A stretch of DNA of 64,000 bases, taken from assembly GCA_003218375.1 (NCBI GenBank), contig QHNH01000029.1:1-64000 (forward strand). The letters are read 5' to 3'. The DNA is from Verrucomicrobiota bacterium. Its GTDB lineage: Bacteria; Verrucomicrobiota; Verrucomicrobiia; Chthoniobacterales; UBA10450. Positions 1 through 64,000 of this stretch are shown one piece after another. Within the stretch, counting starts at the first letter, position 1, and each line of letters begins with the position of its first letter. The position numbers and the translations under genes are program-made. The notes under the pieces were generated by a model. That model saw nothing but the letters and a program-made list of their open reading frames with translations, searched no databases and was not told the origin of the DNA.

Positions 1-2
1 TT

Positions 3-758
3 CCCTCGATCAAGAACGCCCTGAACGAAGCCACGACTCCTTCCTTCAAAGTAGTAATGGAGGATGGTAAGCCGCGCCCCGGTCCAGCCGGCTGGGACTG
101 GCCTTATCTCCACGGAAAAGTTTCACGCACGATGCCTGTCGCTGCCAAGCCAACGCCTGAAGCTGCCCGCTTCGATTTCAACTGGCTGACTGCTACCGGC
201 ACTGGTTGTTTCCTCGCCGCCATCCTTGCCGGACTTCTTCTCGGGCTCAGCTTCGGCCGGATGTTCGGCGTCTTCATCAAGACTCTCGTGCGCTTGCGAT
301 TCGCCATCATCGCGATGACTTGCATGCTAGGGATAGGTTACGTGACGCGCTACTCGGGCATGGACGCCGTGTTAGGCCTGGCCTTCACGCGGACTGGCTG
401 GCTCTTTCCGTTCTTCAGCGCCTACATCGGATGGCTTGGCGTCGCGCTGACCGGCAGCGACACCTCTTCGAACGCGCTCTTTGGAAATCTGCAACGAATC
501 ACCGCGCAACAGCTCCATCTCAGTCCTATTCTTATGTGCGCCACGAACAGCGCCGGGGGCGTGATGGGCAAGATGGTGGACGCGCAATCCATTTGCATCG
601 CCACGGCGGCAACCAATCAAGTAGGGAACGAAGGCTCCATTTTTCGCTTCCTGTTCTGGCACTCCGTGGCACTGGCGGCCATCGTCGGGCTCATCGTGAT
701 GATGTATGCCTACGTCTTTCCGCACTACATTCCCAATGGGTTGAACTTCATCCACTAA
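3..758 (+). CDS. L-lactate permease family transporter, C-terminal part (5' end outside window)
   Basis: The reading frame is already open at base 3 and has no stop back to the window edge, so this is the last 251 residues of a longer protein. The first internal ATG (57) is not the true start. The segment contains several hydrophobic helices. A stretch reading GSDTSSNALFGNLQ, followed by CATNSAGGVMGKMVDAQS, is characteristic of the LctP lactate permease family, inner-membrane proton symporters for lactate or glycolate of usually about 550 residues. The protein ends normally after a final transmembrane helix. Substrate preference cannot be judged from this fragment. The following genes differ in base composition and are probably not in the same operon. 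Confidence 0.85.
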   Translation, partial: PSIKNALNEATTPSFKVVMEDGKPRPGPAGWDWPYLHGKVSRTMPVAAKPTPEAARFDFNWLTATGTGCFLAAILAGLLLGLSFGRMFGVFIKTLVRLRFAIIAMTCMLGIGYVTRYSGMDAVLGLAFTRTGWLFPFFSAYIGWLGVALTGSDTSSNALFGNLQRITAQQLHLSPILMCATNSAGGVMGKMVDAQSICIATAATNQVGNEGSIFRFLFWHSVALAAIVGLIVMMYAYVFPHYIPNGLNFIH

Positions 759-870
759 TGGCTCACCGTTCTCCTCTGAAAGCGCCCTACTGAAATCCAG
801 GCGCACATAATGAACAAAATGAATTGAAGTGGGCTTGGTTTCGCCGCTAAAATCGATTTACCAATCAATC

Positions 871-1182
871 ATGAGTAATGCTACCAAACGCGCGATTCTT
901 CGCTCGATTCACCTTATCCTTGCTATCCCGATAATCGGTTATGTTTATAGTCCGTTTGCAGAACTTCCGAACTACGCCCCCGTGGTTCGGTTTGTCTCCA
1001 TTCCTGTCCTTATCCTTTCGGGATATTGGATGTATGCAGGCGTAATCTTCGCCGTCATTGGCGTGGCGCTATGGTTCGGTGCACTTTATCTCTCTGGATT
1101 CGGCGCGGCTATCCTGAGTCAGGTCGTGCTATTCATCGCGCGGAAGATTTGGTTGGTGATTCTTGCGCGACGTTCAAAGTGA
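871..1182 (+). CDS. Small membrane protein, function unknown
   Basis: The product has 103 residues with about three hydrophobic segments (ILAIPIIGYVY, FVSIPVLILSG, and a long one around residues 60-95), so it is probably an inner-membrane protein. I chose the ATG at 871 (MSNATKRAIL) because the upstream GTG at 829 adds a low-complexity leader; no clear ribosome site decides it. The Lys/Arg-rich N-terminus and C-terminal IARKIWLVILARRSK suggest cytoplasmic ends. I recognise no named domain. Base composition is AT-richer than the housekeeping genes of the window, as in the next two genes. Confidence 0.6.
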   Translation: MSNATKRAILRSIHLILAIPIIGYVYSPFAELPNYAPVVRFVSIPVLILSGYWMYAGVIFAVIGVALWFGALYLSGFGAAILSQVVLFIARKIWLVILARRSK

Positions 1183-1237
1183 GAGCCCTGACCGGGGTCA
1201 ACTCTTCACGCGACATGGCAATCAAAAGGAAACCTGT

Positions 1238-1798
1238 ATGAAAGGCGTTGAAACAAAAAAGGAGTTGTCACCAGGACAACGTGAAGGACTGCTCAGAGCA
1301 TTGAAAGCCCGTTTCGAGAACAACATGAACCGCCATAAAGGTCTTGAATGGGGTAAAGTAAAAACAAAGCTGGAAGCTAGTCCTGCAAAACTGTGGTCAC
1401 TGAATGAAATGGAGAGAACTGGCGGTGAACCGGATGTTGTTGGTTATGATAAGAAGGCGGGCGAATACATGTTTTTTGATTGTTCAACGCAAACTCCCAA
1501 TGGCCGCACCAGTGTTTGTTACGACCGTGAAGCGCTGGATTCCAGGAAGGAACATAAACCAAAAAATAACGCTATGGATATGGCGGCGGCCATGGGCATC
1601 GAACTCTTAACGGAAGAGCAATATCGGGAGCTGCAGAAACTGGGAGATTTCGATACGAAGAGGTCGAGCTGGGTGAAAACACCCGCTGAAATTAGAAAAC
1701 TCGGCGGGGCGCTCTATTGTGAGAGCCGCTACGGCCGTGTCTTCGTGGGTCACAATGGTGCGCAGTCTTACTATAACGGGAGGGCGTTCCGTGGCTAG
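1238..1798 (+). CDS. DUF4256 family protein
   Basis: This is a 186-residue cytoplasmic protein of the DUF4256 type, recognised from the segments WSLNEMERTGGEPDVVG, FFDCSTQTPNGRTSVCYD and MGIELLTEEQYRELQKLG. No biochemical role is known to me. The ATG at 1238 is chosen because AAAGGA lies 7 bases upstream; the longer frame from 1163 would begin inside the spacer after the previous gene. The gene is markedly AT-richer than the chromosome average here (one 60-base line counted at 42% GC against about 62% in gpmI), hinting at recent transfer. Confidence 0.8.
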   Translation: MKGVETKKELSPGQREGLLRALKARFENNMNRHKGLEWGKVKTKLEASPAKLWSLNEMERTGGEPDVVGYDKKAGEYMFFDCSTQTPNGRTSVCYDREALDSRKEHKPKNNAMDMAAAMGIELLTEEQYRELQKLGDFDTKRSSWVKTPAEIRKLGGALYCESRYGRVFVGHNGAQSYYNGRAFRG

Positions 1799-1895
1799 CT
1801 AAGGGTCTAAGTTTGGACTTTGAATTTCTTCAGCCACGAGTCCTCGTGTCATTGAAGGCTTTAAGGGTCCGAGAACCGGTGAATACCTGAATAAA

Positions 1896-1923
1896 GGATG
1901 AGGGATGAGGGATGAGGGATGAA
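1896..1923. repeat. Tandem heptamer repeat, four copies
   Basis: Three perfect copies of GGATGAG and one ending in A run head to tail in the 196-base gap between the DUF4256 and DUF899 genes. The rest of that gap contains only a small hairpin around 1834-1847 (CACGAG/CTCGTG). Confidence 0.9.
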
Positions 1924-1994
1924 ACTACAGCGATGCTTGGCAGTCCGTTCCATTCTCATACATATCAATACTAGTTTCAAAAGAGGAGACGAAC

Positions 1995-2684
1995 ATGAGT
2001 GAACTACGGTATCCAAACGAAAGCAGAGAGTATCGTGATGCGCGGGAAGCATTGCTTAAAGACGAACAAGAGCTTGTCGAAAAAGTAAAATCTGTGGCGG
2101 AAAAGCGCCGCACGCTTCCTCCCGGTGGGCAGTTGAAAGAGGACTACGTCTTCCAATGGGCCAACGACGGAAAAGTAGGGAAGAGTGTGAAATTCTCCGA
2201 GCTATTTGGAGATAAGAACACGCTGCTGCTTTACTCGTTCATGTACGGTCCGAACTGGGATAATCCCTGTCCTTCCTGTACGTCGCTGGTCGATGGGTTC
2301 GATCGAACCTCGTATCAGGTCACTCGAGACGCCGCGTTTGTCGCGATTGCCAAGGCCCCGGCCGAACGAGTCAATGCCTGGGCCAATAAACGTGGATGGT
2401 CGCAGATTGCGCTGGTTTCCGGAGCGGAGTCTGCCTATCAGGCCGATTACAAATGCCAAGGAGACTCTGATGATCTGCAGTTGCCGGTGATGCATGTTTT
2501 TCGGAGACAGGCTGGAAAGATTTTTCATTTCTGGGGAACGGAAGGGATGATGAATCATCTCGACACCGTGTGGCCGTATTGGAATCTGATGGACTTTACC
2601 CCGGAAGGGCGGCCAGACATTCCCACTCCGCCACAAAAGTTCAGGTCCGAATTCCTGGAAAAACACTATCTGAATAAGGAGTAG
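1995..2684 (+). CDS. DUF899 family thioredoxin-like protein
   Basis: The protein has 229 residues and matches the DUF899 family: an N-terminal helical part with the typical ESREYRDAREALLKDE start, then a thioredoxin-like fold containing the segments LLLYSFMYGPNWDNPCPSC and a C-terminal FHFWG block followed by a conserved P-W motif. The C-P-S-C pair near residue 95 sits where related proteins carry cysteines, but no redox partner is encoded nearby. A purine-rich GAGGAG site stands shortly before the ATG. Function is unknown; the family is often described as a predicted dithiol-disulfide oxidoreductase. It converges on the LON-domain gene, separated by a hairpin. Confidence 0.85.
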   Translation: MSELRYPNESREYRDAREALLKDEQELVEKVKSVAEKRRTLPPGGQLKEDYVFQWANDGKVGKSVKFSELFGDKNTLLLYSFMYGPNWDNPCPSCTSLVDGFDRTSYQVTRDAAFVAIAKAPAERVNAWANKRGWSQIALVSGAESAYQADYKCQGDSDDLQLPVMHVFRRQAGKIFHFWGTEGMMNHLDTVWPYWNLMDFTPEGRPDIPTPPQKFRSEFLEKHYLNKE

Positions 2685-2697
2685 GGTGGCGCCCAGT

Positions 2698-2750
2698 CGG
2701 ATGGCGGATGATCGTTGCGCGTGAGACCCGCGCCGCTCCATCCGCCATCG
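2698..2750. terminator. Hairpin between convergent genes (possible bidirectional terminator)
   Basis: An 11-base stem GATGGCGGATG (2700-2710) pairs with CATCCGCCATC (2739-2749). The loop contains a smaller GC-rich hairpin. It fills the gap between two convergent stops at 2684 and 2758. There is no T tract, so it may instead belong to the palindromic element class seen elsewhere in the window. Confidence 0.55.
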
Positions 2751-2757
2751 TGATTCG

Positions 2758-3387
2758 TCAGGCGGCGGCGCTGCCGGTTTCTTCGCGCAAATACTGGATG
2801 ACGAGGCGGAGACGCCGGTTCAGCGACAGTTCCTCGAGCAATTGCTGCCGGCGGAGCGGATCGTTGACGAAGGTCGCGGCCATGAGGTCGGCCAGCATTT
2901 CCATGTCGCTGAGCTGGGAGAGATATTTGTCCACTTTTTCGGGCAACTGCCGCCCGGCGCTTTTGAGCCTGGAATAAAGCTCGATGACTTTCGCGCCCAG
3001 CGCGTCGGTCTCGACGGAATTGCTCGATTCGGATTCGAGCGGCTCGATGCGCGCGATCGGGAACGGAGCGCTTTGCTCGAAGCCGATGAAGCGCACCCGG
3101 CGGAGGCCTTGCAGGATCAGGTTCGAGGTATCGTCGCCGCGGCCGACGCAGGCGCGGATCAGGCCGACCCCGGCGACATGGAAAAAGTCATCGGTCGTTT
3201 TCCATTGGTTGCGCTGGGGTTTGATGAGCGCCACCGAAAACATCCGCTGCTCGCGCAAGGCGTGCTCGAGCATCTGCTGGTAGCGCGGTTCGAAAATGTG
3301 AAGCGGCAGAAGCGCATGCGGAAAAAGGAGCGCACCGGGGAGCGGCATCACCGAAACCTGGTCTGGCAGCGTGATGGATTGATCCAT
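2758..3387 (-). CDS. LON N-terminal (substrate-binding) domain protein
   Basis: The 209-residue protein is a stand-alone LON substrate-binding domain. It has the usual MPLPGALLFPHALLPLHIFEPRYQQM opening, the GVGLIRACV segment and a helical C-terminal half (residues about 120-205). There is no AAA+ or protease part, which is normal for this family of short proteins. Family members are thought to bind unfolded or specific substrates; a precise role is not known. It is monocistronic here, facing DUF899 and separated from aroD by a long palindrome. Confidence 0.85.
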   Translation of the reverse strand: MDQSITLPDQVSVMPLPGALLFPHALLPLHIFEPRYQQMLEHALREQRMFSVALIKPQRNQWKTTDDFFHVAGVGLIRACVGRGDDTSNLILQGLRRVRFIGFEQSAPFPIARIEPLESESSNSVETDALGAKVIELYSRLKSAGRQLPEKVDKYLSQLSDMEMLADLMAATFVNDPLRRQQLLEELSLNRRLRLVIQYLREETGSAAA

Positions 3388-3451
3388 GGCGAACGAGACG
3401 AACGGTACTTATTAAGATACGGGATCGGGGTAGACCGCAAATTGAGGAGCT

Positions 3452-3572
3452 GGAACATAGACTTCAGAGTCTGTGCGCCCAGCGGAGTTTTACTCCGCTA
3501 CGATAAGGTTCCGCGCTCCGATTTCAGCCGACAGAATGTCCGCTGGGCGCACAGGCAGAATGCCTATGTTCC
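3452..3572. repeat. Long imperfect palindrome overlapping the aroD stop
   Basis: A left arm (3452-3486) starting GGAACATAG and ending TGTGCGCCCAGCGGA pairs with a right arm (3539-3572) starting TCCGCTGGGCGCACA and ending CTATGTTCC. The innermost part holds another hairpin, AGCGGAGT/ACTCCGCT. The outer right arm supplies the last codons and TAG stop of the minus-strand aroD gene. Confidence 0.85.
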
Positions 3573-4217
3573 GCGCGCGCGGCGCAAATCCTGGATCGAG
3601 ACCTGGCCCGGGGCGGCGGGTGAGCCGAGATGCGCATAGTTGAGGACGGAACCGCGTCGGGCCAGCTCGAGGCGCGAGGCGCGGCCGAGTTTCCCCATCC
3701 CCATCGCGGCGACCGCGGCGGCGCGTGGCCGGTCGAAAAAATCGAGGAGCCTTTCGAACTGCGCGAATGTGTCGGTGCGGGTGGCGACTTTAATAACGTC
3801 AGCGCCTAACGACCGCGCGTCGGACGCAATTTTGTCGAGCCGCGACGCAGACGGTGTGCTCTCGAAATCGTGAAAGGAAATTATTTTGCGAACGTTCTTC
3901 GCCTCCGCGGATCGCAAGACGGATTGGAGCAAACGCGCTGAACGCAACTCCACATCCACCCAGGCGGCGCGGGGCAGGAACTGGAGGAGCAGGGCGCGAC
4001 GGCGCGGCGCTGAGAGATTGTTTGCGCCGCCTTCACGCGGATCGCGGGCGGTGATGATGAACCGAGCGGGCAGCCGGTCGATCGCGGCCTTCACTTCGTC
4101 GATGCAATTCACCAGGCGGTCGAGTCGCAATTCAAAGAGGCCGGGCGGCTGTCGCATCCGGAGGGCGCGCTGAAGATCAGCGCGGGAAAAAATTACGCCG
4201 ACGATTTGCGGCGTCAT
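3564..4217 (-). CDS. aroD: Type I 3-dehydroquinate dehydratase
   Basis: This enzyme removes water from 3-dehydroquinate in the shikimate pathway through a Schiff base. The 217-residue product has the type I barrel signature: FELRLDRL with the Glu/Arg substrate residues, FIITARDPREGG, VDVELRS, ISFHDFEST and the strand ADVIKVATR that should carry the Schiff-base Lys. The C-terminal half reads AMGMGKLGRASRL and ends in PGQVSIQDLRR. I start it at the ATG at 4217, which overlaps the riboflavin synthase stop as ATGA; the longer open frame runs antisense-like through ribE. The stop codon lies in the right arm of a long palindrome. Confidence 0.88.
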   Translation of the reverse strand: MTPQIVGVIFSRADLQRALRMRQPPGLFELRLDRLVNCIDEVKAAIDRLPARFIITARDPREGGANNLSAPRRRALLLQFLPRAAWVDVELRSARLLQSVLRSAEAKNVRKIISFHDFESTPSASRLDKIASDARSLGADVIKVATRTDTFAQFERLLDFFDRPRAAAVAAMGMGKLGRASRLELARRGSVLNYAHLGSPAAPGQVSIQDLRRARGT

Positions 4218-4819
4218 TTTGGAGGCGGGTCGCGGCGGTCGAGCAGGCGCTCGACGTACTTCGCCAGGAGGTCGAACTCGAGGTTCACCAAATCGCCGCG
4301 CCGCGCCGTGGCGAGATTCGTCTGCGCCCTGGTGTGCGGAATGATCCAGACCGCGAAACTTTTCGGCAACACTTCCGCCACGGTGAGGCTGATCCCGTTC
4401 ACGGCGATGGATCCTTTGTAAGCGACGTAACGCGCGAACTCCGGGGGCAATTCGATCTCGAGCCGAAGGTCCCCTCCTGTCTCGTCGAAGGCCAGGATCG
4501 GCGCCGCGCAATCGACGTGCCCCTGGACGAAGTGCCCGCCAAGATGCGCACCTACGGTTAGAGCGAGCTCCAGGTTTACGCGACTCTCGGGCTGGAGATT
4601 CTTGAGGTTCGTCCGGTCAAGAGACTCTTGCAGAACATCGAATGTAAGCTGGTTGCCATCGCGAGATGCAACGGTGAGGCAACACCCGTTCACCGCTACG
4701 CTGTCCCCGACGCGGATTCCGCCGGCAAGTTGAGGGGCCGCGATTTCCAATCGTTTCGCCTCACCATTCGCGCGGAAAGCCACGACGGTTCCTACTTCTT
4801 CGATGAGGCCGGTGAACAT
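4214..4819 (-). CDS. ribE: Riboflavin synthase, alpha subunit type
   Basis: Riboflavin synthase dismutates two molecules of 6,7-dimethyl-8-ribityllumazine. The 201-residue protein shows the internal duplication of the family: an N-terminal barrel starting MFTGLIEEVGTV with VNGCCLTV, and a second barrel with GHFVQGHVD and VNGISLTV. Length matches the usual 200-220. The stop overlaps the aroD start (ATGA), so the two are likely co-translated although they serve different pathways. The start codon directly abuts a GAGGTTGA-type repeat, leaving no visible Shine-Dalgarno site. Confidence 0.93.
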   Translation of the reverse strand: MFTGLIEEVGTVVAFRANGEAKRLEIAAPQLAGGIRVGDSVAVNGCCLTVASRDGNQLTFDVLQESLDRTNLKNLQPESRVNLELALTVGAHLGGHFVQGHVDCAAPILAFDETGGDLRLEIELPPEFARYVAYKGSIAVNGISLTVAEVLPKSFAVWIIPHTRAQTNLATARRGDLVNLEFDLLAKYVERLLDRRDPPPK

Positions 4820-4822
4820 GAG

Positions 4823-4895
4823 AGGTTGAGAGGTTGAGAGAAAGCGTCGGTGGCCAATGTCCTCTCAACCGCTCAACTCCTCAACCTCTCAACCT
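4823..4895. repeat. Word-like inverted repeat (AGGTTGAG family) before ribE
   Basis: Copies of AGGTTGAG at 4823-4838 are answered by the inverted CTCAACCT words at 4861-4895. A 27-base part (4861-4887) recurs inverted, 25 of 27 identical, inside the Rhs gene at 46941-46967. The repeat occupies the entire ribE leader. Confidence 0.8.
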
Positions 4896-4907
4896 GTCCT
4901 TTGCGCA

Positions 4908-6164
4908 TTACTTCCAGAAAAAAAGAATCGAGATCAGGACAAAGACCGGCGCCAGGACTGGCAGAGCGAACTTGAAGAGGTAGCCGAAAAAGCCGGGCGC
5001 CTTTTCCCCGGCGTGCTCTACGATCGCTTTCACCAGCAGATTCGGACCGTTGCCAATATAAGTGAGCGCGCCGAAACAGGTGGCGCCTAACGAGATCGCA
5101 ATGAGCGAGTGATCGTGCCTGGCCATGAACTCGGACAAATGCTGCGGGTCGTCGATGCTCCAGCCGTGGAGGCCCATCGCGCCGGCGAGGAACGTCAGGT
5201 AAGCAGGGGCGTTGTCCAGGACGGCGGAGAGCGCGCCTGTGGCCCAGTAGAAGTGCAGGTCCGAGCGCACTCCGAGATCGCCGGCGTGTTTTTCCATGTA
5301 ATCGAGAACCGGAATCATCGTGCCGAAGATGCCGAGGAAAATCCAGGCGATCTCTTTCAGCGGCGCGAAACTGAATTCATTGCGCTGGCGGATTTCGGAC
5401 GCGGTCAACCGGTAGGCGACGGAGGCGATGACGGCGATGAAGAACTCGCGCCAGCCGGCCGGTGCCAGGATCAGGCACGCCAGCATTGCCATCATCGCTA
5501 AAAAATTGGCGCCGCCGACGCACCGCCATTTTTCCGTGGTTATTTTCGCGTCCGCGCCGCGGTAATTCAAACGGTCGCACACATAGAATATGATTAGCAC
5601 GGCGCCGAGCGTGAGGGCCCACGGCCGCCAGCAGCGCTGCACGACCCACCAGAACGGCACTCCTTTTACATAGCCGAGCAGCAACGGGGGACCGATTGGC
5701 AGGAGAACGCCGCCGATGTTGCTGACGACAAAAATGAAAAACGCGGTGTGGAAATTGGCGAAGCGATTTCGGTTGAGCGCGATCCACGGACGAATCAACA
5801 ACATCGAGGCGCCGACGGTGCCGAGCAGGTTCCCGAGGAGCGCGCCGCCGAACAGAAACGCCGTATTGGCAGCGGGTGTGCCGCGACCTCGGACTTGAAG
5901 ATGAATGCCGCCGGCCGTGACGAAGAACGCGCCGACGACGATAATGAAGCTCACGTATTCGAAGCCGGCATGCAGGAGGCGCGAGCCGGAATGGAGCGCA
6001 AGGACATAATAGGAAACAGTGATCGCCGCGAAGCAGGCGCAGACTTTCGGGTAATGCTTGTGCCATTGCACGGGCAGAATCAGCGGCGCCATCGCGATCG
6101 TCAGAAGCAGGCCCGCGAACGGAATCAGGCTGATCGGATTCGGTTCGGGGTGAAGGTTCGCCAT
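4908..6164 (-). CDS. Sodium:proton antiporter, NhaD type
   Basis: The 418-residue inner-membrane protein has about 11-12 hydrophobic segments and the pattern of NhaD antiporters (ion transporter superfamily). These features include PLILPVQWHKHYPKV near the N-terminus, GTVGASMLLIRPWI, SNIGGVLLPIGPPLLLGY, and a C-terminal GALTYIGNGPNLLVKAI. The paired SNIGG and GNGPN re-entrant motifs are typical of the family. Its likely role is Na+/H+ or Li+/H+ exchange for pH and sodium homeostasis. A DsbA-like gene lies 9 bases upstream on the same strand, so they may share a transcript. Confidence 0.85.
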   Translation of the reverse strand: MANLHPEPNPISLIPFAGLLLTIAMAPLILPVQWHKHYPKVCACFAAITVSYYVLALHSGSRLLHAGFEYVSFIIVVGAFFVTAGGIHLQVRGRGTPAANTAFLFGGALLGNLLGTVGASMLLIRPWIALNRNRFANFHTAFFIFVVSNIGGVLLPIGPPLLLGYVKGVPFWWVVQRCWRPWALTLGAVLIIFYVCDRLNYRGADAKITTEKWRCVGGANFLAMMAMLACLILAPAGWREFFIAVIASVAYRLTASEIRQRNEFSFAPLKEIAWIFLGIFGTMIPVLDYMEKHAGDLGVRSDLHFYWATGALSAVLDNAPAYLTFLAGAMGLHGWSIDDPQHLSEFMARHDHSLIAISLGATCFGALTYIGNGPNLLVKAIVEHAGEKAPGFFGYLFKFALPVLAPVFVLISILFFWK

Positions 6165-6173
6165 CGAAATGGA

Positions 6174-6869
6174 TCAGGAGCGAAGTTCCGAAAACGTAAA
6201 TTTGCCCGATTTCGCTAGCGGCGCTCCGTCAATCGCCGCGTGCAAGATTTCGGAGGTGATCGGACGCGTGGTGAGGCGATCGCCATTAACAAAGACGCTT
6301 GGCGTCCGATCCAGTTCGAGGGAATCGACCCGCGCGCGATCGGCCGCGAGACGTTTGGTCACTTCAACGGCGTCAAGATCGGTTTTGAATCGATCGATGT
6401 CCAAGCCAATCTTTTCGGCCAGCGAGGCGAGGGCCGCGCGAGTGTTATCTGCGTTGAGCCAAACAAGGCGATTCTCATAAAGCGAATCGTGCATTTCCCA
6501 AAAATGTCCCTGGAGACCGGCCGCTTCCGCCGCCCGGGCCCCGTCGATTGCGTGGGTGTGCTGGTCGAGAGGATATTCCCGGAAGGTGACCGACACCGTG
6601 TCGCCGTAATCAGCTTTGACCTTTTTTAGAATTGGAAAAAGCACGGAACAGGGGACGCATTCGAAGTCTCCAAATTCCTCCAACGCGACAGGAGCTTTAA
6701 CCGGGCCGCGCATGTGCGGTGGCTCGGCTCCCGGTTTGCCAAATGCAAGCTTGCCGGTGGGAACAAGGACTCCAAATGATTGATCGTGATTTCGGTAAAG
6801 CTCTATCCCCGCGCCGGTCGCGATGAGAAAAACTCCGAGAATGATGGCAAACGGCAAATAGCGTTTCAT
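6174..6869 (-). CDS. DsbA-like periplasmic thioredoxin-fold protein
   Basis: The 231-residue protein begins with a hydrophobic signal anchor (residues 4-24) and then carries a DsbA/DsbG-like thioredoxin domain. The active site reads FECVPCSV, a CxxC motif, and the cis-proline loop reads RTPSVFVNG. The insert helix region includes HFWEMHDSLYEN, usual for this family. It is expected to act on disulfides outside the cytoplasmic membrane. Its partner (a VKOR or DsbB) is not encoded here. Confidence 0.85.
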   Translation of the reverse strand: MKRYLPFAIILGVFLIATGAGIELYRNHDQSFGVLVPTGKLAFGKPGAEPPHMRGPVKAPVALEEFGDFECVPCSVLFPILKKVKADYGDTVSVTFREYPLDQHTHAIDGARAAEAAGLQGHFWEMHDSLYENRLVWLNADNTRAALASLAEKIGLDIDRFKTDLDAVEVTKRLAADRARVDSLELDRTPSVFVNGDRLTTRPITSEILHAAIDGAPLAKSGKFTFSELRS

Positions 6870-7216
6870 GGCTGGGCAGATTTTTTTTGGAGAACGGCAA
6901 TCTTGCGCACGCGCTCCGTGTTTTCCAATCTCTTTTGCCGCGATGTCCCAAGCCCGATGGGCCGCGTGTCGTTAGGCCGGAAGCGCCGCCCGATAATGCA
7001 AAGACGGAAAATCTGCCGCGAAGAGATTGCGATCAGGCGAACGGTTTTTCTGGTAGCGGCGGGCCGCGATTCTTCGCCGGTTTTTTCCGCAGAATCAAAC
7101 AAAGGGCCGCCAGGAATTTTGCCCAAAAGGCCAAAAACAGGCTTGACGGGCCGAGCGGGCCGACATCACTCTGTCCACGTCCGTTCAAAATATTTTGAAA
7201 AAAGTGAAAAAAAGGC
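6870..7216. other. Gap without a recognised gene
   Basis: This stretch separates a divergent pair of genes. Short open frames exist, but none has a plausible protein sequence or ribosome site. I see no hairpin, RNA or repeat in it. The only candidate signal is the promoter-like pair just downstream. Confidence 0.5.
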
Positions 7217-7245
7217 TTGTCACGCCTCTAAAACGTCGGTAATCC
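7217..7245 (+). promoter_or_regulatory. Putative sigma-70-like promoter of the TonB receptor gene
   Basis: TTGTCA (7217-7222) and TAATCC (7240-7245) are separated by 17 bases and lie about 38 bases before the chosen start codon. This rests on pattern only. Confidence 0.3.
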
Positions 7246-7282
7246 TCACCGCCAAACCTAACCAAACCCAATGGAGAAACTA

Positions 7283-10200
7283 ATGATAAGATACGTACTG
7301 AAAACGTTAGGATCCATCCGCTCGGCTCTCGCAGTCGGCGTCGGACTTCCTTTCCTCATCGCCGCGAACGCCTACGGGCAGGCGGCGACACCCGTACCCA
7401 CCGAAGCCACGACCGAGCGCGTCATCGTGACGGGCTCGTACATCCCGACCGCGGAAACCGAATCGGCTTTGCCGGTTACGGTTTACACGGCCGAAGTCCT
7501 GAAAAAGCAGGGCGCCAATACCCCGGTGGAAGGCATTCGTCAGTTGCCTTCTTTCGTCGGTAACGCGGCGACGGAAAACGACTCGAACGGCGGTGACGGC
7601 ACGGCCACGATCAACCTGCGCGGCATCGGATCGGTGAACGTGCTCGTCTTAATCAATACCCGGCGCACCTTCAACTTCAACGACATCAACCTGATTTCGA
7701 TCGGTGCTGTTTCCCGCACGGAAATCCTGAAGGACGGGGCCTCGGCTATTTATGGTTCGGATGGCGTCGCCGGTGTCGTGAACTTCATCCTGCTCAATGG
7801 GCCGGGTGAAAAGCCGTATGAAGGCGCCGAGCTCTATGCCCTCTATGGCAACACCACCGAGACTGATGCGCATGTCCGCCAGGTTTATCTGCGCGGTGGC
7901 GTGACTGGTCTCGATGGCAAAGTCGCCATCGCGGCATCCGGTGAATATTATTCCCGGTCAAACCTCTTCTCGAAGGACCGCGCCAAGGTCGCCGGCACAG
8001 GCGATACGTTCAACGATCCGGCCGGTCTTGGCTTGGGCGGTCCCAATAACAACAGCCCGACCTTTGCCGGACGCGTTTCGGTCTCGGCATCGGCAAGCAA
8101 TCTCTTTCCGCTAACCGGACAGCTGGTTCTCTCGAATCTCAGCAACAATCAAGCGTCGCCAGGGGCTTATCGCAGATTTGACGCTATCCCTGGAACGGAC
8201 CCGTCCCGGTTCAATTTCCGCGCTTTCACTCCGGCCATTCCGGCCATGGAGAAAGCGTTGTACTTCGTGACTGGCAGCTATAAAATATTTGGCGACGGCA
8301 TGGTGCTCTACGGCGACCTCCTGTATTCCAAGGCCAAGCAGGACAATGGTCTTGCGGGTGCTCCGTTTACCATCTCCAACACCGGCAATGGCTTGACGGA
8401 AGCTCGCGCCTCGCAGTTTAACCCCTTCGGTGGCTCTCTGGCTTCGGTCAGGTACCGCCTCCAAAACACGATCGGGCCGCGCAGGGATTTCTTCGATAAA
8501 GACGCCTGGCGTTACGTCGTTGGAATCAAGGGCGACTTCAATTTCAAGGACAATGGCTTTATCAGCCGATTCGGATACGATACCGGGTTTGTTTACGAGC
8601 GTTTTGATGAGCTGCGCGTAGATAGCGGCGATGCTACCCGAGGCAAGATTCGCCAGGGAATCGCCGGCACTCTCACAAGAGCAGATGGCTCGCCAATTGA
8701 CCCGACCGGCACTCCGGTTTTCTTCAACCCGTTCATCGGTCAGAATGCCCCGGTCATTGGAAGCGCCCCAACTTATGTGAACGGCGTCCCGACCGGCCTG
8801 ATGGCGAACTACAACAACCTAATTACCTCGCAAGTCGCGAGCTACATTGGTCACTCGGAATTCTACGAGCGGGACTACATGTATGATGCGCATATCAACG
8901 CCCATCTTTTCCCGAACCTTTGGGATGGAGGTTGGGACTTCGCGGCCGGCTACGAGCGTCGTAACCGGGCCCAGCACTCGGTGCCCGATCCAGTGCAGGC
9001 CGCCAACGACCAGCTAGGGTTCAACCAGTCGCCGAATACCAAGACCTTGCAGGAGATCAACGCGGTTTACCTCCAATTGGGTGTCCCGATCGTCACCTCG
9101 ACGATGAACGTCCCGTTTGTCCGGTCATTCGACATCGATATCGCCTGGCGCTACGAGAAATTCGACGACTTCAATCAGGGCGACCCCGGTAACCCGTTTT
9201 CTAGAAAGCAGAAGGCCAGCTTCGATAACCCGAATCCAGATGAGGATTTCGGGGGATCGCCGCGTGTCTCCCTTCGTTATCAGCCAACGCCTGATATTAC
9301 CTTCCGGGCAACATGGGGCCAATCATTCCGGTCGCCCTCGCCGGCCAACTTGTTTGATCCGATTATCCAGGACTTCCCAGTGGTGTTCGACAGGCTAAGG
9401 AACAACACACTCCAGCCACCGGAGGGCGTCTGGAGAAGCGGCAATGCAGCCCTGCAACCAGAAAAGACCGATACCTATTCGGCCGGTATCGTCTATACGC
9501 CCAAGTGGCTGCCTGGATTCACGATGACGGTGGATGCATATCAGATCTGGACCACAAGCCAAATTCTGGATGGGGATAGCTTCGCTCAAGTCTTGCTCAC
9601 CAACAACGTAGTCGATCCTTCCAATAACTGCAATGGAACGAGCACGAACCTTGGTATCGTCCGCAATCCGGATGGCACTGGTGGCAGCAGGGTTGATGGC
9701 TCTCTGGAATGCATCAACTCGCATACCGCCAACGCTGGTAAGCGCCAAGTCGAGGGCGTGGATGCCACGGCGGTGTACGAGATCCCGACGGACCGTTGGG
9801 GCAAGTTCACCTTCTCAGGTGGTTACAACCACTTCTTCATCTGGAAGGAGCAACCGGGTCCCGGACTGCCGTTCAACAGCTTCCTGGGTAACTATAACAA
9901 CGGTACCCTGCCGCTCGCTCCAGGTGCGATTCCATGGAACAAAGGGTTTCTGCGTGGGGAATGGGAATGGCGTCATTTCGATTTCGTTGCCACGGGTAAT
10001 TACGTTGGCGACTTCCGGGATGATCCGGCTTTCAACGCCGATGCCACCTCAATCGGAGGCCCTGACTTCACCGGGCGGATCCGGACGGTCCCGAGCTACA
10101 TCACACTCGACCTCCAGCTGAGCTACGAGTTTGTGAAGCCGCCCACGGAGCCTGCTCCTTACGTCAAGGAGTCCAAGGATAGCAAGAACGCCCCGGTTAC

Positions 10201-10384
10201 AGAGGCCGCTACGGCCTCGATCTGGCAGCGAATGCTGTGGGGCACCAAACTCACGGTCGGTGTGAACGATGTCTTCGATCGTTATCCTCCTTCGGTTCTC
10301 GGAGCGTTTAACGACAACTACGATACGTCGCTCTACACGATCCGTAACCGTTACTGGTATGTGAGTTTGACCAAGAAGTTCTAA
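7283..10384 (+). CDS. TonB-dependent outer-membrane receptor
   Basis: A 1033-residue outer-membrane protein. It has a signal peptide ending near ANAYGQA, then a TonB-box-like ERVIVTGSYIP and a plug domain with INLRGIGSVNVLVLINTRR and the EILKDGASAIYGSDGVAGVVNFIL hallmark. A long beta-barrel with FRATWGQSFRSPSPANLF and LQPEKTDTYSAGI ends in aromatic YWYVSLTKKF. I prefer the ATG at 7283 over 7271 because GGAG sits 6 bases before it. Such receptors import siderophores, oligosaccharides or vitamins with energy from TonB. The large size and iron-site absence point more to polymer or glycan uptake, but the substrate cannot be told. A strong terminator follows. Confidence 0.93.
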   Translation: MIRYVLKTLGSIRSALAVGVGLPFLIAANAYGQAATPVPTEATTERVIVTGSYIPTAETESALPVTVYTAEVLKKQGANTPVEGIRQLPSFVGNAATENDSNGGDGTATINLRGIGSVNVLVLINTRRTFNFNDINLISIGAVSRTEILKDGASAIYGSDGVAGVVNFILLNGPGEKPYEGAELYALYGNTTETDAHVRQVYLRGGVTGLDGKVAIAASGEYYSRSNLFSKDRAKVAGTGDTFNDPAGLGLGGPNNNSPTFAGRVSVSASASNLFPLTGQLVLSNLSNNQASPGAYRRFDAIPGTDPSRFNFRAFTPAIPAMEKALYFVTGSYKIFGDGMVLYGDLLYSKAKQDNGLAGAPFTISNTGNGLTEARASQFNPFGGSLASVRYRLQNTIGPRRDFFDKDAWRYVVGIKGDFNFKDNGFISRFGYDTGFVYERFDELRVDSGDATRGKIRQGIAGTLTRADGSPIDPTGTPVFFNPFIGQNAPVIGSAPTYVNGVPTGLMANYNNLITSQVASYIGHSEFYERDYMYDAHINAHLFPNLWDGGWDFAAGYERRNRAQHSVPDPVQAANDQLGFNQSPNTKTLQEINAVYLQLGVPIVTSTMNVPFVRSFDIDIAWRYEKFDDFNQGDPGNPFSRKQKASFDNPNPDEDFGGSPRVSLRYQPTPDITFRATWGQSFRSPSPANLFDPIIQDFPVVFDRLRNNTLQPPEGVWRSGNAALQPEKTDTYSAGIVYTPKWLPGFTMTVDAYQIWTTSQILDGDSFAQVLLTNNVVDPSNNCNGTSTNLGIVRNPDGTGGSRVDGSLECINSHTANAGKRQVEGVDATAVYEIPTDRWGKFTFSGGYNHFFIWKEQPGPGLPFNSFLGNYNNGTLPLAPGAIPWNKGFLRGEWEWRHFDFVATGNYVGDFRDDPAFNADATSIGGPDFTGRIRTVPSYITLDLQLSYEFVKPPTEPAPYVKESKDSKNAPVTEAATASIWQRMLWGTKLTVGVNDVFDRYPPSVLGAFNDNYDTSLYTIRNRYWYVSLTKKF

Positions 10385-10410
10385 ACGGAACTCGAATAAG
10401 TATTGCATCA

Positions 10411-10440
10411 GGCGGGTGGCAGCAATGCCACCCGCCTTTT
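10411..10440 (+). terminator. Rho-independent terminator of the TonB receptor gene
   Basis: A perfect 11-base stem GGCGGGTGGCA/TGCCACCCGCC with a GCAA tetraloop is followed by TTTT, beginning 27 bases after the stop codon. Confidence 0.9.
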
Positions 10441-10510
10441 GCTTTTTGCCGGTTGCAGATCGAGAGCGCAGGCTTGTTTTCGCCGGCGTTTTGAATTATC
10501 AAAAGGTGAA

Positions 10511-12247
10511 ATGGCGACGCACGCAGTACCGCTGGCCAGACCACCCGCGTCGAGGTCGAGCTCGACCAGTCAATCCGCGTCCGCGCAGACCACGAGATCT
10601 TCCCCGTGGATCCTTGATCGCTGGCGGGATCTCGTCCTCTTCGTCGGCACGCCGGTCCTGCTCATCCCGATTTTTACAGCCGCTCAGGCGCGCTGGAGTG
10701 CACAGGATATCTTTCTTTTTGTCGGCGCGTTTGGCGCAATGGGTCACCATCTCCCGGGCATGATTCGCGCGTATGGCGACCGGGCGTTGTTCCAACGATT
10801 CAAGACTCGATTCGTTATCGCACCGCTGGCCTTGCTGGCTGTTTGTATCTGGTCGTCGGTTTACAACATTCAGGCAGTCCAACTGGTGGCTCTCGCCTGG
10901 GGAATCTGGCATGGGATGATGCAGACATATGGTTTCTGCCGGATTTACGACGCGAAGGCTTCGGCTAAAGGTTCCGCGCGGGCGCGCATCGACCTTGCTC
11001 TTTGTTTCGCCTGGTTCCTCGCTGCCGTGCTTCTTTCCCCGATGCGGTTTCGCAGTTCGCTTGATCTTTACTACGATAGTGGCGGACCAGTGATTCCGCC
11101 GGTCGTGGTGATCAGCGTGCGTAGTGCGATTCTCTTTGTGCTGGCTGGTGTGAGCGCCGTGTTCCTGTGGAGACAATGGAAAGATTGGCGGGGAGCAAAG
11201 ATTGTGAGCCCGGTCAAGATCACTTTGCTCGTCAGCAGCATTGCCTTTTGGTGGTATTGCAATAACGGGGTGCAGAATATTCTGGTCGGGATTGCGCTCT
11301 TCGAAGTGTTTCACGACGTGCAATACCTCGCCATCGTCTGGATTTACAATCGCAGCCGAGTCGAGCGCGACGAAAGCATCCACGGCTTCATGCGTTTCGT
11401 TTTCCGACGCAGCGGATCGCTGATCGGTGTTTATCTCGGTCTAGTGCTCGCCTATGGATCGATCGCCCTAACGACCTCGGGGACGTCGATTGAAAGCATC
11501 AAACATGTCTTGATCGGCGTCGTCACGGCATCGGCCCTGCTGCATTTTTACTACGATGGATTCATCTGGAAGGTCCGCGAAACTCAAACGCGAGTGATGC
11601 TCGGCATCGATGGCAGCGGCGTGTCGACTCTGCCTGCGCCACGCTCGTGGCCGGCGTGGTTGCGCCACGGGCTGCGTTGGGCGGTCCTCATCATTCCGGT
11701 CGGCGCGCTTTGTGGCGCGCAGCTTGGCGGCCGCGTTGTGCCGGCGCTTGAGCGAACGCAAAAGGTGGCCGAAGTGCTGCCGCAGGACGCCCAGGCGCAG
11801 CTAAATTACGGAAAGGCGTTGCACAACGCTGGGCGCGTGCAGGAAGCCATCGCGAAGTATGAGTTTGCTCTCGCAAAGCAGCCGACGCTTGCCGAGGCCG
11901 AGTCTTACCTTGGATTGGCATGGCGGGATCTCGGCCAACTGGATCGATCGTTGGAGCACTACGAGCGCTCTTTTCACCTCGATCCGAAGAATGGAAAATG
12001 TGAATCCAATCTGGCCGGAGTCCTCGTTGCGAAAGGCCTTCTCACGGAAGCGCGTGTTCGATACGAACACAGCCTTTCCTTGAATTCGGATCTCCAGATC
12101 GCCCACAAAGAATTGGCGGATCTCCTTACCGGCGCCGGGGAATATAAGGCTGCCATTGAGCATTACGAAGCCGCTCTGCGCATTCAGCCGGATTTCCCCG
12201 AAGCGAAAGAGAATCTCAGTTTTGCCCGAACGCTGACCCGCCAGTAG
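10511..12247 (+). CDS. Polytopic membrane protein with C-terminal TPR repeats
   Basis: The 578-residue product has an N-terminal disordered Ser/Thr-rich leader, about nine hydrophobic segments (residues roughly 40-420) and three to four TPR units (roughly 440-575, e.g. AQLNYGKALHNAGRVQEAIAKYEFAL). The membrane part contains repeated histidine motifs: GHHLPGM, WHGMMQTYGF, FHDVQYLAIVW and LHFYYDGFIWK. These could ligate a metal, and the pattern loosely recalls membrane oxygenases such as the Brp/Blh type, but I do not recognise the family. The start at 10511 has AAGGTGA just upstream. It follows the TonB receptor on the same strand but after a terminator, so it is probably transcribed separately. 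Confidence 0.8.
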   Translation: MATHAVPLARPPASRSSSTSQSASAQTTRSSPWILDRWRDLVLFVGTPVLLIPIFTAAQARWSAQDIFLFVGAFGAMGHHLPGMIRAYGDRALFQRFKTRFVIAPLALLAVCIWSSVYNIQAVQLVALAWGIWHGMMQTYGFCRIYDAKASAKGSARARIDLALCFAWFLAAVLLSPMRFRSSLDLYYDSGGPVIPPVVVISVRSAILFVLAGVSAVFLWRQWKDWRGAKIVSPVKITLLVSSIAFWWYCNNGVQNILVGIALFEVFHDVQYLAIVWIYNRSRVERDESIHGFMRFVFRRSGSLIGVYLGLVLAYGSIALTTSGTSIESIKHVLIGVVTASALLHFYYDGFIWKVRETQTRVMLGIDGSGVSTLPAPRSWPAWLRHGLRWAVLIIPVGALCGAQLGGRVVPALERTQKVAEVLPQDAQAQLNYGKALHNAGRVQEAIAKYEFALAKQPTLAEAESYLGLAWRDLGQLDRSLEHYERSFHLDPKNGKCESNLAGVLVAKGLLTEARVRYEHSLSLNSDLQIAHKELADLLTGAGEYKAAIEHYEAALRIQPDFPEAKENLSFARTLTRQ

Positions 12248-12347
12248 CTCCCGGAACCATCATCGGCGAACGCTAACCGGTCGGCATTTTAGGAGCGGTT
12301 GACCGAAGACCTTGGCATGTGCGGTGCTTGTAAACACCATAACGACT

Positions 12348-12749
12348 ATGGTTCTAATCAGCATCCGCCCCTTCGCTCTCCGCAAAATCTTTCTCGTCAT
12401 CGTCGCTTTCCTCTGCTTTTCTGCCTTCTGCTTCGCCGATCCAGTTTTGATGGTCCACCGTTATTCCTCGCACCCCGAGCGGTCGATGGGAATGCGCCCT
12501 CCGGTTTCTACCTGGAACGAGCCGGCTGGAGATGGGTGGAACAGAATTGTCGACCGCTCTTTCGCTCATTTTGAGTTGGCCGGTGTGGCGGAGCTCCGGT
12601 CCGGGTCCGGATCGGACCACGGCGCCAAAATAGGCTTATCCGCGCCAGCCATGCCCTCTTCTGTCTTTCGTAAGGCTTCCTGCTCGCTGCGCTCGAGCGG
12701 CTCGGTTGCCATCCCCGATGGACCTGCTCTTTCTGAGGAAGCCGGCTGA
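12348..12749 (+). CDS. Possible small secreted protein (doubtful)
   Basis: An ATG at 12348 opens a 133-codon frame whose first 35 residues look like a signal peptide (basic start, hydrophobic core FLVIVAFLCFSAFCF, then ADP). The remainder is Ser/Gly-rich and has no recognisable fold, and the last 40 residues read like chance translation. If it is not a gene, the stretch 12248-12904 is a 650-base non-coding gap in which I see no RNA or repeat. Confidence 0.3.
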   Translation: MVLISIRPFALRKIFLVIVAFLCFSAFCFADPVLMVHRYSSHPERSMGMRPPVSTWNEPAGDGWNRIVDRSFAHFELAGVAELRSGSGSDHGAKIGLSAPAMPSSVFRKASCSLRSSGSVAIPDGPALSEEAG

Positions 12750-12904
12750 CGGTTTGTTTGGCTCCAGAGTGTTCTTACCCGGGTGGGGCCGCGCGCCATT
12801 CCTCTTCCTGAGGCATCGCAGTTCCCCGCAGGAAAAATATGCTGGGCGGGGAAAGATTTTTATTGCCTAAAAGCGGGGGAAGCCCTACTATCGTTTTTGT
12901 GGAT

Positions 12905-13750
12905 ATGGAAATTATGAGAACACTCGCCTCCGCCTTTGCCAAGTCTTCCGCCTGCATTCTGGTCTCCGCCTCGACCCTTTTTGCATCGGATATTGTCCTC
13001 CAAAAAGTGCCTGAAACGGTGTCGGACAAGACTCCCATCACCTCGAAGTCTAACCTCAGCCCGCAAGCGAGCTTCGCGCTGATCAACTACAACGTTCGCA
13101 CACAGGCGCGCGCCCTCTATGTCAGTTCGGGAGGGGATCTCAAGACCGCGAACAACATGATCGATGATCAGGCCGCGACCTCGTTTGTTTTTTCACCGGC
13201 GGATAATTCGCCTGTGACCATTATCGATCTCGGAAAAGTGGCGACTGTGCGCCGCCTCTCGGCAGTCTATTCGCCACGCACTACGTCCATCGACTTTTAT
13301 GTTCTGCAAACGCTGCCGGGCGTGGATGGGAACAACAGTGCGGCCAGTTCGTTCAAGCTGGATGAAAAAACGCTCGCGAAACTGAAAGCCGTCGGTACGG
13401 CTATCGACGATGGCACCCAGGGCCGCGCTTCGATCGATTTCCCGGCCACTTCGGGACGTTATGTGATGTTGCATTGGTCGCCGGCCGCGCACAGCGACAC
13501 TGCGTTCACGGTCGCCGAGGTCTCGGCCTTCAGCCCGAGCCGCGGTAATCTCCTCGCTTCAAACCGGGATTTCTCCACCGCGCGGACCACGGTGGATTCG
13601 AAGGACGTCGCTGATTCGAAAGATGTTTCCGACAACAAAGACATCCCCGAAGAAGCTCCTCCGCAGCCGCCGGCTGAAGGTCCGCCGCCGCCACTTCAGC
13701 CTCCTCCTCCGTTCACCTTTATTCCGCAGCTCGTCCCCGCCAGCGAGTAA
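12905..13750 (+). CDS. Secreted protein with discoidin-like (F5/8 type C) domain and proline-rich tail
   Basis: The 281-residue protein has a signal peptide (ending near FASDI). A region at about residues 65-205 looks like a galactose-binding-type beta-sandwich: NMIDDQAATSFVFSP, VTIIDLGKVATVRRLSAVYS, and GRYVMLHWSPAAHSDTAFTVAEVSAFS. These mirror the start, hinge and end of F5/8 type C domains, which bind glycans or surfaces. The C-terminus repeats D-x-KDV units, then runs into a proline-rich tail. Two near starts (12905 and 12914) are possible. A GC-rich palindromic terminator follows. I cannot say what it binds. Confidence 0.7.
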   Translation: MEIMRTLASAFAKSSACILVSASTLFASDIVLQKVPETVSDKTPITSKSNLSPQASFALINYNVRTQARALYVSSGGDLKTANNMIDDQAATSFVFSPADNSPVTIIDLGKVATVRRLSAVYSPRTTSIDFYVLQTLPGVDGNNSAASSFKLDEKTLAKLKAVGTAIDDGTQGRASIDFPATSGRYVMLHWSPAAHSDTAFTVAEVSAFSPSRGNLLASNRDFSTARTTVDSKDVADSKDVSDNKDIPEEAPPQPPAEGPPPPLQPPPPFTFIPQLVPASE

Positions 13751-13767
13751 CAACGGAACCTATTTGA

Positions 13768-13806
13768 AACCCGTCAATCGGCTCGGCTGGTTGACGGGTT
13801 TCTTGT
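13768..13806 (+). terminator. Terminator-like hairpin after the discoidin-like gene
   Basis: Stem AACCCGTCAA (13768-13777) pairs with TTGACGGGTT (13791-13800) and is followed by TCTTG. It lies between convergent genes. Confidence 0.7.
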
Positions 13807-13860
13807 TTTCAGGCCCGCTGATCGAATCAACAAGCCAGTGTGCTGCTTGCCGCGAATTTC

Positions 13861-15141
13861 CTAGAGCAGGTCACGAATGATCTTGAAGATGGCAGTATTA
13901 TCGAGCGAGCCTTGGAAGGCATCGGTGCCCGGGCCAGCTCCGAACACAACGACATCTTCGACGGTCTCAAGCGCGACTGGAGCATAAAACGCTGCCGGTT
14001 CCTGGGGCGGTTCGATAATTGGCGAGGCAGCGGCCGGCGAGGCTGATTGTTGGGCTGCAAGCTTGGCGGTGCCATAGGATTTCATCCCATTCGGACCGCT
14101 TGCCCAGGAGAACCAGGGATCGCCGGCGGAATTTAATCCCAGCACCGCGATGCCGCGGTCTGCGCGAAAAGGCCAACCGTTCAGATGCAATCCGCCCAGG
14201 CCGACGTTTCCGCATACGACGATCGTCGATTTATCTCCAGCATACCGAAGTGCCACTGCGACGGCCCGGTCCAGTTCGGCTGTCTCCGCGAGGGTGTGTT
14301 CGCTGTCGTTTTGTTCGGCCCCTGTCCGCATCAGGTGCGCGTTGACCACTAGCAGATAGCCACCGCGATTGTATTGCAGAAGTTCGATCGCCCGCCGCAC
14401 CATATCGGGCAGGCTCGGCTGTTCCCGGCGTGCTTCAATCTGGTCTGCGTAGGCCAGTTTGCCGCTCGCGAACGCACCAAAAAGTTTCGGGCGCCGCCAA
14501 CCGGGGATTGCCTCGAGCTCGGCTTTTGTACGGGCAACGTCAAAGCCTTTGCGCCGGATTTCCGCGAGCAGGTCGCGCCCATCCTTTCGATTCCCATCCT
14601 TTGTGTCGGGCAGAAAATCCTGAGCACCACCGCCGAGCACGAGATCGATTCCTGAGGCGTCCGCTAATTGACGGGCGATCTCGAGTTGAGCCGTGGGGTC
14701 CGAGGCATGAGCATAGAACGCAGCCGCAGTCGCGTTGGTTATTTTCCCATCGCTCACCAAGCCGGTGGCTCGTCCCGAACGACGCGCGAGATCGATCAGA
14801 GTCGGCATCGCCCCTCCGCGCGACTCTGCGCCGATCGACCTGTTGTTTACTTTCACGCCCGTTGCAATCGCGGACGCGGCGGCGGCAGAGTCCGGCGCCG
14901 CAAAGTCGTTCGAATAATTTTTCACGAGCGCCAGGTGCGGCATCGAGTCGAGAGATAGCGGAACGTCCGCTCCTCCGGCAAAAACGCGCGTCGGCGCGAT
15001 TCGGCCAGGCGCCAGTCCTTCACCAACAAACAGAATGATGCCGAACGGTTTTTGCACCACCCAATGTTGAAAATAGAAAATGCCGAAAGCCGCGAACAGG
15101 GTCAGGCAGAAAAGCGCGAGCAAATGGTTGCGCCACTTCAC
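13861..15141 (-). CDS. Alkaline phosphatase fold protein, predicted catalytically dead
   Basis: The 426-residue protein has an N-terminal membrane anchor (residues 7-24) and the full alkaline phosphatase superfamily layout. The nucleophile block DSAAAASAIATGVK (S85) is intact. Every metal ligand position that I can align to E. coli PhoA is changed: D51 is E41, E322 is N267, D327 is R272, H331 is E276, D369-H370 is N312-V313, and H412 is E392. The C-terminal strand FGAGPGTDAFQG is normal. I infer a pseudo-phosphatase exposed to the periplasm, with a binding or scaffold role. Its gene converges with the discoidin-like gene and diverges from gpmI. Confidence 0.85.
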   Translation of the reverse strand: MKWRNHLLALFCLTLFAAFGIFYFQHWVVQKPFGIILFVGEGLAPGRIAPTRVFAGGADVPLSLDSMPHLALVKNYSNDFAAPDSAAAASAIATGVKVNNRSIGAESRGGAMPTLIDLARRSGRATGLVSDGKITNATAAAFYAHASDPTAQLEIARQLADASGIDLVLGGGAQDFLPDTKDGNRKDGRDLLAEIRRKGFDVARTKAELEAIPGWRRPKLFGAFASGKLAYADQIEARREQPSLPDMVRRAIELLQYNRGGYLLVVNAHLMRTGAEQNDSEHTLAETAELDRAVAVALRYAGDKSTIVVCGNVGLGGLHLNGWPFRADRGIAVLGLNSAGDPWFSWASGPNGMKSYGTAKLAAQQSASPAAASPIIEPPQEPAAFYAPVALETVEDVVVFGAGPGTDAFQGSLDNTAIFKIIRDLL

Positions 15142-15235
15142 GAGGCCGATCTACGAGTGGGTGGTTCGCGTTGTCAATCCCGCAGAGCCGGAAACCGCTT
15201 GTGCGGGCGCGTGAACGTCGCGAAAATGCGCCACC

Positions 15236-16774
15236 GTGCCGAAGCCTGTAATCCTTATCATTCGCGACGGCTGGGGCATTAATTCGGGCGGCCGCGAAAA
15301 GCGCGAAGAAAATGGCGACGCCACCTTGCTCGCCCGCACGCCGTTTCACGACCAGCTTTACCGCGATTATCCCGGGGGGAAACTGAATGCCAGCGGTGTC
15401 GATGTCGGGCTGCCGAAAGGACAGATGGGTAACTCCGAAGTGGGCCATCTGAATCTCGGGGCCGGTCGGATCGTTTATCAGGACCTGACCCGCATCAACA
15501 AAGCGATCGCGGACGGGGAACTCGCGCGAAACCAGGTTGCGCAGGAAACATTCGCCAAAGCGCGCGGGCATCGTCTCCATTTTCTCGGCCTGGTCTCCGA
15601 CGGCGGCGTTCACAGCCATTACCAGCATCTCATCGCTCTGGCGGACGCGGCGCACGCCGCGGGGGTGACGGACATTCTCGTCCACGCTTTCACTGATGGA
15701 CGCGATACTTCGCCGACCGGCGGGGCGGATTTTCTCGACACCTGCGTCGCCGGCCTAACGAAAAGCGGTGCGAAGATCGCGACGGTCGTCGGCCGATATT
15801 TCGCCATGGATCGCGATTGTCGCTGGGACCGGACGAAGAAGGCCTGGGACGCGATTGTCCTTGGGCGAGGGGAGCGTTGTGAGACTTCGCCGGGTGACGC
15901 GGTGCGGGCGCAGTATGCGCGAAAAAAGACAGACGAGTTCTTACCGCCTCTCATTTTTTCGCACGCCGAGGAGCAACGCATTCGCGACGGCGACACGGTT
16001 TTCTTTTTCAACTTTCGCGCGGACCGGGCGCGCCAGCTTTCGCAGGCTCTTCTTATGAAGGATTTCGACGGGTTCGAGCGCGAGGTATGGCCGCAGGTGA
16101 ATTACGTCACGCTTACGCAGTACGACGTGACCTATTCCTCGCCCTTCATTTTCGCGCCACAGGAGTTGCCGAAGATCCTGGGCGAGGTCGTGAGCGCGGC
16201 CGGCAAGACGCAATTGCGCATCGCCGAAACGGAGAAATATCCGCACGTCACCTATTTTTTTAACGGCGGGATCGAGCGCGCGTTTGCCGGTGAGGATCGC
16301 AAGATCGTGCCCTCACCGAAGGTCGCGACCTACGATTTGCAGCCGGAGATGAGCGCGTGTGAAGTCACCGAGGAGGTCCTCACGCGCGTTGGCGATTACG
16401 ACTTGATCATCCTGAACTTCGCGAACGCCGACATGGTCGGGCACACCGGTGTGCTCGATGCCGGAATCAAGGCCGTCGAAACCGTCGATGAATGTGTCGC
16501 GCGGATCGTACCGGCCATTCTCGAGCGCGGCGGCGCCTGCCTGATCACGGCCGATCACGGGAATTGCGAGCTGATGCGGAACCCGGATGGATCACCGAAC
16601 ACGGCGCACACCACCAACCTGGTCCACTTCATTTACGTCGCGAAAAACGCCGGCCAGTTTCGCGTGGACGACGGCATTCTTGCGGATGTGGCGCCGACCT
16701 TGTTATTCCTGCTCGAGCTGCCGCAGCCGAAAGAGATGACCGGACGCAACCTGCTGGTGGCGAAAGCCGGCTAA
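15236..16774 (+). CDS. gpmI: 2,3-bisphosphoglycerate-independent phosphoglycerate mutase
   Basis: This enzyme interconverts 3- and 2-phosphoglycerate in glycolysis, using two Mn ions and a serine nucleophile. The 512-residue length is standard. Visible residues are the metal Asp in IIRDGWG, the serine in MGNSEVGHLNLG, FTDGRDT, the substrate loop RYFAMDRDCRWDRT, NFANADMVGHTG, and TADHGNCE with AHTT. It starts with GTG at 15236. The stop codon overlaps the stop of the convergent PD-(D/E)XK-like gene by three bases. Confidence 0.96.
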   Translation: MPKPVILIIRDGWGINSGGREKREENGDATLLARTPFHDQLYRDYPGGKLNASGVDVGLPKGQMGNSEVGHLNLGAGRIVYQDLTRINKAIADGELARNQVAQETFAKARGHRLHFLGLVSDGGVHSHYQHLIALADAAHAAGVTDILVHAFTDGRDTSPTGGADFLDTCVAGLTKSGAKIATVVGRYFAMDRDCRWDRTKKAWDAIVLGRGERCETSPGDAVRAQYARKKTDEFLPPLIFSHAEEQRIRDGDTVFFFNFRADRARQLSQALLMKDFDGFEREVWPQVNYVTLTQYDVTYSSPFIFAPQELPKILGEVVSAAGKTQLRIAETEKYPHVTYFFNGGIERAFAGEDRKIVPSPKVATYDLQPEMSACEVTEEVLTRVGDYDLIILNFANADMVGHTGVLDAGIKAVETVDECVARIVPAILERGGACLITADHGNCELMRNPDGSPNTAHTTNLVHFIYVAKNAGQFRVDDGILADVAPTLLFLLELPQPKEMTGRNLLVAKAG

Positions 16775-17499
16775 TCCCCCGAGCCGCTCGCCGGGACGAT
16801 CTCCTCGCGCGTGATGCCGAATGCGCGATTGAACTGGCGGGTGCCGGCCACGGCGATCCGCTGCAAGAGCCGCACCCGCGCTTCTTCCAGATTGTCGTGC
16901 CAGGCCGGTTTGCGGACCAGCTCAAGCGAACCATTCATTTCGGCGAGGACACCCCAGCCGGCAGGCACCTCGGCAGCGCGGAACAAATCGTTAGGCAGAA
17001 CCAGGAAAAACAGATTCGCGCAACGATAATGGACCAGGCATTCGAATTTCGTGCCCCCGTAGAGACGGTTTTGGAGCGCCGTGGTTTCCCGGAGAACGCG
17101 CCGGTAGCCGCGGTGCCCGATCGCATCGAAATCGTGCGAATCGTATTCAGCGAAGAGCGAATCGCCCGTGCGCAGAGTCGGGTAGTGAATACGCAGATGT
17201 TTTTCGAGGATCTCACGCCGGCGCGAGAGGGAGCGAAGACGTTCCTGTGTCATCGCGGTCTCACAATTGTCGCGGCGCAGATCCGGCAGCGCCTGTTTGC
17301 ATTCAAAAATCGCGGTCACGGTCTGTTCGCGCACACGCGACCGATACGCCGCGACGTCGGCGCGATAGCGGCATTGTGGCAAACTCACTTCCGCGGCACA
17401 GGCTGTGTAACGACTGGCTTGTGCCCAGAGAAGCGCGAGACGCTTGAGCCCAAGGTGCGCTTCCGTTTCGGCGCGGCGCGCGACTACTGGCGAGTCCAT
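16771..17499 (-). CDS. PD-(D/E)XK nuclease-like protein
   Basis: The 242-residue protein begins with an alpha-helix and then shows Glu37, Asp48 in YRADVAAYR and Glu66-Cys-Lys68 in AIFECKQ. This spacing fits the E-D-ExK core of the PD-(D/E)XK nuclease fold. The C-terminal half contains a long helix and a beta region (FECLVHYRCANLFFLVLPND) that I do not recognise. Similar stand-alone proteins could cut or repair DNA; the target is unknown. The start at 17499 is inside the hemB 3' end (16-base overlap), so it is probably co-transcribed with hemB. Confidence 0.6.
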   Translation of the reverse strand: MDSPVVARRAETEAHLGLKRLALLWAQASRYTACAAEVSLPQCRYRADVAAYRSRVREQTVTAIFECKQALPDLRRDNCETAMTQERLRSLSRRREILEKHLRIHYPTLRTGDSLFAEYDSHDFDAIGHRGYRRVLRETTALQNRLYGGTKFECLVHYRCANLFFLVLPNDLFRAAEVPAGWGVLAEMNGSLELVRKPAWHDNLEEARVRLLQRIAVAGTRQFNRAFGITREEIVPASGSGD

Positions 17500-18470
17500 T
17501 CGGCAAGTTCCTTTGCCCAATAGGTCACGATCAAATCGGCGCCCGCTCGCTTCAGCGAGGTCATGATCTCGAGCACCGCGGCGCGTTCCTCAAAACATCC
17601 CTTTTCCACGCCTGCCTTCACCATCGCGAATTCGCCGCTCACATGATAAACCGCCGTCGGTTTTCCGAAGCGCTCGCGCACTCGCCAGAGAATATCGAGA
17701 TACGGCAGCGCCGGTTTCACGAGCACGATATCGGCGCCTTCTTCGATATCGAGCGCGACCTCGCGCAACGCTTCCCGCGCGTTCGCGCTATCCATCTGGT
17801 AGGAGCGGCGGTCGCCAAATTGCGGCGGGCTCTCCGCGGCCTCGCGAAACGGTCCGTAAAACGCCGACGCAAACTTCGCCGCGTAACTCATGATGCCGGT
17901 TTCCTGAAAGCCGTTCCCATCGAGCGCCTCGCGGATCGCTCCGATCCGGCCGTCCATCATGTCGCTCGGCGCTACGAAATCCGCGCCTGCGGCCGCGTGC
18001 GACACCGCGGTTTTCGCCAGCAGTTCGACCGATTCGTCGTTCAAGACGTGGAAGTGGTCGCCGTCGATCCGAGTGACGCCGCAATGTCCGTGGCTCATGT
18101 ATTCACAGAGACAAACGTCCGTCATGACGACGAGCCCGGGACACTTCGCTTTGATCGCCCGCACCGCCTTCTGGACGATGCCGTTCTCAGCATGCGCGCC
18201 GCTGGCCGCTTCGTCCTTCTCGCGCGGAATGCCAAAGAGCAGCACCGCTTGCAAACCAAGATCGCGGGCGCGTTGCGCTTCATCGGCTACGTCTGCCAGC
18301 GCCAGTTGGAAAACTCCCGGCATGCTGCCGATCGCCTGCCGCGCACTCAGTTTTTCGCTGATGAAAAGTGGGAGAACGAAATCGTGCGCGGTCAATTTCG
18401 TTTCCCGGACGAGGTTGCGAACGCCTTCGCTGCGGCGCAAACGCCGTGGGCGTTGAACCAATTTTCTCAC
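17484..18470 (-). CDS. hemB: Porphobilinogen synthase (delta-aminolevulinate dehydratase)
   Basis: HemB condenses two 5-aminolevulinate molecules to porphobilinogen in haem and tetrapyrrole synthesis. The 328-residue protein has the usual features: RRLRRSEGVRNLVRET near the N-terminus, the zinc-type cysteine loop DVCLCEYMSHGHCG, SYAAKFASAFYGPFR with one active-site Lys, and VLVKPALPYLDI with the Schiff-base Lys. The start is a GTG at 18470. It is followed by the overlapping nuclease-like gene. Confidence 0.96.
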   Translation of the reverse strand: MRKLVQRPRRLRRSEGVRNLVRETKLTAHDFVLPLFISEKLSARQAIGSMPGVFQLALADVADEAQRARDLGLQAVLLFGIPREKDEAASGAHAENGIVQKAVRAIKAKCPGLVVMTDVCLCEYMSHGHCGVTRIDGDHFHVLNDESVELLAKTAVSHAAAGADFVAPSDMMDGRIGAIREALDGNGFQETGIMSYAAKFASAFYGPFREAAESPPQFGDRRSYQMDSANAREALREVALDIEEGADIVLVKPALPYLDILWRVRERFGKPTAVYHVSGEFAMVKAGVEKGCFEERAAVLEIMTSLKRAGADLIVTYWAKELAEWTRQ

Positions 18471-18557
18471 GGGCCGAGGCTACGCACTTGATGGTGCCGT
18501 CGCAAGTCCGCCGGGAACTTGACGCCGTGCCGCCTTCCGGCCTGAATGCGATGAGCC

Positions 18558-19334
18558 ATGCGCGCGACCGGAAGAGTCACGACTGATTACCTGCTGATCG
18601 ATATCAGCAATTCCTTCGTGAAGCTGGCGTTCGCGACAACGGAAAAAATTGGCAAATCGACTCGGCTGCCAACCGGCAAACTCACGGTGGCGGCGATGCG
18701 GCGAATTCTGCGCGGACGCAAAGTAGGAACGATAGTCGTTTCCTCTGTTGTTCCGAAGAAGAACAAGGCCATCTCGACTGCTGCCGGATCGACGCGCGTG
18801 TTGTTCCTCAATCCGAAACTCGATCTCGGCGTCGGCATCGATTATCCACGGCCGCGAATGATCGGTGCCGATCGGCTGGCAAACGCGGCGGCAGTCGCGC
18901 AGTTGTATGGCGCGCCCGCGATCGTGGTGGACTTTGGGACCGCGGTAACGTTCGACGTGGTTTCCGCCGCCGGCGATTATGTCGGTGGTGTGATCGCGCC
19001 CGGTCTCGAAGTGATGACAAACTATCTTTATCAACGAACCGCGTTACTGCCGAAGCTGACCTTGCAGGAACCGCCGCGCGCAATCGGAAAGACAACACGT
19101 GACGCGATGATGTCCGGCGCGGTTTTCGGTTATCGCGGTTTGGTCCATGAGATCCTGACGCGGCTCATGGCGGAAAATTTTCCACGAAACAAACCGCGGA
19201 TCATCGCCACCGGCGGCTACGCGCAGTTGATTGCGCGCAAATTGCCGGAGATCGAGGCCGTCCATCCGAACCTGACGCTGGAAGGTTTGCGGATCGTGGC
19301 GAACCGAAATACGGACCCGAATAGCCCTCGGTAG
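18558..19334 (+). CDS. coaX: Type III pantothenate kinase
   Basis: CoaX phosphorylates pantothenate, the first step of coenzyme A synthesis. The 258-residue protein shows the phosphate motif as DISNSF (the family usually has DIGNT, so Gly is Ser), GADRLANAAA, VDFGTAVTFDVV and GGVIAPGLEVM. The C-terminal part matches the usual length. The enzyme is a homodimer in the cytosol. It is divergent from hemB and lies 88 bases from it. Confidence 0.88.
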   Translation: MRATGRVTTDYLLIDISNSFVKLAFATTEKIGKSTRLPTGKLTVAAMRRILRGRKVGTIVVSSVVPKKNKAISTAAGSTRVLFLNPKLDLGVGIDYPRPRMIGADRLANAAAVAQLYGAPAIVVDFGTAVTFDVVSAAGDYVGGVIAPGLEVMTNYLYQRTALLPKLTLQEPPRAIGKTTRDAMMSGAVFGYRGLVHEILTRLMAENFPRNKPRIIATGGYAQLIARKLPEIEAVHPNLTLEGLRIVANRNTDPNSPR

Positions 19335-19447
19335 ACCGGACGTAACTCGCAGCCAGGGAGAGTTTTCCGGGAAAAGTGAATTTTCGCGGGGAGAACGGCA
19401 AAATTGGCTTGTCTTTCGGCGCGGCGATAGCTTGTATGCCTCTTTGC

Positions 19448-22400
19448 ATGAACATTAGGAAATTCGCGACGATTACGGTCCTGGTTATTAGTTCTTTCGC
19501 GGCGACGAATGTTGCCCCCACCAAGGCGGAGCTCGAGTCGATGTACGACAAGGCCTTCCGTGAATTCAATGCCGCCAAGAATTTGCGCGGCGTCATCCTG
19601 ATGCGCCAGGCCGAATACGACCAGGCGGAGGCAGCGCTTCAAAAAGCGCTCGCGACCGATCCGAAATTCTGGAACGCCCGTTTCAACCTCGCGGAAATTC
19701 CGTTTTTGCGGAAAGAGTGGGCGGAAGCGCGGAAGCGTTTTGAAGGATTGCTCCAGGGAAATACTTCCGAGCTCCAGGGCGAAGCCGCCCAACTTATCCA
19801 ATACAAAATTCTCCTGACCTACCTGCTCGAAGGAAAGGAGAACATGGTCGATTCCATTCTCGCGAAGTTTGAGCTCACGCCCGATACACCGGCGGTCACG
19901 TATTCGAATGCCGCCGTAGCGTTCCAACACAAGAACGAAAAGGAAGCGAAAGACCTGATCGCGGCCGGCGAGAAAAAGTTTTCGCCCCAGCTCAACAAAC
20001 TCTTCGCGGAATCGTTCTACGAGATCGGCTGGATGCAAAAGCCGGCCGGGCAGACTCGCCCGGAGCTGGAAATAACGACCGCCGCTGACCGCGCCGCGAA
20101 GGCGAAGGCGATTGCGGCGGAGAAGTTCGAGCAGGCGGAGCAGGCCTTTCAACAGCGCGACTACACCGCGGCCAAACGGCTGATCGACGAAGCGGATGCG
20201 GCCGACCCGAATCAGCCCGCGACCATCAATCTGCGCGGCGAAATTTTGCTGGCGCAAAAGGATTTCGACGGTGCCGAAAACGCGTTCAAGCAAGCGGCGA
20301 AGATCGATCCGAAATTCCGCGAGGCGCAATACAACCTGGCCCAGATCCCGTTCAAGAAAAAGGAATACACGAAAGCGCGCGATCGTTTTGAGGCGCTCTT
20401 CAATAACACGCCCGCGCCCGGCGGCGATAAGAACCAGGCGGCCCAGATCATCAAGTTCAAGATTTACCTCACGCTCCTGCTCGAAGGCAAAGACAGCCGC
20501 GCCCAAAAGATGATGGAGCAGTTCCAGTTCACCGGCGACACGCCGGCGCTCTACTACGCGCAAGCGGCCTGGGAGTTCAAACATAACAACACCGCGAAAG
20601 CGAACGACTGGATCGTTTCGGCGAAGAAGATTTATTCGCCCGCGCTCAACCTGGTGTTCGCCGATTCGTTCTACGATGTGGGCTGGCTCCAGGCGCCGCA
20701 AAATGTCGCCGCTGTTCCTGTGAGCCCATCGAAGGAAGTGGCCAAGACGGAAACGGCCCCGCCGTCAATCGAGCCGAGCCCAATCCCGGCGCCGGCCATC
20801 GCGTTGAACAAGATCCCGAAGGCCCCGGAGATCGCGCCGCCAAAATCCACCACGGAAACGACGACGCAGCCGCCAGCCTCGCAGCCGCTGGCGAAGAACG
20901 AAAAGCCGCCCGCCCCGGTCACGACGAATTCACCGAGCGTGGAGATGCCGTCCGCCGCGAATGCACTGCCGTCCGAGACGCGCGCGCCATTGCCGAAGGA
21001 ACCTGAGACGACGACGCAACCCGCCTCGAGTCCGGCGACCAGTCCTGCGACGTCGAACGCGGTGACGCAGCAAAGCCCGGCGACCGCGCCCGCAAACAAG
21101 GGGCCGGCACCGGCGCCCGCAACAACCCTCGCGCCCGCGACCATTCAGCAATCGAACGTGACCGAAAGCACGAACGGCATTAATGCCAACACGCTGTTGG
21201 TTGGCGGCCTCCTGGCGGCGGGAATTTTGCTTTTGGCCTGGGTGGTGTTCTCCGAATTTCGCCGTCGCGTCAGTGTTTCCGTCTATCGCTCGCCCGCGCC
21301 TGCCGGCGGACCGAGGTTCGACGCGGTCGACGAGCAGGAAGCGGTCGTGGAAAAAATGGCCGCGCCCAAGCGCCTTGCAGGTGGCCCGCCACAGGTCTCC
21401 CTGCATCTGAAAGCGTCGGAGCCGTCCGTGCGCCGGGCGGCGGTGCCGTTTAGCAAGACAAGCCGTTCTTTCGGTCCGAATGGCGGCGCGATGACAGTCG
21501 GGGCCGCGGTCGAGAATCTCGTTCCGCGCGCGCCAAAAATTGAACCGACAGAAACACCGGTTGTCGAACCGATCGCCCAGGTCGCGCCGGAACCGGAAAA
21601 ACCGGTGGTTTCTGATTTCGACCGCGAAATTGTCTCCGCGCCGATCACGGAAGTCGCGGAATTCAGTTCCGTCGGCGAACCGCAGGTCATCGAAAGCGTC
21701 GAAGAGATTCCAGCAGCGCCGAAGGAGGAACCGGTCTTCGCCGAAACCCCGGTGTGGACCGAACCCGCCTGGATGCCCATCACGCCGGAACCAACCTGGA
21801 CGCCGACCGCGTTCGAACCTTCCGCGCCAGTGTTCGAGACGCCGGCGCCTATCGAAGAAATGGCCCAGCCGGTGGCCGAAACTTCTGCCTCGTTCGAATC
21901 CTTCAGCGAACCGGTCGTGATCGAGCCGGAGATTGCGCCGACGCCGGTCGCCGAAATTTCCGACTCAGAACCAGTTGCACAAGGGCCGCCCATCCCGTAT
22001 CAAGTTCCCGCGTTTGAAACCGATTCACCGATGGCTGAAATCACCAAACCAGAACCGGAAGAGCTCCCCGCGCACCTTGCCAAGGGCGTCGTTGCGGGCA
22101 CCTCGATGGCCGGAGTGGGTGCGCTTCGCCATTCTGTAGAATCGCCCTCGTTCGCGCCACAAGTCATATCCACCGAGCCTCTGGCTCAGCAGCCAACAAC
22201 ACCAGCTACCATGCCTCAACCGAACCAACCAACACCCGCTCCTTCGATTCGTCCCAGCCCCATGACCGGGGGCGCTCCTCAAACTCAAGCCCAACCCTCG
22301 AGCGGCATGCAGACCGCCGTGCAACTCACCTTCTCGTTTGAGATCGCGTCGCTCCAACTGACGCCGAGTTTCAAGATGGGTGCGCTTCAGCTCAAGCCCA

Positions 22401-22891
22401 CCTCGAAGATTGTCACCATGCGCCTCGCGCCCTCGCAGCAACCGCAACCGGCGATGAATCTCCAGGTCACGTTCGAAATCGCGACCGTGCAGGCGGCGGG
22501 CGGCGGCATCGGCCAGATCCGGCTCACGCCTTCGCAACAGCAGCGCCCGAGCGTGATCAGCTCGCCGGCGTTCAACATCGCAGGGCTGCAGCTCCTCTCC
22601 GGTTCGGAAAGCGGCGCCGTCCAGCTCACGCCTTCGCAGCAAGGCCAGGCCTCGGTCCACGTCACCGGCCGCTTCCAGATCGCGACGGTGGAATTCTCGC
22701 CCTCGTTCGAGATCGCGTCGCTGGTTTTGAATGCGACTTCGAAGAGCGTGTCAGTGCAATTGCCGGGCGCCGGGCCGAGCGCGGTCGAAGGCGCGCCCGT
22801 GTTTGACATTGCGAATGTCCAGATCACCGGCAACGGCGAGATCGGCATGATGCAGCTCAACGCCCAGGGCGCCGCGCCGAAAGCCGCGTAA
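19448..22891 (+). CDS. Large TPR / transmembrane / beta-repeat protein, unknown function
   Basis: The 1147-residue product is a modular membrane protein. Residues 1-25 resemble a signal peptide. Residues about 35-190 and 235-410 are two homologous TPR-containing halves of about 155 residues, an internal duplication. A Pro/Ala/Thr-rich linker reaches a single membrane helix at about 582-602. A long acidic Pro/Glu-rich region follows. The last about 190 residues (from 955) consist of about five degenerate units with the core FEIAxLQL...QLTPSQQ. Nothing in it resembles an enzyme. I infer a cell-envelope scaffold. The start at 19448 gives the best signal sequence; 19436 is also possible. It has its own terminator. 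Confidence 0.8.
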   Translation: MNIRKFATITVLVISSFAATNVAPTKAELESMYDKAFREFNAAKNLRGVILMRQAEYDQAEAALQKALATDPKFWNARFNLAEIPFLRKEWAEARKRFEGLLQGNTSELQGEAAQLIQYKILLTYLLEGKENMVDSILAKFELTPDTPAVTYSNAAVAFQHKNEKEAKDLIAAGEKKFSPQLNKLFAESFYEIGWMQKPAGQTRPELEITTAADRAAKAKAIAAEKFEQAEQAFQQRDYTAAKRLIDEADAADPNQPATINLRGEILLAQKDFDGAENAFKQAAKIDPKFREAQYNLAQIPFKKKEYTKARDRFEALFNNTPAPGGDKNQAAQIIKFKIYLTLLLEGKDSRAQKMMEQFQFTGDTPALYYAQAAWEFKHNNTAKANDWIVSAKKIYSPALNLVFADSFYDVGWLQAPQNVAAVPVSPSKEVAKTETAPPSIEPSPIPAPAIALNKIPKAPEIAPPKSTTETTTQPPASQPLAKNEKPPAPVTTNSPSVEMPSAANALPSETRAPLPKEPETTTQPASSPATSPATSNAVTQQSPATAPANKGPAPAPATTLAPATIQQSNVTESTNGINANTLLVGGLLAAGILLLAWVVFSEFRRRVSVSVYRSPAPAGGPRFDAVDEQEAVVEKMAAPKRLAGGPPQVSLHLKASEPSVRRAAVPFSKTSRSFGPNGGAMTVGAAVENLVPRAPKIEPTETPVVEPIAQVAPEPEKPVVSDFDREIVSAPITEVAEFSSVGEPQVIESVEEIPAAPKEEPVFAETPVWTEPAWMPITPEPTWTPTAFEPSAPVFETPAPIEEMAQPVAETSASFESFSEPVVIEPEIAPTPVAEISDSEPVAQGPPIPYQVPAFETDSPMAEITKPEPEELPAHLAKGVVAGTSMAGVGALRHSVESPSFAPQVISTEPLAQQPTTPATMPQPNQPTPAPSIRPSPMTGGAPQTQAQPSSGMQTAVQLTFSFEIASLQLTPSFKMGALQLKPTSKIVTMRLAPSQQPQPAMNLQVTFEIATVQAAGGGIGQIRLTPSQQQRPSVISSPAFNIAGLQLLSGSESGAVQLTPSQQGQASVHVTGRFQIATVEFSPSFEIASLVLNATSKSVSVQLPGAGPSAVEGAPVFDIANVQITGNGEIGMMQLNAQGAAPKAA

Positions 22892-22913
22892 GTAGAGATA
22901 GTTTCTTTTAGCG

Positions 22914-22944
22914 AACGAGGAGGCAGTTTCTGCCTCCTCGTTTT
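22914..22944. terminator. Bidirectional rho-independent terminator
   Basis: A perfect 13-base stem AACGAGGAGGCAG/CTGCCTCCTCGTT with loop TTT is followed by TT on the plus strand. It lies between convergent genes ending at 22891 and 22950. Confidence 0.9.
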
Positions 22945-22949
22945 GCGTA

Positions 22950-24065
22950 CTACTTTTTCGCGAACCGCGCGCGATTCAGGGAGCGCAAATTCGCCGGCAC
23001 GAATTCGCCGTCGCGCCGGATCAGCTTTCCATCGAACCAGACTTCGCCGCCGCCGTAATCCGGCCGCTGGATGTTCACCATGTCCCAGTGGACCTGGCTT
23101 CGGTTTCCGTTATCGGCATCGTCGTAGGCCTGACCCGGGGTGAAATGAAACGACCCGGCGATTTTTTCGTCGAAGAGAATGTCGCGCATCGGATGGAGCA
23201 CGAATGGATTGAAGCCAAGCGAGAACTCGCCGATGTAACGCGCGCCGGGATCGGAGTCGAGAATCTTGTTCAGCTTCTCCGAGTTGTTGCTGGTCGCTTT
23301 CCCAATCTTCCCGTCCTTGAACTCGAGGCGGATACTATCGAATCCGGTCCCCTGATAAATCGTCGGCGCGTTGAAAAGCACGTGGCCCTGCACCGAATCC
23401 TTCACCGGACAGCTGAAAACTTCGCCGTCCGGAATGTTGCGATCGCCGCCGCAAATCACCGAGCCGATGCCTTTGATGCTGAAGCGCAGGTCGGTCCCGG
23501 GCCCTTTGATTTCCACGCGATCGGTTTTGTCCATGAGCGCCTTGAGCGCTTTCATGCCCGGCTGCAATTTCCGGTAATCGAGCGTGCAAACTTCGAAGTA
23601 AAAATCCTCGAACGCCTCCGTGCTCATGCTGGCGAGCTGCGCCATGGAAGGCGACGGCCAGCGCAAGACCACCCATTTCGTTTTCTGCACGCGCCAGTCC
23701 GTGACCGGCCGCATCTTTTTCGCGACCAGTTTCATTTGCTCCGGCGGTACGTCGGATAGTTCCGTGATGTTTTGGCTGCCGCGGACGGCGATGTAAGCGT
23801 CCATTTTTTTCATCCGCGCCAGCTCATGGATCGCGCTGAGATTGAGCTGGCGTTCCGTCGCGTTGAGCGCGAGCTCCCGGTTCAGCCGGGCCCGGTAAAC
23901 CTGCGCGAAAGGAATCGCGCCCGCGTCTCGCGCCGCCCGCACCAGCGCGATCGTCATTTCCTCCGGAACATCGAACGTCTCGATGAGGACGGTTTCCTTC
24001 CGCTTCAATCGAGTCGAATATTCGACGAGAACCCTGGCGAGCTTGTCGTAGCGCGGATCATGCAT
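22950..24065 (-). CDS. M29-family metallo-aminopeptidase
   Basis: The 371-residue protein matches thermophilic-type aminopeptidases of family M29 (clan MQ), which release N-terminal residues with two Zn or Co ions. Visible motifs are [15 protein letters not shown] (Glu ligand region), [10 protein letters not shown] and [32 protein letters not shown] (His, Tyr, His and Asp ligands). I start it at 24065 ([12 protein letters not shown]), which agrees with family length and avoids overlap with rsmB. Cytosolic; peptide turnover is likely. Confidence 0.9.
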
Positions 24066-24105
24066 AGCCGCTAACGATTCCATCGCGGTCGCCGGATGCA
24101 ACCGC

Positions 24106-25350
24106 CTACCCTGCGTGGACAAGCTTCGCGGCGAACGCGCCATCGAATCCATCACGAAAGGGGAGCAGGGAAATCTGGTCGGCAAGTTTCAGAAACGGAA
24201 ATTCCTGGAGGATCGCGCGGACGACTTCCTCGTTCTCTTCCGGCTCGATGCTGCAAGTGCTATAGACAAGAACGCCCGCCGGTTTGAGCAACGGGATCGT
24301 GGCGCGCACGATGCCCAATTGCTCGGTCTGCATTCGCGAGAAGCTGTCTGGCGTCAGACGCCAGCGGAGATCGACGCGGCGCCGCATCACTCCGGTGTTG
24401 GTGCACGGGGCATCGATCAGGATGCGATCGAACGCCGCGGTCTCCGGAAGCGGATCGCGACACGTCCAGTCCTGTACGACGCAACGGCTGATTCCGACGC
24501 CGAGCCTTTCCAAATTTTCCTGCAAGGTCCTGACCCGGCTCGAATCGCGATCGCAGGCCAGAATGGATCCCTTGTTCTTCATCAACTCGGCGAGGTATCC
24601 GGTCTTCCCACCGGGTGCAGCGCAGGCGTCGAGCACCCTGTCGCCCGGCGTGGGATCGAGCAAAAGGCAGGCGGTCGCTGTGCTCGGATCCTGGATATAA
24701 CAGAGTCCATCGGCCAGCGCTTCATGCGGAATGGCCTTCAGGCGCACAAAGTTTTCCCACGCTGACAACGGTTCGGCCTCCGAGTGCTGCGCCAGAAACG
24801 CGTTCGTAGAAATCTTCAGTCGATTGATCCGCGCATAAATCGGCGCCGCACGATTATTCCAGTCGCAGAGCGCTTCCGTATTTTTCTCGCCAAAGTTTTT
24901 CACCCAGCGATCAACCAGGAATTGCGGATGCGATGTGCGGACGCTGAGCTCCTGTTCGTTCGCGTTGCGCAACAGGTCCGTTTTCCCGCGCGTGGCGTTC
25001 CGCAAAACGGCGTTGACGAGAGATCGGCTTTTAGGCTTGGCCAGCGCGACGGTCTCGAAAACTGCCGCATGCTCCGCAGTTTCGAGCAGGAACAGTTGAT
25101 AAAGGCCGAACCGCAAAAGATCGCGGGTGTCGCGATCGAGCCGTCCGGAACGAAGGCGATCGATCCAAAAATCGAGCAGCGTCAGGTTCCGCACGACGCC
25201 GTAGAAAAGCTCCGTGGCGAAACCGCGATCAGGCGCCGTCAAATCGCTCGAGCGCAAGAGGTGCGCGAGAATTGCGTCCGCGAATTGTTTACCCGTGCGC
25301 CATTTCTGCAGGGCGACGAGAGCGAGGCTTCGTGAGCTCGGCTTAGACAC
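24106..25350 (-). CDS. rsmB: 16S rRNA m5C967 methyltransferase
   Basis: RsmB methylates C967 of 16S rRNA with S-adenosylmethionine. The 414-residue protein has the NusB-like N-terminal domain ([24 protein letters not shown], about residues 1-130) and the NOL1/NOP2/Sun catalytic domain. That domain has [37 protein letters not shown] and the nucleophile Cys in [13 protein letters not shown]. The GTG start overlaps the stop of the upstream UDP-glucose dehydrogenase gene (TAGTG), so they are translationally coupled. Confidence 0.94.
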
Positions 25351-26663
25351 TAGCCCGGCTTCACGCTGGCGCGGCCGATCGAGTGATAGTGGAAGCCGAG
25401 TTTCGCCATCGTCTCCGGATCAAACAGATTGCGCCCATCGAAAACAATCGGTGTCGTCATCTTTCCCTTTACTTCCTCAAGATCAACGTTGCCGAACTCC
25501 GACCATTCCGTCGCGATGATCAACGCCTCCGCTCCCTCGACCGCTTCCAGGGCTGAGCTCGCGAACTTCGCGCCGGCGATCGTTTCCACTTCGTGCGCCT
25601 TCTCCATAGCCTTCGGATCGTAAACCGTGACTTGCGCCTTTTCCTTCAGCATGTCGGCGACGAGCTCGATCGCCACCGAGGAACGGAGGTCATCGGTATT
25701 CGGTTTGAAGGCCAGCCCCCAGACGGCGATTTTCTTGTCGCGCAAAACCCAGAGCGTTTCCCGGATCGCTTTCAAAAAACGGTTCTTTTGGTCCGCGTTA
25801 ATTCGCTGGACTTCCTTGAGCAAAGTAAACGGCACTCCGAGCTGCTCGGAGATGGTGATAAAAGCCGCGATGTCTTTCGGGAAACAGGAGCCGCCATAGC
25901 CGATCCCGGCATTGAGAAAACTCCGACCGATCCGTTTATCCATCCCGATGCCGTCAGCGACTTTCTCGATGTCCGCGCCGCTGGCCTCGCAGATCGCGGA
26001 GACGGCATTGATGTAGGAAATCTTTAGGGCGAGGAACGAATTCGCCGCGTGCTTGATCAGTTCCGCGCTGTTGATGTCGGTCACAAGGATCGGCGCCATG
26101 AACGGCTCGTAGACCTTTTTCATGAGATCGACGGCGTGTTCGCTTTGCGCGCCGATCACGATCCGGTCGGGCTGCATCAGGTCGGACACCGCGCAGCCTT
26201 CGCGCAGGAATTCCGGATTGCTGACGACATCGAACTCGGCCCCGTGTCGGTTGTAACGCTTGATCGTTTCGCGCACCTTCTCGCCGGTTTTCACCGGCAC
26301 CGTGCTTTTGTCCACGATCACGCGATAACCGGTCAGGACATCGGCGATATCGCGCGCGACTTTCTCGATGAAACTGAGATCTACGCTACCGTCCGGCTGC
26401 GGCGGCGTCGGCACGGCGATGAAAACGATCTGCGAATTATCCACGCCTTCCCTGGTGCTGGCGCTGAAACGCAGCCGGTGCGCGGACACATTCCGGTGGA
26501 CGACTTCCTCGAGGCCCGGCTCGTAGATCGGGATTTTCCCGGCCTGGAGCGCTTCCACTTTGCGCAGGTCGCTGTCGACGCAGATGACGTTGTGGCCGAC
26601 GTCGGCAAAACAAGCGCCGGTCACGAGACCGACATAACCGGAACCGATAATGGAAATATCCAT
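25350..26663 (-). CDS. ugd: UDP-glucose 6-dehydrogenase
   Basis: Ugd oxidises UDP-glucose to UDP-glucuronate with two NAD molecules, for exopolysaccharide or LPS sugars. The 437-residue protein has the Rossmann start MDISIIGSGYVGLVTGACFADVGHNV, the catalytic cysteine in GYGGSCFPKD, GVDNSQIVFIAVPTPPQPDG and the C-terminal UDP-binding domain with IAVWGLAFKPNTDDLRSS. The gene is upstream of and overlaps rsmB. Confidence 0.95.
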   Translation of the reverse strand: MDISIIGSGYVGLVTGACFADVGHNVICVDSDLRKVEALQAGKIPIYEPGLEEVVHRNVSAHRLRFSASTREGVDNSQIVFIAVPTPPQPDGSVDLSFIEKVARDIADVLTGYRVIVDKSTVPVKTGEKVRETIKRYNRHGAEFDVVSNPEFLREGCAVSDLMQPDRIVIGAQSEHAVDLMKKVYEPFMAPILVTDINSAELIKHAANSFLALKISYINAVSAICEASGADIEKVADGIGMDKRIGRSFLNAGIGYGGSCFPKDIAAFITISEQLGVPFTLLKEVQRINADQKNRFLKAIRETLWVLRDKKIAVWGLAFKPNTDDLRSSVAIELVADMLKEKAQVTVYDPKAMEKAHEVETIAGAKFASSALEAVEGAEALIIATEWSEFGNVDLEEVKGKMTTPIVFDGRNLFDPETMAKLGFHYHSIGRASVKPG

Positions 26664-26743
26664 GGGAAATTTGAGCGCGGCCGATTAGCCGTTGCGCGAG
26701 AAGAAACGGGCAAAGCGCCCAAATTGCAATCGCGAACGCCGCC

Positions 26744-28978
26744 TTATTGGGTTTGTTCGGAGCCGGCGGGATCGAAGTTCAAATCGAAGCTGAATTTGGG
26801 CAGCGCTTTCAGAGTGAAGGTGAGCAGGACGCCATATTCTTTCACGCCGCCGTTATCGCGGATGATCGCGCCGACGGAGGCGACCCAACTCGTCAGGTCG
26901 CGATAGATCGAGTAGCGTTGCTGTTCCAGAATGCGGGTCGTGCCTTCGTATTGCTCGGAGATCCCGATCCCCCAGTTGTCGTTGATCCGATAATAGCCGC
27001 CGAAAACGTAGAGGCTGCTGTTATCGAAAAACGGGGCGCTGTTCAGGTAACGATGGGCGAAGGATATCTGAAGGTTCGCGATCGGCTGGATGTTTACGTT
27101 CGTATTAACCTCGGTGAACCCTTTTTCGAACACCGGGACCTGCGAGGAGATCCCGAAACTGGCCCAGGGAACGGGTGTGAAACTCATCCGATTGACCAGG
27201 TTCGAGTATTGGGTTCTGTCGAACGGGTTGTCGAAGTTTACGTCCATGTAGGTTTCGATATCCATCCAGCTCACGGTGGCGTCGTCGCGGCGGGTGAGGA
27301 GACGGTTGCGGACGCCGAAGCGCAGGATCGTCCAGCTATCGATGGAATCGACAGAAGTGAACTGCGGGAAATCGATCGGCAGCAACTGGGTGGAACCCCG
27401 GTAACGGTCAAACTGCAAAATTTCGGCGGGATCGGAAATGTTGCTCGAGACCCAGGAGAAATTTGCGAACGGCTGGATCACGTGCTTGAGGCCGTCGAGG
27501 CCCAGGGCGTTGCTTTGCGCGCCTTCCCAGGTCCGCGTGATCTTGAAGGAAGACTCAACGCCACCGTTAAAAACTGTGCGGAGCTTATTACCGCCCTTAA
27601 ATAGAGGTATGTTATCCGGCACGATGAAATCCGGGATGAGAGGATCGGTGCTCCTGGTAAAAATGGTCTTACCGAGATCCCGCGTTGTATCGTAATAGGT
27701 GGCGCGGAAGCCGACCCGCGGCACCACCGACAGCCAGCCGAAATTGGTATTCGGGAAGGTGAACTGGTGGAACGAATCGAGCCGGAGCGTGCTGTAGTCG
27801 TCGTTGGTGGAACCTTTCGGAAAATTTCGACGTAGCTCGGCGAGGCCCGTTTCGCCCTCGTAGAAAATCGGTCCGCCGAAGAGCGGCAGGCGTTTTACAT
27901 CCAGCGCCACTTCAGGCAGACGTTCCGTTGTCTCGAAGAAATTGTTCGCCTGGAACCGCCCGATCGCGGTGAGCGTGTAGTTCGGATTTGTTTTCGTGAC
28001 CGCGACGATGTTGTCCGGCTTCGGATTCAGTTGAAACTCGCCCTGGAAAAAATCCTGGAGGATGAATTCGTCGCTGAGCTTGGTGATGTTCGCGATGCCG
28101 GAGATATCCTCGGTGAATTTCGTCCGGCTCTGGAGCGAAACGCGGTAACGGCCTTCCGAAATATCGGGCCGGGCGATCGAGGTGCGGTTGATGTCGGGAT
28201 TCTCATCTTTCAAGAAATAGGTGCGGATCCGGGCCCAGCTTTGTTTGTCCGTGCCGAAGCGGACGTCGGGCTCAAACCCCACAGCCACGCCGCGCCGGTA
28301 CCGGTAATCGAGCCGGAACACACCCTTGATGTCGTCCGTAATCGGCATGGTGACGCGGCCCAGGATCGACGGTCCCCACGAGCTGAGGTAGGCGGGCGAA
28401 ATCATGTAGCTGAACGCCTCGTCGAGCGATTGATACATGTAGGGCCACCAGAAGATCGGCACGTTGCGGACGTAGAACGTGACGTTTGAGAAGATCACGC
28501 GGTCCCCCTCGTAGATCCGCATCGTTTTCGCCTGGAGCCGGAAATCGGGCTTGTCCGAATCGTGGGTCGTGAACGCGCCTTTTGAAACCAGGAATGCGCC
28601 CTCGGAAATCGTGGTGATCTTTTCCCCAGCCACCAGGTACGGCTGCTTGTCGGTCCTGATATCGACTGCCCGGATCTCCTTCGTCTCGGTGTTATAAATC
28701 GCCTTCTCGCCGACGAACGTGCCGACGGTGCGATAGATGCGGACGTGGCCTTCCGCGACGATGTCGTGGGTTTTCGGGTTGTAAGTGGCCGAGTCGGAAT
28801 AGATATCCGCGTCGCCCGCGTGAATGACGACGTTGCCGTGGGCGATGCCGAGGCCGTTCTGGTAATTGGTGTCGCCGCTGGCGGTGATCTCGACCGGCTG
28901 CTTTTCAGTACCGACCTGTCCGAACGCCCACGAGCAGGCGCAAAAAACAGCAAAAACTGATAAAAGCAGCCTACGCAT
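26744..28978 (-). CDS. LptD-like LPS assembly outer-membrane protein
   Basis: The 744-residue protein has a signal peptide (MRRLLLSVFAVFCACSWAFGQ). An N-terminal OstA/LptA-like beta-jellyroll (GDTNYQNGLGIAHGNVVIHAGDADIYSDSATYNP, HDIVAEGHVRIYR) is followed by a large beta-barrel with PIFWWPYMYQ and YRRGVAVGFEPDVRFG, as in LptD. LptD and LptE insert LPS into the outer leaflet. Only one cysteine pair region is visible, and the long LptD disulfide pattern of E. coli is not evident. The start at 28978 places the signal peptide correctly. Confidence 0.82.
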   Translation of the reverse strand: MRRLLLSVFAVFCACSWAFGQVGTEKQPVEITASGDTNYQNGLGIAHGNVVIHAGDADIYSDSATYNPKTHDIVAEGHVRIYRTVGTFVGEKAIYNTETKEIRAVDIRTDKQPYLVAGEKITTISEGAFLVSKGAFTTHDSDKPDFRLQAKTMRIYEGDRVIFSNVTFYVRNVPIFWWPYMYQSLDEAFSYMISPAYLSSWGPSILGRVTMPITDDIKGVFRLDYRYRRGVAVGFEPDVRFGTDKQSWARIRTYFLKDENPDINRTSIARPDISEGRYRVSLQSRTKFTEDISGIANITKLSDEFILQDFFQGEFQLNPKPDNIVAVTKTNPNYTLTAIGRFQANNFFETTERLPEVALDVKRLPLFGGPIFYEGETGLAELRRNFPKGSTNDDYSTLRLDSFHQFTFPNTNFGWLSVVPRVGFRATYYDTTRDLGKTIFTRSTDPLIPDFIVPDNIPLFKGGNKLRTVFNGGVESSFKITRTWEGAQSNALGLDGLKHVIQPFANFSWVSSNISDPAEILQFDRYRGSTQLLPIDFPQFTSVDSIDSWTILRFGVRNRLLTRRDDATVSWMDIETYMDVNFDNPFDRTQYSNLVNRMSFTPVPWASFGISSQVPVFEKGFTEVNTNVNIQPIANLQISFAHRYLNSAPFFDNSSLYVFGGYYRINDNWGIGISEQYEGTTRILEQQRYSIYRDLTSWVASVGAIIRDNGGVKEYGVLLTFTLKALPKFSFDLNFDPAGSEQTQ

Positions 28979-29047
28979 CGCGGGATGCGAAGCTACCCAA
29001 GGGGCAGTCCGTTGCAAAGGCAAAACACCCACTTTGGCGCTTCGATC

Positions 29048-30142
29048 CTAGATAGTGAGCCGGAGTCCCGCGACTTGCTGATTTAGCCCGCATGTCGACA
29101 CGACGGCGGTTCGCAGCGAGACCGGCTCGGTGGACCCTGGCAGCCGTTGAGTGATCAAAGCCTGCGCTCCGCAGATGGTTTGCCATAGACTGCTCGCTCC
29201 CACGCTTTCGCCGAGGGGTGCTTTCACGGCATAAACCCTCGCATTCGGAGAATGTTTTTCGATTGCGGTCTGTTCCGCCTGATCGATGAAGGTTCCGTTG
29301 GCGCTGGCGACCACGAGATCTGGCGGCGTTGCACACAGGTCGGAGAAAACTGCTTCGACGGCGGCGGCTGCTTCGCGTTGCTTCCGGAAATTTGTTCCGC
29401 TGGCGATCTTTTCGATAGAAATGGGACTCGCCGCGGCGAGTCCCTCCGAGGAAAGCAGGATCGCGCCGGCGCCTTCGCTGACGATCATTCCGCGTGGCGG
29501 CTGTTGGAATGGTTCGACCGGCGGCGCGGAACGAAGCAGGCGCCATTTGCGATATGCGTCGCACAATAACCAGTCGGCTTCCTCAGCGCCGACGACGAGG
29601 CAGTGATCGAGCGTGTCACTTGCCATTAAGTCTTCCGCCATTTTCAGAGCGAGCGCTCCGACCGCGCCGTCGCCGACGAGCGTGTAAGTCGCGCCGGTGA
29701 TGCCGAGGATCGCAGCCAGATGACTGGCGGGCGCGTTGAATACTGTCTCTGGAAAAAGAAGCGGACTGGCGGCTTGCACACCCGACTCGACGATCTCGTG
29801 ATAGAACCGTTTCGTGTAGATCACGCCGCCGTTCGAGACCGCGAAGACGAGCGCGGTGCGCTGTGCGATTTCAGGATTGAGCTTTACGCCGGCGCTCTCC
29901 AAAGCTTCGAGGCCAGCGACAACGGCAAAACGTGAGATGGCGCTGGAACGGCGGAGTCGCGGATGGGCTGGCGCCCTGGCTGTGGCCGATGCGGGAACGC
30001 GGAAGACCGGATAGTCGCGGCCGAGTGGGCTGGAAAGCGATTCGGCGCTCGCGCTCTCGCCGTTCAGCAAGCGATTCCATACTTCCTCGACACCGCTCCC
30101 GAGCGGCGTGACCCAGCCCATGCCCGCGATCTGCACGCTCAT
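29048..30142 (-). CDS. Beta-ketoacyl synthase-like protein lacking catalytic residues (chain-length-factor-like)
   Basis: The 364-residue thiolase-fold protein matches FabF-type synthases along its length. The active-site cysteine position is Gly159 (VGDGAVG), the first catalytic His is Asn282 (ASANGTF), and the second is Glu312 (KAPLGES). The Lys is kept. This is the pattern of a KS-beta or chain length factor, which dimerises with an active KS-alpha in type II polyketide systems. The start overlaps the stop of the neighbouring intact ketosynthase gene as ATGA, supporting an obligate pair. No acyl carrier protein or reductase is adjacent, so the product is unknown. Confidence 0.85.
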   Translation of the reverse strand: MSVQIAGMGWVTPLGSGVEEVWNRLLNGESASAESLSSPLGRDYPVFRVPASATARAPAHPRLRRSSAISRFAVVAGLEALESAGVKLNPEIAQRTALVFAVSNGGVIYTKRFYHEIVESGVQAASPLLFPETVFNAPASHLAAILGITGATYTLVGDGAVGALALKMAEDLMASDTLDHCLVVGAEEADWLLCDAYRKWRLLRSAPPVEPFQQPPRGMIVSEGAGAILLSSEGLAAASPISIEKIASGTNFRKQREAAAAVEAVFSDLCATPPDLVVASANGTFIDQAEQTAIEKHSPNARVYAVKAPLGESVGASSLWQTICGAQALITQRLPGSTEPVSLRTAVVSTCGLNQQVAGLRLTI

Positions 30143-31368
30143 GCGGCGACGGACCGCAGGATGATGGACGCATTGGTGCCGCCGAACCCGAATGAATTGG
30201 AAAGGACAGTGCGCACTTCACCGGCTCGGGAAGAATTCGCGACGATGTTCAGGTCGAGGCCGGCGTCGCCGTGGCGAAAGTTTATATTCGGTGGCAGCAA
30301 CTGGTTTCGCAGGGCGAGAATGCTGATGGCGGCCTCGATCGCGCCGGCTGCGCCTAACGAGTGGCCCATCATTCCTTTCGTGGAGCTGACCGGGACGCCG
30401 TCGAACAACTCAGCGATCGCCTTGCCTTCGGCCGCGTCATTGAAAAGCGTCGCGGTCCCGTGGGCGTTGATGTAATCGATCTCGCCGGGCGAAATTCCAG
30501 CGCTTTGCAACGCCGCTTCCATGGCCCGGCGCGCTCCACTGCCGGAAGGATCGGGTTGCGTCAGGTGAAAGTTGTCGGTCGAAATTCCGTAGCCAATTAT
30601 TTCCGCCAGGATGGTCGCACCGCGTTTCCGCGCCGACTCCAGATTCTCCAGCGCGAGAACCGCCGCGCCTTCCCCGAGAACCATCCCGCTCCGCTCGCTG
30701 TCGAACGGCCGGCAACGATCGGGCGTCGATGCCTGGAGCGAATCGAAACCCACGAAGACCAGCTCCGAGATCGCGTCGTAGCCGCCGGTGAGGACGCGCT
30801 GATAGCGGCCGGAGCGCACGCAGTTAAAGGCGTGGCCAATTGCGTTCGTTCCCGAAGCGCAGGCATTCGCGATGACCTGGCACGGTGCGCCGATGCCGAA
30901 CGCTTCCTGCGCGTCCATGACAGGTTTCTGCGGCGTGTAGTTCGCGATCAGTGATGGCGCCTGGCGTGAAGGTCGCCGGCCGGCTTTCAGATCGCGGTAA
31001 TACTGTTCGCCAAAAGTCATGCCGCCGCTGGTTGTGCCCACCACCGTCAGCTCCGGCTGGGAATCACCGGCCTGTTCCAAGGCTTCTTTCAGCGCCAGGA
31101 TCATCATCCGCGCGACCCGATGGAGCCGTTCCGGATGCCGCTGATATCGGTTCGCTTCCGCCAGGGGCTCGTTCGCGACCTGGCCGGCGGTCTGGCAACG
31201 ACAGCGATCGACTGGAAACGCGGTCACATTCGACACGCAATCTTTCGCTTCCCGGAGCGCCCCCAGCGTTTCCTCCAACCCGAACCCCAGCGGGCTGACA
31301 ATCCCGGCTGCTACCACGGCCACACGAGCCCCGTTTGGAGGCCGGGATGAAGAGGAAAAATCGGGCAT
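30139..31368 (-). CDS. Beta-ketoacyl-ACP synthase (FabF/KS-alpha type)
   Basis: The 409-residue protein has the active Cys in ANACASGTNAIG, catalytic His in NAHGTAT, Lys and second His in KGMMGHSLGAAGAIEA, and the C-terminal SNSFGFGGTNAS. It would elongate acyl-ACP by decarboxylative condensation in the cytosol. I start it at the ATG at 31368; a TTG at 31416 is possible. The gene is fused by a 4-base overlap to the inactive homologue downstream, which makes a KS/CLF-like pair. Confidence 0.92.
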   Translation of the reverse strand: MPDFSSSSRPPNGARVAVVAAGIVSPLGFGLEETLGALREAKDCVSNVTAFPVDRCRCQTAGQVANEPLAEANRYQRHPERLHRVARMMILALKEALEQAGDSQPELTVVGTTSGGMTFGEQYYRDLKAGRRPSRQAPSLIANYTPQKPVMDAQEAFGIGAPCQVIANACASGTNAIGHAFNCVRSGRYQRVLTGGYDAISELVFVGFDSLQASTPDRCRPFDSERSGMVLGEGAAVLALENLESARKRGATILAEIIGYGISTDNFHLTQPDPSGSGARRAMEAALQSAGISPGEIDYINAHGTATLFNDAAEGKAIAELFDGVPVSSTKGMMGHSLGAAGAIEAAISILALRNQLLPPNINFRHGDAGLDLNIVANSSRAGEVRTVLSNSFGFGGTNASIILRSVAA

Positions 31369-31552
31369 TTTCAGGAGGGGCAAACCGCCCCGGATTCTAG
31401 TTGCTTTCGCTGGCAAAAGCCTCTAGTAATCACGCCGAAAAGAAAACGGAAGCTCGGTGCGTTGGTAGATTGTCAGTTGAGTTTTTCAGTGGCGATTTGA
31501 AATCCGATGAGCGGGAACAGTGGCCAAGCGGCGTTTTCCTCAGTTAACTCAG

Positions 31553-31954
31553 ATGGGCACTAAATTATACGTAGGAAATCTTTCCTTCAACACCACCGAG
31601 ACCGATCTCCAGGACATGTTCGCGGGCGTGGGCCCTGTCCAGGAAGTCACGTTGATGCAGGACAAGTTCACCGGTAAATCGCGCGGCTTCGCCTTTGTCA
31701 CGATGACGAGCGAAGCGGATGCGGCGAAGGCAATCACCGAGTTCAACGGCAAGACCGTCGAAGGCCGGCCGTTGACCGTCAACGAAGCGCGTCCGCGCGA
31801 ACCGCGTCCGCCGGGTGGCGGTCGCAGTGGCGGCGGCTATGGCGGCGGTGGCGGCGGATACGGTGGTGGTGGTGGTGGTGGCTACGGTGGTGGCGGTGGT
31901 GGCTACGGTGGTGGACGTCGCGATGGCGGCGGAAACCAGCGGCGCGGCCGCTAA
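31553..31954 (+). CDS. RRM RNA-binding protein with glycine-rich tail
   Basis: The 133-residue protein starts with one RNA recognition motif: RNP-2 LYVGNLSF at residues 4-11 and RNP-1 KSRGFAFV in the middle. The tail of about 45 residues is nearly pure Gly with Tyr and Arg. This architecture is that of cyanobacterial Rbp and plant GRP proteins and occurs in several bacterial phyla. It probably binds single-stranded RNA, possibly in cold or stress response. I start it at the ATG at 31553 because the upstream GTG extension is not RRM-like. A small hairpin (GCTAACG/CGTTAGC, 31950-31972) overlaps and follows the stop. Confidence 0.92.
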   Translation: MGTKLYVGNLSFNTTETDLQDMFAGVGPVQEVTLMQDKFTGKSRGFAFVTMTSEADAAKAITEFNGKTVEGRPLTVNEARPREPRPPGGGRSGGGYGGGGGGYGGGGGGGYGGGGGGYGGGRRDGGGNQRRGR

Positions 31955-32035
31955 CGCAGAGCGTTCGTTAGCAGCAGCGCCTCAGCGCACTTGATTCTGG
32001 CAGGGCGCGATCGCTAATTGCGGTCCGTCCTTCGG

Positions 32036-32746
32036 ATGAAGTTTACCCATAAGATCGCGAAGCTCGCGCAGCCGCTGATGTATCGGCGGGCCTGGCGCAG
32101 AGCCGAGCGAATGATTCGTCCGGTCCCGCTCGAGCCGATCTATGCCCGGATCGACCAGGCGAAACTGGCTGCGATCCAGGCGCAGTATGCGTCGTCGAAT
32201 GAGCACTATGCGAAATACGCCGATGTCCGGCGGTGGCTGCGGCTGAACATTGTTCGTGCGCAGGATCTGAACCTGCACCGCTGCGGGCCGAAGTCGGTCC
32301 TCGACCTCGGCTGCGGCGGCGGTTTTTTCCTTTTCGTCCTCCAGCAGCTCGGGCACACCTGCCTGGGCTTGGATATCGATGAGTTCCCGCTCTTTACCCA
32401 GTTACTGGAGCTGTTTCACGTCGAGCGCCGCATCTGGGCGATCCAGCCGTTTGAACCGCTGCCCGATCTCGGTCGCAAGTTCGATTTCGTCACCGCTTTC
32501 TCGATCGATTTCAACCGCGATAGCAAACGTGATTGGTGGTGGGGCCCATCCGAATGGACATTTTTCCTCGACGACCTGAAACGCCACCTTAATCCCGGTG
32601 GCCGGATTTTTCTGGGGCTCAATCCTGGGAAGAACAAGGAGTTCTACACTCGCGAGCTGCGCGATTTTTTTCTTAGCCGCGGCGCCTGGGTGGAACGCGA
32701 AAACGTCCTCTTGCCTCCGTTCAGCGGAGAAGTGGCGCCTGCCTGA
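32036..32746 (+). CDS. Class I SAM-dependent methyltransferase
   Basis: The 236-residue protein has the SAM-binding motif VLDLGCGGGFFLFVLQQLG and acidic D in LGLDID, followed by FDFVTAFSIDFN and LNPGGRIFLGLNPG, as in Methyltransf_11/23-type domains. The N-terminal 85 residues are basic and helical, possibly for substrate binding. The substrate is unknown. The start at 32036 is preferred to the TTG at 32018. It stands alone between the RRM gene and the H1-like gene. Confidence 0.82.
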   Translation: MKFTHKIAKLAQPLMYRRAWRRAERMIRPVPLEPIYARIDQAKLAAIQAQYASSNEHYAKYADVRRWLRLNIVRAQDLNLHRCGPKSVLDLGCGGGFFLFVLQQLGHTCLGLDIDEFPLFTQLLELFHVERRIWAIQPFEPLPDLGRKFDFVTAFSIDFNRDSKRDWWWGPSEWTFFLDDLKRHLNPGGRIFLGLNPGKNKEFYTRELRDFFLSRGAWVERENVLLPPFSGEVAPA

Positions 32747-32834
32747 TTCGGATTAATTGCGGGCGCGTGCGGCTAACCGTGCCGCCGGATGCGAAATAGA
32801 ATCAAACAACCACTGCCCAAAGGAGCGAACGTTT

Positions 32835-33350
32835 ATGGCTGAAGAAGAAAATCAACAATCCAGTGAGAGTTCCGGTTCATCGTCCGAGAACATCCAGATT
32901 CCACCGATCTCCAAAGAAGCGGCCGGAGCGGCAACCGGGGCTGTTCTCGGCAGCATCGCCGGGCCAGTGGGCGCGGTGGTAGGCGGGGTGATCGGCGCGG
33001 TCGTCGGACGCTCAGCTTCTCAACGTTCCGCTGCGCCCACGGCAAAGAAGGCCGTGAAGAAGGTCGCGACAAAAGCTAAGAAGCCAGCGCGTGCCGCTGC
33101 GAAAAGGCGCGGCAAAAAGGCCGCCCCGAAGCGCACCGTGAAAGAGGGTGGGAAGAAATCGAAGTCGTCCGCTTCGCGGGCACGAGGCAAGGCCAAGGGC
33201 CGTACCGGCAAAGCTCGCGGGAAGAAATCGAGCGCCCGCAAGTCTACTAAAAGCAAGAGCCGCGGGAAGAAATCAGGCGGTTCGAAGAAGCGGAGCGGCG
33301 GCAAATCAGCGCGCGGCAAGAAGCGCGGCGGCTCGAAAAAGAAGCGGTAA
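32835..33350 (+). CDS. Glycine-zipper / histone H1-like basic protein
   Basis: The 171-residue protein has three parts. An acidic, Ser-rich N-terminus (residues 1-30) is followed by a hydrophobic glycine zipper (about 35-65: AAGAATGAVLGSIAGPVGAVVGG) and a strongly basic Lys/Ala/Arg/Ser tail of over 100 residues like histone H1-like Hc1/Hc2 or AlgP proteins. Such tails bind nucleic acid. The zipper could insert in or pack against a membrane. AAAGGAG stands 9 bases before the ATG. The combination of a membrane-type zipper and DNA-binding tail is unusual. Confidence 0.85.
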   Translation: MAEEENQQSSESSGSSSENIQIPPISKEAAGAATGAVLGSIAGPVGAVVGGVIGAVVGRSASQRSAAPTAKKAVKKVATKAKKPARAAAKRRGKKAAPKRTVKEGGKKSKSSASRARGKAKGRTGKARGKKSSARKSTKSKSRGKKSGGSKKRSGGKSARGKKRGGSKKKR

Positions 33351-33354
33351 GAAT

Positions 33355-33437
33355 TGGGCAGGACTGGATTCGAACCAGTGAAGGCGTAAGCCAGCGGATT
33401 TACAGTCCGCCCCGTTTGGCCACTTCGGTACCTACCC
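33355..33437 (-). tRNA. tRNA-Tyr (anticodon GUA)
   Basis: Read on the minus strand, a 7-base acceptor stem (GGGTAGG with CCTGCCC, one G-U pair) is followed by a D loop and an anticodon loop CTGTAAA with anticodon GTA. A long class II variable arm and the T loop GGTTCGAATCC follow. The discriminator is A and no CCA is encoded. Confidence 0.97.
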
Positions 33438-33493
33438 GTTTTTGCCGGGGAAACGGCGAGCGTTGATATAGGCTCGGGTGCACCGCGTCGCAA

Positions 33494-33630
33494 GTGATTT
33501 GGGGAGCGCACGCGCCTCGCGTGCTGGTTTTGGCGCCCTCGCCAAAACGCACTTTTCTTTTCTTGAGGGAAGTTCATGCCGGCGAGGGCGCCGGCATCAG
33601 CACGCGAGGCGCGTGCGCTGCCCAGATCAC
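33494..33630. repeat. 137-base palindrome with two inner hairpins (cloverleaf-like)
   Basis: A 33-base left arm (33494-33526) pairs with the right arm (33598-33630) with only two mismatches. Between them are two perfect 9-base hairpins with loops CCCT (33527-33548) and AGGG (33576-33597). These loops are complementary, and the hairpin cores are reverse complements of each other. It lies next to the tRNA-Tyr gene and ends 8 bases before the DegT gene stop. Confidence 0.92.
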
Positions 33631-33638
33631 GGAATCAG

Positions 33639-34826
33639 CTACGCGAAGAATTCAGCGATCGATTCGACGACGTAGCGCTGGGCTTCGCGCGATAACTCCG
33701 GATACATCGGCAAGGCGAGAGTCTCGCGGGCGGCACGTTCGGATTCGGGGAAATCGCCGGCCCGATGGCTGAGATAGCGAAAACATTCCTGTTCGTGCAA
33801 CGCCAGCGGATAATAGATCGCGGTTCCGATTTCCTTGCGCGCGAGATGTTCGCGGAGCGCGTCGCGGTTCGTCGTGCGGATCACGTATTGGTGATAGATG
33901 TGATGATTCGTTAGGCCGCACTTGCGGTAAGGCTCGGCCGGAAGCGTGATTCGATCGGTCAGCCCGAGACGATTGAATTCCTCGCGGTAACGGTCAGCCA
34001 CACCGCGCCGCGCCGCGGACCATTCATCCAGGTGCGGCAGTTTCACGCCGAGAATCGCGGCCTGGATTTCGTCGAGCCGGAAATTGCCACCAATGAAATG
34101 ATGGTAGTAGCGCGGTTCCATCCCGTGCTGGCGGCAATGGCGCACGCGGTTCGCAAACGCTTCGTCCTGGCAGACAATCATCCCCGCGTCGCCCGCGGCG
34201 CCGAGATTCTTCGACGGGTAAAAGCTAAACGTGCCGGCGTTACCCATCGTGCCAGCCTTCGCGATCGTTCCGCGGAGTTGATATTCCGCTCCCAGCGCCT
34301 GGGCGGCGTCCTCGATCACTTGGAGCCCAAAGCGCGCGGCGATTTCCAGGACCGGCTCCATCTCGCAACACAGACCGTAAAGATGGACGGGCACGATCGC
34401 GCGCACCTTGTCACCTTTTGGAGTGAGCAGCGAACCGTCGTTATCCCGCCGGCACGATTCCGCCAGGTATCGTGTCAGTGCCGTCGTCGAGAAGTTGTAA
34501 GTTACCGGATCGATGTCGATGAAAACCGGCGTGGCGCCGACGCGCGCGATGCAGCCGCCGGTGGCAAAGAAGGAATAAGCGCTGGTCACCACGGCGTCGC
34601 CGGGCCCGAGGCCCATTGCCATGAAAACCGCGAGCAGCGCGTCAGTGCCCGAAGAAACGCCAATTGCGTGGGGCGAGCCGCAATAATCAGCGATCGCCGC
34701 CTCAAACGCCTCGACTTTCGGCCCGAGAATAAAATTTCGGGTCGAGAGAACTTCCTCGACCTGCGCCCGAATCGGTTCCGCCAGGGCTGCGTATTGTTGG
34801 CTAAGGTCGAGCAGAGGCACCCGCAT
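33639..34826 (-). CDS. DegT/DnrJ/EryC1/StrS family PLP aminotransferase
   Basis: The 395-residue enzyme has the family landmarks: VSSGTDALLAVFMAMGLGPGDAVVT, VHLYGLCCEM, VIEDAAQALGAEY, the PLP-binding Lys in FSFYPSKNLGAAGDAGM and the C-terminal HIYHQYVIR and IYYPLALHEQECF. These enzymes transfer an amino group to UDP- or dTDP-ketosugars in LPS or exopolysaccharide synthesis. No other sugar gene is adjacent, but ugd is in the window. The 3' end borders a long palindrome. Confidence 0.93.
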   Translation of the reverse strand: MRVPLLDLSQQYAALAEPIRAQVEEVLSTRNFILGPKVEAFEAAIADYCGSPHAIGVSSGTDALLAVFMAMGLGPGDAVVTSAYSFFATGGCIARVGATPVFIDIDPVTYNFSTTALTRYLAESCRRDNDGSLLTPKGDKVRAIVPVHLYGLCCEMEPVLEIAARFGLQVIEDAAQALGAEYQLRGTIAKAGTMGNAGTFSFYPSKNLGAAGDAGMIVCQDEAFANRVRHCRQHGMEPRYYHHFIGGNFRLDEIQAAILGVKLPHLDEWSAARRGVADRYREEFNRLGLTDRITLPAEPYRKCGLTNHHIYHQYVIRTTNRDALREHLARKEIGTAIYYPLALHEQECFRYLSHRAGDFPESERAARETLALPMYPELSREAQRYVVESIAEFFA

Positions 34827-34929
34827 GGCTGGGAAAGGATGGCAGCTTCACCCGGCGGTTCAAACCGGAACTTCGCTTCCACCCGGCGTGCCCGTTGACC
34901 TGCGAGAGCGAGTAAGTTACCATCGGTTT

Positions 34930-35106
34930 ATGTCGCTGCTTCGCGGGCTTTTCTGGCTCGTCCTTTTCGTCTTTTTCACCTTTTGTTTCGTGGTTCTCTT
35001 CGAATACGGCACCCACGATTTCGCGAGCGGATTCCAGAAGGAATTCGAGCGCGTGAAGACCTTCGCCAAAGAAGCCGGCAAGCCGGCGTCGAAGCCGAAG
35101 AAGTAG
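34930..35106 (+). CDS. Small single-span membrane protein, function unknown
   Basis: The 58-residue product has one hydrophobic segment (residues about 4-27, LFWLVLFVFFTFCFVVLF) followed by a charged tail ending KPASKPKK. I use the ATG at 34930. It is divergent from the DegT gene. Its small size and topology are typical of small accessory membrane proteins, but no function is known. Confidence 0.65.
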   Translation: MSLLRGLFWLVLFVFFTFCFVVLFEYGTHDFASGFQKEFERVKTFAKEAGKPASKPKK

Positions 35107-35127
35107 GGGATCGCGCTCTGGCGCGAA

Positions 35128-35262
35128 ATTCCAAACACCAAGCTCCAAGCACCAGGGAAGCTCCAAATTCCAAGCTCCAACGCCGCTTCATATTCGGCCT
35201 TTTGAAGTTGGAGCTTGATGTTTCTCTGGAGCTTGGAGCTTGGGATTTGGTGCTTCGGTGCT
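35128..35262. repeat. Word-like palindrome (CCAAGCTCC family)
   Basis: A left arm (35128-35181) built of repeated CCAAGCTCC and AGCTCCAA words pairs imperfectly with the right arm (35207-35258) of GGAGCTTGG words. A small GCCG/CGGC hairpin sits in the middle. It lies between the stops of a small membrane protein gene and mqnD. Confidence 0.85.
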
Positions 35263-35266
35263 CGGG

Positions 35267-36136
35267 TTACTCCACAAATTCCACCGTCGGCTCTTTGTCG
35301 ATGTAGCCGCGCTGACTCGCCGCGTGGAGGAATTCCCGGATCGCATTGCGTCCCGCCTCGCCGTAATCGCGGGTAAAATCGTTCACGTACATCCCGATGA
35401 ATTTGCCGGCGAGCTTTGCGTCCATGTCGCGCGCGTAAGGCATGGAGTGGCGCACCGCCTCGTCGCGATGAGCCAGGCCGTAATCGATGCTTTCGCGCAT
35501 GATCGCGAGCAGATCGCGCTGCACCGGCGCCGGGATGTCTTTGCGCAAGACATTCCCCCCGAGCGGCAACGGCAAATCGGTCACGCGCTTCCACCATTCA
35601 CCGAGATCGATCACTTTCCTGAACCCGGAACGAGCATAAGTGAGCTGGCCCTCGTGAATGATGAGGCCGGCGTCGGCCTTCCCGGCTTTCATGGTATCGA
35701 AGATTTGATCGAAGGGCACGACGACATGATCGAAGTCCCCCAGATAAAGTTGGAGCGCGAGATAGGCGCTCGTCATCCGACCGGGAATCGCAATTTTGCG
35801 GCCGCTAAGCCAGGCGCGGATTTGGTCGTCGGAGGTCGCGTCGAATTTCGCATCGCCCGGCACCACGACCATCGGCCCGTAGCCATCGCCCATGCTCGCG
35901 CCGCACGGCAGGAGCGCGTAACGATCGCTCACGTAGGCAAACGCGTGAATCGAGATCGCCGAGATATGCAGCTCGCCGCGGGTGGCGCGCTCGTTCAAGG
36001 TCTGGATGTCCTCGAGCCGATGCTCGAAGCGATAACCGCGCAGGTCGATTTTGTTTTTCGCCATCGCGTAAAACATGAAGGCGTCATCGGGATCGGGGGA
36101 ATGGCCGAGCGTGAAGACAGTCGGTTCTGACGACAT
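35267..36136 (-). CDS. mqnD: 1,4-dihydroxy-6-naphthoate synthase (futalosine pathway)
   Basis: MqnD converts cyclic dehypoxanthinyl futalosine to 1,4-dihydroxy-6-naphthoate on the futalosine route to menaquinone. The 289-residue protein starts with the typical LGHSPDPDDAFMFYAM, followed by HISAISIHAFAYV and a periplasmic-binding-like fold (IPGRMTSAYLALQLYLG, DAGLIIHEGQLTYA). Length matches the family. It suggests that the organism makes menaquinone by this route; the other mqn genes are not in this window. Confidence 0.93.
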   Translation of the reverse strand: MSSEPTVFTLGHSPDPDDAFMFYAMAKNKIDLRGYRFEHRLEDIQTLNERATRGELHISAISIHAFAYVSDRYALLPCGASMGDGYGPMVVVPGDAKFDATSDDQIRAWLSGRKIAIPGRMTSAYLALQLYLGDFDHVVVPFDQIFDTMKAGKADAGLIIHEGQLTYARSGFRKVIDLGEWWKRVTDLPLPLGGNVLRKDIPAPVQRDLLAIMRESIDYGLAHRDEAVRHSMPYARDMDAKLAGKFIGMYVNDFTRDYGEAGRNAIREFLHAASQRGYIDKEPTVEFVE

Positions 36137-36220
36137 CAGCGCACGCTACTGGCGGTGATTGAGATTGGCAAAATTGGTTGCTGTTTGCGTCCGCGAAGGT
36201 GAACCGATAACCTGCTGTTG

Positions 36221-37099
36221 ATGGCAAAGTCGGCTCTCGGCAAAGGTCTTAGCGCGTTGATCAGCGCGCGGTCCGCCCCGATCCGTCTCGAAGCCGAGCG
36301 GGGCGAAAAAATCCAGCAAGTCGATCTCTCCCGGATCGTGCCGAGCCCGTTGCAGCCGCGAAAAGATTTTGCGCGTGACGCGCTCGCCGAACTGGTCGAA
36401 TCGATTCGCCAGCACGGAATCATTCAGCCGCTGGTGGTGCGGAGCGTCGCCGGTAAACACGAATTGATCGCGGGCGAACGCCGCTGGCGCGCGGCCCAGG
36501 AAGCGGGATTGACGCAGGTGCCCGTCATCACCCGGGTCGCGACCGATCTTGAAGTCCTCGAGCTTTCGTTGATCGAGAATCTGCAACGCGCAGACCTCAA
36601 CCCGATCGAGGAGGCGCAGGCCTATGCGCGTCTCTCGAATGAATTCGGGATGCGCCAGGAAGACATCGCGCAAAAAGTCGGGCGAAGCCGTGCCGCCGTG
36701 GCGAACTCGGTGCGCCTGCTCGATCTTCATGAGCAGGTGCAAACCTGGCTCACGCAAGGATTGCTCTCCGTCGGACACGCCAAGGTGCTGTTGGCATTGA
36801 AGGAACCGGAGGAACAGCGCGCCGTAGCGGAAACGATCCTGCGCCGGAGCGCGACCGTTCGCGCGACCGAACGTCTCGTCGCCCGCCAGCTCGGCGGGAC
36901 GCGTCCGCGCCGCCGGCGGCAGACAGTGGCCACCTCGGCGACAATCGATGAGTTGCAGAATCGGTTGCAGGAACATCTGGGCACCCGGGTGATGGTGCAC
37001 CACGGCGAAAAACGGGGCCGGATTGAGATTGAATATTATGGCAACGACGATCTTCAGCGCGTCCTCAATGCCCTTGGATTGCCGGCGGCGGAGTTGTAA
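36221..37099 (+). CDS. parB: ParB/Spo0J chromosome partitioning protein
   Basis: ParB binds parS sites and loads chromosome organisation complexes. The 292-residue protein has GLGKGLSALI at the N-terminus, the CTPase/ParB domain (VPSPLQPRKDF, IQPLVVR, LIAGERRWRAAQEAGL) and the central HTH (MRQEDIAQKVGRSRAAVANSVRLL). A C-terminal dimerisation domain follows. parA is not adjacent; upstream is the divergent mqnD. I take the ATG at 36221, one codon after TTG. Confidence 0.95.
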   Translation: MAKSALGKGLSALISARSAPIRLEAERGEKIQQVDLSRIVPSPLQPRKDFARDALAELVESIRQHGIIQPLVVRSVAGKHELIAGERRWRAAQEAGLTQVPVITRVATDLEVLELSLIENLQRADLNPIEEAQAYARLSNEFGMRQEDIAQKVGRSRAAVANSVRLLDLHEQVQTWLTQGLLSVGHAKVLLALKEPEEQRAVAETILRRSATVRATERLVARQLGGTRPRRRRQTVATSATIDELQNRLQEHLGTRVMVHHGEKRGRIEIEYYGNDDLQRVLNALGLPAAEL

Positions 37100-37102
37100 G
37101 GG

Positions 37103-37194
37103 AGGTGGATCGAGCGCTCCGTCGCTCGATGTCAAAATAATGCCGGCGAAGCCGGGATTTCTTCGTCATCGCGCGCGGAGCGCGCGATCCACCT
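37103..37194. repeat. Long palindrome that carries the M28 lipoprotein start codon
   Basis: The left arm (37103-37131, starting AGGTGGATCG) pairs with the right arm (37167-37194, ending GATCCACCT). An inner CCGGC/GCCGG hairpin lies at 37143-37155. The ATG at 37140 of the downstream lipoprotein gene, and about 18 codons of it, are inside this element. Confidence 0.88.
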
Positions 37195-38084
37195 TTGCGA
37201 TTCTCGCGCTCAGTCTGCTGGCGGCGTGCGATCATGCGAATACCGAATCGCGCAGCGATCAGAGAAAAATATGGGAAGATTTTTCCGGCGATAAAGCGCT
37301 CGCCCATGTCCAGGCGATGGTCGATCTCGGTCCGCGGCCGCCCGGCACCGAAGCGATCGAAAAGACCAGAGCGTATTTGATTAAGCAGCTAGAAAGCGCC
37401 GGATGGAAAGTGGAACGACAGAGTTTCTCCGACCACACGCCACGCGGGAAAATGCAGTTCGTGAACCTGCTCGCAACATTCGGCGCCCAGGGCGCTCCGT
37501 CGTTTCTCGCCTGCTCGCATTACGACACGAAAACTTTCGACAACGCGCGCTTCGTCGGCGCGAACGACGCCGGCTCGAGCACCGGCGTGCTCCTGGAACT
37601 GGCGCGCGTGCTGGCCGAGCGTCCGGAGCTCGCGAGCAAAGTGAAGCTGGTCTTTTTCGACGGGGAAGAAGCTTACGAAAATTTCACCGAGACCGATGGA
37701 TTGTTCGGCAGCCGCTATTTTGCGAAACAGCTGGTCGCCCAGGACAAGGCGAAACTCTTTCGCGGCGGCATTTTGTTCGACATGGTGGGCGACAGATCGC
37801 TCACGATTACCTTGCCGCCCGATTCACCGCCCGACCTAACGAGCGGTATTTTTGCGGCAGCCGACGCCCTGAAATTGCGCAAGCATTTCACTTACTTCGA
37901 TCGCGACATCACCGACGATCACACGCCCTTGAACGAGATCGGTATCCCGGTCATCGACCTGATCGACTTCGAGTATCCGCCCTGGCATACGCCGGACGAC
38001 ACGATCGATAAATTGAGCGCGGAAAGTTTGCGCATCACCGGCGCGGTCGCCGCCTATTACCTCGCGGAGCTCGCCTTCAAATGA
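37140..38084 (+). CDS. M28-family peptidase / glutaminyl-cyclase-like lipoprotein
   Basis: The 314-residue product has a lipoprotein signal with lipobox LLAAC at residue about 30. A zinc-peptidase domain follows: ACSHYDTK (His, Asp ligand), GANDAGSSTGVLLELARVL, FFDGEEAYENF (Glu) and a C-terminal WHTPDDTIDKL (His), as in M28 and glutaminyl-peptide cyclotransferases. It probably acts in the periplasm as an aminopeptidase or cyclase. No other start exists before the lipobox, so the n-region comes from the palindromic repeat. The stop overlaps the parvulin start (ATGA). Confidence 0.9.
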   Translation: MPAKPGFLRHRARSARSTFAILALSLLAACDHANTESRSDQRKIWEDFSGDKALAHVQAMVDLGPRPPGTEAIEKTRAYLIKQLESAGWKVERQSFSDHTPRGKMQFVNLLATFGAQGAPSFLACSHYDTKTFDNARFVGANDAGSSTGVLLELARVLAERPELASKVKLVFFDGEEAYENFTETDGLFGSRYFAKQLVAQDKAKLFRGGILFDMVGDRSLTITLPPDSPPDLTSGIFAAADALKLRKHFTYFDRDITDDHTPLNEIGIPVIDLIDFEYPPWHTPDDTIDKLSAESLRITGAVAAYYLAELAFK

Positions 38085-38995
38085 ACCAGAGATTGCGCCT
38101 GGCTCTCGTGATGATGGTGGCGCTCCTGCTCGGCCTGGCTGTGAGCGAAGTGCTTTCTCGGTCGGCTGCGTTTCGCGATCTCGCCGGCCGGCTCGCTGGC
38201 CGGGGGCGGCTCGTTGCCCTTGCGCACGGCAAAGGAATTTACGAAACAGATCTTGGCGAGGACGAGCCGGGCGCGGCGGAGCTGGTCGTCCTGGAAAATC
38301 TCAGGCGCGTGGCTGGGAACGAGACGGTGGCCCCAGCCGCGGTCGATCGCGAGGTTGCCTTGCTCGAGGCGCAATTCGGGGATGACAAGACGTTTCGGAA
38401 AGCGCTTCGCATCAACGGCCTTTTCATCTCGGCTCTTCGCGACAAGGTGACGAATCAGCTCCGTGGCCTTGCCTGGCTCGAAAAACAAGTCCGACCAGCG
38501 ACTCCGGTCACCGAGCGGGAGTGCCGGGAATTTTATGAAGCCCATCGCGATCTTTTTGTGCAACCGGTCCGTTTCCGCGCTTCCCATCTTTTCCTCGCCG
38601 CGCATGCGGAGACGCCGCGGGAACTTTTTGAAGAAAAGGAACGGGCCATTGCGACGTTCGCGACGCGATTGAGCAAGGGCGAAACGCTTTCCGCTCTGGC
38701 GACCGCAGCTTCCGAGGATGAAGCGAGCAAACCGCGCGGCGGCGATCTCGGCTATTTTTCCGAAACGCGCACACCTCCGGAGTTCATCGCCGAGATCAAG
38801 AAGTTACGTGTCGGCGAAACCAGCAAGCCATTTCGTTCTCATCTCGGCTTCCATATCGCGCAGGTCACTGAGATCAGGGACGCGCGATTCCTGACCTTTG
38901 AAGAAGCGCGATCGGAAATTTCCCTGGCGCTTGCGAATAAGCGGCGGGCTCACCTGATCACCCAGTTCACTGGAAATCTCAGCCGTTCCGAATAG
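38081..38995 (+). CDS. Parvulin-type peptidyl-prolyl isomerase
   Basis: The 304-residue protein has an N-terminal membrane anchor (residues 6-24), a SurA/PpiD-like helical part (NLRRVAGNETVAPAAVDREVALLEAQFG) and a parvulin domain at about residues 180-285. That domain reads RFRASHLFLAA, LATAASEDEASKPRGGDLGYFS and GETSKPFRSHLGFHIAQVTE. It would help fold envelope proteins. Its ATGA overlap with the M28 lipoprotein gene argues for an operon. Confidence 0.9.
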   Translation: MNQRLRLALVMMVALLLGLAVSEVLSRSAAFRDLAGRLAGRGRLVALAHGKGIYETDLGEDEPGAAELVVLENLRRVAGNETVAPAAVDREVALLEAQFGDDKTFRKALRINGLFISALRDKVTNQLRGLAWLEKQVRPATPVTERECREFYEAHRDLFVQPVRFRASHLFLAAHAETPRELFEEKERAIATFATRLSKGETLSALATAASEDEASKPRGGDLGYFSETRTPPEFIAEIKKLRVGETSKPFRSHLGFHIAQVTEIRDARFLTFEEARSEISLALANKRRAHLITQFTGNLSRSE

Positions 38996-39036
38996 CTGTG
39001 TGAGTAATTCACCAGCAGCGCAGACGCAGTGTTTTC

Positions 39037-39061
39037 TTTCCTCTCCCTTAAGGAGAGGAAA
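39037..39061. terminator. Perfect hairpin after the parvulin gene
   Basis: A 10-base stem TTTCCTCTCC/GGAGAGGAAA with loop CTTAA, about 40 bases after the parvulin stop. There is no T tract, so a terminator role is only suggested. Confidence 0.5.
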
Positions 39062-39210
39062 ACTGACGCATCGCTGAAGTATGATGCGAACGCTTGGGGT
39101 TCGAAATGGTGGCCTCTAGCAAATTTCGGCATTGCGTCGCCGCTGGTTTGCCGTGATTTTCAGCGGTCGCCCGGTAAATGCCGGGGCATCCCCGAGAAAC
39201 GATTTAAAAA

Positions 39211-40461
39211 ATGGCGAGTAGGACGCGGAAAAATGTTGGAGTGCTGGGCCTGGGCATCATTGGCCAGCGGGTCGTGGAGAACCTGCGGGAAGGCGGGTTC
39301 CATGTCTTCGTTTGGAACCGGACGCCGCGGCCGGTGCCGAATTTCGTCGGCTCGCCCGCGGAAGTCGCCGAGCTCTGCGATTACATCCAGATTTTCGTTT
39401 CAGACGATGACGCGCTGCTCCAGATGGTGCAGCGGATGACGCCGAACCTGACCGCGCACCACATCGTGATGGCGCATTGCACGGTCTCGCCTGATACGAT
39501 GCGGGCGGCGGCGGAAATCGTGGAGCGCCGCGGCGGGCAACTGCTCGATTGCCCTTTCACCGGAAGCAAGAACGCGGCGGAAAAAGGCGAGCTGGTTTAT
39601 TACGTCGGCGGCGATGAAGCCGCGCTGCGCCAGGCGCGACCGATCCTGGAAGCGAGCAGCAAGGAAATCATCGATATCGGTAAGGTGGGCGATGCCACCA
39701 CGATCAAGGTGGCCACGAACATGATCACGGCCGCGAGCGTGCAAGGCGCGGCGGAAGCCCTGGCGCTGGTTTCGAAATCGGGCCTCTCTCCGGAAAAATT
39801 TGCGGCGGCGATGCGAAACAACGGGAGCAATTCCGCTACGCTCGAAATGAAACTGCCGATGATGATGGAAGGAAATTTCGAGCCGCATTTTTCGGTGAAG
39901 CACATGTTGAAGGATGTCGTCATCGCGACCCGGCTCGCCCGCGCCTTCGGGATCGAATTTGGTGCGACGGATGCGTCCCGGCACGGCCTGACCGAGGAGA
40001 TGCGACAGGGGCGCGGGGATGCGGATTATTCGTCGCTCTTTCGCCAATATTTTCCCGCGGGCGGTCCGCTCGGGGCGGCAGCAAATGGGGAAGAGGACCA
40101 GCCGCGCCTCGCCGGAATCGACGAAGGGAAGACCGAGCAACCCGAAAAAGTTCCGGTGGCGGTCGAGACTTCCGCCGAGGTGCCGTCAGAGGCGAAGTCG
40201 ATGGGGGAAGTGGTGCCGGCGCCTGCGACCGTGGAAGCGGAACCCGAAACGGCAACGGAAGTCGGCGGCCATACTACTGTGCCGGCGGCCCCGAACGAAC
40301 CCGCGCCGGCGATTTCTGCCGCGACCCAGCCTGTCGCTGCGACGGAGCCGAAGCCGAAAGAAGAAACCGTGCTGACCTTCCCAGTGCCGTTGAAGGAAGG
40401 AGAAGGCGAGGAGCCGCGCGGACTCTGGGGCGGGTTCTGGCGCCGGCGGACCGACGATTGA
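39211..40461 (+). CDS. NAD(P)-binding beta-hydroxyacid-dehydrogenase-like protein with disordered tail
   Basis: The 416-residue protein has a Rossmann domain VGVLGLGIIGQRVVENLREGG, a DCPFTGSKNAAEKGEL segment and a helical domain with KVATNMITAASVQGAAEALALVSKSGL, as in 3-hydroxyisobutyrate/6-phosphogluconate dehydrogenases and tartronate semialdehyde reductases. Canonical enzymes have about 290 residues. Here about 125 residues are added at the C-terminus: Pro/Ala/Glu-rich, acidic, ending RGLWGGFWRRR. The tail may bind a partner or membrane. The stop overlaps the region of the next start. Confidence 0.85.
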   Translation: MASRTRKNVGVLGLGIIGQRVVENLREGGFHVFVWNRTPRPVPNFVGSPAEVAELCDYIQIFVSDDDALLQMVQRMTPNLTAHHIVMAHCTVSPDTMRAAAEIVERRGGQLLDCPFTGSKNAAEKGELVYYVGGDEAALRQARPILEASSKEIIDIGKVGDATTIKVATNMITAASVQGAAEALALVSKSGLSPEKFAAAMRNNGSNSATLEMKLPMMMEGNFEPHFSVKHMLKDVVIATRLARAFGIEFGATDASRHGLTEEMRQGRGDADYSSLFRQYFPAGGPLGAAANGEEDQPRLAGIDEGKTEQPEKVPVAVETSAEVPSEAKSMGEVVPAPATVEAEPETATEVGGHTTVPAAPNEPAPAISAATQPVAATEPKPKEETVLTFPVPLKEGEGEEPRGLWGGFWRRRTDD

Positions 40462-40481
40462 GTTCATCCGCCGCGTCGCCG

Positions 40482-41378
40482 ATGACGCCAGCTTTCAGTT
40501 CGGAGCAAACGCGTTTTTTTGATTTGTCGGCACGGGTGAAATTGCGAGTGGCCGGCGCGGACTCTTTTCGTTTTCTCAACGGTCAGATCACGAACGATCT
40601 TCGGAAAGCGGCGGCGACTTCGGCGATTCAGGCATCGATCCTGAACGCGAAGGGAAAACTGAGCGCGCACGTTTTTGTTTCGATGGACAACAACGGCGCT
40701 TTCCGGCTGGACGCTGACGGCGATTTGCGGGAAGACCTTCCCGCCCGGCTCGAGCGCTACATCATCGCAGACGACGTCCAGCTCGAGGATGTGTCCGACG
40801 AATTCTCGGTTCTTCATTTCCTGGGCGAGACGCCGCCCGCGGGAGCGACCCCGGCGAGAACGGTGGCCTCAGAACGTTTTGGCTCGCCGGGCTGGGATTT
40901 TTGGTGCGAGCGTGCCCCGGCCGCCGAACTTCAGAGCCTATTTTCCGAGCGCTTTGATTTTTGCGATGACGTTTGCGCGGAAACCCTTCGAATCGAACGG
41001 GGCGTTCCGCGCTGGGGCCGCGAGCTGACAAATGAAATCATCCCAGTCGAGGCGAACCTGGAAGCGAGCTCGATCGATTACGAAAAAGGATGCTACATCG
41101 GGCAGGAAGTCATTTCGCGGATGAAGATGTCGGGGCAAACGAACAAACGTCTTTGCGGTATTGTGTCGCTTTCCGGCGCACCGTTGGCGGCAGAAATGCG
41201 GCTGACGAGCGAGACCGATCCGGGCAAGGACGTCGGCTGGATCACGAGCGCAACCAGCAGCGCTCGCCTCGGACGCGAGATCGCGCTCGGCTACGTAAAG
41301 CGTGGGTCCAACGAGACGGGGACGCGTCTGCTTGCCGCAGGAATTCCAGTTCAGGTCGCGCCCTTGCCGTTCGTTTGA
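40482..41378 (+). CDS. ygfZ: Folate-binding protein YgfZ
   Basis: YgfZ is a GcvT-like, tetrahydrofolate-binding protein that helps assemble or repair some [4Fe-4S] proteins. The 298-residue protein has FRFLNGQITNDL, LNAKGKLSAHVFV and the diagnostic loop KGCYIGQEVISRM. The ATG at 40482 is preferred; a TTG at 40458 would overlap the upstream stop. The following ABC-like gene begins 3 bases after its stop, so they are likely co-transcribed. Confidence 0.92.
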   Translation: MTPAFSSEQTRFFDLSARVKLRVAGADSFRFLNGQITNDLRKAAATSAIQASILNAKGKLSAHVFVSMDNNGAFRLDADGDLREDLPARLERYIIADDVQLEDVSDEFSVLHFLGETPPAGATPARTVASERFGSPGWDFWCERAPAAELQSLFSERFDFCDDVCAETLRIERGVPRWGRELTNEIIPVEANLEASSIDYEKGCYIGQEVISRMKMSGQTNKRLCGIVSLSGAPLAAEMRLTSETDPGKDVGWITSATSSARLGREIALGYVKRGSNETGTRLLAAGIPVQVAPLPFV

Positions 41379-41381
41379 GTT

Positions 41382-42467
41382 ATGGCCGCTGTCACGCTTA
41401 AGAACATCGGCGGCCTCGATCTCACGATCCACGACCGGGAATTCGTCGTCCTCGCGGGTCCTCCAGGTTGTGGCAGTTCCGCGATCGTTCGGTTGATGGC
41501 CGGCCTGGCGGATGTTTCGCAGGGTGACATTCTTCTCGACGAGCGGCGCATGAACGATGTTCTGCCGAAAAACCGGGACGTTGCTTTGCTCTTGCATGAT
41601 TACACGCCGTACCCGGCGATGACGGTCTCCGAAAATCTGGCGATTGGGTTGGAGCACCGGAAATTTGCGACCGCTGAAATCAGGAAACGCATCGCGGCCG
41701 TTGCCGAAACGCTCGGCTTGCAGGACCAATTGTCCGCGAAGCCGCAATCGCTTTCCCCCGAGCAGCGACGACTCATGGGCCTCGGTCGCGCAATGGTGCG
41801 CCAGCCGAAGGTGTATCTCTTTGACGACCCATTCGCGGATCTCGAGCCGGCCGCTGCGAGTCGTGGGCGCGCGGCGATCGCCGAGCTGCGCTTACGGTCT
41901 TCATCGACGATCCTTTACTCTACGAGCGATCCGGCGGAAGCGTTGGCGTTGGGAGCGCGCACCATCGTTCTCGAGGACGGTGTCGTGCAGCAGGATGCTG
42001 ATGCGCAAACGATCTTCGACGAACCCGCAAACTTATTTGTGGCGAAGTTCTTTGGCGATCCGCCGATGAATCTGATTCACGGAATCCTGAAACAGGAGCG
42101 CGATGCCGTTGCTTTTTCTGAAGCGGGCGATGGAACAATCGCCGTCCGTTGGCCCGCTTCGCGTTTTGCCGGTGCGAAAGAGCTCGTCAGCGCCCCGATT
42201 CTGCTCGGATTCCGTCCCCAGGCTGTCGAGATCGCGGAAGAAGCAAATCGTTCCACAAATGCCTTCCGGGCCCTGGTCGAGCGGGCCGAACCAAGAGGCG
42301 CGGAGACAGACCTTTATCTTCGGACCGGGGCGCACGCCCTGATCTGCCGGAGCCCTCGCTGGGCCGGTCGGGAGGAAGCCGGCCACCGGTTCCAGTTCGA
42401 GATTGAGCTCGGGAAAACGTATCTTTTTGACCCGGTTTCCGGCCGCCGGCTCACGCCGGAACCGTAA
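41382..42467 (+). CDS. MalK-like ABC ATPase fold with all catalytic motifs altered
   Basis: The 361-residue product aligns with MalK/UgpC-type subunits over the whole length, including a C-terminal TOBE domain. Walker A reads GPPGCGSSA (Lys replaced by S32), the Q-loop Gln is H72, the signature reads LSPEQ instead of LSGGQ, Walker B ends in DD (Glu replaced by D149), and the switch His is S182. The N-terminal aromatic (A-loop) segment is missing. ATP hydrolysis seems impossible. No permease or binding protein gene is nearby. It sits between ygfZ and a regulator upstream of glgE. I infer a regulatory or structural pseudo-ATPase. Confidence 0.85.
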   Translation: MAAVTLKNIGGLDLTIHDREFVVLAGPPGCGSSAIVRLMAGLADVSQGDILLDERRMNDVLPKNRDVALLLHDYTPYPAMTVSENLAIGLEHRKFATAEIRKRIAAVAETLGLQDQLSAKPQSLSPEQRRLMGLGRAMVRQPKVYLFDDPFADLEPAAASRGRAAIAELRLRSSSTILYSTSDPAEALALGARTIVLEDGVVQQDADAQTIFDEPANLFVAKFFGDPPMNLIHGILKQERDAVAFSEAGDGTIAVRWPASRFAGAKELVSAPILLGFRPQAVEIAEEANRSTNAFRALVERAEPRGAETDLYLRTGAHALICRSPRWAGREEAGHRFQFEIELGKTYLFDPVSGRRLTPEP

Positions 42468-42560
42468 TTTCCGTTGCTCCTGAATCTTGCGTAAGTTTAG
42501 TATTGCCTTTCCAAGGTGAGCGCGGGTAATCTCTGCCCGCATCTACCGAGGAGCCCCGCA

Positions 42561-43202
42561 GTGAACCAACAATTACTTGCCGAAATCGGCCGCACCCAGC
42601 GGCTCGAAATTCTTAACACGCTCAAGCGCACCAAAGGCTTGTCCGTTAACGAGCTCGTCGCGCGCATGAAGATGAGCTACATGGGCATCAAGCAGCATTG
42701 CCTCACCCTCGAGCGCGACGGTTACCTCGACACCTGGCGGCGCCCGCAAAAAATGGGCCGGCCCGAGATGGTCTATCGCCTCACCCGCCGCACCCACGAT
42801 CTTTTCCCGTGCGATAGCAACGACTTCACCCTCGAGCTGCTGAAGTCGATCAAGGAAGTGCACGGACCCAATGGCCCGGAGAAAATGCTCTTCAATGTCT
42901 TCGAACGAAAAACGGTCGGCCTCAAAGCGAAGGTCAAGGGCGACACGGTCCTCGAGCGCGCGAAATGGCTCGCCGCCCAGCGCGAGAAAGAAGGTTACAT
43001 GTCGCAGTATGTGGCGGATGAAAAAGAAGGCGGCCCGCAGATTCTCGAATGCCATTCGCCCATTTTGAATTTGCTCGATCAATACCCGATCATCGGCCGC
43101 CTCGAGAAAGACATGGTTGAAGGCGTGCTCGGGACGGAAGTGCGCCGCGAAGAGACCCGGACATCGGGACTCTACGAGTGCGCCTTTTATTTCGCGGTCT
43201 GA
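42561..43202 (+). CDS. HTH transcriptional regulator (ArsR/SufR-like)
   Basis: The 213-residue protein begins with a winged helix (residues about 1-75: RTQRLEILNTLKRTKGLSVNELVARMKMSYMGIKQHCLTLERDGYL) followed by RRPQKMGRPEMVYRLTRR, the wing of SufR/DeoR-like repressors. The C-terminal half has conserved-looking ECHSPI and YEC elements, so a metal or Fe-S ligand is possible though the SufR cysteine spacing is not met. The GTG start at 42561 has GAGGAG 7 bases upstream. Target genes are unknown; glgE follows after a palindrome. Confidence 0.8.
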   Translation: MNQQLLAEIGRTQRLEILNTLKRTKGLSVNELVARMKMSYMGIKQHCLTLERDGYLDTWRRPQKMGRPEMVYRLTRRTHDLFPCDSNDFTLELLKSIKEVHGPNGPEKMLFNVFERKTVGLKAKVKGDTVLERAKWLAAQREKEGYMSQYVADEKEGGPQILECHSPILNLLDQYPIIGRLEKDMVEGVLGTEVRREETRTSGLYECAFYFAV

Positions 43203-43209
43203 TTTACCT

Positions 43210-43284
43210 GATGTAGCGGCGGGCGTCCCACCCGCAACTGCGTAGGCTAGAGCTCCCGCGGGTGAGGACACCCGGCCCTACATC
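43210..43284. repeat. Imperfect palindrome upstream of glgE
   Basis: The left arm (43210-43235, GATGTAG...CACCCGC) pairs with the right arm (43258-43284, GCGGGTG...CTACATC) with a few mismatches. It fills the gap between the HTH gene and glgE. Confidence 0.8.
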
Positions 43285-43368
43285 GCCGGGAGTCGCTTAT
43301 GGAATCGGCCCATATTCGCCCACAATTCCGCTTTCGCCGGGGGCGAATCTCAGTTGATTGATGGCCCC

Positions 43369-45339
43369 ATGCTTCGGGCTTTTCCCACCGCCGTCATTGA
43401 GAATTTGCAGCCGCTCGTGGATGGCGGGCGCTACATGGTCAAACGTGTGGTCGGCGACGATCTCGCGGTCGAGGCGGATGTTTTCAAGGATGGCCACGAT
43501 GTCGTCGCGGCTGCGTTGAAATGGAGAAAACTCGGCGAGACGGCCTGGCACGAAACCCCGATGGCACACGTCGATAACGATCGCTGGCGCGGCGTCTGCA
43601 CCCTCTACGAAAACGCGATCTACGAATACACGGTCGAAGCCTGGACCGATCTGTTCCGCGGCTGGCAACACGAGTTTGCGGCGAAGTTCGAAGCGGGCAT
43701 CGCGAATCTCTCCAGCGAGATCCTGGAGGGCGCGGCCTTGCTCGATGACGCGGCGGCGCGCGCGGCGAATTTTGCTGACGCCGATCGGTTGCGCGATCTG
43801 GCGATCACGATGCGGGCGGCCGCGCCCGCCGAAGTAAACGAGATCGCGCATTCCGGTGAGCTGGAAGTGCTGATGGCTACGTATCCCGACCGCGCGAGCT
43901 CCACCCAGTACGGCCCGGCGCCGCGCGTGGGGGTGGACCGAAAGGAAGCGCGCACTGCCGCCTGGTATGAATTTTTTCCCCGCTCCGCCGAAGGCCTGCC
44001 CGATCGCGGCTCGACCTTTCGCGAGTGCCTGCCCCGCGTGGATGACGCGAAGGCGATGGGATTCGACGTGATCTATTTTCCGCCGATCCATCCCATCGGG
44101 AACACGAATCGCAAAGGCCGCAACAATTCCGTCACCTGCGAGCCCGGCGAACCCGGCGTGCCGTACGCGATTGGGAGCGAATGGGGCGGGCACAAGGCGA
44201 TCGAACCGGCGCTCGGCAGTTTCGAGGATTTCGCCTGGCTCGATAACGAAATCCGGAGCCGCGGGATGGAGATCGCGCTCGATTTCGCCATCAATTGTTC
44301 GCCGGACCACCCCTATGTCCGGGAACATCCGGAATGGTTCTACAAGCGCCCTGATGGCACGATCAAATACGCGGAGAATCCGCCGAAGAAATACGAAGAC
44401 ATTTATCCGCTGAATTTCCGTTGCGAGAATTGGCGGGCGCTCTGGGAAGAGATGAAAAGCATCATTCTCTTCTGGGCCGAGCGCGGGGTCCGCATTTTCC
44501 GGGTGGACAATCCGCACACCAAGCCGGTCGCGTTCTGGGAATTTCTTATCAGCGGTGTCCGCGCCCAATATCCGGACACGATCTTCTTGTCGGAAGCCTT
44601 CACCAAACCAAAGATGATGAAGGCGCTGGCTAAGGCCGGGTTCAACCAGAGCTATACCTATTTCACCTGGCGCACGGCCAAGGCTGAGCTGACCGAGTAT
44701 TTCACCGAGCTGACCCAGACCGACATGCGCGAATATTTTCGCGGCAATCTTTTCACAAACACGCCGGACATCCTGCCGTTTCATTTACAGGAAGGCGGCC
44801 GGCCGATGTTCATGATCCGGTCGGTCCTGGCCGCGACGCTCTCCAGCGTCTACGGGATCTACAGCGGTTTCGAGTTATGCGAGAACCCCGCCGTGCCCGG
44901 TCGCGAGGAATACCTCGATTCGGAAAAGTACCAATTCAAGGAACGCGATTGGGACGCGCCTGGGAACATCAAGGCCTGGATCGCGCAGGTGAACCGGATC
45001 CGGAAAGAAAACCGCGCCCTGCATTTTTACGATAACCTCCGTTTCTACCGCGCCGATAATCCCGCGATCCTTTGTTACGCCAAGATGACCGAGGCGCGCG
45101 ACAACATCATCCTCGTCGTCGTTAATCTCGATCCCGTCCGGTCGCAGAACTCCTACGTTTACATCCCGCTCTCCGAATTCGGCCCGATGGATTCGGACGT
45201 TTACCAGGTCCACGATCTCCTGACCGACGCCCGCTACCTCTGGCGCGGCGAACGGAATTACATCGAGCTCAACCCTGCCATCCAGCCCGCTCATATCTTT
45301 CGTGTTCGTCGCTGGCTGGCCGGCGAGAAGTTTGTTTGA
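43369..45339 (+). CDS. glgE: Alpha-1,4-glucan:maltose-1-phosphate maltosyltransferase
   Basis: GlgE transfers maltose from maltose-1-phosphate to alpha-glucan in the trehalose-to-glycogen route. The 656-residue protein has an N-terminal domain with VVIENLQP-like start, a GH13 catalytic barrel with YFPPIHPIGNTNRKGRNN, the nucleophile Asp in FRVDNPHTKPVAFWEF and acid Glu in FLSEAFTKP, and the C-terminal beta domain. Length is typical. ATG at 43369 chosen; a TTG at 43354 is possible. Its last codons and stop form the left copy of a direct repeat that also lies beyond the Rhs genes. Confidence 0.93.
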   Translation: MLRAFPTAVIENLQPLVDGGRYMVKRVVGDDLAVEADVFKDGHDVVAAALKWRKLGETAWHETPMAHVDNDRWRGVCTLYENAIYEYTVEAWTDLFRGWQHEFAAKFEAGIANLSSEILEGAALLDDAAARAANFADADRLRDLAITMRAAAPAEVNEIAHSGELEVLMATYPDRASSTQYGPAPRVGVDRKEARTAAWYEFFPRSAEGLPDRGSTFRECLPRVDDAKAMGFDVIYFPPIHPIGNTNRKGRNNSVTCEPGEPGVPYAIGSEWGGHKAIEPALGSFEDFAWLDNEIRSRGMEIALDFAINCSPDHPYVREHPEWFYKRPDGTIKYAENPPKKYEDIYPLNFRCENWRALWEEMKSIILFWAERGVRIFRVDNPHTKPVAFWEFLISGVRAQYPDTIFLSEAFTKPKMMKALAKAGFNQSYTYFTWRTAKAELTEYFTELTQTDMREYFRGNLFTNTPDILPFHLQEGGRPMFMIRSVLAATLSSVYGIYSGFELCENPAVPGREEYLDSEKYQFKERDWDAPGNIKAWIAQVNRIRKENRALHFYDNLRFYRADNPAILCYAKMTEARDNIILVVVNLDPVRSQNSYVYIPLSEFGPMDSDVYQVHDLLTDARYLWRGERNYIELNPAIQPAHIFRVRRWLAGEKFV

Positions 45340-45352
45340 ACGGCACTCGCGG
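45331..45352. repeat. Direct repeat, left copy (att-like, glgE 3' end)
   Basis: TTTGTTTGAACGGCACTC followed by GCGG, including the glgE stop codon. The same 18 bases, with one mismatch in the following four, recur at 52137-52158, beyond the Rhs operon. Confidence 0.8.
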
Positions 45353-45454
45353 TGGAACCCGTCAACAATATTGCCGAGATTCCAAGACTGACCCTACTGC
45401 TCCCCGTAGCAAAGCTGGGCGTTGCTTGTTCCGTTGGCCGCATTGGTCAGGCCC

Positions 45455-46087
45455 TTATCTCCCTTTCTTCTTTCGGCCGAGGCCGTCAAAGTTTTCGCCT
45501 TCTGCATAGTCCACGCTAAACCAACGCTTGCCATCTCCCGTCCACCCGGCGTAGATAATGACGCAATCGAATGTCTCCGCTACCTGATCCAGCGCCTCTT
45601 CCATTGTCACGTTCTTAATCGCCGCCGGCAAATGAGGGAGGGGGCGATCGGGATCGGGCATTTGAATGTATGAAGGCAAGATTGTTGCCGGCTGTCGCAA
45701 GCCGAGTTCGCCCAGTTTAGCTTGGATCTCTTTCGTCCGCGTGATCGCATTGATTGCATCAATGGCATTATATCTTTCGATAGTCTTAAAAGAAACCAGA
45801 TTGATCTTTGTGGTCAGCAGTTCGGCGCTTACATCGCCCACAAGTACTCTAAGCTGTCCCGCTTTTCCTCGCCAGATCGTCACTTTCTTGCTCTCTGCCA
45901 GGAGATAGCTCACTCGAGACGGATCAGCAGATTTAAGAAAATTCAGAAGCTTCTTCTCTCGGATGTCTTCGCTGGACTGACTGGATGCTCGCGACTCATC
46001 CTGCCTTGTTCGTGGGCTCTCGCCGATCGCGACTTGCGAGTCGACAATGAACATCAGCGCGAGGAGATAAGAGTATTGACGCTTCAT
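45455..46087 (-). CDS. Secreted protein with possible STN-like motif, unknown
   Basis: The 210-residue product has a signal peptide (MKRQYSYLLALMFIVDSQVAIG). The body is charged, and near the C-terminus reads IKNVTMEEALDQVAETFDCVIIYAG, which resembles the STN/secretin N-terminal short domain. The start is 8 bases after the Rhs gene stop, so it ends the same transcript. Position downstream of an Rhs tip would fit an immunity gene, but a signal peptide is unusual for that. The gene is visibly AT-richer than glgE. Confidence 0.6.
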   Translation of the reverse strand: MKRQYSYLLALMFIVDSQVAIGESPRTRQDESRASSQSSEDIREKKLLNFLKSADPSRVSYLLAESKKVTIWRGKAGQLRVLVGDVSAELLTTKINLVSFKTIERYNAIDAINAITRTKEIQAKLGELGLRQPATILPSYIQMPDPDRPLPHLPAAIKNVTMEEALDQVAETFDCVIIYAGWTGDGKRWFSVDYAEGENFDGLGRKKKGR

Positions 46088-46095
46088 GTTGTACC

Positions 46096-49000
46096 CTACC
46101 ATGGTTCAGAAGTTGGAGCGATACTGTTATAGGATTTTCCATCTTTGACCGTCGTCGTTTGCCTTAACACGCCTGGAAGGAAGTACTTGTTTTCGGTCCC
46201 ATGCTGGAGCCACCATGGTTGATCTTTAATAACAGTTCCTGTCATGCCCGGCGAAGGGTGGTAACCGTTCCCCACTCTGTCTCTGGCTTGGCCGCTACGC
46301 GGTAGTTCATACAATTTTCTTCCGTTGGTGGTCTCCACCTTAAACTTTCCATCTTGGCACTCCGAGCTGCCGGAACACTGGTTCACCCTGACCTTTATTT
46401 CTTCCTGAGCATACCAGCCCCGTCCGTCCTGCGCCTTTCCATTGGGTTGGGTGAGTTGAACAGAAAAGATTCTGTAATACCCGTCATCCTCAAATTTTTG
46501 GTTCCCGGTTGCGGGGTCGGTGGCAATTGTCATCGTCATTGACTTTGTGGTATCGCTGGTTGGCGTGTCCGACTTAGGTGCTTCGTTTGCCTGCCGTGTG
46601 GGCATTCCGGTAACGGTGGCACTACCTCCGCCCTCGCCGCCGCCGCCATCCATCCCGGCCGGGTGGCGGAGTTGCTCCCAATTGTCAAAAGACAAATGAG
46701 AACCGCTTTGCCACCACATGTGCCGATCCCAAACGTAATCCGACAGTAGCCCCATCGGGTCAGTGTAATCCGCTGGATCGTTGTGGCAGTAACGGTAGAG
46801 ATTGCTCGCGTCGCCTTTGAACCCGATCGGGTCAGCCTGGAGGAAGCGGCCAAGCTCGGGGGACATAAAGCGGTTTCGCAGGTCATAGAGGCCCAGCTCT
46901 GGAATCCAGCGCTCGCCAGCATAGAGATCAGTGACGTTGAAGGTTGAGGAGTTGATAGGTTGAGAGGTTGAGTTGAAATAACTTGGGGTCCCATACAGGT
47001 CGTAGCGATAGCTCTCCAAGAGGTTGCCCCCGCCGTCGGCAATGTGAGTGGTGCTGCCGAGTTTGTCCTGGTACCAATAGAAAGTTCCATTTGCTCCCCA
47101 CGACTTGATCACGCCGTTCGCACCCTGGAGATAAGAAGCAGCTGGCGTCAGACCGGACGCATACTCTTCGAGCAGCTCCCAGTTATCCCAGGCGCTGAAG
47201 CGGACCACGTTATTGATGTTTCGCGCGATCTGGCGGTTCTTTCCATCGTAGTAAAACTCAGCGCTGGTCGTCCCATTGCTCGCCGTTCTTAGCCGACTCT
47301 GGGCGTCGTAAGTGTAAGTCCAGCCTTTGTTGGCGATCAGGTTCCCGTTCGGATCGTAGGCGGGCGCGTTAGGATCGGTTTCCCCGATCGACTGCGGCAT
47401 GTTGATCATGCCGCTGTTGTCCACTTCGTACGAAGTTACGTTCGAGTCAATCATCCCATCCAGATAAGCCAGGGCCTGGAAATAGCGGTGCGACCCGTTG
47501 CCCACCCCTATTGGACCACTATAAACCTGGGTGTCTCCGGTCGGAGTCGCCCCGTTGTGGGTCGGCGGGGCCGGAAAATTGACCGTACCGATGGTATAAA
47601 AGACGGTCGCGCCGGTCGTGTTCGTGGCCATGCTTACCCAGATCGTCTGAGGATAACCCCCGCTTTCGGTGAACTCAACCTGATCGACCTGTGACATCGG
47701 AGTCGCCGTTGGCGTGGCGGTAGGGGTCGCGGTCGCTGTGGCAGTAGCTGTGGCCGTGGCGGTTGCTGTCGCCGTGGGAGTGGCCAGCGGAGGGATCGTG
47801 GGCGTGGCGGTTGCTGTCGCGGTAGCGGTAGCGGTCGCAGTCGGGGTTGGCGCTGGAGTTGCGGTGGCCGTGGCAGTCGCCGTGGCCGTTGCTGTAGGGG
47901 TTGCTGTAGGTGTGGGGCCCGTTGGCGGGGTGGCGGTAGGCGTGGCCGTCGGTGTCGCAGTCGGGGTGGGAGATGGGCCGCCGGTCTCGGTGATTCCGGT
48001 GTATTGGTTTAAACCATTGACCGTGTAAGTGGCGTTGACGAGGGCCGGATTGCTATTGGTGAGAGTGGTGCGGTTCCCACACGGATCGAACGCGATCCCC
48101 AGGTTGTTGCTTTCGCTGGCAATGGTAACGTCTATCGGCCAGTTCTGGAAGGTTCCGTCGCGCTTGAAGGTCTTGATTTCCCGGGTCTCATCGTAATCGA
48201 ACCAGTCGCCGCGCTGTTGGTCCCGGCGCACCGCTATGAGGTTGTTCACGGTATTGTAGACGTAGTCGAATCTCGGCGTGGTGCCGTTGAGGTTGTGCGT
48301 AATGCCGGTGATCCGGTTGGCGTCGTCGAACGCGAGATCGGTGGAAGTATTTGCGTTATCCCGGATGATGCGAGTGGCATTGCCGCTCTTATCGTAAGTG
48401 TAAGTGACGATCGCAGGACCCGAGGTTGTAATCGGCGGGCCTGGGGTGGCCGGAAAGATATGCCAGAGCTGATTGCGCTGGGTGTAATCGTAGGTGAAAG
48501 ACGCGCCGCTAGGATAAGAAACGCCCTGCCGGTTGCCATCATCGTCGTAGGCGTAGGTGACGGTGCGGTGGGTGTTATTGTCGTTGAGCGGGGTCGTCCC
48601 GCTCCACCATTCATCCTCCGTCTTCGGACGGTTGTCGTCGTAGTAAGTCTGGTGGATGGTCGTTTGGGCTGTGGCCGAGCCGGGGATGCCCGTGCGGATT
48701 TCCTTGACCTGCGAAGCATCGTAATAGTCCGTCTCCTGCCATGGCGTGACGCCGTCGCTCCACTCGAAACGTTGCTGCCGGTTCCGGTCGTCGTATGTGA
48801 AGCTCTGAGTAAAGCCGGAACGATTTTTATAGGTCTTGAGGTTCCCGGCCTCGTCATAGGTCCAGCGCTCGGTGCTGACGTTGCCGCTGCTGTCAGGGGG
48901 ATAGGTAGCCCTCTTCTTCCGATTTAGCTCATCGTATTCGTAGGAATAAACGTTAAGGTTCTCATCCTTGTGCATCGTCAGGTTGCCGGCATGGTCGTAG

Positions 49001-51303
49001 CCCATGGAACGGTGATTGCCGCGCTCATCGATCTGTTCCTTGAGTCGATTCATGGGGTCGTACTCGACGAATTGAACCCTGTGGCCGTCATCGGGCGTGA
49101 CGCTTAGTTTGTTGTTAGCCACATCGTAAGCGGTCTCAGTCTTGTGACCGGTTTTGAGGTTGCCCACCTCGTCATAGGTCGATGTGGTAGTGGCTTCGTC
49201 ATTCGTCCCCGGCGCCTGCGTGGTCCGGATGCGCCGGAAATTTCCGTCGAAGTCGTACTCGATGACCTTCTGTGAAGGCAGAGTGGTGTGGTAAACCGAT
49301 GACGTGGTATGCGAAAGCGGGCTCAATCCACCGCTCAGGGGCGTGTAGTCATTCGTGGTGGCCAGCTCCCCCGGTTTGGTGACACTGATGACGCGTTTGT
49401 ATTCATCGTAGATGAAGCTGGTCCGTTCCGCCTCGTGCCCGCCCATCCCGGCGTTGGGATGGTTTTCGTCTGCCGTCCAGGCAAGCGTGCCGTCGGGGTT
49501 GTAAACACTCTGGGTAAAGGTGCCATCCTGATGTTGCACCTTCGTGACCTGGCCGCGCTGGTTATATTCGTATGCCGTCGCGTTCCCGCGCGGATCAATT
49601 ACCATGTATAGCCGGTCGGTATTGGGTCCGCTCTCGTAATACAAATACTGGGTCTTATGTTGATCCGGGTTCGGGTCGCTCTCGGTGGGCGGCGGCCAAT
49701 AGAATGTTTTTCGGCCGCGGGTGTCGTAGCGAAAATGCTCGGTCCCGCCGCTGGTCATTAGGTGTTCCGTCACCTGGCCGAAGTTGTTAGTGCTCTCGTC
49801 GTAGGTGAACTGTTCGACGCCGTCATCGGGATAATGGACCTTCCAGATGCGGTTCTTGGTATCGCGATCATAGACGATCGTATGGTTGAGCTCGTCCGTC
49901 TTGCTGATCAGGTAATAAGGAAACTGATGATTGGAGTAGTCATAGAAGATTGAGGCGGTCTCTCCAGCGGCATTTTGGGGATGAGTGACGGAGATAAGCG
50001 CGCCGGTCTCGTTATTCTTCTTGAGAGTGGTTGTGTTCCCCCGCGCATCCTTGAGAAACTTCAAGTAGTTGATCCCGTCGCCGGCGCCTGCGTAGGTGAT
50101 GTAAGAGATGTGGTTCTGGAAATCGGTGTAATCGGAGAGCTCGGCAGTGTCATAATGGAAGGTTCGAGTCTTGCCATCAGCCCGGTGTTCTGTCCGCCAG
50201 GTAATCTGCGCCGATTGATAAGCCGGGTACTCAATTCGGGATAACGCAATTTCGAAAGATGGATTGGTGGTAACGTTTTTTTCCGCTGAAATCTGCCCCC
50301 AGGTGTCCGACTGAGAGCGATTCATGTATTCGTACTTGATATTCTTCATTGATCCGGCAAAGCGGACATCGCGACAGCTCTCGACGCGTCCAGGGCACAT
50401 ACTCCACTTGTTATTCGTGGCGTCGCCCGCGGGATAATAGGTGTAGGAGGCGGTTGTGTTATCGTCGTAATGAACCTGCGTTAGGTTCCAAAACTTTACG
50501 TTCACCATCCCTTGGGCGTATTCCGGGTCATACCCGTATGTTACAGTTTCCACGAGGTTGTTCGGGCCCGCAAAAGCCTGCACCGAAGCAATGACGTCGA
50601 TATAGCTGTCGGAAGTAAGGCCGTACAACCTTTGAAAGTTGATCAGGAGAAAACGTCCGGCCGGCTCAGTGATTTTAAGAGTTTGGTTTTGGGAATCGTA
50701 TTGGAGAGTGGTCCTTTGCAAGTACGGGTCAACGATCGCAACGGCCACGAGATCAGTCGCACGCGTAGAGTCTTGAGGATGGCGAAACTCGACTTTGCCG
50801 CCGTCCCGCAGTACAAGATCGAAGCCGTTACCCACATTCACGAGCCGATCCATTGGTTCTTTGGTATCCGTCAGCGGCGAATACTCAACGCCGTCCTGGC
50901 TCTGGAGATATATCACCCGTCCGTCGGGATAAGAGAGGCCGCCGTCCGGCCCTTCGTACTGATTTTCGCCGCCATGCGGTGGATTGGCGCCCCTGATCCA
51001 CATCCCCCAGGCATAGGAATGCGACCACCCGCCGCCATCGCCAAAAGCGCCGCTCACTCCCCGGGTGTTGAGCACGCGCGTCCACTTGAGGGGATAAGCA
51101 CCGACAGCTCCGGTGACGGTGAGATCGTCGATAAATCTTTTTGAATTACCCGTGTAAGGATCATACGACCCGGCGGTGGTGACGCTGCCATTGTGCTCGC
51201 CCGTTACACCGGTGGGATTATCGTTGCCGACTTCGGCGCACAGATGCGTGGCGACCGAAGAAATCGAGAGGACCAAGCCGAATAGCCGAAAGTAACGTTT
51301 CAT
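46096..51303 (-). CDS. Rhs/YD-repeat protein with Ala-Thr-Pro linker and inserted beta domain
   Basis: The 1735-residue protein has a signal peptide (MKRYFRLFGLVLSISSVATHLCAE). Dozens of YD repeats (e.g. YDEAGNLKTYKN, YDHAGNLTMHKD) follow, then the Rhs core end LYDLRNRFMSPELGRFLQADPIGF with YRYCHNDPADYTDPMGL. Inside the repeat region (about residues 1110-1200) a long PTATPTATAT linker is followed by about 95 residues like a chitobiase/HEX C-terminal beta domain. After the core the C-terminal tip (about 210 residues) is unlike any toxin I know. It is probably exported or surface-bound. The gene belongs to a three-gene operon (51950 to 45455). Confidence 0.85.
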   Translation of the reverse strand: MKRYFRLFGLVLSISSVATHLCAEVGNDNPTGVTGEHNGSVTTAGSYDPYTGNSKRFIDDLTVTGAVGAYPLKWTRVLNTRGVSGAFGDGGGWSHSYAWGMWIRGANPPHGGENQYEGPDGGLSYPDGRVIYLQSQDGVEYSPLTDTKEPMDRLVNVGNGFDLVLRDGGKVEFRHPQDSTRATDLVAVAIVDPYLQRTTLQYDSQNQTLKITEPAGRFLLINFQRLYGLTSDSYIDVIASVQAFAGPNNLVETVTYGYDPEYAQGMVNVKFWNLTQVHYDDNTTASYTYYPAGDATNNKWSMCPGRVESCRDVRFAGSMKNIKYEYMNRSQSDTWGQISAEKNVTTNPSFEIALSRIEYPAYQSAQITWRTEHRADGKTRTFHYDTAELSDYTDFQNHISYITYAGAGDGINYLKFLKDARGNTTTLKKNNETGALISVTHPQNAAGETASIFYDYSNHQFPYYLISKTDELNHTIVYDRDTKNRIWKVHYPDDGVEQFTYDESTNNFGQVTEHLMTSGGTEHFRYDTRGRKTFYWPPPTESDPNPDQHKTQYLYYESGPNTDRLYMVIDPRGNATAYEYNQRGQVTKVQHQDGTFTQSVYNPDGTLAWTADENHPNAGMGGHEAERTSFIYDEYKRVISVTKPGELATTNDYTPLSGGLSPLSHTTSSVYHTTLPSQKVIEYDFDGNFRRIRTTQAPGTNDEATTTSTYDEVGNLKTGHKTETAYDVANNKLSVTPDDGHRVQFVEYDPMNRLKEQIDERGNHRSMGYDHAGNLTMHKDENLNVYSYEYDELNRKKRATYPPDSSGNVSTERWTYDEAGNLKTYKNRSGFTQSFTYDDRNRQQRFEWSDGVTPWQETDYYDASQVKEIRTGIPGSATAQTTIHQTYYDDNRPKTEDEWWSGTTPLNDNNTHRTVTYAYDDDGNRQGVSYPSGASFTYDYTQRNQLWHIFPATPGPPITTSGPAIVTYTYDKSGNATRIIRDNANTSTDLAFDDANRITGITHNLNGTTPRFDYVYNTVNNLIAVRRDQQRGDWFDYDETREIKTFKRDGTFQNWPIDVTIASESNNLGIAFDPCGNRTTLTNSNPALVNATYTVNGLNQYTGITETGGPSPTPTATPTATPTATPPTGPTPTATPTATATATATATATPAPTPTATATATATATATPTIPPLATPTATATATATATATATATPTATPTATPMSQVDQVEFTESGGYPQTIWVSMATNTTGATVFYTIGTVNFPAPPTHNGATPTGDTQVYSGPIGVGNGSHRYFQALAYLDGMIDSNVTSYEVDNSGMINMPQSIGETDPNAPAYDPNGNLIANKGWTYTYDAQSRLRTASNGTTSAEFYYDGKNRQIARNINNVVRFSAWDNWELLEEYASGLTPAASYLQGANGVIKSWGANGTFYWYQDKLGSTTHIADGGGNLLESYRYDLYGTPSYFNSTSQPINSSTFNVTDLYAGERWIPELGLYDLRNRFMSPELGRFLQADPIGFKGDASNLYRYCHNDPADYTDPMGLLSDYVWDRHMWWQSGSHLSFDNWEQLRHPAGMDGGGGEGGGSATVTGMPTRQANEAPKSDTPTSDTTKSMTMTIATDPATGNQKFEDDGYYRIFSVQLTQPNGKAQDGRGWYAQEEIKVRVNQCSGSSECQDGKFKVETTNGRKLYELPRSGQARDRVGNGYHPSPGMTGTVIKDQPWWLQHGTENKYFLPGVLRQTTTVKDGKSYNSIAPTSEPW
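46941..46967. repeat. Copy of the ribE-leader word repeat inside the Rhs gene
   Basis: Bases 46941-46967 match the inverse of 4861-4887 at 25 of 27 positions. The segment is in frame and encodes part of SQPINSSTFN in a linker of the Rhs core. Confidence 0.75.
47699..47970. repeat. Hexamer-based minisatellite coding the Ala-Thr-Pro linker
   Basis: The plus strand shows variants of GTGGCG/GTCGCN with a 6-base period for about 270 bases, which on the coding strand give alternating Ala-Thr and Pro-Thr. Third positions vary, so it is an old or selected repeat rather than a perfect satellite. Confidence 0.85.
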
Positions 51304-51305
51304 CC

Positions 51306-51950
51306 TTAAGGCGGCGTGCTAATTGGCGGGCTGATCGTCGGGCTCGGCGACGGAAGCGGTGACAGACTCGAAGCGGTACGCGGCCTGGCAGCGTAAAATT
51401 GGAGGAGGTATTGTTTGGGCCCGATCGTCACCAGGACTCGGTAAAGTCCCAAAGATCCTCCGGCTTGGAAATTGAACCGAACTGTTTGATCGGCGAGCAC
51501 CAGAATAGGAGCGGCGGCGGGGACTTGGACTGAATTACCGCCATCCGGGTTCGGTGCGGTTATGGCGGCAGCAATCTGGCCACCATCGTAAAGGCCAACT
51601 CTTACCAGGGTGCCTGGGATCCCGGAGCTAAGGAAAAGAGTAACGGTTACCGGTTGACTGGGAGGAATTCCAACCGGCTGCATGGTTCCGCGGGTAATCT
51701 GCGCCCGCGTTTCCGAGCCGTTACCATAGGTGATAACTACGGGGATGAAATCCGCGGAGTTCACAGCCGGCGCGGTCAGTGCCGGTATGGCGGTCGGAAC
51801 GGGCGTCGTCGGCTGTGGAGAGGGCGCCGAGGGCGCCGTGTTACTATTTGGCGTCGGATTCGGGGTGGGCAGTGGCAATTGCGCCGCGAGGGACGCCACC
51901 AAAAACAACAGGCAGGAAACTACCGCAGGCCATTTCATTTTTGAATGCAT
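51306..51950 (-). CDS. Secreted proline-rich protein upstream of Rhs, unknown
   Basis: The 214-residue product has a signal peptide ending near SLAAQ. A Pro/Thr-rich linker follows, then a beta-rich domain (about residues 65-185; VVITYGNGSETRAQITRG and VTLFLSSGIPGTLVRVGLYDG), and a Ser/Pro-rich tail. I recognise no family. The stop lies 2 bases before the Rhs start, so it is first in the Rhs operon. ATG at 51938 is an alternative start. Confidence 0.65.
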   Translation of the reverse strand: MHSKMKWPAVVSCLLFLVASLAAQLPLPTPNPTPNSNTAPSAPSPQPTTPVPTAIPALTAPAVNSADFIPVVITYGNGSETRAQITRGTMQPVGIPPSQPVTVTLFLSSGIPGTLVRVGLYDGGQIAAAITAPNPDGGNSVQVPAAAPILVLADQTVRFNFQAGGSLGLYRVLVTIGPKQYLLQFYAARPRTASSLSPLPSPSPTISPPISTPP

Positions 51951-52136
51951 TTACAGGAGTCGCTGGCCATCCGCGTCACGGAGGTCCGGGTCGATTCCTG
52001 CAACTGCGTCGGCGGGGAGCCAGGGGGACGAAGTGAGTTCTTTTAGCTTTTTTTTCGCACGCTCAGAACCGCGCGGATGTATGCTGGTCGAAATTCTTTC
52101 AACGGCCGCCGGTCACGTAAAATCGAGGCAACAAAC

Positions 52137-52158
52137 TTTGTTTGAACGGCACTCACGG
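52137..52158. repeat. Direct repeat, right copy (att-like)
   Basis: This repeats the 18 bases found at the 3' end of glgE (45331-45348) in the same orientation. The 6.8 kb between the copies contains only the Rhs operon. Confidence 0.8.
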
Positions 52159-52232
52159 CGCGACGGTCTCTCAAGGGCTGACCGTCATTTGCAACTCTCA
52201 CCCGCGCTGCCTATCGTAACAGCACTTTCGGA

Positions 52233-52991
52233 ATGAATAATTTCTCGCTGTTCGCGGGTGCACTGCCGTTCCTGGCGCAAACTCCAGCCCCGCTCGTCCC
52301 CGATTTGCCGCGCACTAAATCGATTCTCGATACTCTGATCGCCGCCGGGCCGGTCATGTACGTCCTGCTCGCGATGTCTATCATCCTGGTGATGCTGTTG
52401 GTCACTTATCTCCTCACAATTCGTCGCGGCGCGGTCGTCTCCAGCGGGTTCATGGCGACGGCGGATGCGCTCCTGCGCAAGCGCGATTATCTCGGGCTCC
52501 TCGCCGTTTCCAACCGCCACGGCGAAGCGATCGCCCGCGTCGTCCAGAAGGTGCTCGATTTCACGACGAAGAATCCCAGCGCCGATTTCGCCCAGGTGCG
52601 CGAGATCGCGGAGACGGAAGGAACCCGGGTGGCTTCCAGTCTGAACCATCGCGTCATTTATCTCGCCGATATCGGGATGATCGCACCGATGCTCGGATTG
52701 CTCGGCACGGTTTTCGGCATCATCACTTCCTTTAGCGCCCTCGGGTCCGACCTCGGCACTCATCGTTATGCGATGCTCTCGGGCGGCGTCAGCACCGCCC
52801 TGGTGAATACCGCGGCCGGTCTGGCCGTCGGCATTCCCGGAATGATTTTCTACGCCTATTTCCGCGGAAAGGTGCAGCGGATCATCTCGGAATTGGAATC
52901 CGCGGTCACGCACATCCTGGCTTTGCTTTCGTTGCAGTACAACAAGCGGACGCCGGAGCGAACACCGGTGCTGCTCGAAGATGAATTTTGA
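52233..52991 (+). CDS. MotA/TolQ/ExbB family proton channel
   Basis: The 252-residue inner-membrane protein has three membrane helices (about 40-65, 140-165, 180-205). Family features are GLLGTVFGIITSFSALG and GVSTALVNTAAGLAVGIPG. It forms the stator of a proton-driven system with the ExbD/TolR-type protein encoded next. It energises either TonB receptors or Tol-Pal. A signal-like N-terminal extension of about 35 residues precedes the first helix. Confidence 0.93.
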   Translation: MNNFSLFAGALPFLAQTPAPLVPDLPRTKSILDTLIAAGPVMYVLLAMSIILVMLLVTYLLTIRRGAVVSSGFMATADALLRKRDYLGLLAVSNRHGEAIARVVQKVLDFTTKNPSADFAQVREIAETEGTRVASSLNHRVIYLADIGMIAPMLGLLGTVFGIITSFSALGSDLGTHRYAMLSGGVSTALVNTAAGLAVGIPGMIFYAYFRGKVQRIISELESAVTHILALLSLQYNKRTPERTPVLLEDEF

Positions 52992-53009
52992 ACCGAAAGG
53001 CGCGTCTGT

Positions 53010-53066
53010 TTGTAGGGCGTTTCTGTGAAACGCCTTGGATCGGCGTCTGACACAGACGCCCTACAA
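53010..53066. repeat. Palindrome between tolQ-like and tolR-like genes
   Basis: Left arm 53010-53034 (starts TTGTAGGGCGT) pairs with right arm 53042-53066 (ends ACGCCCTACAA) with a few mismatches, leaving a 7-base loop. It is inside a likely operon. Confidence 0.88.
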
Positions 53067-53074
53067 TCACCAAT

Positions 53075-53482
53075 ATGAATCTGCGCAGGCACGCGACACC
53101 GCCCCATCCGGGGATCCAGCTCGCTCCTCTCGTCGACGTTCTTCTTCTTCTTCTGATCTTTTTTCTTCTCACCTGGAACGCGGCGCGGAACGAAAACGAG
53201 CTGGATGTGAAAGTGCCGAAGGCTTCTTCGGCGAAAGAGAAAACGGCGACGATGGGCGACGTTGTCGTTAATGTGAAAGCGGATGGCAATGTAATCGTGA
53301 ATCGGAAGACGCTCACGACGGCGGAGCTGAGCGACATGCTAAAGAACCTGGTCCAGCTCTATCCGGAGCAGGCAGTGGTGATTCGCGGCGATGAGACGGG
53401 CGCCTACAAAAACATTGTAGGCGTGCTGAACATTTGCAGCGAGGCGGGCGTAACGAATGTCGCTTTCGCCACGGCAAAATGA
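53075..53482 (+). CDS. ExbD/TolR family protein
   Basis: The 135-residue protein has a short cytoplasmic N-terminus, one membrane helix with the conserved Asp (IQLAPLVDVLLLLLIFFLL, about residues 14-32), and a periplasmic domain ending VNVKADGNVIVN...VVIRGDETGAYKNIVGVLNICSEAG. The Asp is the proton-carrying residue of TolR and ExbD. Its stop overlaps the start of the TPR gene (ATGA). Confidence 0.93.
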   Translation: MNLRRHATPPHPGIQLAPLVDVLLLLLIFFLLTWNAARNENELDVKVPKASSAKEKTATMGDVVVNVKADGNVIVNRKTLTTAELSDMLKNLVQLYPEQAVVIRGDETGAYKNIVGVLNICSEAGVTNVAFATAK

Positions 53483-55971
53483 AGACGCGGCGAGGCGTGG
53501 TTTGCCTCGTGCAAGCGGCGCTGATTTTTTTCGTGGCGCTTCCGTTCGCCATCGCGCAGCAGAAGACTCCGGAAGTTCGCCGAGCCCAGCCGGTCGACGA
53601 ACCGCCAACCCCAAAAGCAGTTCCGTTCGACACGCCAAAGCCACGGCGTAGTTCGCCGGAACCGAGCGCCGCGCCCAAGCCGAGCGCTAACGCGCCGGAA
53701 GGTCCCGCGGCTGAGCCGGAAGCCTCGGACCGCCGCCAACTAGATTACGCGAACGGCTTGTTCGCCCGAAAGCTTTACGATCTCGCTGCGCCTGAATACG
53801 AAAAATTCCTCGGCCAATATCCGGGCGCGCCCGGCCGTTCGAGCGCTTACTTTTTTCTCGCGGAATGTTACCGGGCCCTGAACAAAACCGGCGCGGCGCG
53901 GACGAGTTTCCAAAGTGTGCTGGATAACTATGGCGATAGCGAATTCGCCGGGCCGGCGGCGTACGGCATCGCGGAGATTCTATTTACCCAAAAAGATTTT
54001 GCGGGCGCGCTGGCCATGTTTCAGAAAGCGGTGGCCAGGTTAAAGGAGCCAGCGCTGGCGCTCTCCGCGAAATATTTCCAGGCGCGCTGCCTGGAAAACG
54101 TCGATCGCAAAGACGAAGCGCAAAACCTGTATCAGCAGGTCGCGGAGACGAAGAACCCGAATCCGTATCGCGAAGATGCGCGGATGGCGGCCGGGACGAT
54201 CGCGCTGGCGCGCGGACGAAAGCTGGACGCGTTCCGGAATTACGAAGCGCTCGCGAACGAAACCCAGAAACCGGCGCTAAAGGCGGAAGCGACGGTGCGC
54301 GCCGGGATGGTGGCGGTGGATCTGCAGCAGACCGAGAAAGGAAAGATAGACAAGACGATGGCGGAGAAGGCGCTGAGCTTATTGCAGAAAGGCCGGTCGT
54401 TGCCGGAAGCCGGGAAATGGCGCGCGATCGCCGAGGTCGGGCTGGTGCGGTTGCAATATCAATCGGGCCAGTACGACAAGGTGATCTCCGAGTACAAACG
54501 CGCGGAAAAAGAAATTCCCGAGGAGGTGCGCGCCGAGATGATGCTCATCGTCGGGAACAGCCACCGCCAGCTCGGGCACACGAAAGAGGCCGATGAGATT
54601 TACCGGCAGATCATCGACAAGTATCCGGCGAAGGAAGAGGCGAAGGACGCGCAATACCAGCGCCTGATCAATTTCTATAACACCAACACGCCGACGTTGC
54701 TTACCGAGATCGACGACTACGTTAACTCGAACCCGACGCCGGAGCGCGCCGACCAGGCGAAGCTTCTCAAGGCCGAGCATTTCTATAAGGAACAGAAGTT
54801 CGCCGACGCGGCGCCGATCTACAGCGAGCTGCGCGCTTCGCATTTGTCGCCGAAATTGCGCTCGGAAGCGGCCTACAAATTGGGCTGGTGTTTCGTCCAG
54901 CTCAAGGACGGCGTGAACATCATCGACGCCTTCGATTATTTCGTGAAGGCGTTTCCCGATAGCCCACAGATGCCATCGGCGTTGACGCAGCGCGCCCTGG
55001 CTAACCAGGCGAACAAGAATTACGACGCAGCGCTCGAAGATCTGAATGCGCTCCTGACCAGATATCCCGCCGCGCGCGAGCGGGAAGCCGCGCTTCAGCA
55101 AAAGGCGCTCATCCTCGGACAAAAGGACGATGCCAAAGGCATGTCGGACGCGTTCCGCCAGTTGCTCAAGGAATTCCCGAAAAGCACCGTCGCCGCGCAG
55201 GCGAATTATTACATTGGGAAAGCCGCATTCGAAGCCAAGGATTACAAGGGCGCCCTCGCCCCGCTCGAGGCCGCGCGCCAGCTTAACAAGGAACAGTATT
55301 ACAATCTGGCGACCGTTCGGATTGTCTCCTCGTTTTTCTACCTAAAGGATCGCGCGGCGGTGAGCAAAGAGGTGGACGCGTTCGTGGCGAACAGTCCCGA
55401 CGCCAGGATCCCCGCGGAAATCCTCGAATGGCTCGGGCTCGAGTACTACAACGAAAAGAACTACGCGACCGCTGCGAAGTATCTGACTCTTCTCGGGAAA
55501 GCCGAAAGTCTCGGTAACGTGAAACCGGATTTCTGGTTCTACCTCGCGGATGCGGAAACCAAGCAGCAGAACTTCGCCCAGGCGGAAGTCGCCTACGAAA
55601 AATATCTCCAGGTCGCGACCGATCCCGCGGCGAAGGCGAAAACTTTGCTGGCCCTGGGAGCCGCGAAGATTTCCGCGCATAAACCGGATGAGGCGCAAAA
55701 GATCGCGGAAGAGATCATGAGGCTCCAACCGGAAGGACGCGTGAACGCGGAGGCGCGTTTGCTCGCGGGCGATGTGCAGATGGAGCGCCAGAATTTCGAT
55801 GAAGCGGGCAAGGCTTTTATGGGAGTCGCTTTACTCTATGACGATCCCGCCATTACTCCACGTGCGCTGCAAAAGGCGGCGCTCGCGTATCAGAAGGCCG
55901 GAAAGAAAGAGGAAGCGGATCGGGTCGCGAAACAGCTTCGCGAGAAATATCCGGACTTCGCCGGCGGGTAG
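53479..55971 (+). CDS. Periplasmic TPR protein of the Tol-like operon
   Basis: The 830-residue protein has a signal peptide (MKTRRGVVCLVQAALIFFVALPFAIA), a Pro-rich linker and many TPR-like units through the rest. Examples are YANGLFARKLYDLAAPEYEKFLGQYPG and the C-terminal ALAYQKAGKKEEADRVAKQLREKYPDF. The first unit resembles YbgF/CpoB, which cooperates with TolA at the division site, but the protein is much longer. Co-translation with the TolR-like gene suggests a periplasmic adaptor of this motor. Confidence 0.88.
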   Translation: MKTRRGVVCLVQAALIFFVALPFAIAQQKTPEVRRAQPVDEPPTPKAVPFDTPKPRRSSPEPSAAPKPSANAPEGPAAEPEASDRRQLDYANGLFARKLYDLAAPEYEKFLGQYPGAPGRSSAYFFLAECYRALNKTGAARTSFQSVLDNYGDSEFAGPAAYGIAEILFTQKDFAGALAMFQKAVARLKEPALALSAKYFQARCLENVDRKDEAQNLYQQVAETKNPNPYREDARMAAGTIALARGRKLDAFRNYEALANETQKPALKAEATVRAGMVAVDLQQTEKGKIDKTMAEKALSLLQKGRSLPEAGKWRAIAEVGLVRLQYQSGQYDKVISEYKRAEKEIPEEVRAEMMLIVGNSHRQLGHTKEADEIYRQIIDKYPAKEEAKDAQYQRLINFYNTNTPTLLTEIDDYVNSNPTPERADQAKLLKAEHFYKEQKFADAAPIYSELRASHLSPKLRSEAAYKLGWCFVQLKDGVNIIDAFDYFVKAFPDSPQMPSALTQRALANQANKNYDAALEDLNALLTRYPAAREREAALQQKALILGQKDDAKGMSDAFRQLLKEFPKSTVAAQANYYIGKAAFEAKDYKGALAPLEAARQLNKEQYYNLATVRIVSSFFYLKDRAAVSKEVDAFVANSPDARIPAEILEWLGLEYYNEKNYATAAKYLTLLGKAESLGNVKPDFWFYLADAETKQQNFAQAEVAYEKYLQVATDPAAKAKTLLALGAAKISAHKPDEAQKIAEEIMRLQPEGRVNAEARLLAGDVQMERQNFDEAGKAFMGVALLYDDPAITPRALQKAALAYQKAGKKEEADRVAKQLREKYPDFAGG

Positions 55972-56042
55972 TTCTTGCTGACCGCGACCGAGGCGACGGC
56001 TACAGGGTTGTCACCCTTGCCGGCTTTTGCTTGGATGGCGCC

Positions 56043-56726
56043 ATGGAAAAGCTTCGTCCTTGCATCGCAGAATTCATCGGAACGTTCGCGCTGATCTTTG
56101 TCGGCATCGGCGCGATCAGGACAGCGGGGGAAAACGTCGTGGCAGTGGCACTGGCGCACGGTTTGACGATCGCGGCCTTTGTTTCCGCCACGATGCACAT
56201 TTCCGGCGGCCAGCTAAATCCAGCGGTCACTTTCGGCTTGGTTTGCAGCGGGCATATGACGTGGGGAGCGGCGATTCGTTATTGGATCGCGCAATTGTCG
56301 GGCGGGATCGCGGCCGCTTACATCTGTCTCGGCCTTTTCAACCGGGACGTCATTGTGAACGGCACCCCGCAGCTTGCGACTGATCCTGCCATCGGGGCGG
56401 TAATCAGCCCAGGCCAGGGAATTTTGGTGGAAGCGATTCTCACGTTCTTTCTGGTCTTCGTCGTTCATGGAACAGGCGTGGATGAACGGGGGCGCCGCGT
56501 CGCTGGCCTCGCGATCGGCGCGACGATCACGCTCGATATTTTGTTCGGCGGTCCGTTAACCGGCGCGGCGATGAATCCGGCGCGCGTGTTCGGCCCCGCC
56601 GTTGCCGCGTGGTTCTGGAAAGCGCACTACGTTTACTGGATCGGGCCGATGTTGGGCGGCGCGCTCGGCGGATTCGTTTATCGGCTTTTCATCGAGCGAA
56701 AACCGATGCCGGCCACTGCCGGGTAG
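56043..56726 (+). CDS. Aquaporin / MIP family channel
   Basis: The 227-residue protein has six membrane helices and both half-helix motifs: GGQLNPAVTF (first NPA) and TGAAMNPARVFGPA (second NPA, followed by Arg of the selectivity filter). This makes it a water or small-solute channel. The size fits aquaporins rather than long glycerol facilitators. I use the ATG at 56043. Its stop lies 2 bases from the end of the convergent, truncated imuB. Confidence 0.95.
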   Translation: MEKLRPCIAEFIGTFALIFVGIGAIRTAGENVVAVALAHGLTIAAFVSATMHISGGQLNPAVTFGLVCSGHMTWGAAIRYWIAQLSGGIAAAYICLGLFNRDVIVNGTPQLATDPAIGAVISPGQGILVEAILTFFLVFVVHGTGVDERGRRVAGLAIGATITLDILFGGPLTGAAMNPARVFGPAVAAWFWKAHYVYWIGPMLGGALGGFVYRLFIERKPMPATAG

Positions 56727-56728
56727 TT

Positions 56729-57250
56729 TCAGGCAATCGCCAGTACTTCGATCGGCAGGGCCGCGAGAAATTCGCCCGCGTTGTCGATCTGCAATACGGG
56801 CCGGGCCAGATGCGCCGCGAGGAAGCTGGCGTCTGGGGTCGGCGCGATCCCAGCCTGGGCGACGATTTCAGAGTCGCCGAGTTGTTCGACAACATATGAA
56901 ACCTTCGCCATGACATTTCGAGTGTCCGTAAATTGCACCGTCGAAATCCCGGGCCCGGTCGCTTCGGCATAGGGCGCGAGGGTCCCGGCAAAATGAAGCA
57001 GAATTTCCTGCAAAAGGTGTTCCTGCGAATGGCTCCGGACTTTGATCACAAGATCAAGATATCGCGCCAAACCCTGGCTCGGAGTCATCCCGACGCGCAC
57101 GCCGGTTTTTTCTGCGACGGCGTTGAGCTGAATAATGACGGCCTTTTTTTCCTGGTCGTCGAGCAAGGCGACCGGTTTGCCGAATAAGTCCGACTGATGT
57201 CGCAGTGCCGCCTGCAGATAAAAATCGGGCAGATAAATCGTGGTGAACAT
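56729..57250 (-). CDS. imuB: Truncated ImuB (Y-family polymerase-like), N-terminal third only
   Basis: The 173-residue product matches the N-terminal part of ImuB, a catalytically inactive Y-family polymerase homologue that links DnaE2 to the mutasome. Visible elements are IYLPDFYLQAALRHQSDLFGKPVALLD, GVRVGMTPSQGLARYLDL and FLAALPIEVLAIA, where typical proteins (about 480 residues) continue into the fingers, HhH and C-terminal domains. It ends with TGA at 56729, directly against the aquaporin stop. The start overlaps the imuA stop (TAATG). Loss of the rest probably removes clamp and DnaE2 binding. No dnaE2 is in the window. Confidence 0.8.
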   Translation of the reverse strand: MFTTIYLPDFYLQAALRHQSDLFGKPVALLDDQEKKAVIIQLNAVAEKTGVRVGMTPSQGLARYLDLVIKVRSHSQEHLLQEILLHFAGTLAPYAEATGPGISTVQFTDTRNVMAKVSYVVEQLGDSEIVAQAGIAPTPDASFLAAHLARPVLQIDNAGEFLAALPIEVLAIA

Positions 57251-57891
57251 TAGCCGGCCGTTGCCATGATTTCCCTGGGCCCGTGGACGCGTTCCACCTG
57301 AATGTTCAGCCGGGCGATCCGGTCGAGCTGGTCCAGTTCACTCAAGCGCCACGCATTTTCAAGGGACAATTTCAGGTGCGCGCTGCTGATCATATTCCGG
57401 CGCGTCAGGACCAGAAAGGCGGTCGGCGCGGCTTCGACCAATCGTTGCAGCCGATACCAATTCGTTTGCGGAATTTTCCGCAGCTCGTCGCTGGCATTGA
57501 GGACCAAGTCGAGAACGACCAGCGGAAAATTGCCATCGCGCAAAAGTAAATCGGCGGCCTGGACAGCCTCACTGGCTTGGTGGCAGCGCACCCAAAGCAA
57601 ATTGCGCAAGGCTTGACCCGCCGAATGCGGATCGAACGAATCCCTGCCATCGATCAACGCGAAAAAAAAACCGTCTCGATGCGCGCGCCGTAAAAAAGCG
57701 TGGATCAAAAGCGCGCTGCCCGCGCTCCAATTCGGGCTGGTCAGTTCCGTGACGGCGTTTTTCGGTAGTCCGCCGATGGCGAGATCAATGGCCGCCAATC
57801 CAGTCCGGAGCCGGTCTGCGGCAGGGGCAAAAGTTTGGGGAAACCGTTCCGCCAGGAGTTGCCGAAGATCGATGATGCTGCTCGCGGCCAT
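57250..57891 (-). CDS. imuA: ImuA (RecA/SulA-like SOS mutagenesis protein)
   Basis: The 213-residue protein belongs to the ImuA family: LRTGLAAIDLAIGGLPKNAVTELTS and an AAA/RecA-like core without a proper Walker A (SPNWSAGSALLIHA), ending with LNIQVERVHGPREIMATAG. It works with ImuB in error-prone repair. I use the ATG at 57891 since the longer frame begins with TTG. A LexA box precedes it and imuB overlaps its stop. Confidence 0.85.
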   Translation of the reverse strand: MAASSIIDLRQLLAERFPQTFAPAADRLRTGLAAIDLAIGGLPKNAVTELTSPNWSAGSALLIHAFLRRAHRDGFFFALIDGRDSFDPHSAGQALRNLLWVRCHQASEAVQAADLLLRDGNFPLVVLDLVLNASDELRKIPQTNWYRLQRLVEAAPTAFLVLTRRNMISSAHLKLSLENAWRLSELDQLDRIARLNIQVERVHGPREIMATAG

Positions 57892-57919
57892 GCTTCGAAG
57901 CTGGCACAAACGAGCTTTA

Positions 57920-57933
57920 TGTTCAACTGAACA
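57920..57933 (-). promoter_or_regulatory. LexA box of imuA
   Basis: TGTTCAACTGAACA is a perfect TGTTC-N4-GAACA palindrome in the 51 bases between the lexA stop and the imuA start. Confidence 0.8.
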
Positions 57934-57942
57934 GTTCGACGG

Positions 57943-58569
57943 TTAACTGCGCTTCCGCCGCGAGTTCGGCATTTGCTTCCGCACCAGCGACACCATCACT
58001 CCCTGGATCCGCAGCTCCCGCGCCGGCGCCAAGTTCGGATAAAGCGGGTTCTCTGCTTTCAGGTAAGGCCGGCCATGTTCCATCACGTAGCGTTTCAGCG
58101 TCGTCTCACCGTCGATCAACGCCGCTACGATATCGCCATTCTGCACATCCTTGCGGTCCTCGAGAATGACGATGTCGCCATCCAGGATATGGGCATCGAT
58201 CATCGAATCGCCCCGGACCCGGAGGGCGAAGGTGCGGCCGTTCTTCGAGGCGTTGACCGAGCGGGTATCGAGCGAGACATGGCCTTCGATTGTTTGTTCC
58301 GTAAGCGTCGCCATGCCGGCTGGGATCTGGCCGTAGATGGGAATGTCCGTGATCCGGACTTTCTGGATCGGGGTGATCAACGCTCGCGCTTTTCGGGCAT
58401 GCCGATCGAGAAAACCTTTCCGCTCGAGGGTGGCGAGGTACTGCATCACCGACGTCTGGCTGGCGAAACCGAAGTGAGCCTGGATCTCGCGGGTGCTCGG
58501 CGTAATGCCTTTTTCGCGTTGCTCGGTCTGGATGAATTCCAGGATGCCTCTTTGCCGCTCGGTGAGCAT
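57943..58569 (-). CDS. lexA: LexA repressor
   Basis: The 208-residue protein has an N-terminal winged HTH (ITPSTREIQAHFGFASQTSVMQYLATLERKGFL), the Ala84-Gly85 cleavage bond in QIPAGMATL, and the catalytic Ser122 (GDSMIDAH) and Lys159 (GETTLKRY). Self-cleavage upon RecA activation is therefore intact. It represses imuA-imuB and itself. Start at 58569 (GTG or ATG position) with a box 35 bases upstream. Confidence 0.96.
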   Translation of the reverse strand: MLTERQRGILEFIQTEQREKGITPSTREIQAHFGFASQTSVMQYLATLERKGFLDRHARKARALITPIQKVRITDIPIYGQIPAGMATLTEQTIEGHVSLDTRSVNASKNGRTFALRVRGDSMIDAHILDGDIVILEDRKDVQNGDIVAALIDGETTLKRYVMEHGRPYLKAENPLYPNLAPARELRIQGVMVSLVRKQMPNSRRKRS

Positions 58570-58603
58570 GATCTTAATGATCCGGAAAAATCCCGGAGGC
58601 GCA

Positions 58604-58617
58604 AGTTCAAATGAACA
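58604..58617 (-). promoter_or_regulatory. LexA box of lexA
   Basis: AGTTCAAATGAACA on the plus strand has the perfect GTTC-N4-GAAC core with one outer base differing from the imuA box. It lies 35 bases upstream of the lexA start codon, supporting autoregulation. Confidence 0.75.
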
Positions 58618-58642
58618 GATGCCCCTGCCACGCTGGCTCTCA

Positions 58643-58717
58643 CGCTTCGCACAGCGAAGCGGCTACAGAAGAAGTGCGGCAACAAGTTCTTCTGTAGCCG
58701 TCGCCCTGCGGGCGACG
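58643..58717. repeat. Palindrome with three hairpins between lexA and hscB
   Basis: A 14-base stem CGGCTACAGAAGAA/TTCTTCTGTAGCCG (58660-58673 with 58687-58700) is flanked on each side by a hairpin (58643-58661 CGCTTCGC/GCGAAGCG, and 58699-58717 CGTCGCCC/GGGCGACG). It has the same overall plan as the 33494 element. Confidence 0.85.
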
Positions 58718-58723
58718 CGAGTG

Positions 58724-59299
58724 TCAATTCGACGACAGCTTGAACGTTAATTCATCCAGTTGCTCGGACCAGCGACCGAGATAGGCGAACATAAGATAAA
58801 GATTCGACAGCACTGCGGCCTGCCCGGCGTGATCGTGCTGCCACTTGGAATTCATTTCCCGCAGCTGCGCACTCGCAGCCGCGTCCAGAGTTCCAACCTT
58901 CTCGCGCAAACCGCCGACCTCCTTTTGCATCTCGACGATCTGCGGCTTGAACAGCGATCGGCTCAAGGCATTCGATGCTCTTCCTGTTTTTTCCAGAAGC
59001 GCGTTCGCACGCTGCGTCAATGCGCCAATAGCGAGAAACAGATCCTGTAATTCCTGCGGAATGGTTTGGTTCGCGGAAAGCGGTGCGCCGTTTTCCAGGC
59101 TCAGCAGATGATGCAGACGCCGTTTCGGATCGTGCAAAACCTGGTAAGCCTCATTGAGTTCCGCGAAGTCGCTCTCGCGATCCGGCGCCGTCGTATCAGG
59201 ATGGCTTTCCAGCGTTTTTTGGTGGTATGCCTCCTTGAGCGCGGCGGGATCGAGCCAGGGCGCGCGTGGCTGCTCGAGCAGCGCGAAGTAATCCGTCAT
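58724..59299 (-). CDS. hscB: Fe-S co-chaperone HscB-like J-protein
   Basis: The 191-residue protein has an N-terminal J domain (DYFALLEQPRAPWLDPAALKEAYHQKTLESHPDTT, with the HPD motif) and a three-helix C-terminal domain as in HscB. It would deliver Fe-S scaffold proteins to an Hsp70. The start at 59299 overlaps the stop of the A-type carrier gene, confirming a Fe-S assembly pair. Confidence 0.9.
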   Translation of the reverse strand: MTDYFALLEQPRAPWLDPAALKEAYHQKTLESHPDTTAPDRESDFAELNEAYQVLHDPKRRLHHLLSLENGAPLSANQTIPQELQDLFLAIGALTQRANALLEKTGRASNALSRSLFKPQIVEMQKEVGGLREKVGTLDAAASAQLREMNSKWQHDHAGQAAVLSNLYLMFAYLGRWSEQLDELTFKLSSN

Positions 59300-59676
59300 G
59301 CGGCGAAGCTCTCGCCGCAGGAACAATGCGCGACCGCGTTCGGATTCGTGACCTTGAACCCCCCTTTTTGCAGGTCGTCGCTGTAATCGAGGAGGGAACC
59401 GCTCACGAAGAGCGCGCTCTTCGGATCGACCACGACACGGACGTTCGACGATTGCACCATGATGTCGCGGTTGGCCGGGCCGTCCACGAGATCCATCTTG
59501 TATTGCAAACCCGAGCAGCCACCACCGATGACCGCGACGCGCAGCGCCCCGCTGGCGCGCCCCTGTTTTTCCAGGAGCGAATTCAGTTTTCGCGAGGCGT
59601 TCTCCGTGACCTTGATGAGACGCTCGTTGCCGATCTTGTAATTGATCGCGGCGGATGGGGCTGAGGTGTCGGGCAC
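59296..59676 (-). CDS. A-type Fe-S carrier protein (IscA/ErpA/HesB family)
   Basis: The 126-residue protein has the three cysteine ligands: Cys54 in GGGCSGLQYKMDL and Cys118 and Cys120 in AHCSCGESF. It transfers Fe-S clusters to apoproteins. Co-transcribed with hscB through an ATGA overlap. The N-terminal 20 residues are extra. Confidence 0.95.
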   Translation of the reverse strand: MPDTSAPSAAINYKIGNERLIKVTENASRKLNSLLEKQGRASGALRVAVIGGGCSGLQYKMDLVDGPANRDIMVQSSNVRVVVDPKSALFVSGSLLDYSDDLQKGGFKVTNPNAVAHCSCGESFAA

Positions 59677-59691
59677 GTGGGGAAATTACTT

Positions 59692-59754
59692 CAAGGAGCG
59701 GCGGTTTGAAACCGCCGTTTTAATTGGTCGGCGATTTCAAACCGCCGCTCCTTG
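59692..59754. repeat. Palindrome that ends the dusB gene
   Basis: CAAGGAGCGGCGGTTTGAAA (59692-59711) pairs perfectly with its inverse (59735-59754). Read from the minus strand, the outer right arm codes the last residues GAAV and the TGA stop of dusB. Confidence 0.9.
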
Positions 59755-60723
59755 AGGCGCTAGATGCTGCGATGCGATCTCATCGATCTCCGCGAGGCAC
59801 GAGACGTGTTGAAATTTTTCCCGAAGTGCTTTGCTGTTTGGGAATCCCTTCGAGTAAGCCATCAAACGGGCTCGCATCGAGCGCATCGCCTGGTCTTCGC
59901 GGCCCCATTCTTCAACCGCCAGCTGGCAGTGCCGCCGAATCAGTTCCCACTTTTCCTCTAAACTGGGAGAAGTCAGGTCCTCGCCCGTGGCGAAATAATG
60001 TTTTACCTGGCTGAAAATCCAGGGCGCGCTCATCGCGGCCCGGCCAATCATGGCGCCGGCGATTCCTGTTTCGGCGCGACGCCGGATCACGTCCGCACCA
60101 CTCGTTAGGTCGCCGTTGCCAATGACCGGAATCGATACCGCCTCGACCACTTCGCCGATAACATTCCAATCGGCTTCGCCGGAATAACTCTGCGCGCGCG
60201 TCCGACCATGAACGGCGACCGCTCGAATTCCCGTCTCGTCGAGAATGCGCGCCACCCGGGGCGCGTTGACCGACTCCGCATCCCAGCCGATCCGGATTTT
60301 CGCGGTCACCGGCACAGGCGCCGCTGCTCGAACAACTGCTTCCGCGACCGCCGCCAAAGTCGGGCAATCTTTGAGCAGCGCCGAGCCGCCGTTCTTCGCC
60401 ACCACCTTATTGACCGGGCAACCGAAGTTCAGGTCGATGAAATCGGGTCGCACCCAATCGATCACGTGTTTCGTCGCTTCCGCCATGTGCTCCGCGTTCC
60501 CGCCAAAAAGCTGGACACCGATCGGGCGCTCGCACTCGTCGAAATCGAGATACTCGCGCGTCCGATCATTCCGGCGAAAGACGCCCTCGGCCGAGACGAA
60601 TTCTGTCACGAGCACGTCCGCGCCGCGCTCCTTGCAGAACTGGCGGAAAATCTTGTCCGACACTCCCGCCATCGGCGCGAGGTAAAGTGGAAAGCCGGAA
60701 AACCAGGGAAGCGAAGAAGTCAT
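59737..60723 (-). CDS. dusB: tRNA-dihydrouridine synthase (DusB type)
   Basis: This flavoenzyme reduces uridines in tRNA D loops. The 328-residue protein has the TIM-barrel start LYLAPMAGVSDKIFRQFC, LNFGCPVNKVVAKNGGSALLKD with the catalytic Cys, KIRIGWDAES, VHGRTRAQSYSGEADW and GAMIGRAAMSAPWIF. The start at 60723 (MTSSLPWFSGFPL) is preferred to the 60780 frame. Its C-terminal four residues derive from a palindromic repeat. Confidence 0.95.
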   Translation of the reverse strand: MTSSLPWFSGFPLYLAPMAGVSDKIFRQFCKERGADVLVTEFVSAEGVFRRNDRTREYLDFDECERPIGVQLFGGNAEHMAEATKHVIDWVRPDFIDLNFGCPVNKVVAKNGGSALLKDCPTLAAVAEAVVRAAAPVPVTAKIRIGWDAESVNAPRVARILDETGIRAVAVHGRTRAQSYSGEADWNVIGEVVEAVSIPVIGNGDLTSGADVIRRRAETGIAGAMIGRAAMSAPWIFSQVKHYFATGEDLTSPSLEEKWELIRRHCQLAVEEWGREDQAMRSMRARLMAYSKGFPNSKALREKFQHVSCLAEIDEIASQHLAPQGAAV

Positions 60724-60789
60724 GGGCACTCCACTATTCCACAATTTGTGATCCGCACAGGCGGGGCGAGCTGATAGCATCCCGTCTTC

Positions 60790-61773
60790 ATGTTGATTAC
60801 GCTCCCAGGCGCTGACGGTGAGATTTCAGTCAACATCTCCGAATACTGGTCGAACCAACACGGGACCGGAATAAAGGGCTGGATCTCCGCGGCCGGTGGA
60901 CAGCCTGAAGACCTGGAGTTCGCCTGTGATGGCGCGGTGGTGCCGATAACTTCCTGGCACGCGAGAGAAGATATCGTCCGCAAGGCGCCGCCGGGATTTC
61001 GGGGCAAAGCCTGGGGTTTTTGGTGCTACCTGCCATCGTCTTCCACGCCGTCTGTCACGATTCAGCGCCGCGGTTCCAAAGCGCGGCACCGCAGTCAGGT
61101 TCAACTGACGCGTCATCCGCAAAAGATCCCTGATTGGCAGAAGGCGGAGAGCGGAAATCTGTTCGAGCAATTCCGCGCGGATGTGAATCGCAGCCGAGGA
61201 AAGATTCTCGAGATTGGGTCGCGCCAGGTGGTGCTCGGCGGGCAAAGCAAGCGCGGCTTGTTTCCGCAATGTTCCTATGTCGGCTTCGACTATTACCCGG
61301 ACGCCAACACCGACATTGTCGGCGACGCCCACGAGCTGTCGAAATTCTTCGGCTCCGAATTCGACGCGGTCTTTTCCCTAGCGGTGCTGGAACATTTCGC
61401 AATGCCATGGGTAGTCGCCGCTGAAATCAACAAGGTGTTGAAAGTCCGCGGCCTGACCTTCCACTCAACTCACTTCGCATTCCCGCTGCATGAACGACCC
61501 TGGGATTTCTGGCGTTACACCGACCAGGCCCTGCGCATTCTCTTTTCGCCACCGCTGGGATTCGAAGTGATCGGCTGCGCCTTCGACACGCCGGTGCGAA
61601 TGCATCCGGATAAAGTTCGCGACGACTTGATCCACTTACCACTGGAGGCAGCGTGGGTCGGCATCAGCGTGCTGGCGCGAAAGATTGCGGACATCGATCC
61701 CGCAAAGTTCGTTTGGTCCGCCTCGGTGGCGGATTGTCTAGGTGGCGAGTCACACTATCCGCCTCCCAAGTAG
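60790..61773 (+). CDS. SAM-dependent methyltransferase, class I, with beta N-terminal part
   Basis: The 327-residue protein has an N-terminal about 115-residue beta-rich region of unknown role and a methyltransferase domain. The domain reads GKILEIGSRQVVLGG, YVGFDYYPDANTDIVGDAHELSKFF, FDAVFSLAVLEHFAMPW and a C-terminal helix-strand pair. The substrate is unknown. It is divergent from dusB. Confidence 0.75.
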   Translation: MLITLPGADGEISVNISEYWSNQHGTGIKGWISAAGGQPEDLEFACDGAVVPITSWHAREDIVRKAPPGFRGKAWGFWCYLPSSSTPSVTIQRRGSKARHRSQVQLTRHPQKIPDWQKAESGNLFEQFRADVNRSRGKILEIGSRQVVLGGQSKRGLFPQCSYVGFDYYPDANTDIVGDAHELSKFFGSEFDAVFSLAVLEHFAMPWVVAAEINKVLKVRGLTFHSTHFAFPLHERPWDFWRYTDQALRILFSPPLGFEVIGCAFDTPVRMHPDKVRDDLIHLPLEAAWVGISVLARKIADIDPAKFVWSASVADCLGGESHYPPPK

Positions 61774-61797
61774 CAACTCGCTCTTGGCTGACGTTGA

Positions 61798-62307
61798 CTA
61801 GTTCGCGTTTTTCAGAAGTTGGGAGACTTCGTGTTGAACGTGCTCGAGTTCATCGAGCCGGAGCCGTGCGTCCGGCACGATGAACACGTCACCGCTCTTG
61901 GCGTGTTCGTAAACCAGCACGGGCCGCTCCTCGGTCTGGTCCGTCTTGATCGGTTTCAACATGCGTTTCCGTTCGAGCATCGCGGCGAGAACGTAACAGG
62001 CGTTGGCGCTCGCCGGATCGTTCTGGGCGAGAAGGCGCCGCAAAAGTTCCTCGGCGCTTTCCTTGGCGAGCGCTTCCGGGGGCGCGGCCGGCGGCGGCTC
62101 GTAGCGCGCTTTCCAAAAGGAAAATGGCCGGATGTTTTCGTTGCGTTGGGCCCACGCTTCTTCGCTTATATCTTCACGACGAAACCCATCGCCTTCGCGA
62201 AAGAGTAGCGTGTAAAAGTGCTCGCCCGCTTCAAACGGGCGTCCGGTTCGGGCGCAGGCGTCGGCGCGATGTTTGATCGGCCATTCGTTTGCCAGAGTTG
62301 GGTTCAT
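61798..62307 (-). CDS. Hypothetical cytosolic protein next to lptF/G
   Basis: The 169-residue product has no recognised domain. N-terminal KHRADACARTGRPFEAGEHFYTLLF suggests a metal-binding or zinc-ribbon-like start with one Cys only. The C-terminal helix is amphipathic. Its start overlaps the stop of the LptF/G-like gene (ATGA), so it is likely translated with it. Confidence 0.7.
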   Translation of the reverse strand: MNPTLANEWPIKHRADACARTGRPFEAGEHFYTLLFREGDGFRREDISEEAWAQRNENIRPFSFWKARYEPPPAAPPEALAKESAEELLRRLLAQNDPASANACYVLAAMLERKRMLKPIKTDQTEERPVLVYEHAKSGDVFIVPDARLRLDELEHVQHEVSQLLKNAN

Positions 62308-63449
62308 CGCGCGATCACGCGTGCAGTGCGAAAGAGCCCGAGACGGGGCGGCTCGCGATTCGTGGCGCGGTAATAGAGAAGGACCAGACCGATAACGCCG
62401 AAGATCAGGTTTGGCGTCCAGGCTGCAGCCCAGGTGGGAATGCGCGCTCCTTCGCCGAGGGCGAGAAAGAGATGCATGACGAAGTTCATCGCGAACACCA
62501 GGAGGATCGCGGCGGCGACGCTGGAAAGAATTCCGCGCCGGGAATAACCGACTCCGAGTGAACCCGCGATCAGCGCGACCACGGCGCAGGTCCAGGGCAA
62601 CGCGATCCGGTATTCCAGGTGCGTCGCAAAGGGCGCGAGAAGGGTTGTGGGAAAATCGGAATTGAACTGAAGATAATCGCGCAGCTCGGGGACGCTGAGA
62701 TGTTCCGCGCGCAGGTTCGCGCTGCTCAAGCGGAATGGCGTTTCACTCCAATCGGTGATCATGAGCGATTCGGTGTAGGGAATTGTGCCGATGACATTCC
62801 CCGTCTGGTCGTAGTGAACGATTTTCAATTGCTGTAATTCCCAGGCATGCGTTTCGGGATGATAAAGCGCGCGGGTGGCGATGTAGGTTGTGACGATGTT
62901 GTCGTTCGCGTCCTGTTGCACGATGTGGACGGTATTGAACAGGTTCTCGCCGGGATAAAACTGCTGGATGAACCAGGTGCGGTTGTCGGAGCGATTCCGA
63001 AAAATCTGAGCGGTCAGGCCGAGCTGTCGTCGGCTGGACTGCGGATCATCGAGGAGCCGCTTGTGCGCATACTCGCCGTGGGGTGCCAGTGAATAATTAA
63101 GGGCGGTGCTGCCCGCGGTCGTCAACAAACCGATCAAAAGCAGCGGCGCCAGGATTCGCGGCAGGCTCACGCCGGAGGTAAGCATGGAGACAATCTCATT
63201 CGAGCGCGACATCCGCCCCAGGCTGAAGAGCAACGCGAGCAGAAGCGCGACCGGCAGGAGAATGACGAGAATCTGGGGGACCTGGGTCAGATAGTATTGC
63301 AGAATCAAAAGGCGGGAGATGCGCTGATCGAGAAAAGTCGAGATGTTGTCGCTCACGTCGAAGATGAACCAGATCGAGGTGAAGCCGGCGATGCAATAGA
63401 GGTAGGCTTGAAGGAAATACCGCACCACGTAGCGATCCAGACGTCTCAT
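62304..63449 (-). CDS. LptF/LptG family LPS export permease
   Basis: The 381-residue inner-membrane protein has N-terminal helices (LDRYVVRYFLQAYLYCIAGFTSIWFIFD), a periplasmic beta-jellyroll (about 130-260), and three C-terminal helices. LptF and LptG with LptB form the transporter that extracts LPS. The RMSRSNEIVSMLTSGVSLPRI segment is the usual cytoplasmic coupling region. A partner permease is not in the window. Confidence 0.92.
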   Translation of the reverse strand: MRRLDRYVVRYFLQAYLYCIAGFTSIWFIFDVSDNISTFLDQRISRLLILQYYLTQVPQILVILLPVALLLALLFSLGRMSRSNEIVSMLTSGVSLPRILAPLLLIGLLTTAGSTALNYSLAPHGEYAHKRLLDDPQSSRRQLGLTAQIFRNRSDNRTWFIQQFYPGENLFNTVHIVQQDANDNIVTTYIATRALYHPETHAWELQQLKIVHYDQTGNVIGTIPYTESLMITDWSETPFRLSSANLRAEHLSVPELRDYLQFNSDFPTTLLAPFATHLEYRIALPWTCAVVALIAGSLGVGYSRRGILSSVAAAILLVFAMNFVMHLFLALGEGARIPTWAAAWTPNLIFGVIGLVLLYYRATNREPPRLGLFRTARVIAR

Positions 63450-63560
63450 GAATAATTTGCCAATTTTCGCGCTTCGATTTTGCGGCTAACGTAGCACGCC
63501 TGCCGCGCTCCGGTTAGCTCATACGCAAATCGCAAATCCGGCAAATCGTAATTCCGCACC

Positions 63561-64000
63561 GTGATCGCATTGAAAGATTCCCTCGGCAGCGACTTCATCG
63601 AAGAAGTGCGCTCGCTTTTCTCGAAGACCGGTGCGTTATCGCGCGCGCAGAACTTCGAGTATCGGCCGGAGCAACAGGAGATGGCGGTGGCCGTCGCGCG
63701 CACGCTCGAGGACGAACGCCATCTCGTGGTCGAGGCGGGGACGGGCGTCGGCAAGTCAATCGCGTATCTGGCGCCGGCGGTCCTTTACGCGATTGGGCAA
63801 AAGAAAAAGGCGATCGTCTCGACGCACACGATCAATTTGCAGGAGCAGTTGCTCCACAAGGACATTCCGATCCTGAAGAAAATTCTGCCGATCGAATTCG
63901 AGGCGGCGCTCATGAAAGGCCGGCAAAATTATCTTTGTCCCCGCCGGCTGGACCGCGCGCTCCAACAGGCGGGCGAACTGTTCACGACGTCAGAGGCGGC
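63561..64000 (+). CDS. DinG/XPD-like DNA helicase, N-terminal part (3' end outside window)
   Basis: An open frame starting GTG at 63561 runs off the window end (146 codons seen). It contains the Q-like start FEYRPEQQEMAVAVARTL, Walker A EAGTGVGKSIAYLAPA, motif Ia STHTINLQEQLLHKDI and MKGRQNYLCPRRL with the first Fe-S cysteine. This is the DinG/XPD superfamily 2 helicase layout with a Fe-S cluster. The gene is divergent from lptF/G with 111 bases between. Confidence 0.9.
   Translation, partial: MIALKDSLGSDFIEEVRSLFSKTGALSRAQNFEYRPEQQEMAVAVARTLEDERHLVVEAGTGVGKSIAYLAPAVLYAIGQKKKAIVSTHTINLQEQLLHKDIPILKKILPIEFEAALMKGRQNYLCPRRLDRALQQAGELFTTSEA

Follow-up and report, generated by a model that had tools for sequence, protein, structure and literature searches.

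A gene in the window (the whole stretch of 64,000 nucleotides analyzed here) encodes a protein that resembles alkaline phosphatases. The question raised by this locus is whether such a protein, with its metal ligands replaced, still acts as an enzyme or is maintained by selection for a role other than catalysis, as the original prediction suggested from the sequence.

Fold and family assignment

The open reading frame (Table 1) is a full-length PF00245 homologue with a predicted PhoA fold. PF00245 (Alk_phosphatase) is the sole Pfam family matched at E 0.001, scoring 187 bits and spanning residues 35-423 of the 426. This score far exceeds the cut-off, and the NCBIfam model for the E. coli-type equivalog stays below its own. 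Sequence search against the PDB returns alkaline phosphatases (2.4e-29 to 5e-19) and one short construct at 5e-4. The AlphaFold2 model, built with 63 aligned sequences, has a mean pLDDT of 86.8 and a pTM of 0.87; pLDDT below 50 is confined to residues 348-374. Its best structural matches are alkaline phosphatases. Compared by VIA-align with placental alkaline phosphatase (1zeb), the model gives a Z of 51.4 and an rmsd of 2.0 over 368 aligned residues, and E. coli PhoA entries have a Z of about 48. Both the Pfam score and this structural match bear out the earlier claim that the alkaline phosphatase fold remains. The GTG start is supported by the orthologue family of 88 members described below, since most relatives carry Met (44 of 88) or Val (28 of 88) in the same first column of the family alignment.

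Table 1. Coordinates of the pseudo-alkaline phosphatase, its neighbors and its active-site positions (residue equivalents in E. coli PhoA numbering)
Feature	Position in window	Strand	Basis or note
Pseudo-alkaline phosphatase (PF00245)	13861..15141	-	GTG start, 426 aa
N-terminal membrane-anchor helix, residues 2-28	15058..15138	-	Model and conservation; membrane location inferred from hydrophobicity
E41 (zinc/magnesium ligand D51)	15019..15021	-	Alignment
S85 (nucleophile S102)	14887..14889	-	Alignment; family Ser 22, Gln 30, Ala 18 of 88
N136 (Mg ligand D153)	14734..14736	-	Alignment
N267 (Mg ligand E322)	14341..14343	-	Alignment; Asp in 81/88
R272 (zinc ligand D327)	14326..14328	-	Alignment; Arg in 42/88
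E276 (zinc ligand H331)	14314..14316	-	Alignment
N312-V313 (zinc ligands D369-H370)	14203..14208	-	Alignment
E392 (zinc ligand H412)	13966..13968	-	Alignment
gpmI (phosphoglycerate mutase)	15236..16774	+	Divergent neighbor, 94 bp gap
303-aa protein	12839..13750	+	Convergent with the pseudo-phosphatase

Active-site positions of the window protein

The protein was aligned by MAFFT to E. coli PhoA from NC_000913, with the numbering anchored on the DSAASATAW motif. We take the PhoA residue numbers and their roles (zinc, Mg, nucleophile, phosphate-binding) to be as assigned in Table 1 and below. The expected letter is found in PhoA at every named position, and the blocks around each catalytic site align to PhoA without gaps. 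None of the six zinc-ligand positions (D51, D327, H331, D369, H370, and H412) keeps the PhoA residue. The ligand positions given in the original prediction (E, N, R, E, N-V, and E) are recovered as the same list from this alignment. That H412 is lost is clear even without the alignment, since the last of the protein's seven His residues is at 319. Phosphate-binding Arg166 is replaced by Pro149 (Arg is found in only one of the 88 family members), and K328 corresponds to T273. The M3 magnesium set D51/D153/T155/E322 reads E, N, T, and N; only the Mg ligand T155 is kept, as Thr138, and the site is incomplete.

Loss of the ligands across the family

Removal of 34 duplicates and 5 short sequences from the 154 proteins extracted left 115 rows. 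Of these, 88 make up the orthologue family, counted after the window's own copy (L001) had been dropped. The comparison set consists of 21 PF00245 rows, of which 6 belong to the order itself, 4 to other parts of the phylum, 1 to E. coli, and 10 to further phyla. As a control, all 21 keep D51, S102, R166, E322, D327, H331, D369, H370, and H412, with D or H at position 153 except in L059, which has Gly.

Among the 88 members, the PhoA residue at the zinc positions is kept in 30 for D51 (Glu in 56), none for D327, 3 for H331, 47 for D369, 12 for H370, and 1 for H412. Sixty-one members keep one of the six zinc ligands, 16 keep two, which is the maximum, and 11 keep none. With D, E, or H allowed at all zinc positions, neither M1 nor M2 is completed in any of the 88. 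At the other positions, D101 is kept in all 88, S102 in 22, D153 in 55, T155 in 70, E322 in none, and K328 in 44 (K or R in 65).

On a tree from which the catalytic columns had been left out, position 102 switches between Ser and other residues at least 13 times, and the residues at H331 and at H412 change at least 24 times each. Mean entropy of the nine catalytic columns is 2.02 bits vs. 1.46 for all 402 columns. The excess is modest, as 757 of 20,000 random column sets are as variable as the catalytic nine. An alternative His/Cys metal site was also sought by conservation. No His is conserved in 85% or more of the family, and the only Cys at this level is Cys12 in the membrane helix. H145 is His in 67 of 88 members and aligns with a His found also in E. 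coli PhoA and in L137, and 46 of the 88 have H69. Judging from these alignments, the catalytic site is abandoned, without one new site in its place. Parts of the pocket appear to be still constrained, since D101 is invariant and position 322 is Asp in nearly all members (Table 1).

Fifty-two of the 88 members have the whole M3 set, defined as an acid at 51, 153, and 322 and T or S at 155; 20 more fall short of it at position 153 alone, where the residue is non-acidic. The original prediction that all metal ligands are lost is thus correct for the zinc ligands and two M3 acids of the window protein, Thr138 being kept, but does not extend to the M3 set of these 52 relatives. Likewise, the predicted nucleophile Ser85 is present in the window protein but Ser is not kept at this position in the family. 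Twelve of the 52 M3-complete members also have Ser or Thr at 102, and some members may have weak Mg-dependent activity.

These M3 clusters, together with the invariant D101 and the basic residue frequent at 328, could belong to a remodeled enzyme that uses a single Mg, bound either by the remaining M3-like acids or in a new site, and acts on another substrate. There is a precedent in YejM, reported as a Mg-dependent phosphatase (PMC7576196). In that account, however, the nucleophile Thr of YejM is highly conserved, whereas Q, S, A, E, T, R, G, D, and N all occur at the nucleophile position in the present family, whose catalytic columns rank among the more variable. In addition, the window protein is without two of the M3 acids (N136 and N267). 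A remodeled enzyme is therefore unlikely, and a protein that binds without hydrolysis is preferred.

The N-terminal membrane helix

The predicted anchor is numbered 2-27 in the model, whose numbering is one lower than that of the open reading frame. R4, N5, and F16 are identical in all 88 members, and W27 is found in 84. Helix residues 2-28 have a mean entropy of 1.09 vs. 1.43 for residues 29-350. In the family alignment 122 columns are conserved in at least 85% of members, and 38 of these are common to no more than one quarter of the active rows. Nine of the 38 fall in the helix and its junction (K2, R4, N5, A9, C12, F16, W27, V28, and F33). Such conservation should exceed the needs of a generic secretion signal. 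In the model only about five residues separate the helix from the first core strand, so the domain should sit near the membrane, and the basic N-terminus points to a periplasmic domain.

Distribution and gene neighborhood

PF00245 matches are found in 50 of 58 related genomes, with no internal stop in any of them. The orthologue is present in 49 of the 58, which belong to one order (Chthoniobacterales); the match in G046 is through paralogues only. It is found in nearly all genomes of family f1 and also in f3, f4, f6, f7, f9, f10, and f12, and was not found in f2, f5, f8, and f11 among the 58 genomes searched. The searched genomes of f2, f5, and f8 have no PF00245 match at all, possibly through losses; the two f8 genomes are only 0.9 Mb. 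The carriers are mostly titled Spartobacteria, Chthoniobacterales, and Terrimicrobiaceae, and include Ca. Udaeobacter (L076) and Chthoniobacter. One contig titled Opitutus and one titled Verrucomicrobiaceae, both from MAGs, also fall within the family.

Classical PhoAs dimerize, and a pseudo copy exists together with a full-ligand PF00245 copy in four genomes (G004, G038, G041, and G057). The protein could then be an inactive subunit or scaffold paired with an active phosphatase. This is improbable, because no other PF00245 type is found in 42 of the 50 PF00245-bearing genomes (41 with a single copy, and G031). In the window genome (97.8% complete), the pseudo-phosphatase is the single PF00245 gene, and neither PhoD nor PhoX has a match. 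Compared with such a partner role, a binding or regulatory role of its own is again preferred.

Two further observations concern PF00245 copies in the order. G031 (genus g10) has two pseudo-phosphatase copies, L029 and L049. A second odd PF00245 clade is formed by L060 (G046), L061 (G045), L062 (G042), and L063 (G053). Its members keep Ser102 and Arg166, have S or T at 101, and read E, G, N, N, S, and D at positions 153, 155, 328, 331, 370, and 412. This His-free ligand set suggests that another metal may be used.

In 57 of 88 loci the divergent neighbor gpmI is no more than 3 kb from the pseudo-phosphatase. It is absent in 29, and in 2 the flanks are too short. The linkage looks ancestral but not required, and gpmI was rejected as a functional neighbor on account of the 29 loci without it. 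The 303-aa protein on the other side has no Pfam or NCBIfam match, and many relatives belonging to the same family also have it next to their pseudo-phosphatase. No neighbor is common to all 34 regions compared.

Phylogeny and selection

In a quick tree of the 115 rows, a branch with an SH-aLRT of 94 separates the 88 members from the rest. Two deeper relatives at the class level, L149 and L150, join them with a support of 83, and the site is lost in both. In PhoA order, their six zinc positions read N, G, R, N, F, and L in L149 and P, A, R, V, R, and P in L150, with Glu at the nucleophile position of each. The nearest active-looking relative of the pseudo family in this tree is a verrucomicrobial PF00245 protein, L059 (G038), although its placement is unsure because of a very long branch. 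It differs from the family in keeping S102, R166, and all six zinc ligands.

Nei-Gojobori dN/dS was calculated for 16 pairs hand-picked from close branches. The values are 0.043-0.239 over all 16 pairs and 0.046-0.239 in the 11 pairs with dS under 0.5, indicating purifying selection on the fold and the anchor. Although its catalytic residues are spread over many states, a decaying, functionless remnant of a phosphatase gene is hardly credible and is rejected on the low dN/dS (0.05-0.24) and the breadth of the family. Almost every genome of one taxonomic family carries the gene, as do seven other families of the order; decay is also at odds with the invariant helix residues and with the lack of an internal stop in any match.

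Proposed role of the pseudo-phosphatase

The likely explanation is an ancient, order-wide pseudo-alkaline phosphatase that serves as a membrane-anchored binding or regulatory protein. A PhoA-fold domain, probably periplasmic, would be tethered near the inner membrane by one conserved N-terminal helix. Its catalytic zinc sites M1 and M2 are gone, as are Arg166, which grips the phosphate in PhoA, and, for the majority of members, the Ser nucleophile, and we infer that it works by binding and not by hydrolysis. Candidate modes are the binding of a membrane partner protein via the conserved helix, or of an envelope ligand via the old pocket or the surface. The original prediction of a selected non-catalytic role gains support from the orthologues in most related genomes, their single clade, the low dN/dS, and the loss of zinc ligands across all 88 members. 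The role is probably non-catalytic as far as sequences can tell, and the window protein, lacking the defining catalytic features, should not be classed with the alkaline phosphatase enzymes.

Built-in charges may stabilize the fold without zinc, in that Arg or Lys would neutralize the acidic pocket, perhaps through salt bridges. Arg at 327 is found in 42 of 88 members and Lys or Arg at 369 in 29, and none is basic at both. Positions 51/327/369 read E-R-D in 38 members and D-x-K/R in 29. The window protein has E-R-N, and several members belong to neither set (e.g., E-A-D in 6). The tree has only three changes per site, too few independent changes for a statistical coupling of 327, 369, and 51, and the replacement of zinc by Arg/Lys charges is offered as a hypothesis only. 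It is possible, though somewhat doubtful, that this is the founding case of an order-wide pseudo family within the PhoA lineage (PF00245), a zinc-free, anchored envelope sensor or adaptor with Arg/Lys in place of zinc and with a YejM-like logic evolved independently.

Comparison with known systems and significance

The window protein is like PhoA-type alkaline phosphatases (E. coli PhoA, Vibrio alkaline phosphatase, and placental alkaline phosphatase) in its full-length homology, its fold, and its D101. It departs from these enzymes at R166, at E322, and at each of the six zinc-ligand positions, and the pseudo family is membrane-anchored by a conserved helix. As far as we know, the nearest analogue by working principle would be YejM/PbgA (also LapC). 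This inner-membrane protein regulates LPS synthesis via LapB/FtsH and carries a domain with a hydrolase fold like that of alkaline phosphatases and sulfatases. According to PMC7576196, its membrane domain has five helices, and it retains a Mg site together with a Thr nucleophile that is conserved. Unlike YejM, the window protein has one N-terminal helix in the model, belongs to PF00245, and comes from a family with a variable nucleophile position. That YejM keeps its nucleophile and Mg (PMC7576196) calls for caution before superfamily members are called inactive without an assay.

Pseudoenzymes are already a known theme, and the pseudo-PhoA family is wider than could be seen from the window alone. 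No description of a PhoA-family pseudoenzyme was found in open-licence PMC papers, and the accessible portions of the soil phoA literature (PMC12993574 and PMC6919939) contain nothing on pseudo-alkaline phosphatase proteins. At least one genome study (PMC5615132) has used phoA as part of the grounds for inferring that Verrucomicrobia survive at low phosphate. Profile-based annotation would label the pseudo-alkaline phosphatases as alkaline phosphatase. One of their carriers, Ca. Udaeobacter, is reportedly an abundant soil bacterium. These proteins should not be counted as phosphate-releasing enzymes, and they probably have another job.

Follow-up and report, generated by a model that had tools for sequence, protein, structure and literature searches.

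The reading frame at positions 41382-42467 of the window, the 64,000-nucleotide stretch of DNA that was analysed, encodes a 361-residue MalK-like protein (hereafter P0001) in which most residues required for ATP handling are replaced. Judging from this sequence and its orthologues, we consider the gene probably to be a genus-wide pseudo-ATPase, a relic of sugar importers that have since disappeared, which was kept for a binding or regulatory function that needs no catalysis. Loss of the motifs coincides with purifying selection in every species, and this combination makes a pseudo-ATPase mechanism the likeliest one. The initial annotation of this DNA had proposed a MalK-type pseudo-ATPase, and this idea gains support from our data: the degeneracy is not a sequencing accident, the neighbourhood is kept and the open frame is under purifying selection. 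The annotation had also thought a sensor of sugar metabolism conceivable, but none of our results points to sugar sensing.

Identity of the gene product

When P0001 was compared with NCBIfam models, the UgpC subfamily scored best (264.7 bits; curated cut-off 432) and MalK second (212.3 bits, also under its curated cut-off). Pfam ABC_tran gave 71.8 bits. By sequence and by predicted fold the protein is homologous to the CUT1/MalK-UgpC family across both the NBD and the OB/TOBE domain. The AlphaFold model is confident (mean pLDDT 89.2, pTM 0.86), and the closest PDB structure is that of B. subtilis MsmX (6yir, TM 0.82). The TOBE domain had been described as complete. Indeed, the C-terminal OB/TOBE part has its full length and is predicted to be folded and mostly beta, but in Pfam it narrowly misses the curated thresholds (OB_MalK 26.0 vs 27; TOBE 20.9 vs 22.3). 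A search of genome contigs for related loci yielded mostly sequences of Poribacteria and Firmicutes (23-44% identity), which were used only for the structure alignment.

ATP-handling motifs

Motifs were assigned by alignment with E. coli MalK; in paired numbers the MalK residue precedes that of P0001 (Table 1). Substitution of the Walker A Lys, the Q-loop Gln, the LSGGQ signature, the Walker B Glu and the switch His had been claimed from the sequence, together with a missing A-loop. Our alignment confirmed all of these substitutions, and the A-loop segment was found to be deleted. Both signature glycines are replaced (G136 by P126, G137 by E127), and the exchange of the Walker B Glu for Asp is a mild change. 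Scoring seven core residues (K42, Q82, S135, G137, E159, D165, H192 in MalK numbering), we found six replaced in the window's species, and the protein failed the test for intact ATPase motifs. Three residues are retained, namely the Asp of Walker B (D148) and, in Walker A, G31 and the Ser (S33). From these residues, an ATP hydrolysis cycle does not appear plausible for the protein of this species.

Table 1. Positions of the gene, its motif remnants and its neighbours in the window
Feature	Position	Strand	Evidence and remarks
ygfZ (CAF17-like Fe-S repair protein)	40458..41378	+	TIGR03317 78.3 bits vs cut-off 49; syntenic in family
malK/ugpC-derived pseudo-ATPase gene, 361 aa	41382..42467	+	NCBIfam UgpC, Pfam ABC_tran, AlphaFold, PDB match; ATG start, TAA stop, coding part 41382-42464
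Site of deleted A-loop segment, between N8 and G11	41403..41414	+	Alignment with MalK and congeners
Walker A remnant GPPGCGSSA, Lys to Ser32 (K42 to S32)	41457..41483	+	Alignment
Q-loop remnant LLLHDY, Gln to His72 (Q82 to H72)	41586..41603	+	Alignment
Signature remnant LSPEQ, Glu127 replacing second Gly of LSGGQ	41751..41765	+	Alignment
Walker B/D-loop remnant LFDDPFADLE	41817..41846	+	Glu to Asp149 (E159 to D149); D-loop Asp to Glu155 (D165 to E155)
H-loop remnant STSD, His to Ser182 (H192 to S182)	41919..41930	+	Alignment
C-terminal OB/TOBE regulatory domain, residues 225-361	42054..42464	+	Pfam OB_MalK, TOBE slightly under cut-off; predicted mostly beta
SufR-like winged-helix regulator	about 42516..43202	+	TIGR02702 SufR 68.6 bits, under cut-off 178.8
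glgE (maltosyltransferase), end of syntenic block	43354..45339	+	Pfam GlgE_dom_N_S 173.3 bits, GLGE_C 99.7 bits

Orthologues in the genus and the family

Our genus sample comprised eight genomes including that of the window's species (G000). Each of them carries exactly one intact syntenic orthologue, and the seven other proteins are 49-61% identical to P0001. At E 1e-30, a second MalK-like gene was detected in none of the eight genomes. Frameshifts or recent decay in a single strain, which the initial annotation had weighed against its own reading, were not observed: the frame is open in all eight species, without any frameshift or stop. Strain-specific decay was rejected since the orthologue is degenerate yet intact across the genus.

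The number of core residues lost per species is 6, 6, 5, 4, 3, 3, 3 and 1 of 7, and the only core lesion common to all eight congeners is the replacement of Gly137, the second Gly of LSGGQ, by Glu. This position is Gly in 18 of 19 canonical relatives. Three non-core changes (Q194P, T199A, P218A) are also common to all eight species. The other core positions differ, and the suggestion that relatives might conserve the same substitutions was thus not borne out beyond Gly137. The Walker A Lys position reads S/H/C/K/K/I/I/L and the Q-loop Gln position H/G/K/Q/E/K/Q/G in the eight congeners. At the H-loop, Ser is present in the window's species, G005 and G007 and His in the other five. The A-loop deletion recurs in G005 and G001, and in G006 this segment is shortened. 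Three residues are invariant (8/8): the Asp of Walker B and, in Walker A, the Ser and one Gly. A new active site formed by shared, fixed substitutions was also considered, but was rejected for all positions except Glu127 because the other core positions vary. The protein of G003 lost a single core residue and keeps K, Q, E, D and H. It could still bind ATP, and this counts against the explanation we prefer.

In the wider family, canonical motifs were found in genera g4, g10 and g11 and in seven outgroup families of the order, with one exception (G025, LSGSQ). Partial motif losses occur in genera g2, g3 and g9. On the species tree, the degenerate state requires at least two origins, and the gene tree is concordant. 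Sister genera either retained the canonical copy or deleted the gene cleanly. Seven other genera of the family keep the block without malK, and here ygfZ and the SufR-like gene are spaced by 73-165 bp; for some genomes of g5, no SufR-like gene was observed adjoining ygfZ. This outright deletion in seven related genera indicates that malK is dispensable in the wider family. As a separate observation, the malK orthologue of G025 (L040), which belongs to the canonical clade, carries a signature Gly to Ser exchange plus Q194P, T199A and P218A; possibly, it represents an early stage of the path taken in the window's genus.

Genomic neighbourhood

The gene had been described as coupled to ygfZ and close to a regulator and to glgE. 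All three genes were found in place, and relatives keep the ygfZ-glgE neighbourhood. ygfZ runs in the same direction and ends 3 nt ahead of the ATG of the pseudo-ATPase gene. For the SufR-like gene there is an alternative start (GTG at 42561, behind GGAG). Since the surrounding block parB-M28 peptidase-PPIase-HIBADH-ygfZ-malK-sufR-glgE is conserved in most of the family, orthology is secure.

An analogy with MalK, which is known to bind the regulator MalT, had also been suggested. However, the best model for the adjacent regulator is SufR, an iron-sulfur regulator, and the test for a MalT-type partner at this locus failed. Moreover, in genera in which malK was deleted, ygfZ still has the regulator and GlgE at its side. 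The neighbourhood is therefore an old syntenic block and not evidence for a MalK-regulator pair, which leaves the MalK-MalT analogy without direct support.

Selection on the gene

Selection was quantified by codon maximum likelihood using IQ-TREE and a custom codon-likelihood script for fixed omega, which reproduced the lnL and omega of IQ-TREE. For the genus we obtained an omega (dN/dS) of 0.196, which is an average over sites at large divergence, and omega = 1 was rejected (2 delta lnL = 737). Every terminal branch separately rejected this value (2 delta lnL 18.8-51.9), including those of the most degenerate species (omega 0.16 for G000 and 0.14 for G005). To judge by shared states, the common ancestor of these two species would already have lacked the H-loop His, the signature Gly and the A-loop.

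The genus value is about 2.5 times that of canonical MalK (0.078) and far from 1. In canonical MalK, the ATPase domain (0.052) is under tighter constraint than the regulatory domain (0.114). This contrast is absent in the genus, where the ATPase domain (0.189), the motif windows (0.204, three-part fit) and the regulatory domain (0.208) gave similar values. A 26-species branch model, the optimisation of which ended at the iteration limit, yielded 0.077 for canonical copies, 0.192 for the genus and 0.215 for the stem. For the flanking genes, omega was 0.162 (ygfZ), 0.103 (HIBADH), 0.053 (GlgE) and 0.032 (SufR-like). Synonymous divergence of the pseudo-ATPase gene is similar to that of its neighbours, and an overlapping antisense gene is thus unlikely as source of constraint.

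These data bear on the alternative of slow decay, according to which the transporters are gone, selection is relaxed and the gene is on its way out. Such a course would account for the clean deletion in seven related genera, for the elevated omega, for the independent drift of the motifs and for the joint decay of pump and motor in G025 and G008. However, with an omega of 0.20, the value of 1 is rejected both overall and on every terminal branch, and ygfZ, an ordinary neighbour, has a similar omega. In addition, sequences drifting neutrally until they differ by 0.7 per site should have acquired about 10 in-frame stops, but none of the eight species carries a stop or a frameshift. With an undisrupted frame and an omega not near 1 the gene failed the pseudogene test, and we consider slow decay unlikely.

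The preferred reading, retention for a non-catalytic role, agrees with the distribution of the conserved residues. Among the positions conserved in canonical copies, 4 of 16 catalytic ones were retained versus 64 of 173 others (p = 0.42). When the two domains were compared, 15 of 23 conserved residues of the regulatory domain were kept in all eight congeners, but only 38 of 109 of the ATPase domain (Fisher p = 0.0097). Better retention of the C-terminal regulatory domain fits with a regulatory use. Since the catalytic positions are kept no better than others and those of the regulatory domain are kept best, a binding or regulatory role is favoured.

Loss of the sugar pump

The model PRK10998.1 (296 positions), which we take to be MalG, gave no match in six of the eight genus genomes, G000 included. 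The weak matches in the other two (G005, G006) look like molybdate-type permeases beside an ATPase of their own. Searching for SBP_bac_1 proteins gave the same picture across the genus, with none in G000. The latter genome has seven BPD-type permease matches, each adjoining its own ATPase gene, and neither a cognate CUT1 permease nor an ATPase-less importer was recognised there; the assemblies analysed are in part incomplete. A decayed MalG partner was looked for at the nfeD locus of the genus, and none was found. Most genomes with canonical MalK carry MalG-type permeases and SBP_bac_1 proteins, and the operons inspected contain no ATPase gene, as is the case for the importers that MsmX energises in B. 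subtilis (PMC7658222). A few canonical genomes, including several less complete assemblies, showed no or only a weak MalG match. G025 and G008 each have a solo MalG-like permease that is degenerating along with the MalK protein. From the pattern of MalG and MalK presence we infer that the pump was lost first and that the motor degenerated thereafter.

Several gene arrangements were seen in relatives. G028 and G016 (L216, L098) carry sugar-importer operons, and the stretch that was read lacks an ATPase gene. The solute-binding protein and MalF appear to share a single reading frame (845-870 aa in G028, G034 and G009), after which MalG follows. Solo MalG-like permeases occur in G016, G025, G072, G009 and G008 (L196, L213, L214, L195, L194), and in g10 and g2 genomes this gene immediately follows one for an NfeD/ClpP-like protease in the vicinity of dnaG.

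Comparison with known ABC proteins

With MsmX-type multitask ATPases (B. subtilis MsmX, S. pneumoniae MsmK), P0001 shares the fold, the OB/TOBE domain and the location as a single gene apart from any permease, and the copies of its canonical relatives coexist with ATPase-less sugar importers. The multitask contact residues of MsmX (D77/R104/E110/K154; PMC7658222) correspond to D66, R93, E99 and K143, which are conserved in 6/8, 7/8, 8/8 and 8/8 genus species, respectively. In contrast to MsmX and MsmK, the ATP-handling motifs of P0001 are replaced and no CUT1 permease is left in the genus to serve. E. coli MalK and UgpC align over the full length and provide the two best models, but P0001 stays under their cut-offs and the catalytic residues are missing.

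Heterodimeric ABC proteins (PMC7756269) and the fused RbsA/NupO (PMC11466899) are known to have degenerate ATP sites. That of Pdr5 involves a Cys in Walker A and an LNVEQ signature (PMC7756269). The degenerate sites of Pdr5, TAP, CFTR and RbsA/NupO show the same kinds of change (Lys to Cys, signature Gly to Glu, Glu to Asp, loss of His), but these proteins keep one active site. P0001, on the other hand, is encoded by the only MalK-like gene of its genome and this gene is degenerate, so that a homodimer would have no intact site.

As a non-catalytic partner, P0001 might pair with a second, active ABC subunit or dock as structural subunit on an unrecognised permease, and the retained permease contacts, above all E99 and K143, as well as the frequency of degenerate sites in heterodimeric proteins such as Pdr5 would be in line with this. 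However, the heterodimer test yielded no close paralogous partner with intact motifs among the genus genomes, the next MalK-like match in G000 reached only 74 bits and all BPD-type permeases of this genome have an ATPase gene at their side, which makes such a partnership rather improbable, although a distantly related ABC protein might still serve as partner. It is hardly credible that P0001 is still an active, unorthodox ATPase with Asp substituting for the catalytic Glu, since the invariance of S33 and D148 in the genus (Walker A Ser and Walker B Asp are the usual Mg ligands) and the residues kept in G003 are outweighed by the loss of the Walker A Lys, the Q-loop Gln, the H-loop His, both signature glycines and the A-loop in the window's species, and since the six species without the Lys show no new consensus at its site (S/H/C/I/I/L).

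Proposed course of events

For the pseudo-ATPase that we regard as retained for binding or regulation, the following scenario may apply. The ancestor would have been a vertically inherited, shared (MsmX-type, "multitask") ATPase which powered CUT1 sugar importers lacking an ATPase of their own. Importers of this kind are no longer recognisable in the genus, as our searches showed. The signature Gly to Glu exchange, present in all species, is an early lesion, and the other ATP-handling residues drifted separately in each species, as their present variation shows. Today, the protein may form a folded MalK-like dimer that binds a partner protein or a small molecule via its OB/TOBE domain and the surface which formerly docked onto the permease, acting by binding and not by hydrolysis. 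A more detailed version is a serious possibility that we put forward tentatively: throughout the genus, a shared sugar-pump motor might have become a signalling or scaffold protein without catalysis. The stages, which could still be read from living species, would be the canonical form, the signature Gly to Glu exchange, loss of the pump and loss of the other motifs, while some sister lineages decayed in parallel and others deleted the gene.

Many protein families, that of the kinases among them, commonly include pseudoenzymes. Our literature search, which had partial coverage, retrieved no stand-alone ABC importer ATPase that was kept after loss of both catalysis and pump. Here, the canonical state, partial loss, complete loss and deletion are all found at a single syntenic locus, and it can thus be measured and tested directly in which order the events took place and how much constraint persisted once catalysis was gone.

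Elsewhere in the window, the open reading frame 19376-22891 encodes a TPR-like protein of 1171 aa, the end of which (22000-22891) contains repeats of roughly 33 residues (..FEIASLQLTPS..) with a DNA spacing of 99-102 nt. Positions 46096-51303 encode a YD/RHS-repeat-like protein of 1735 aa with an internal low-complexity TPTATATA spacer.
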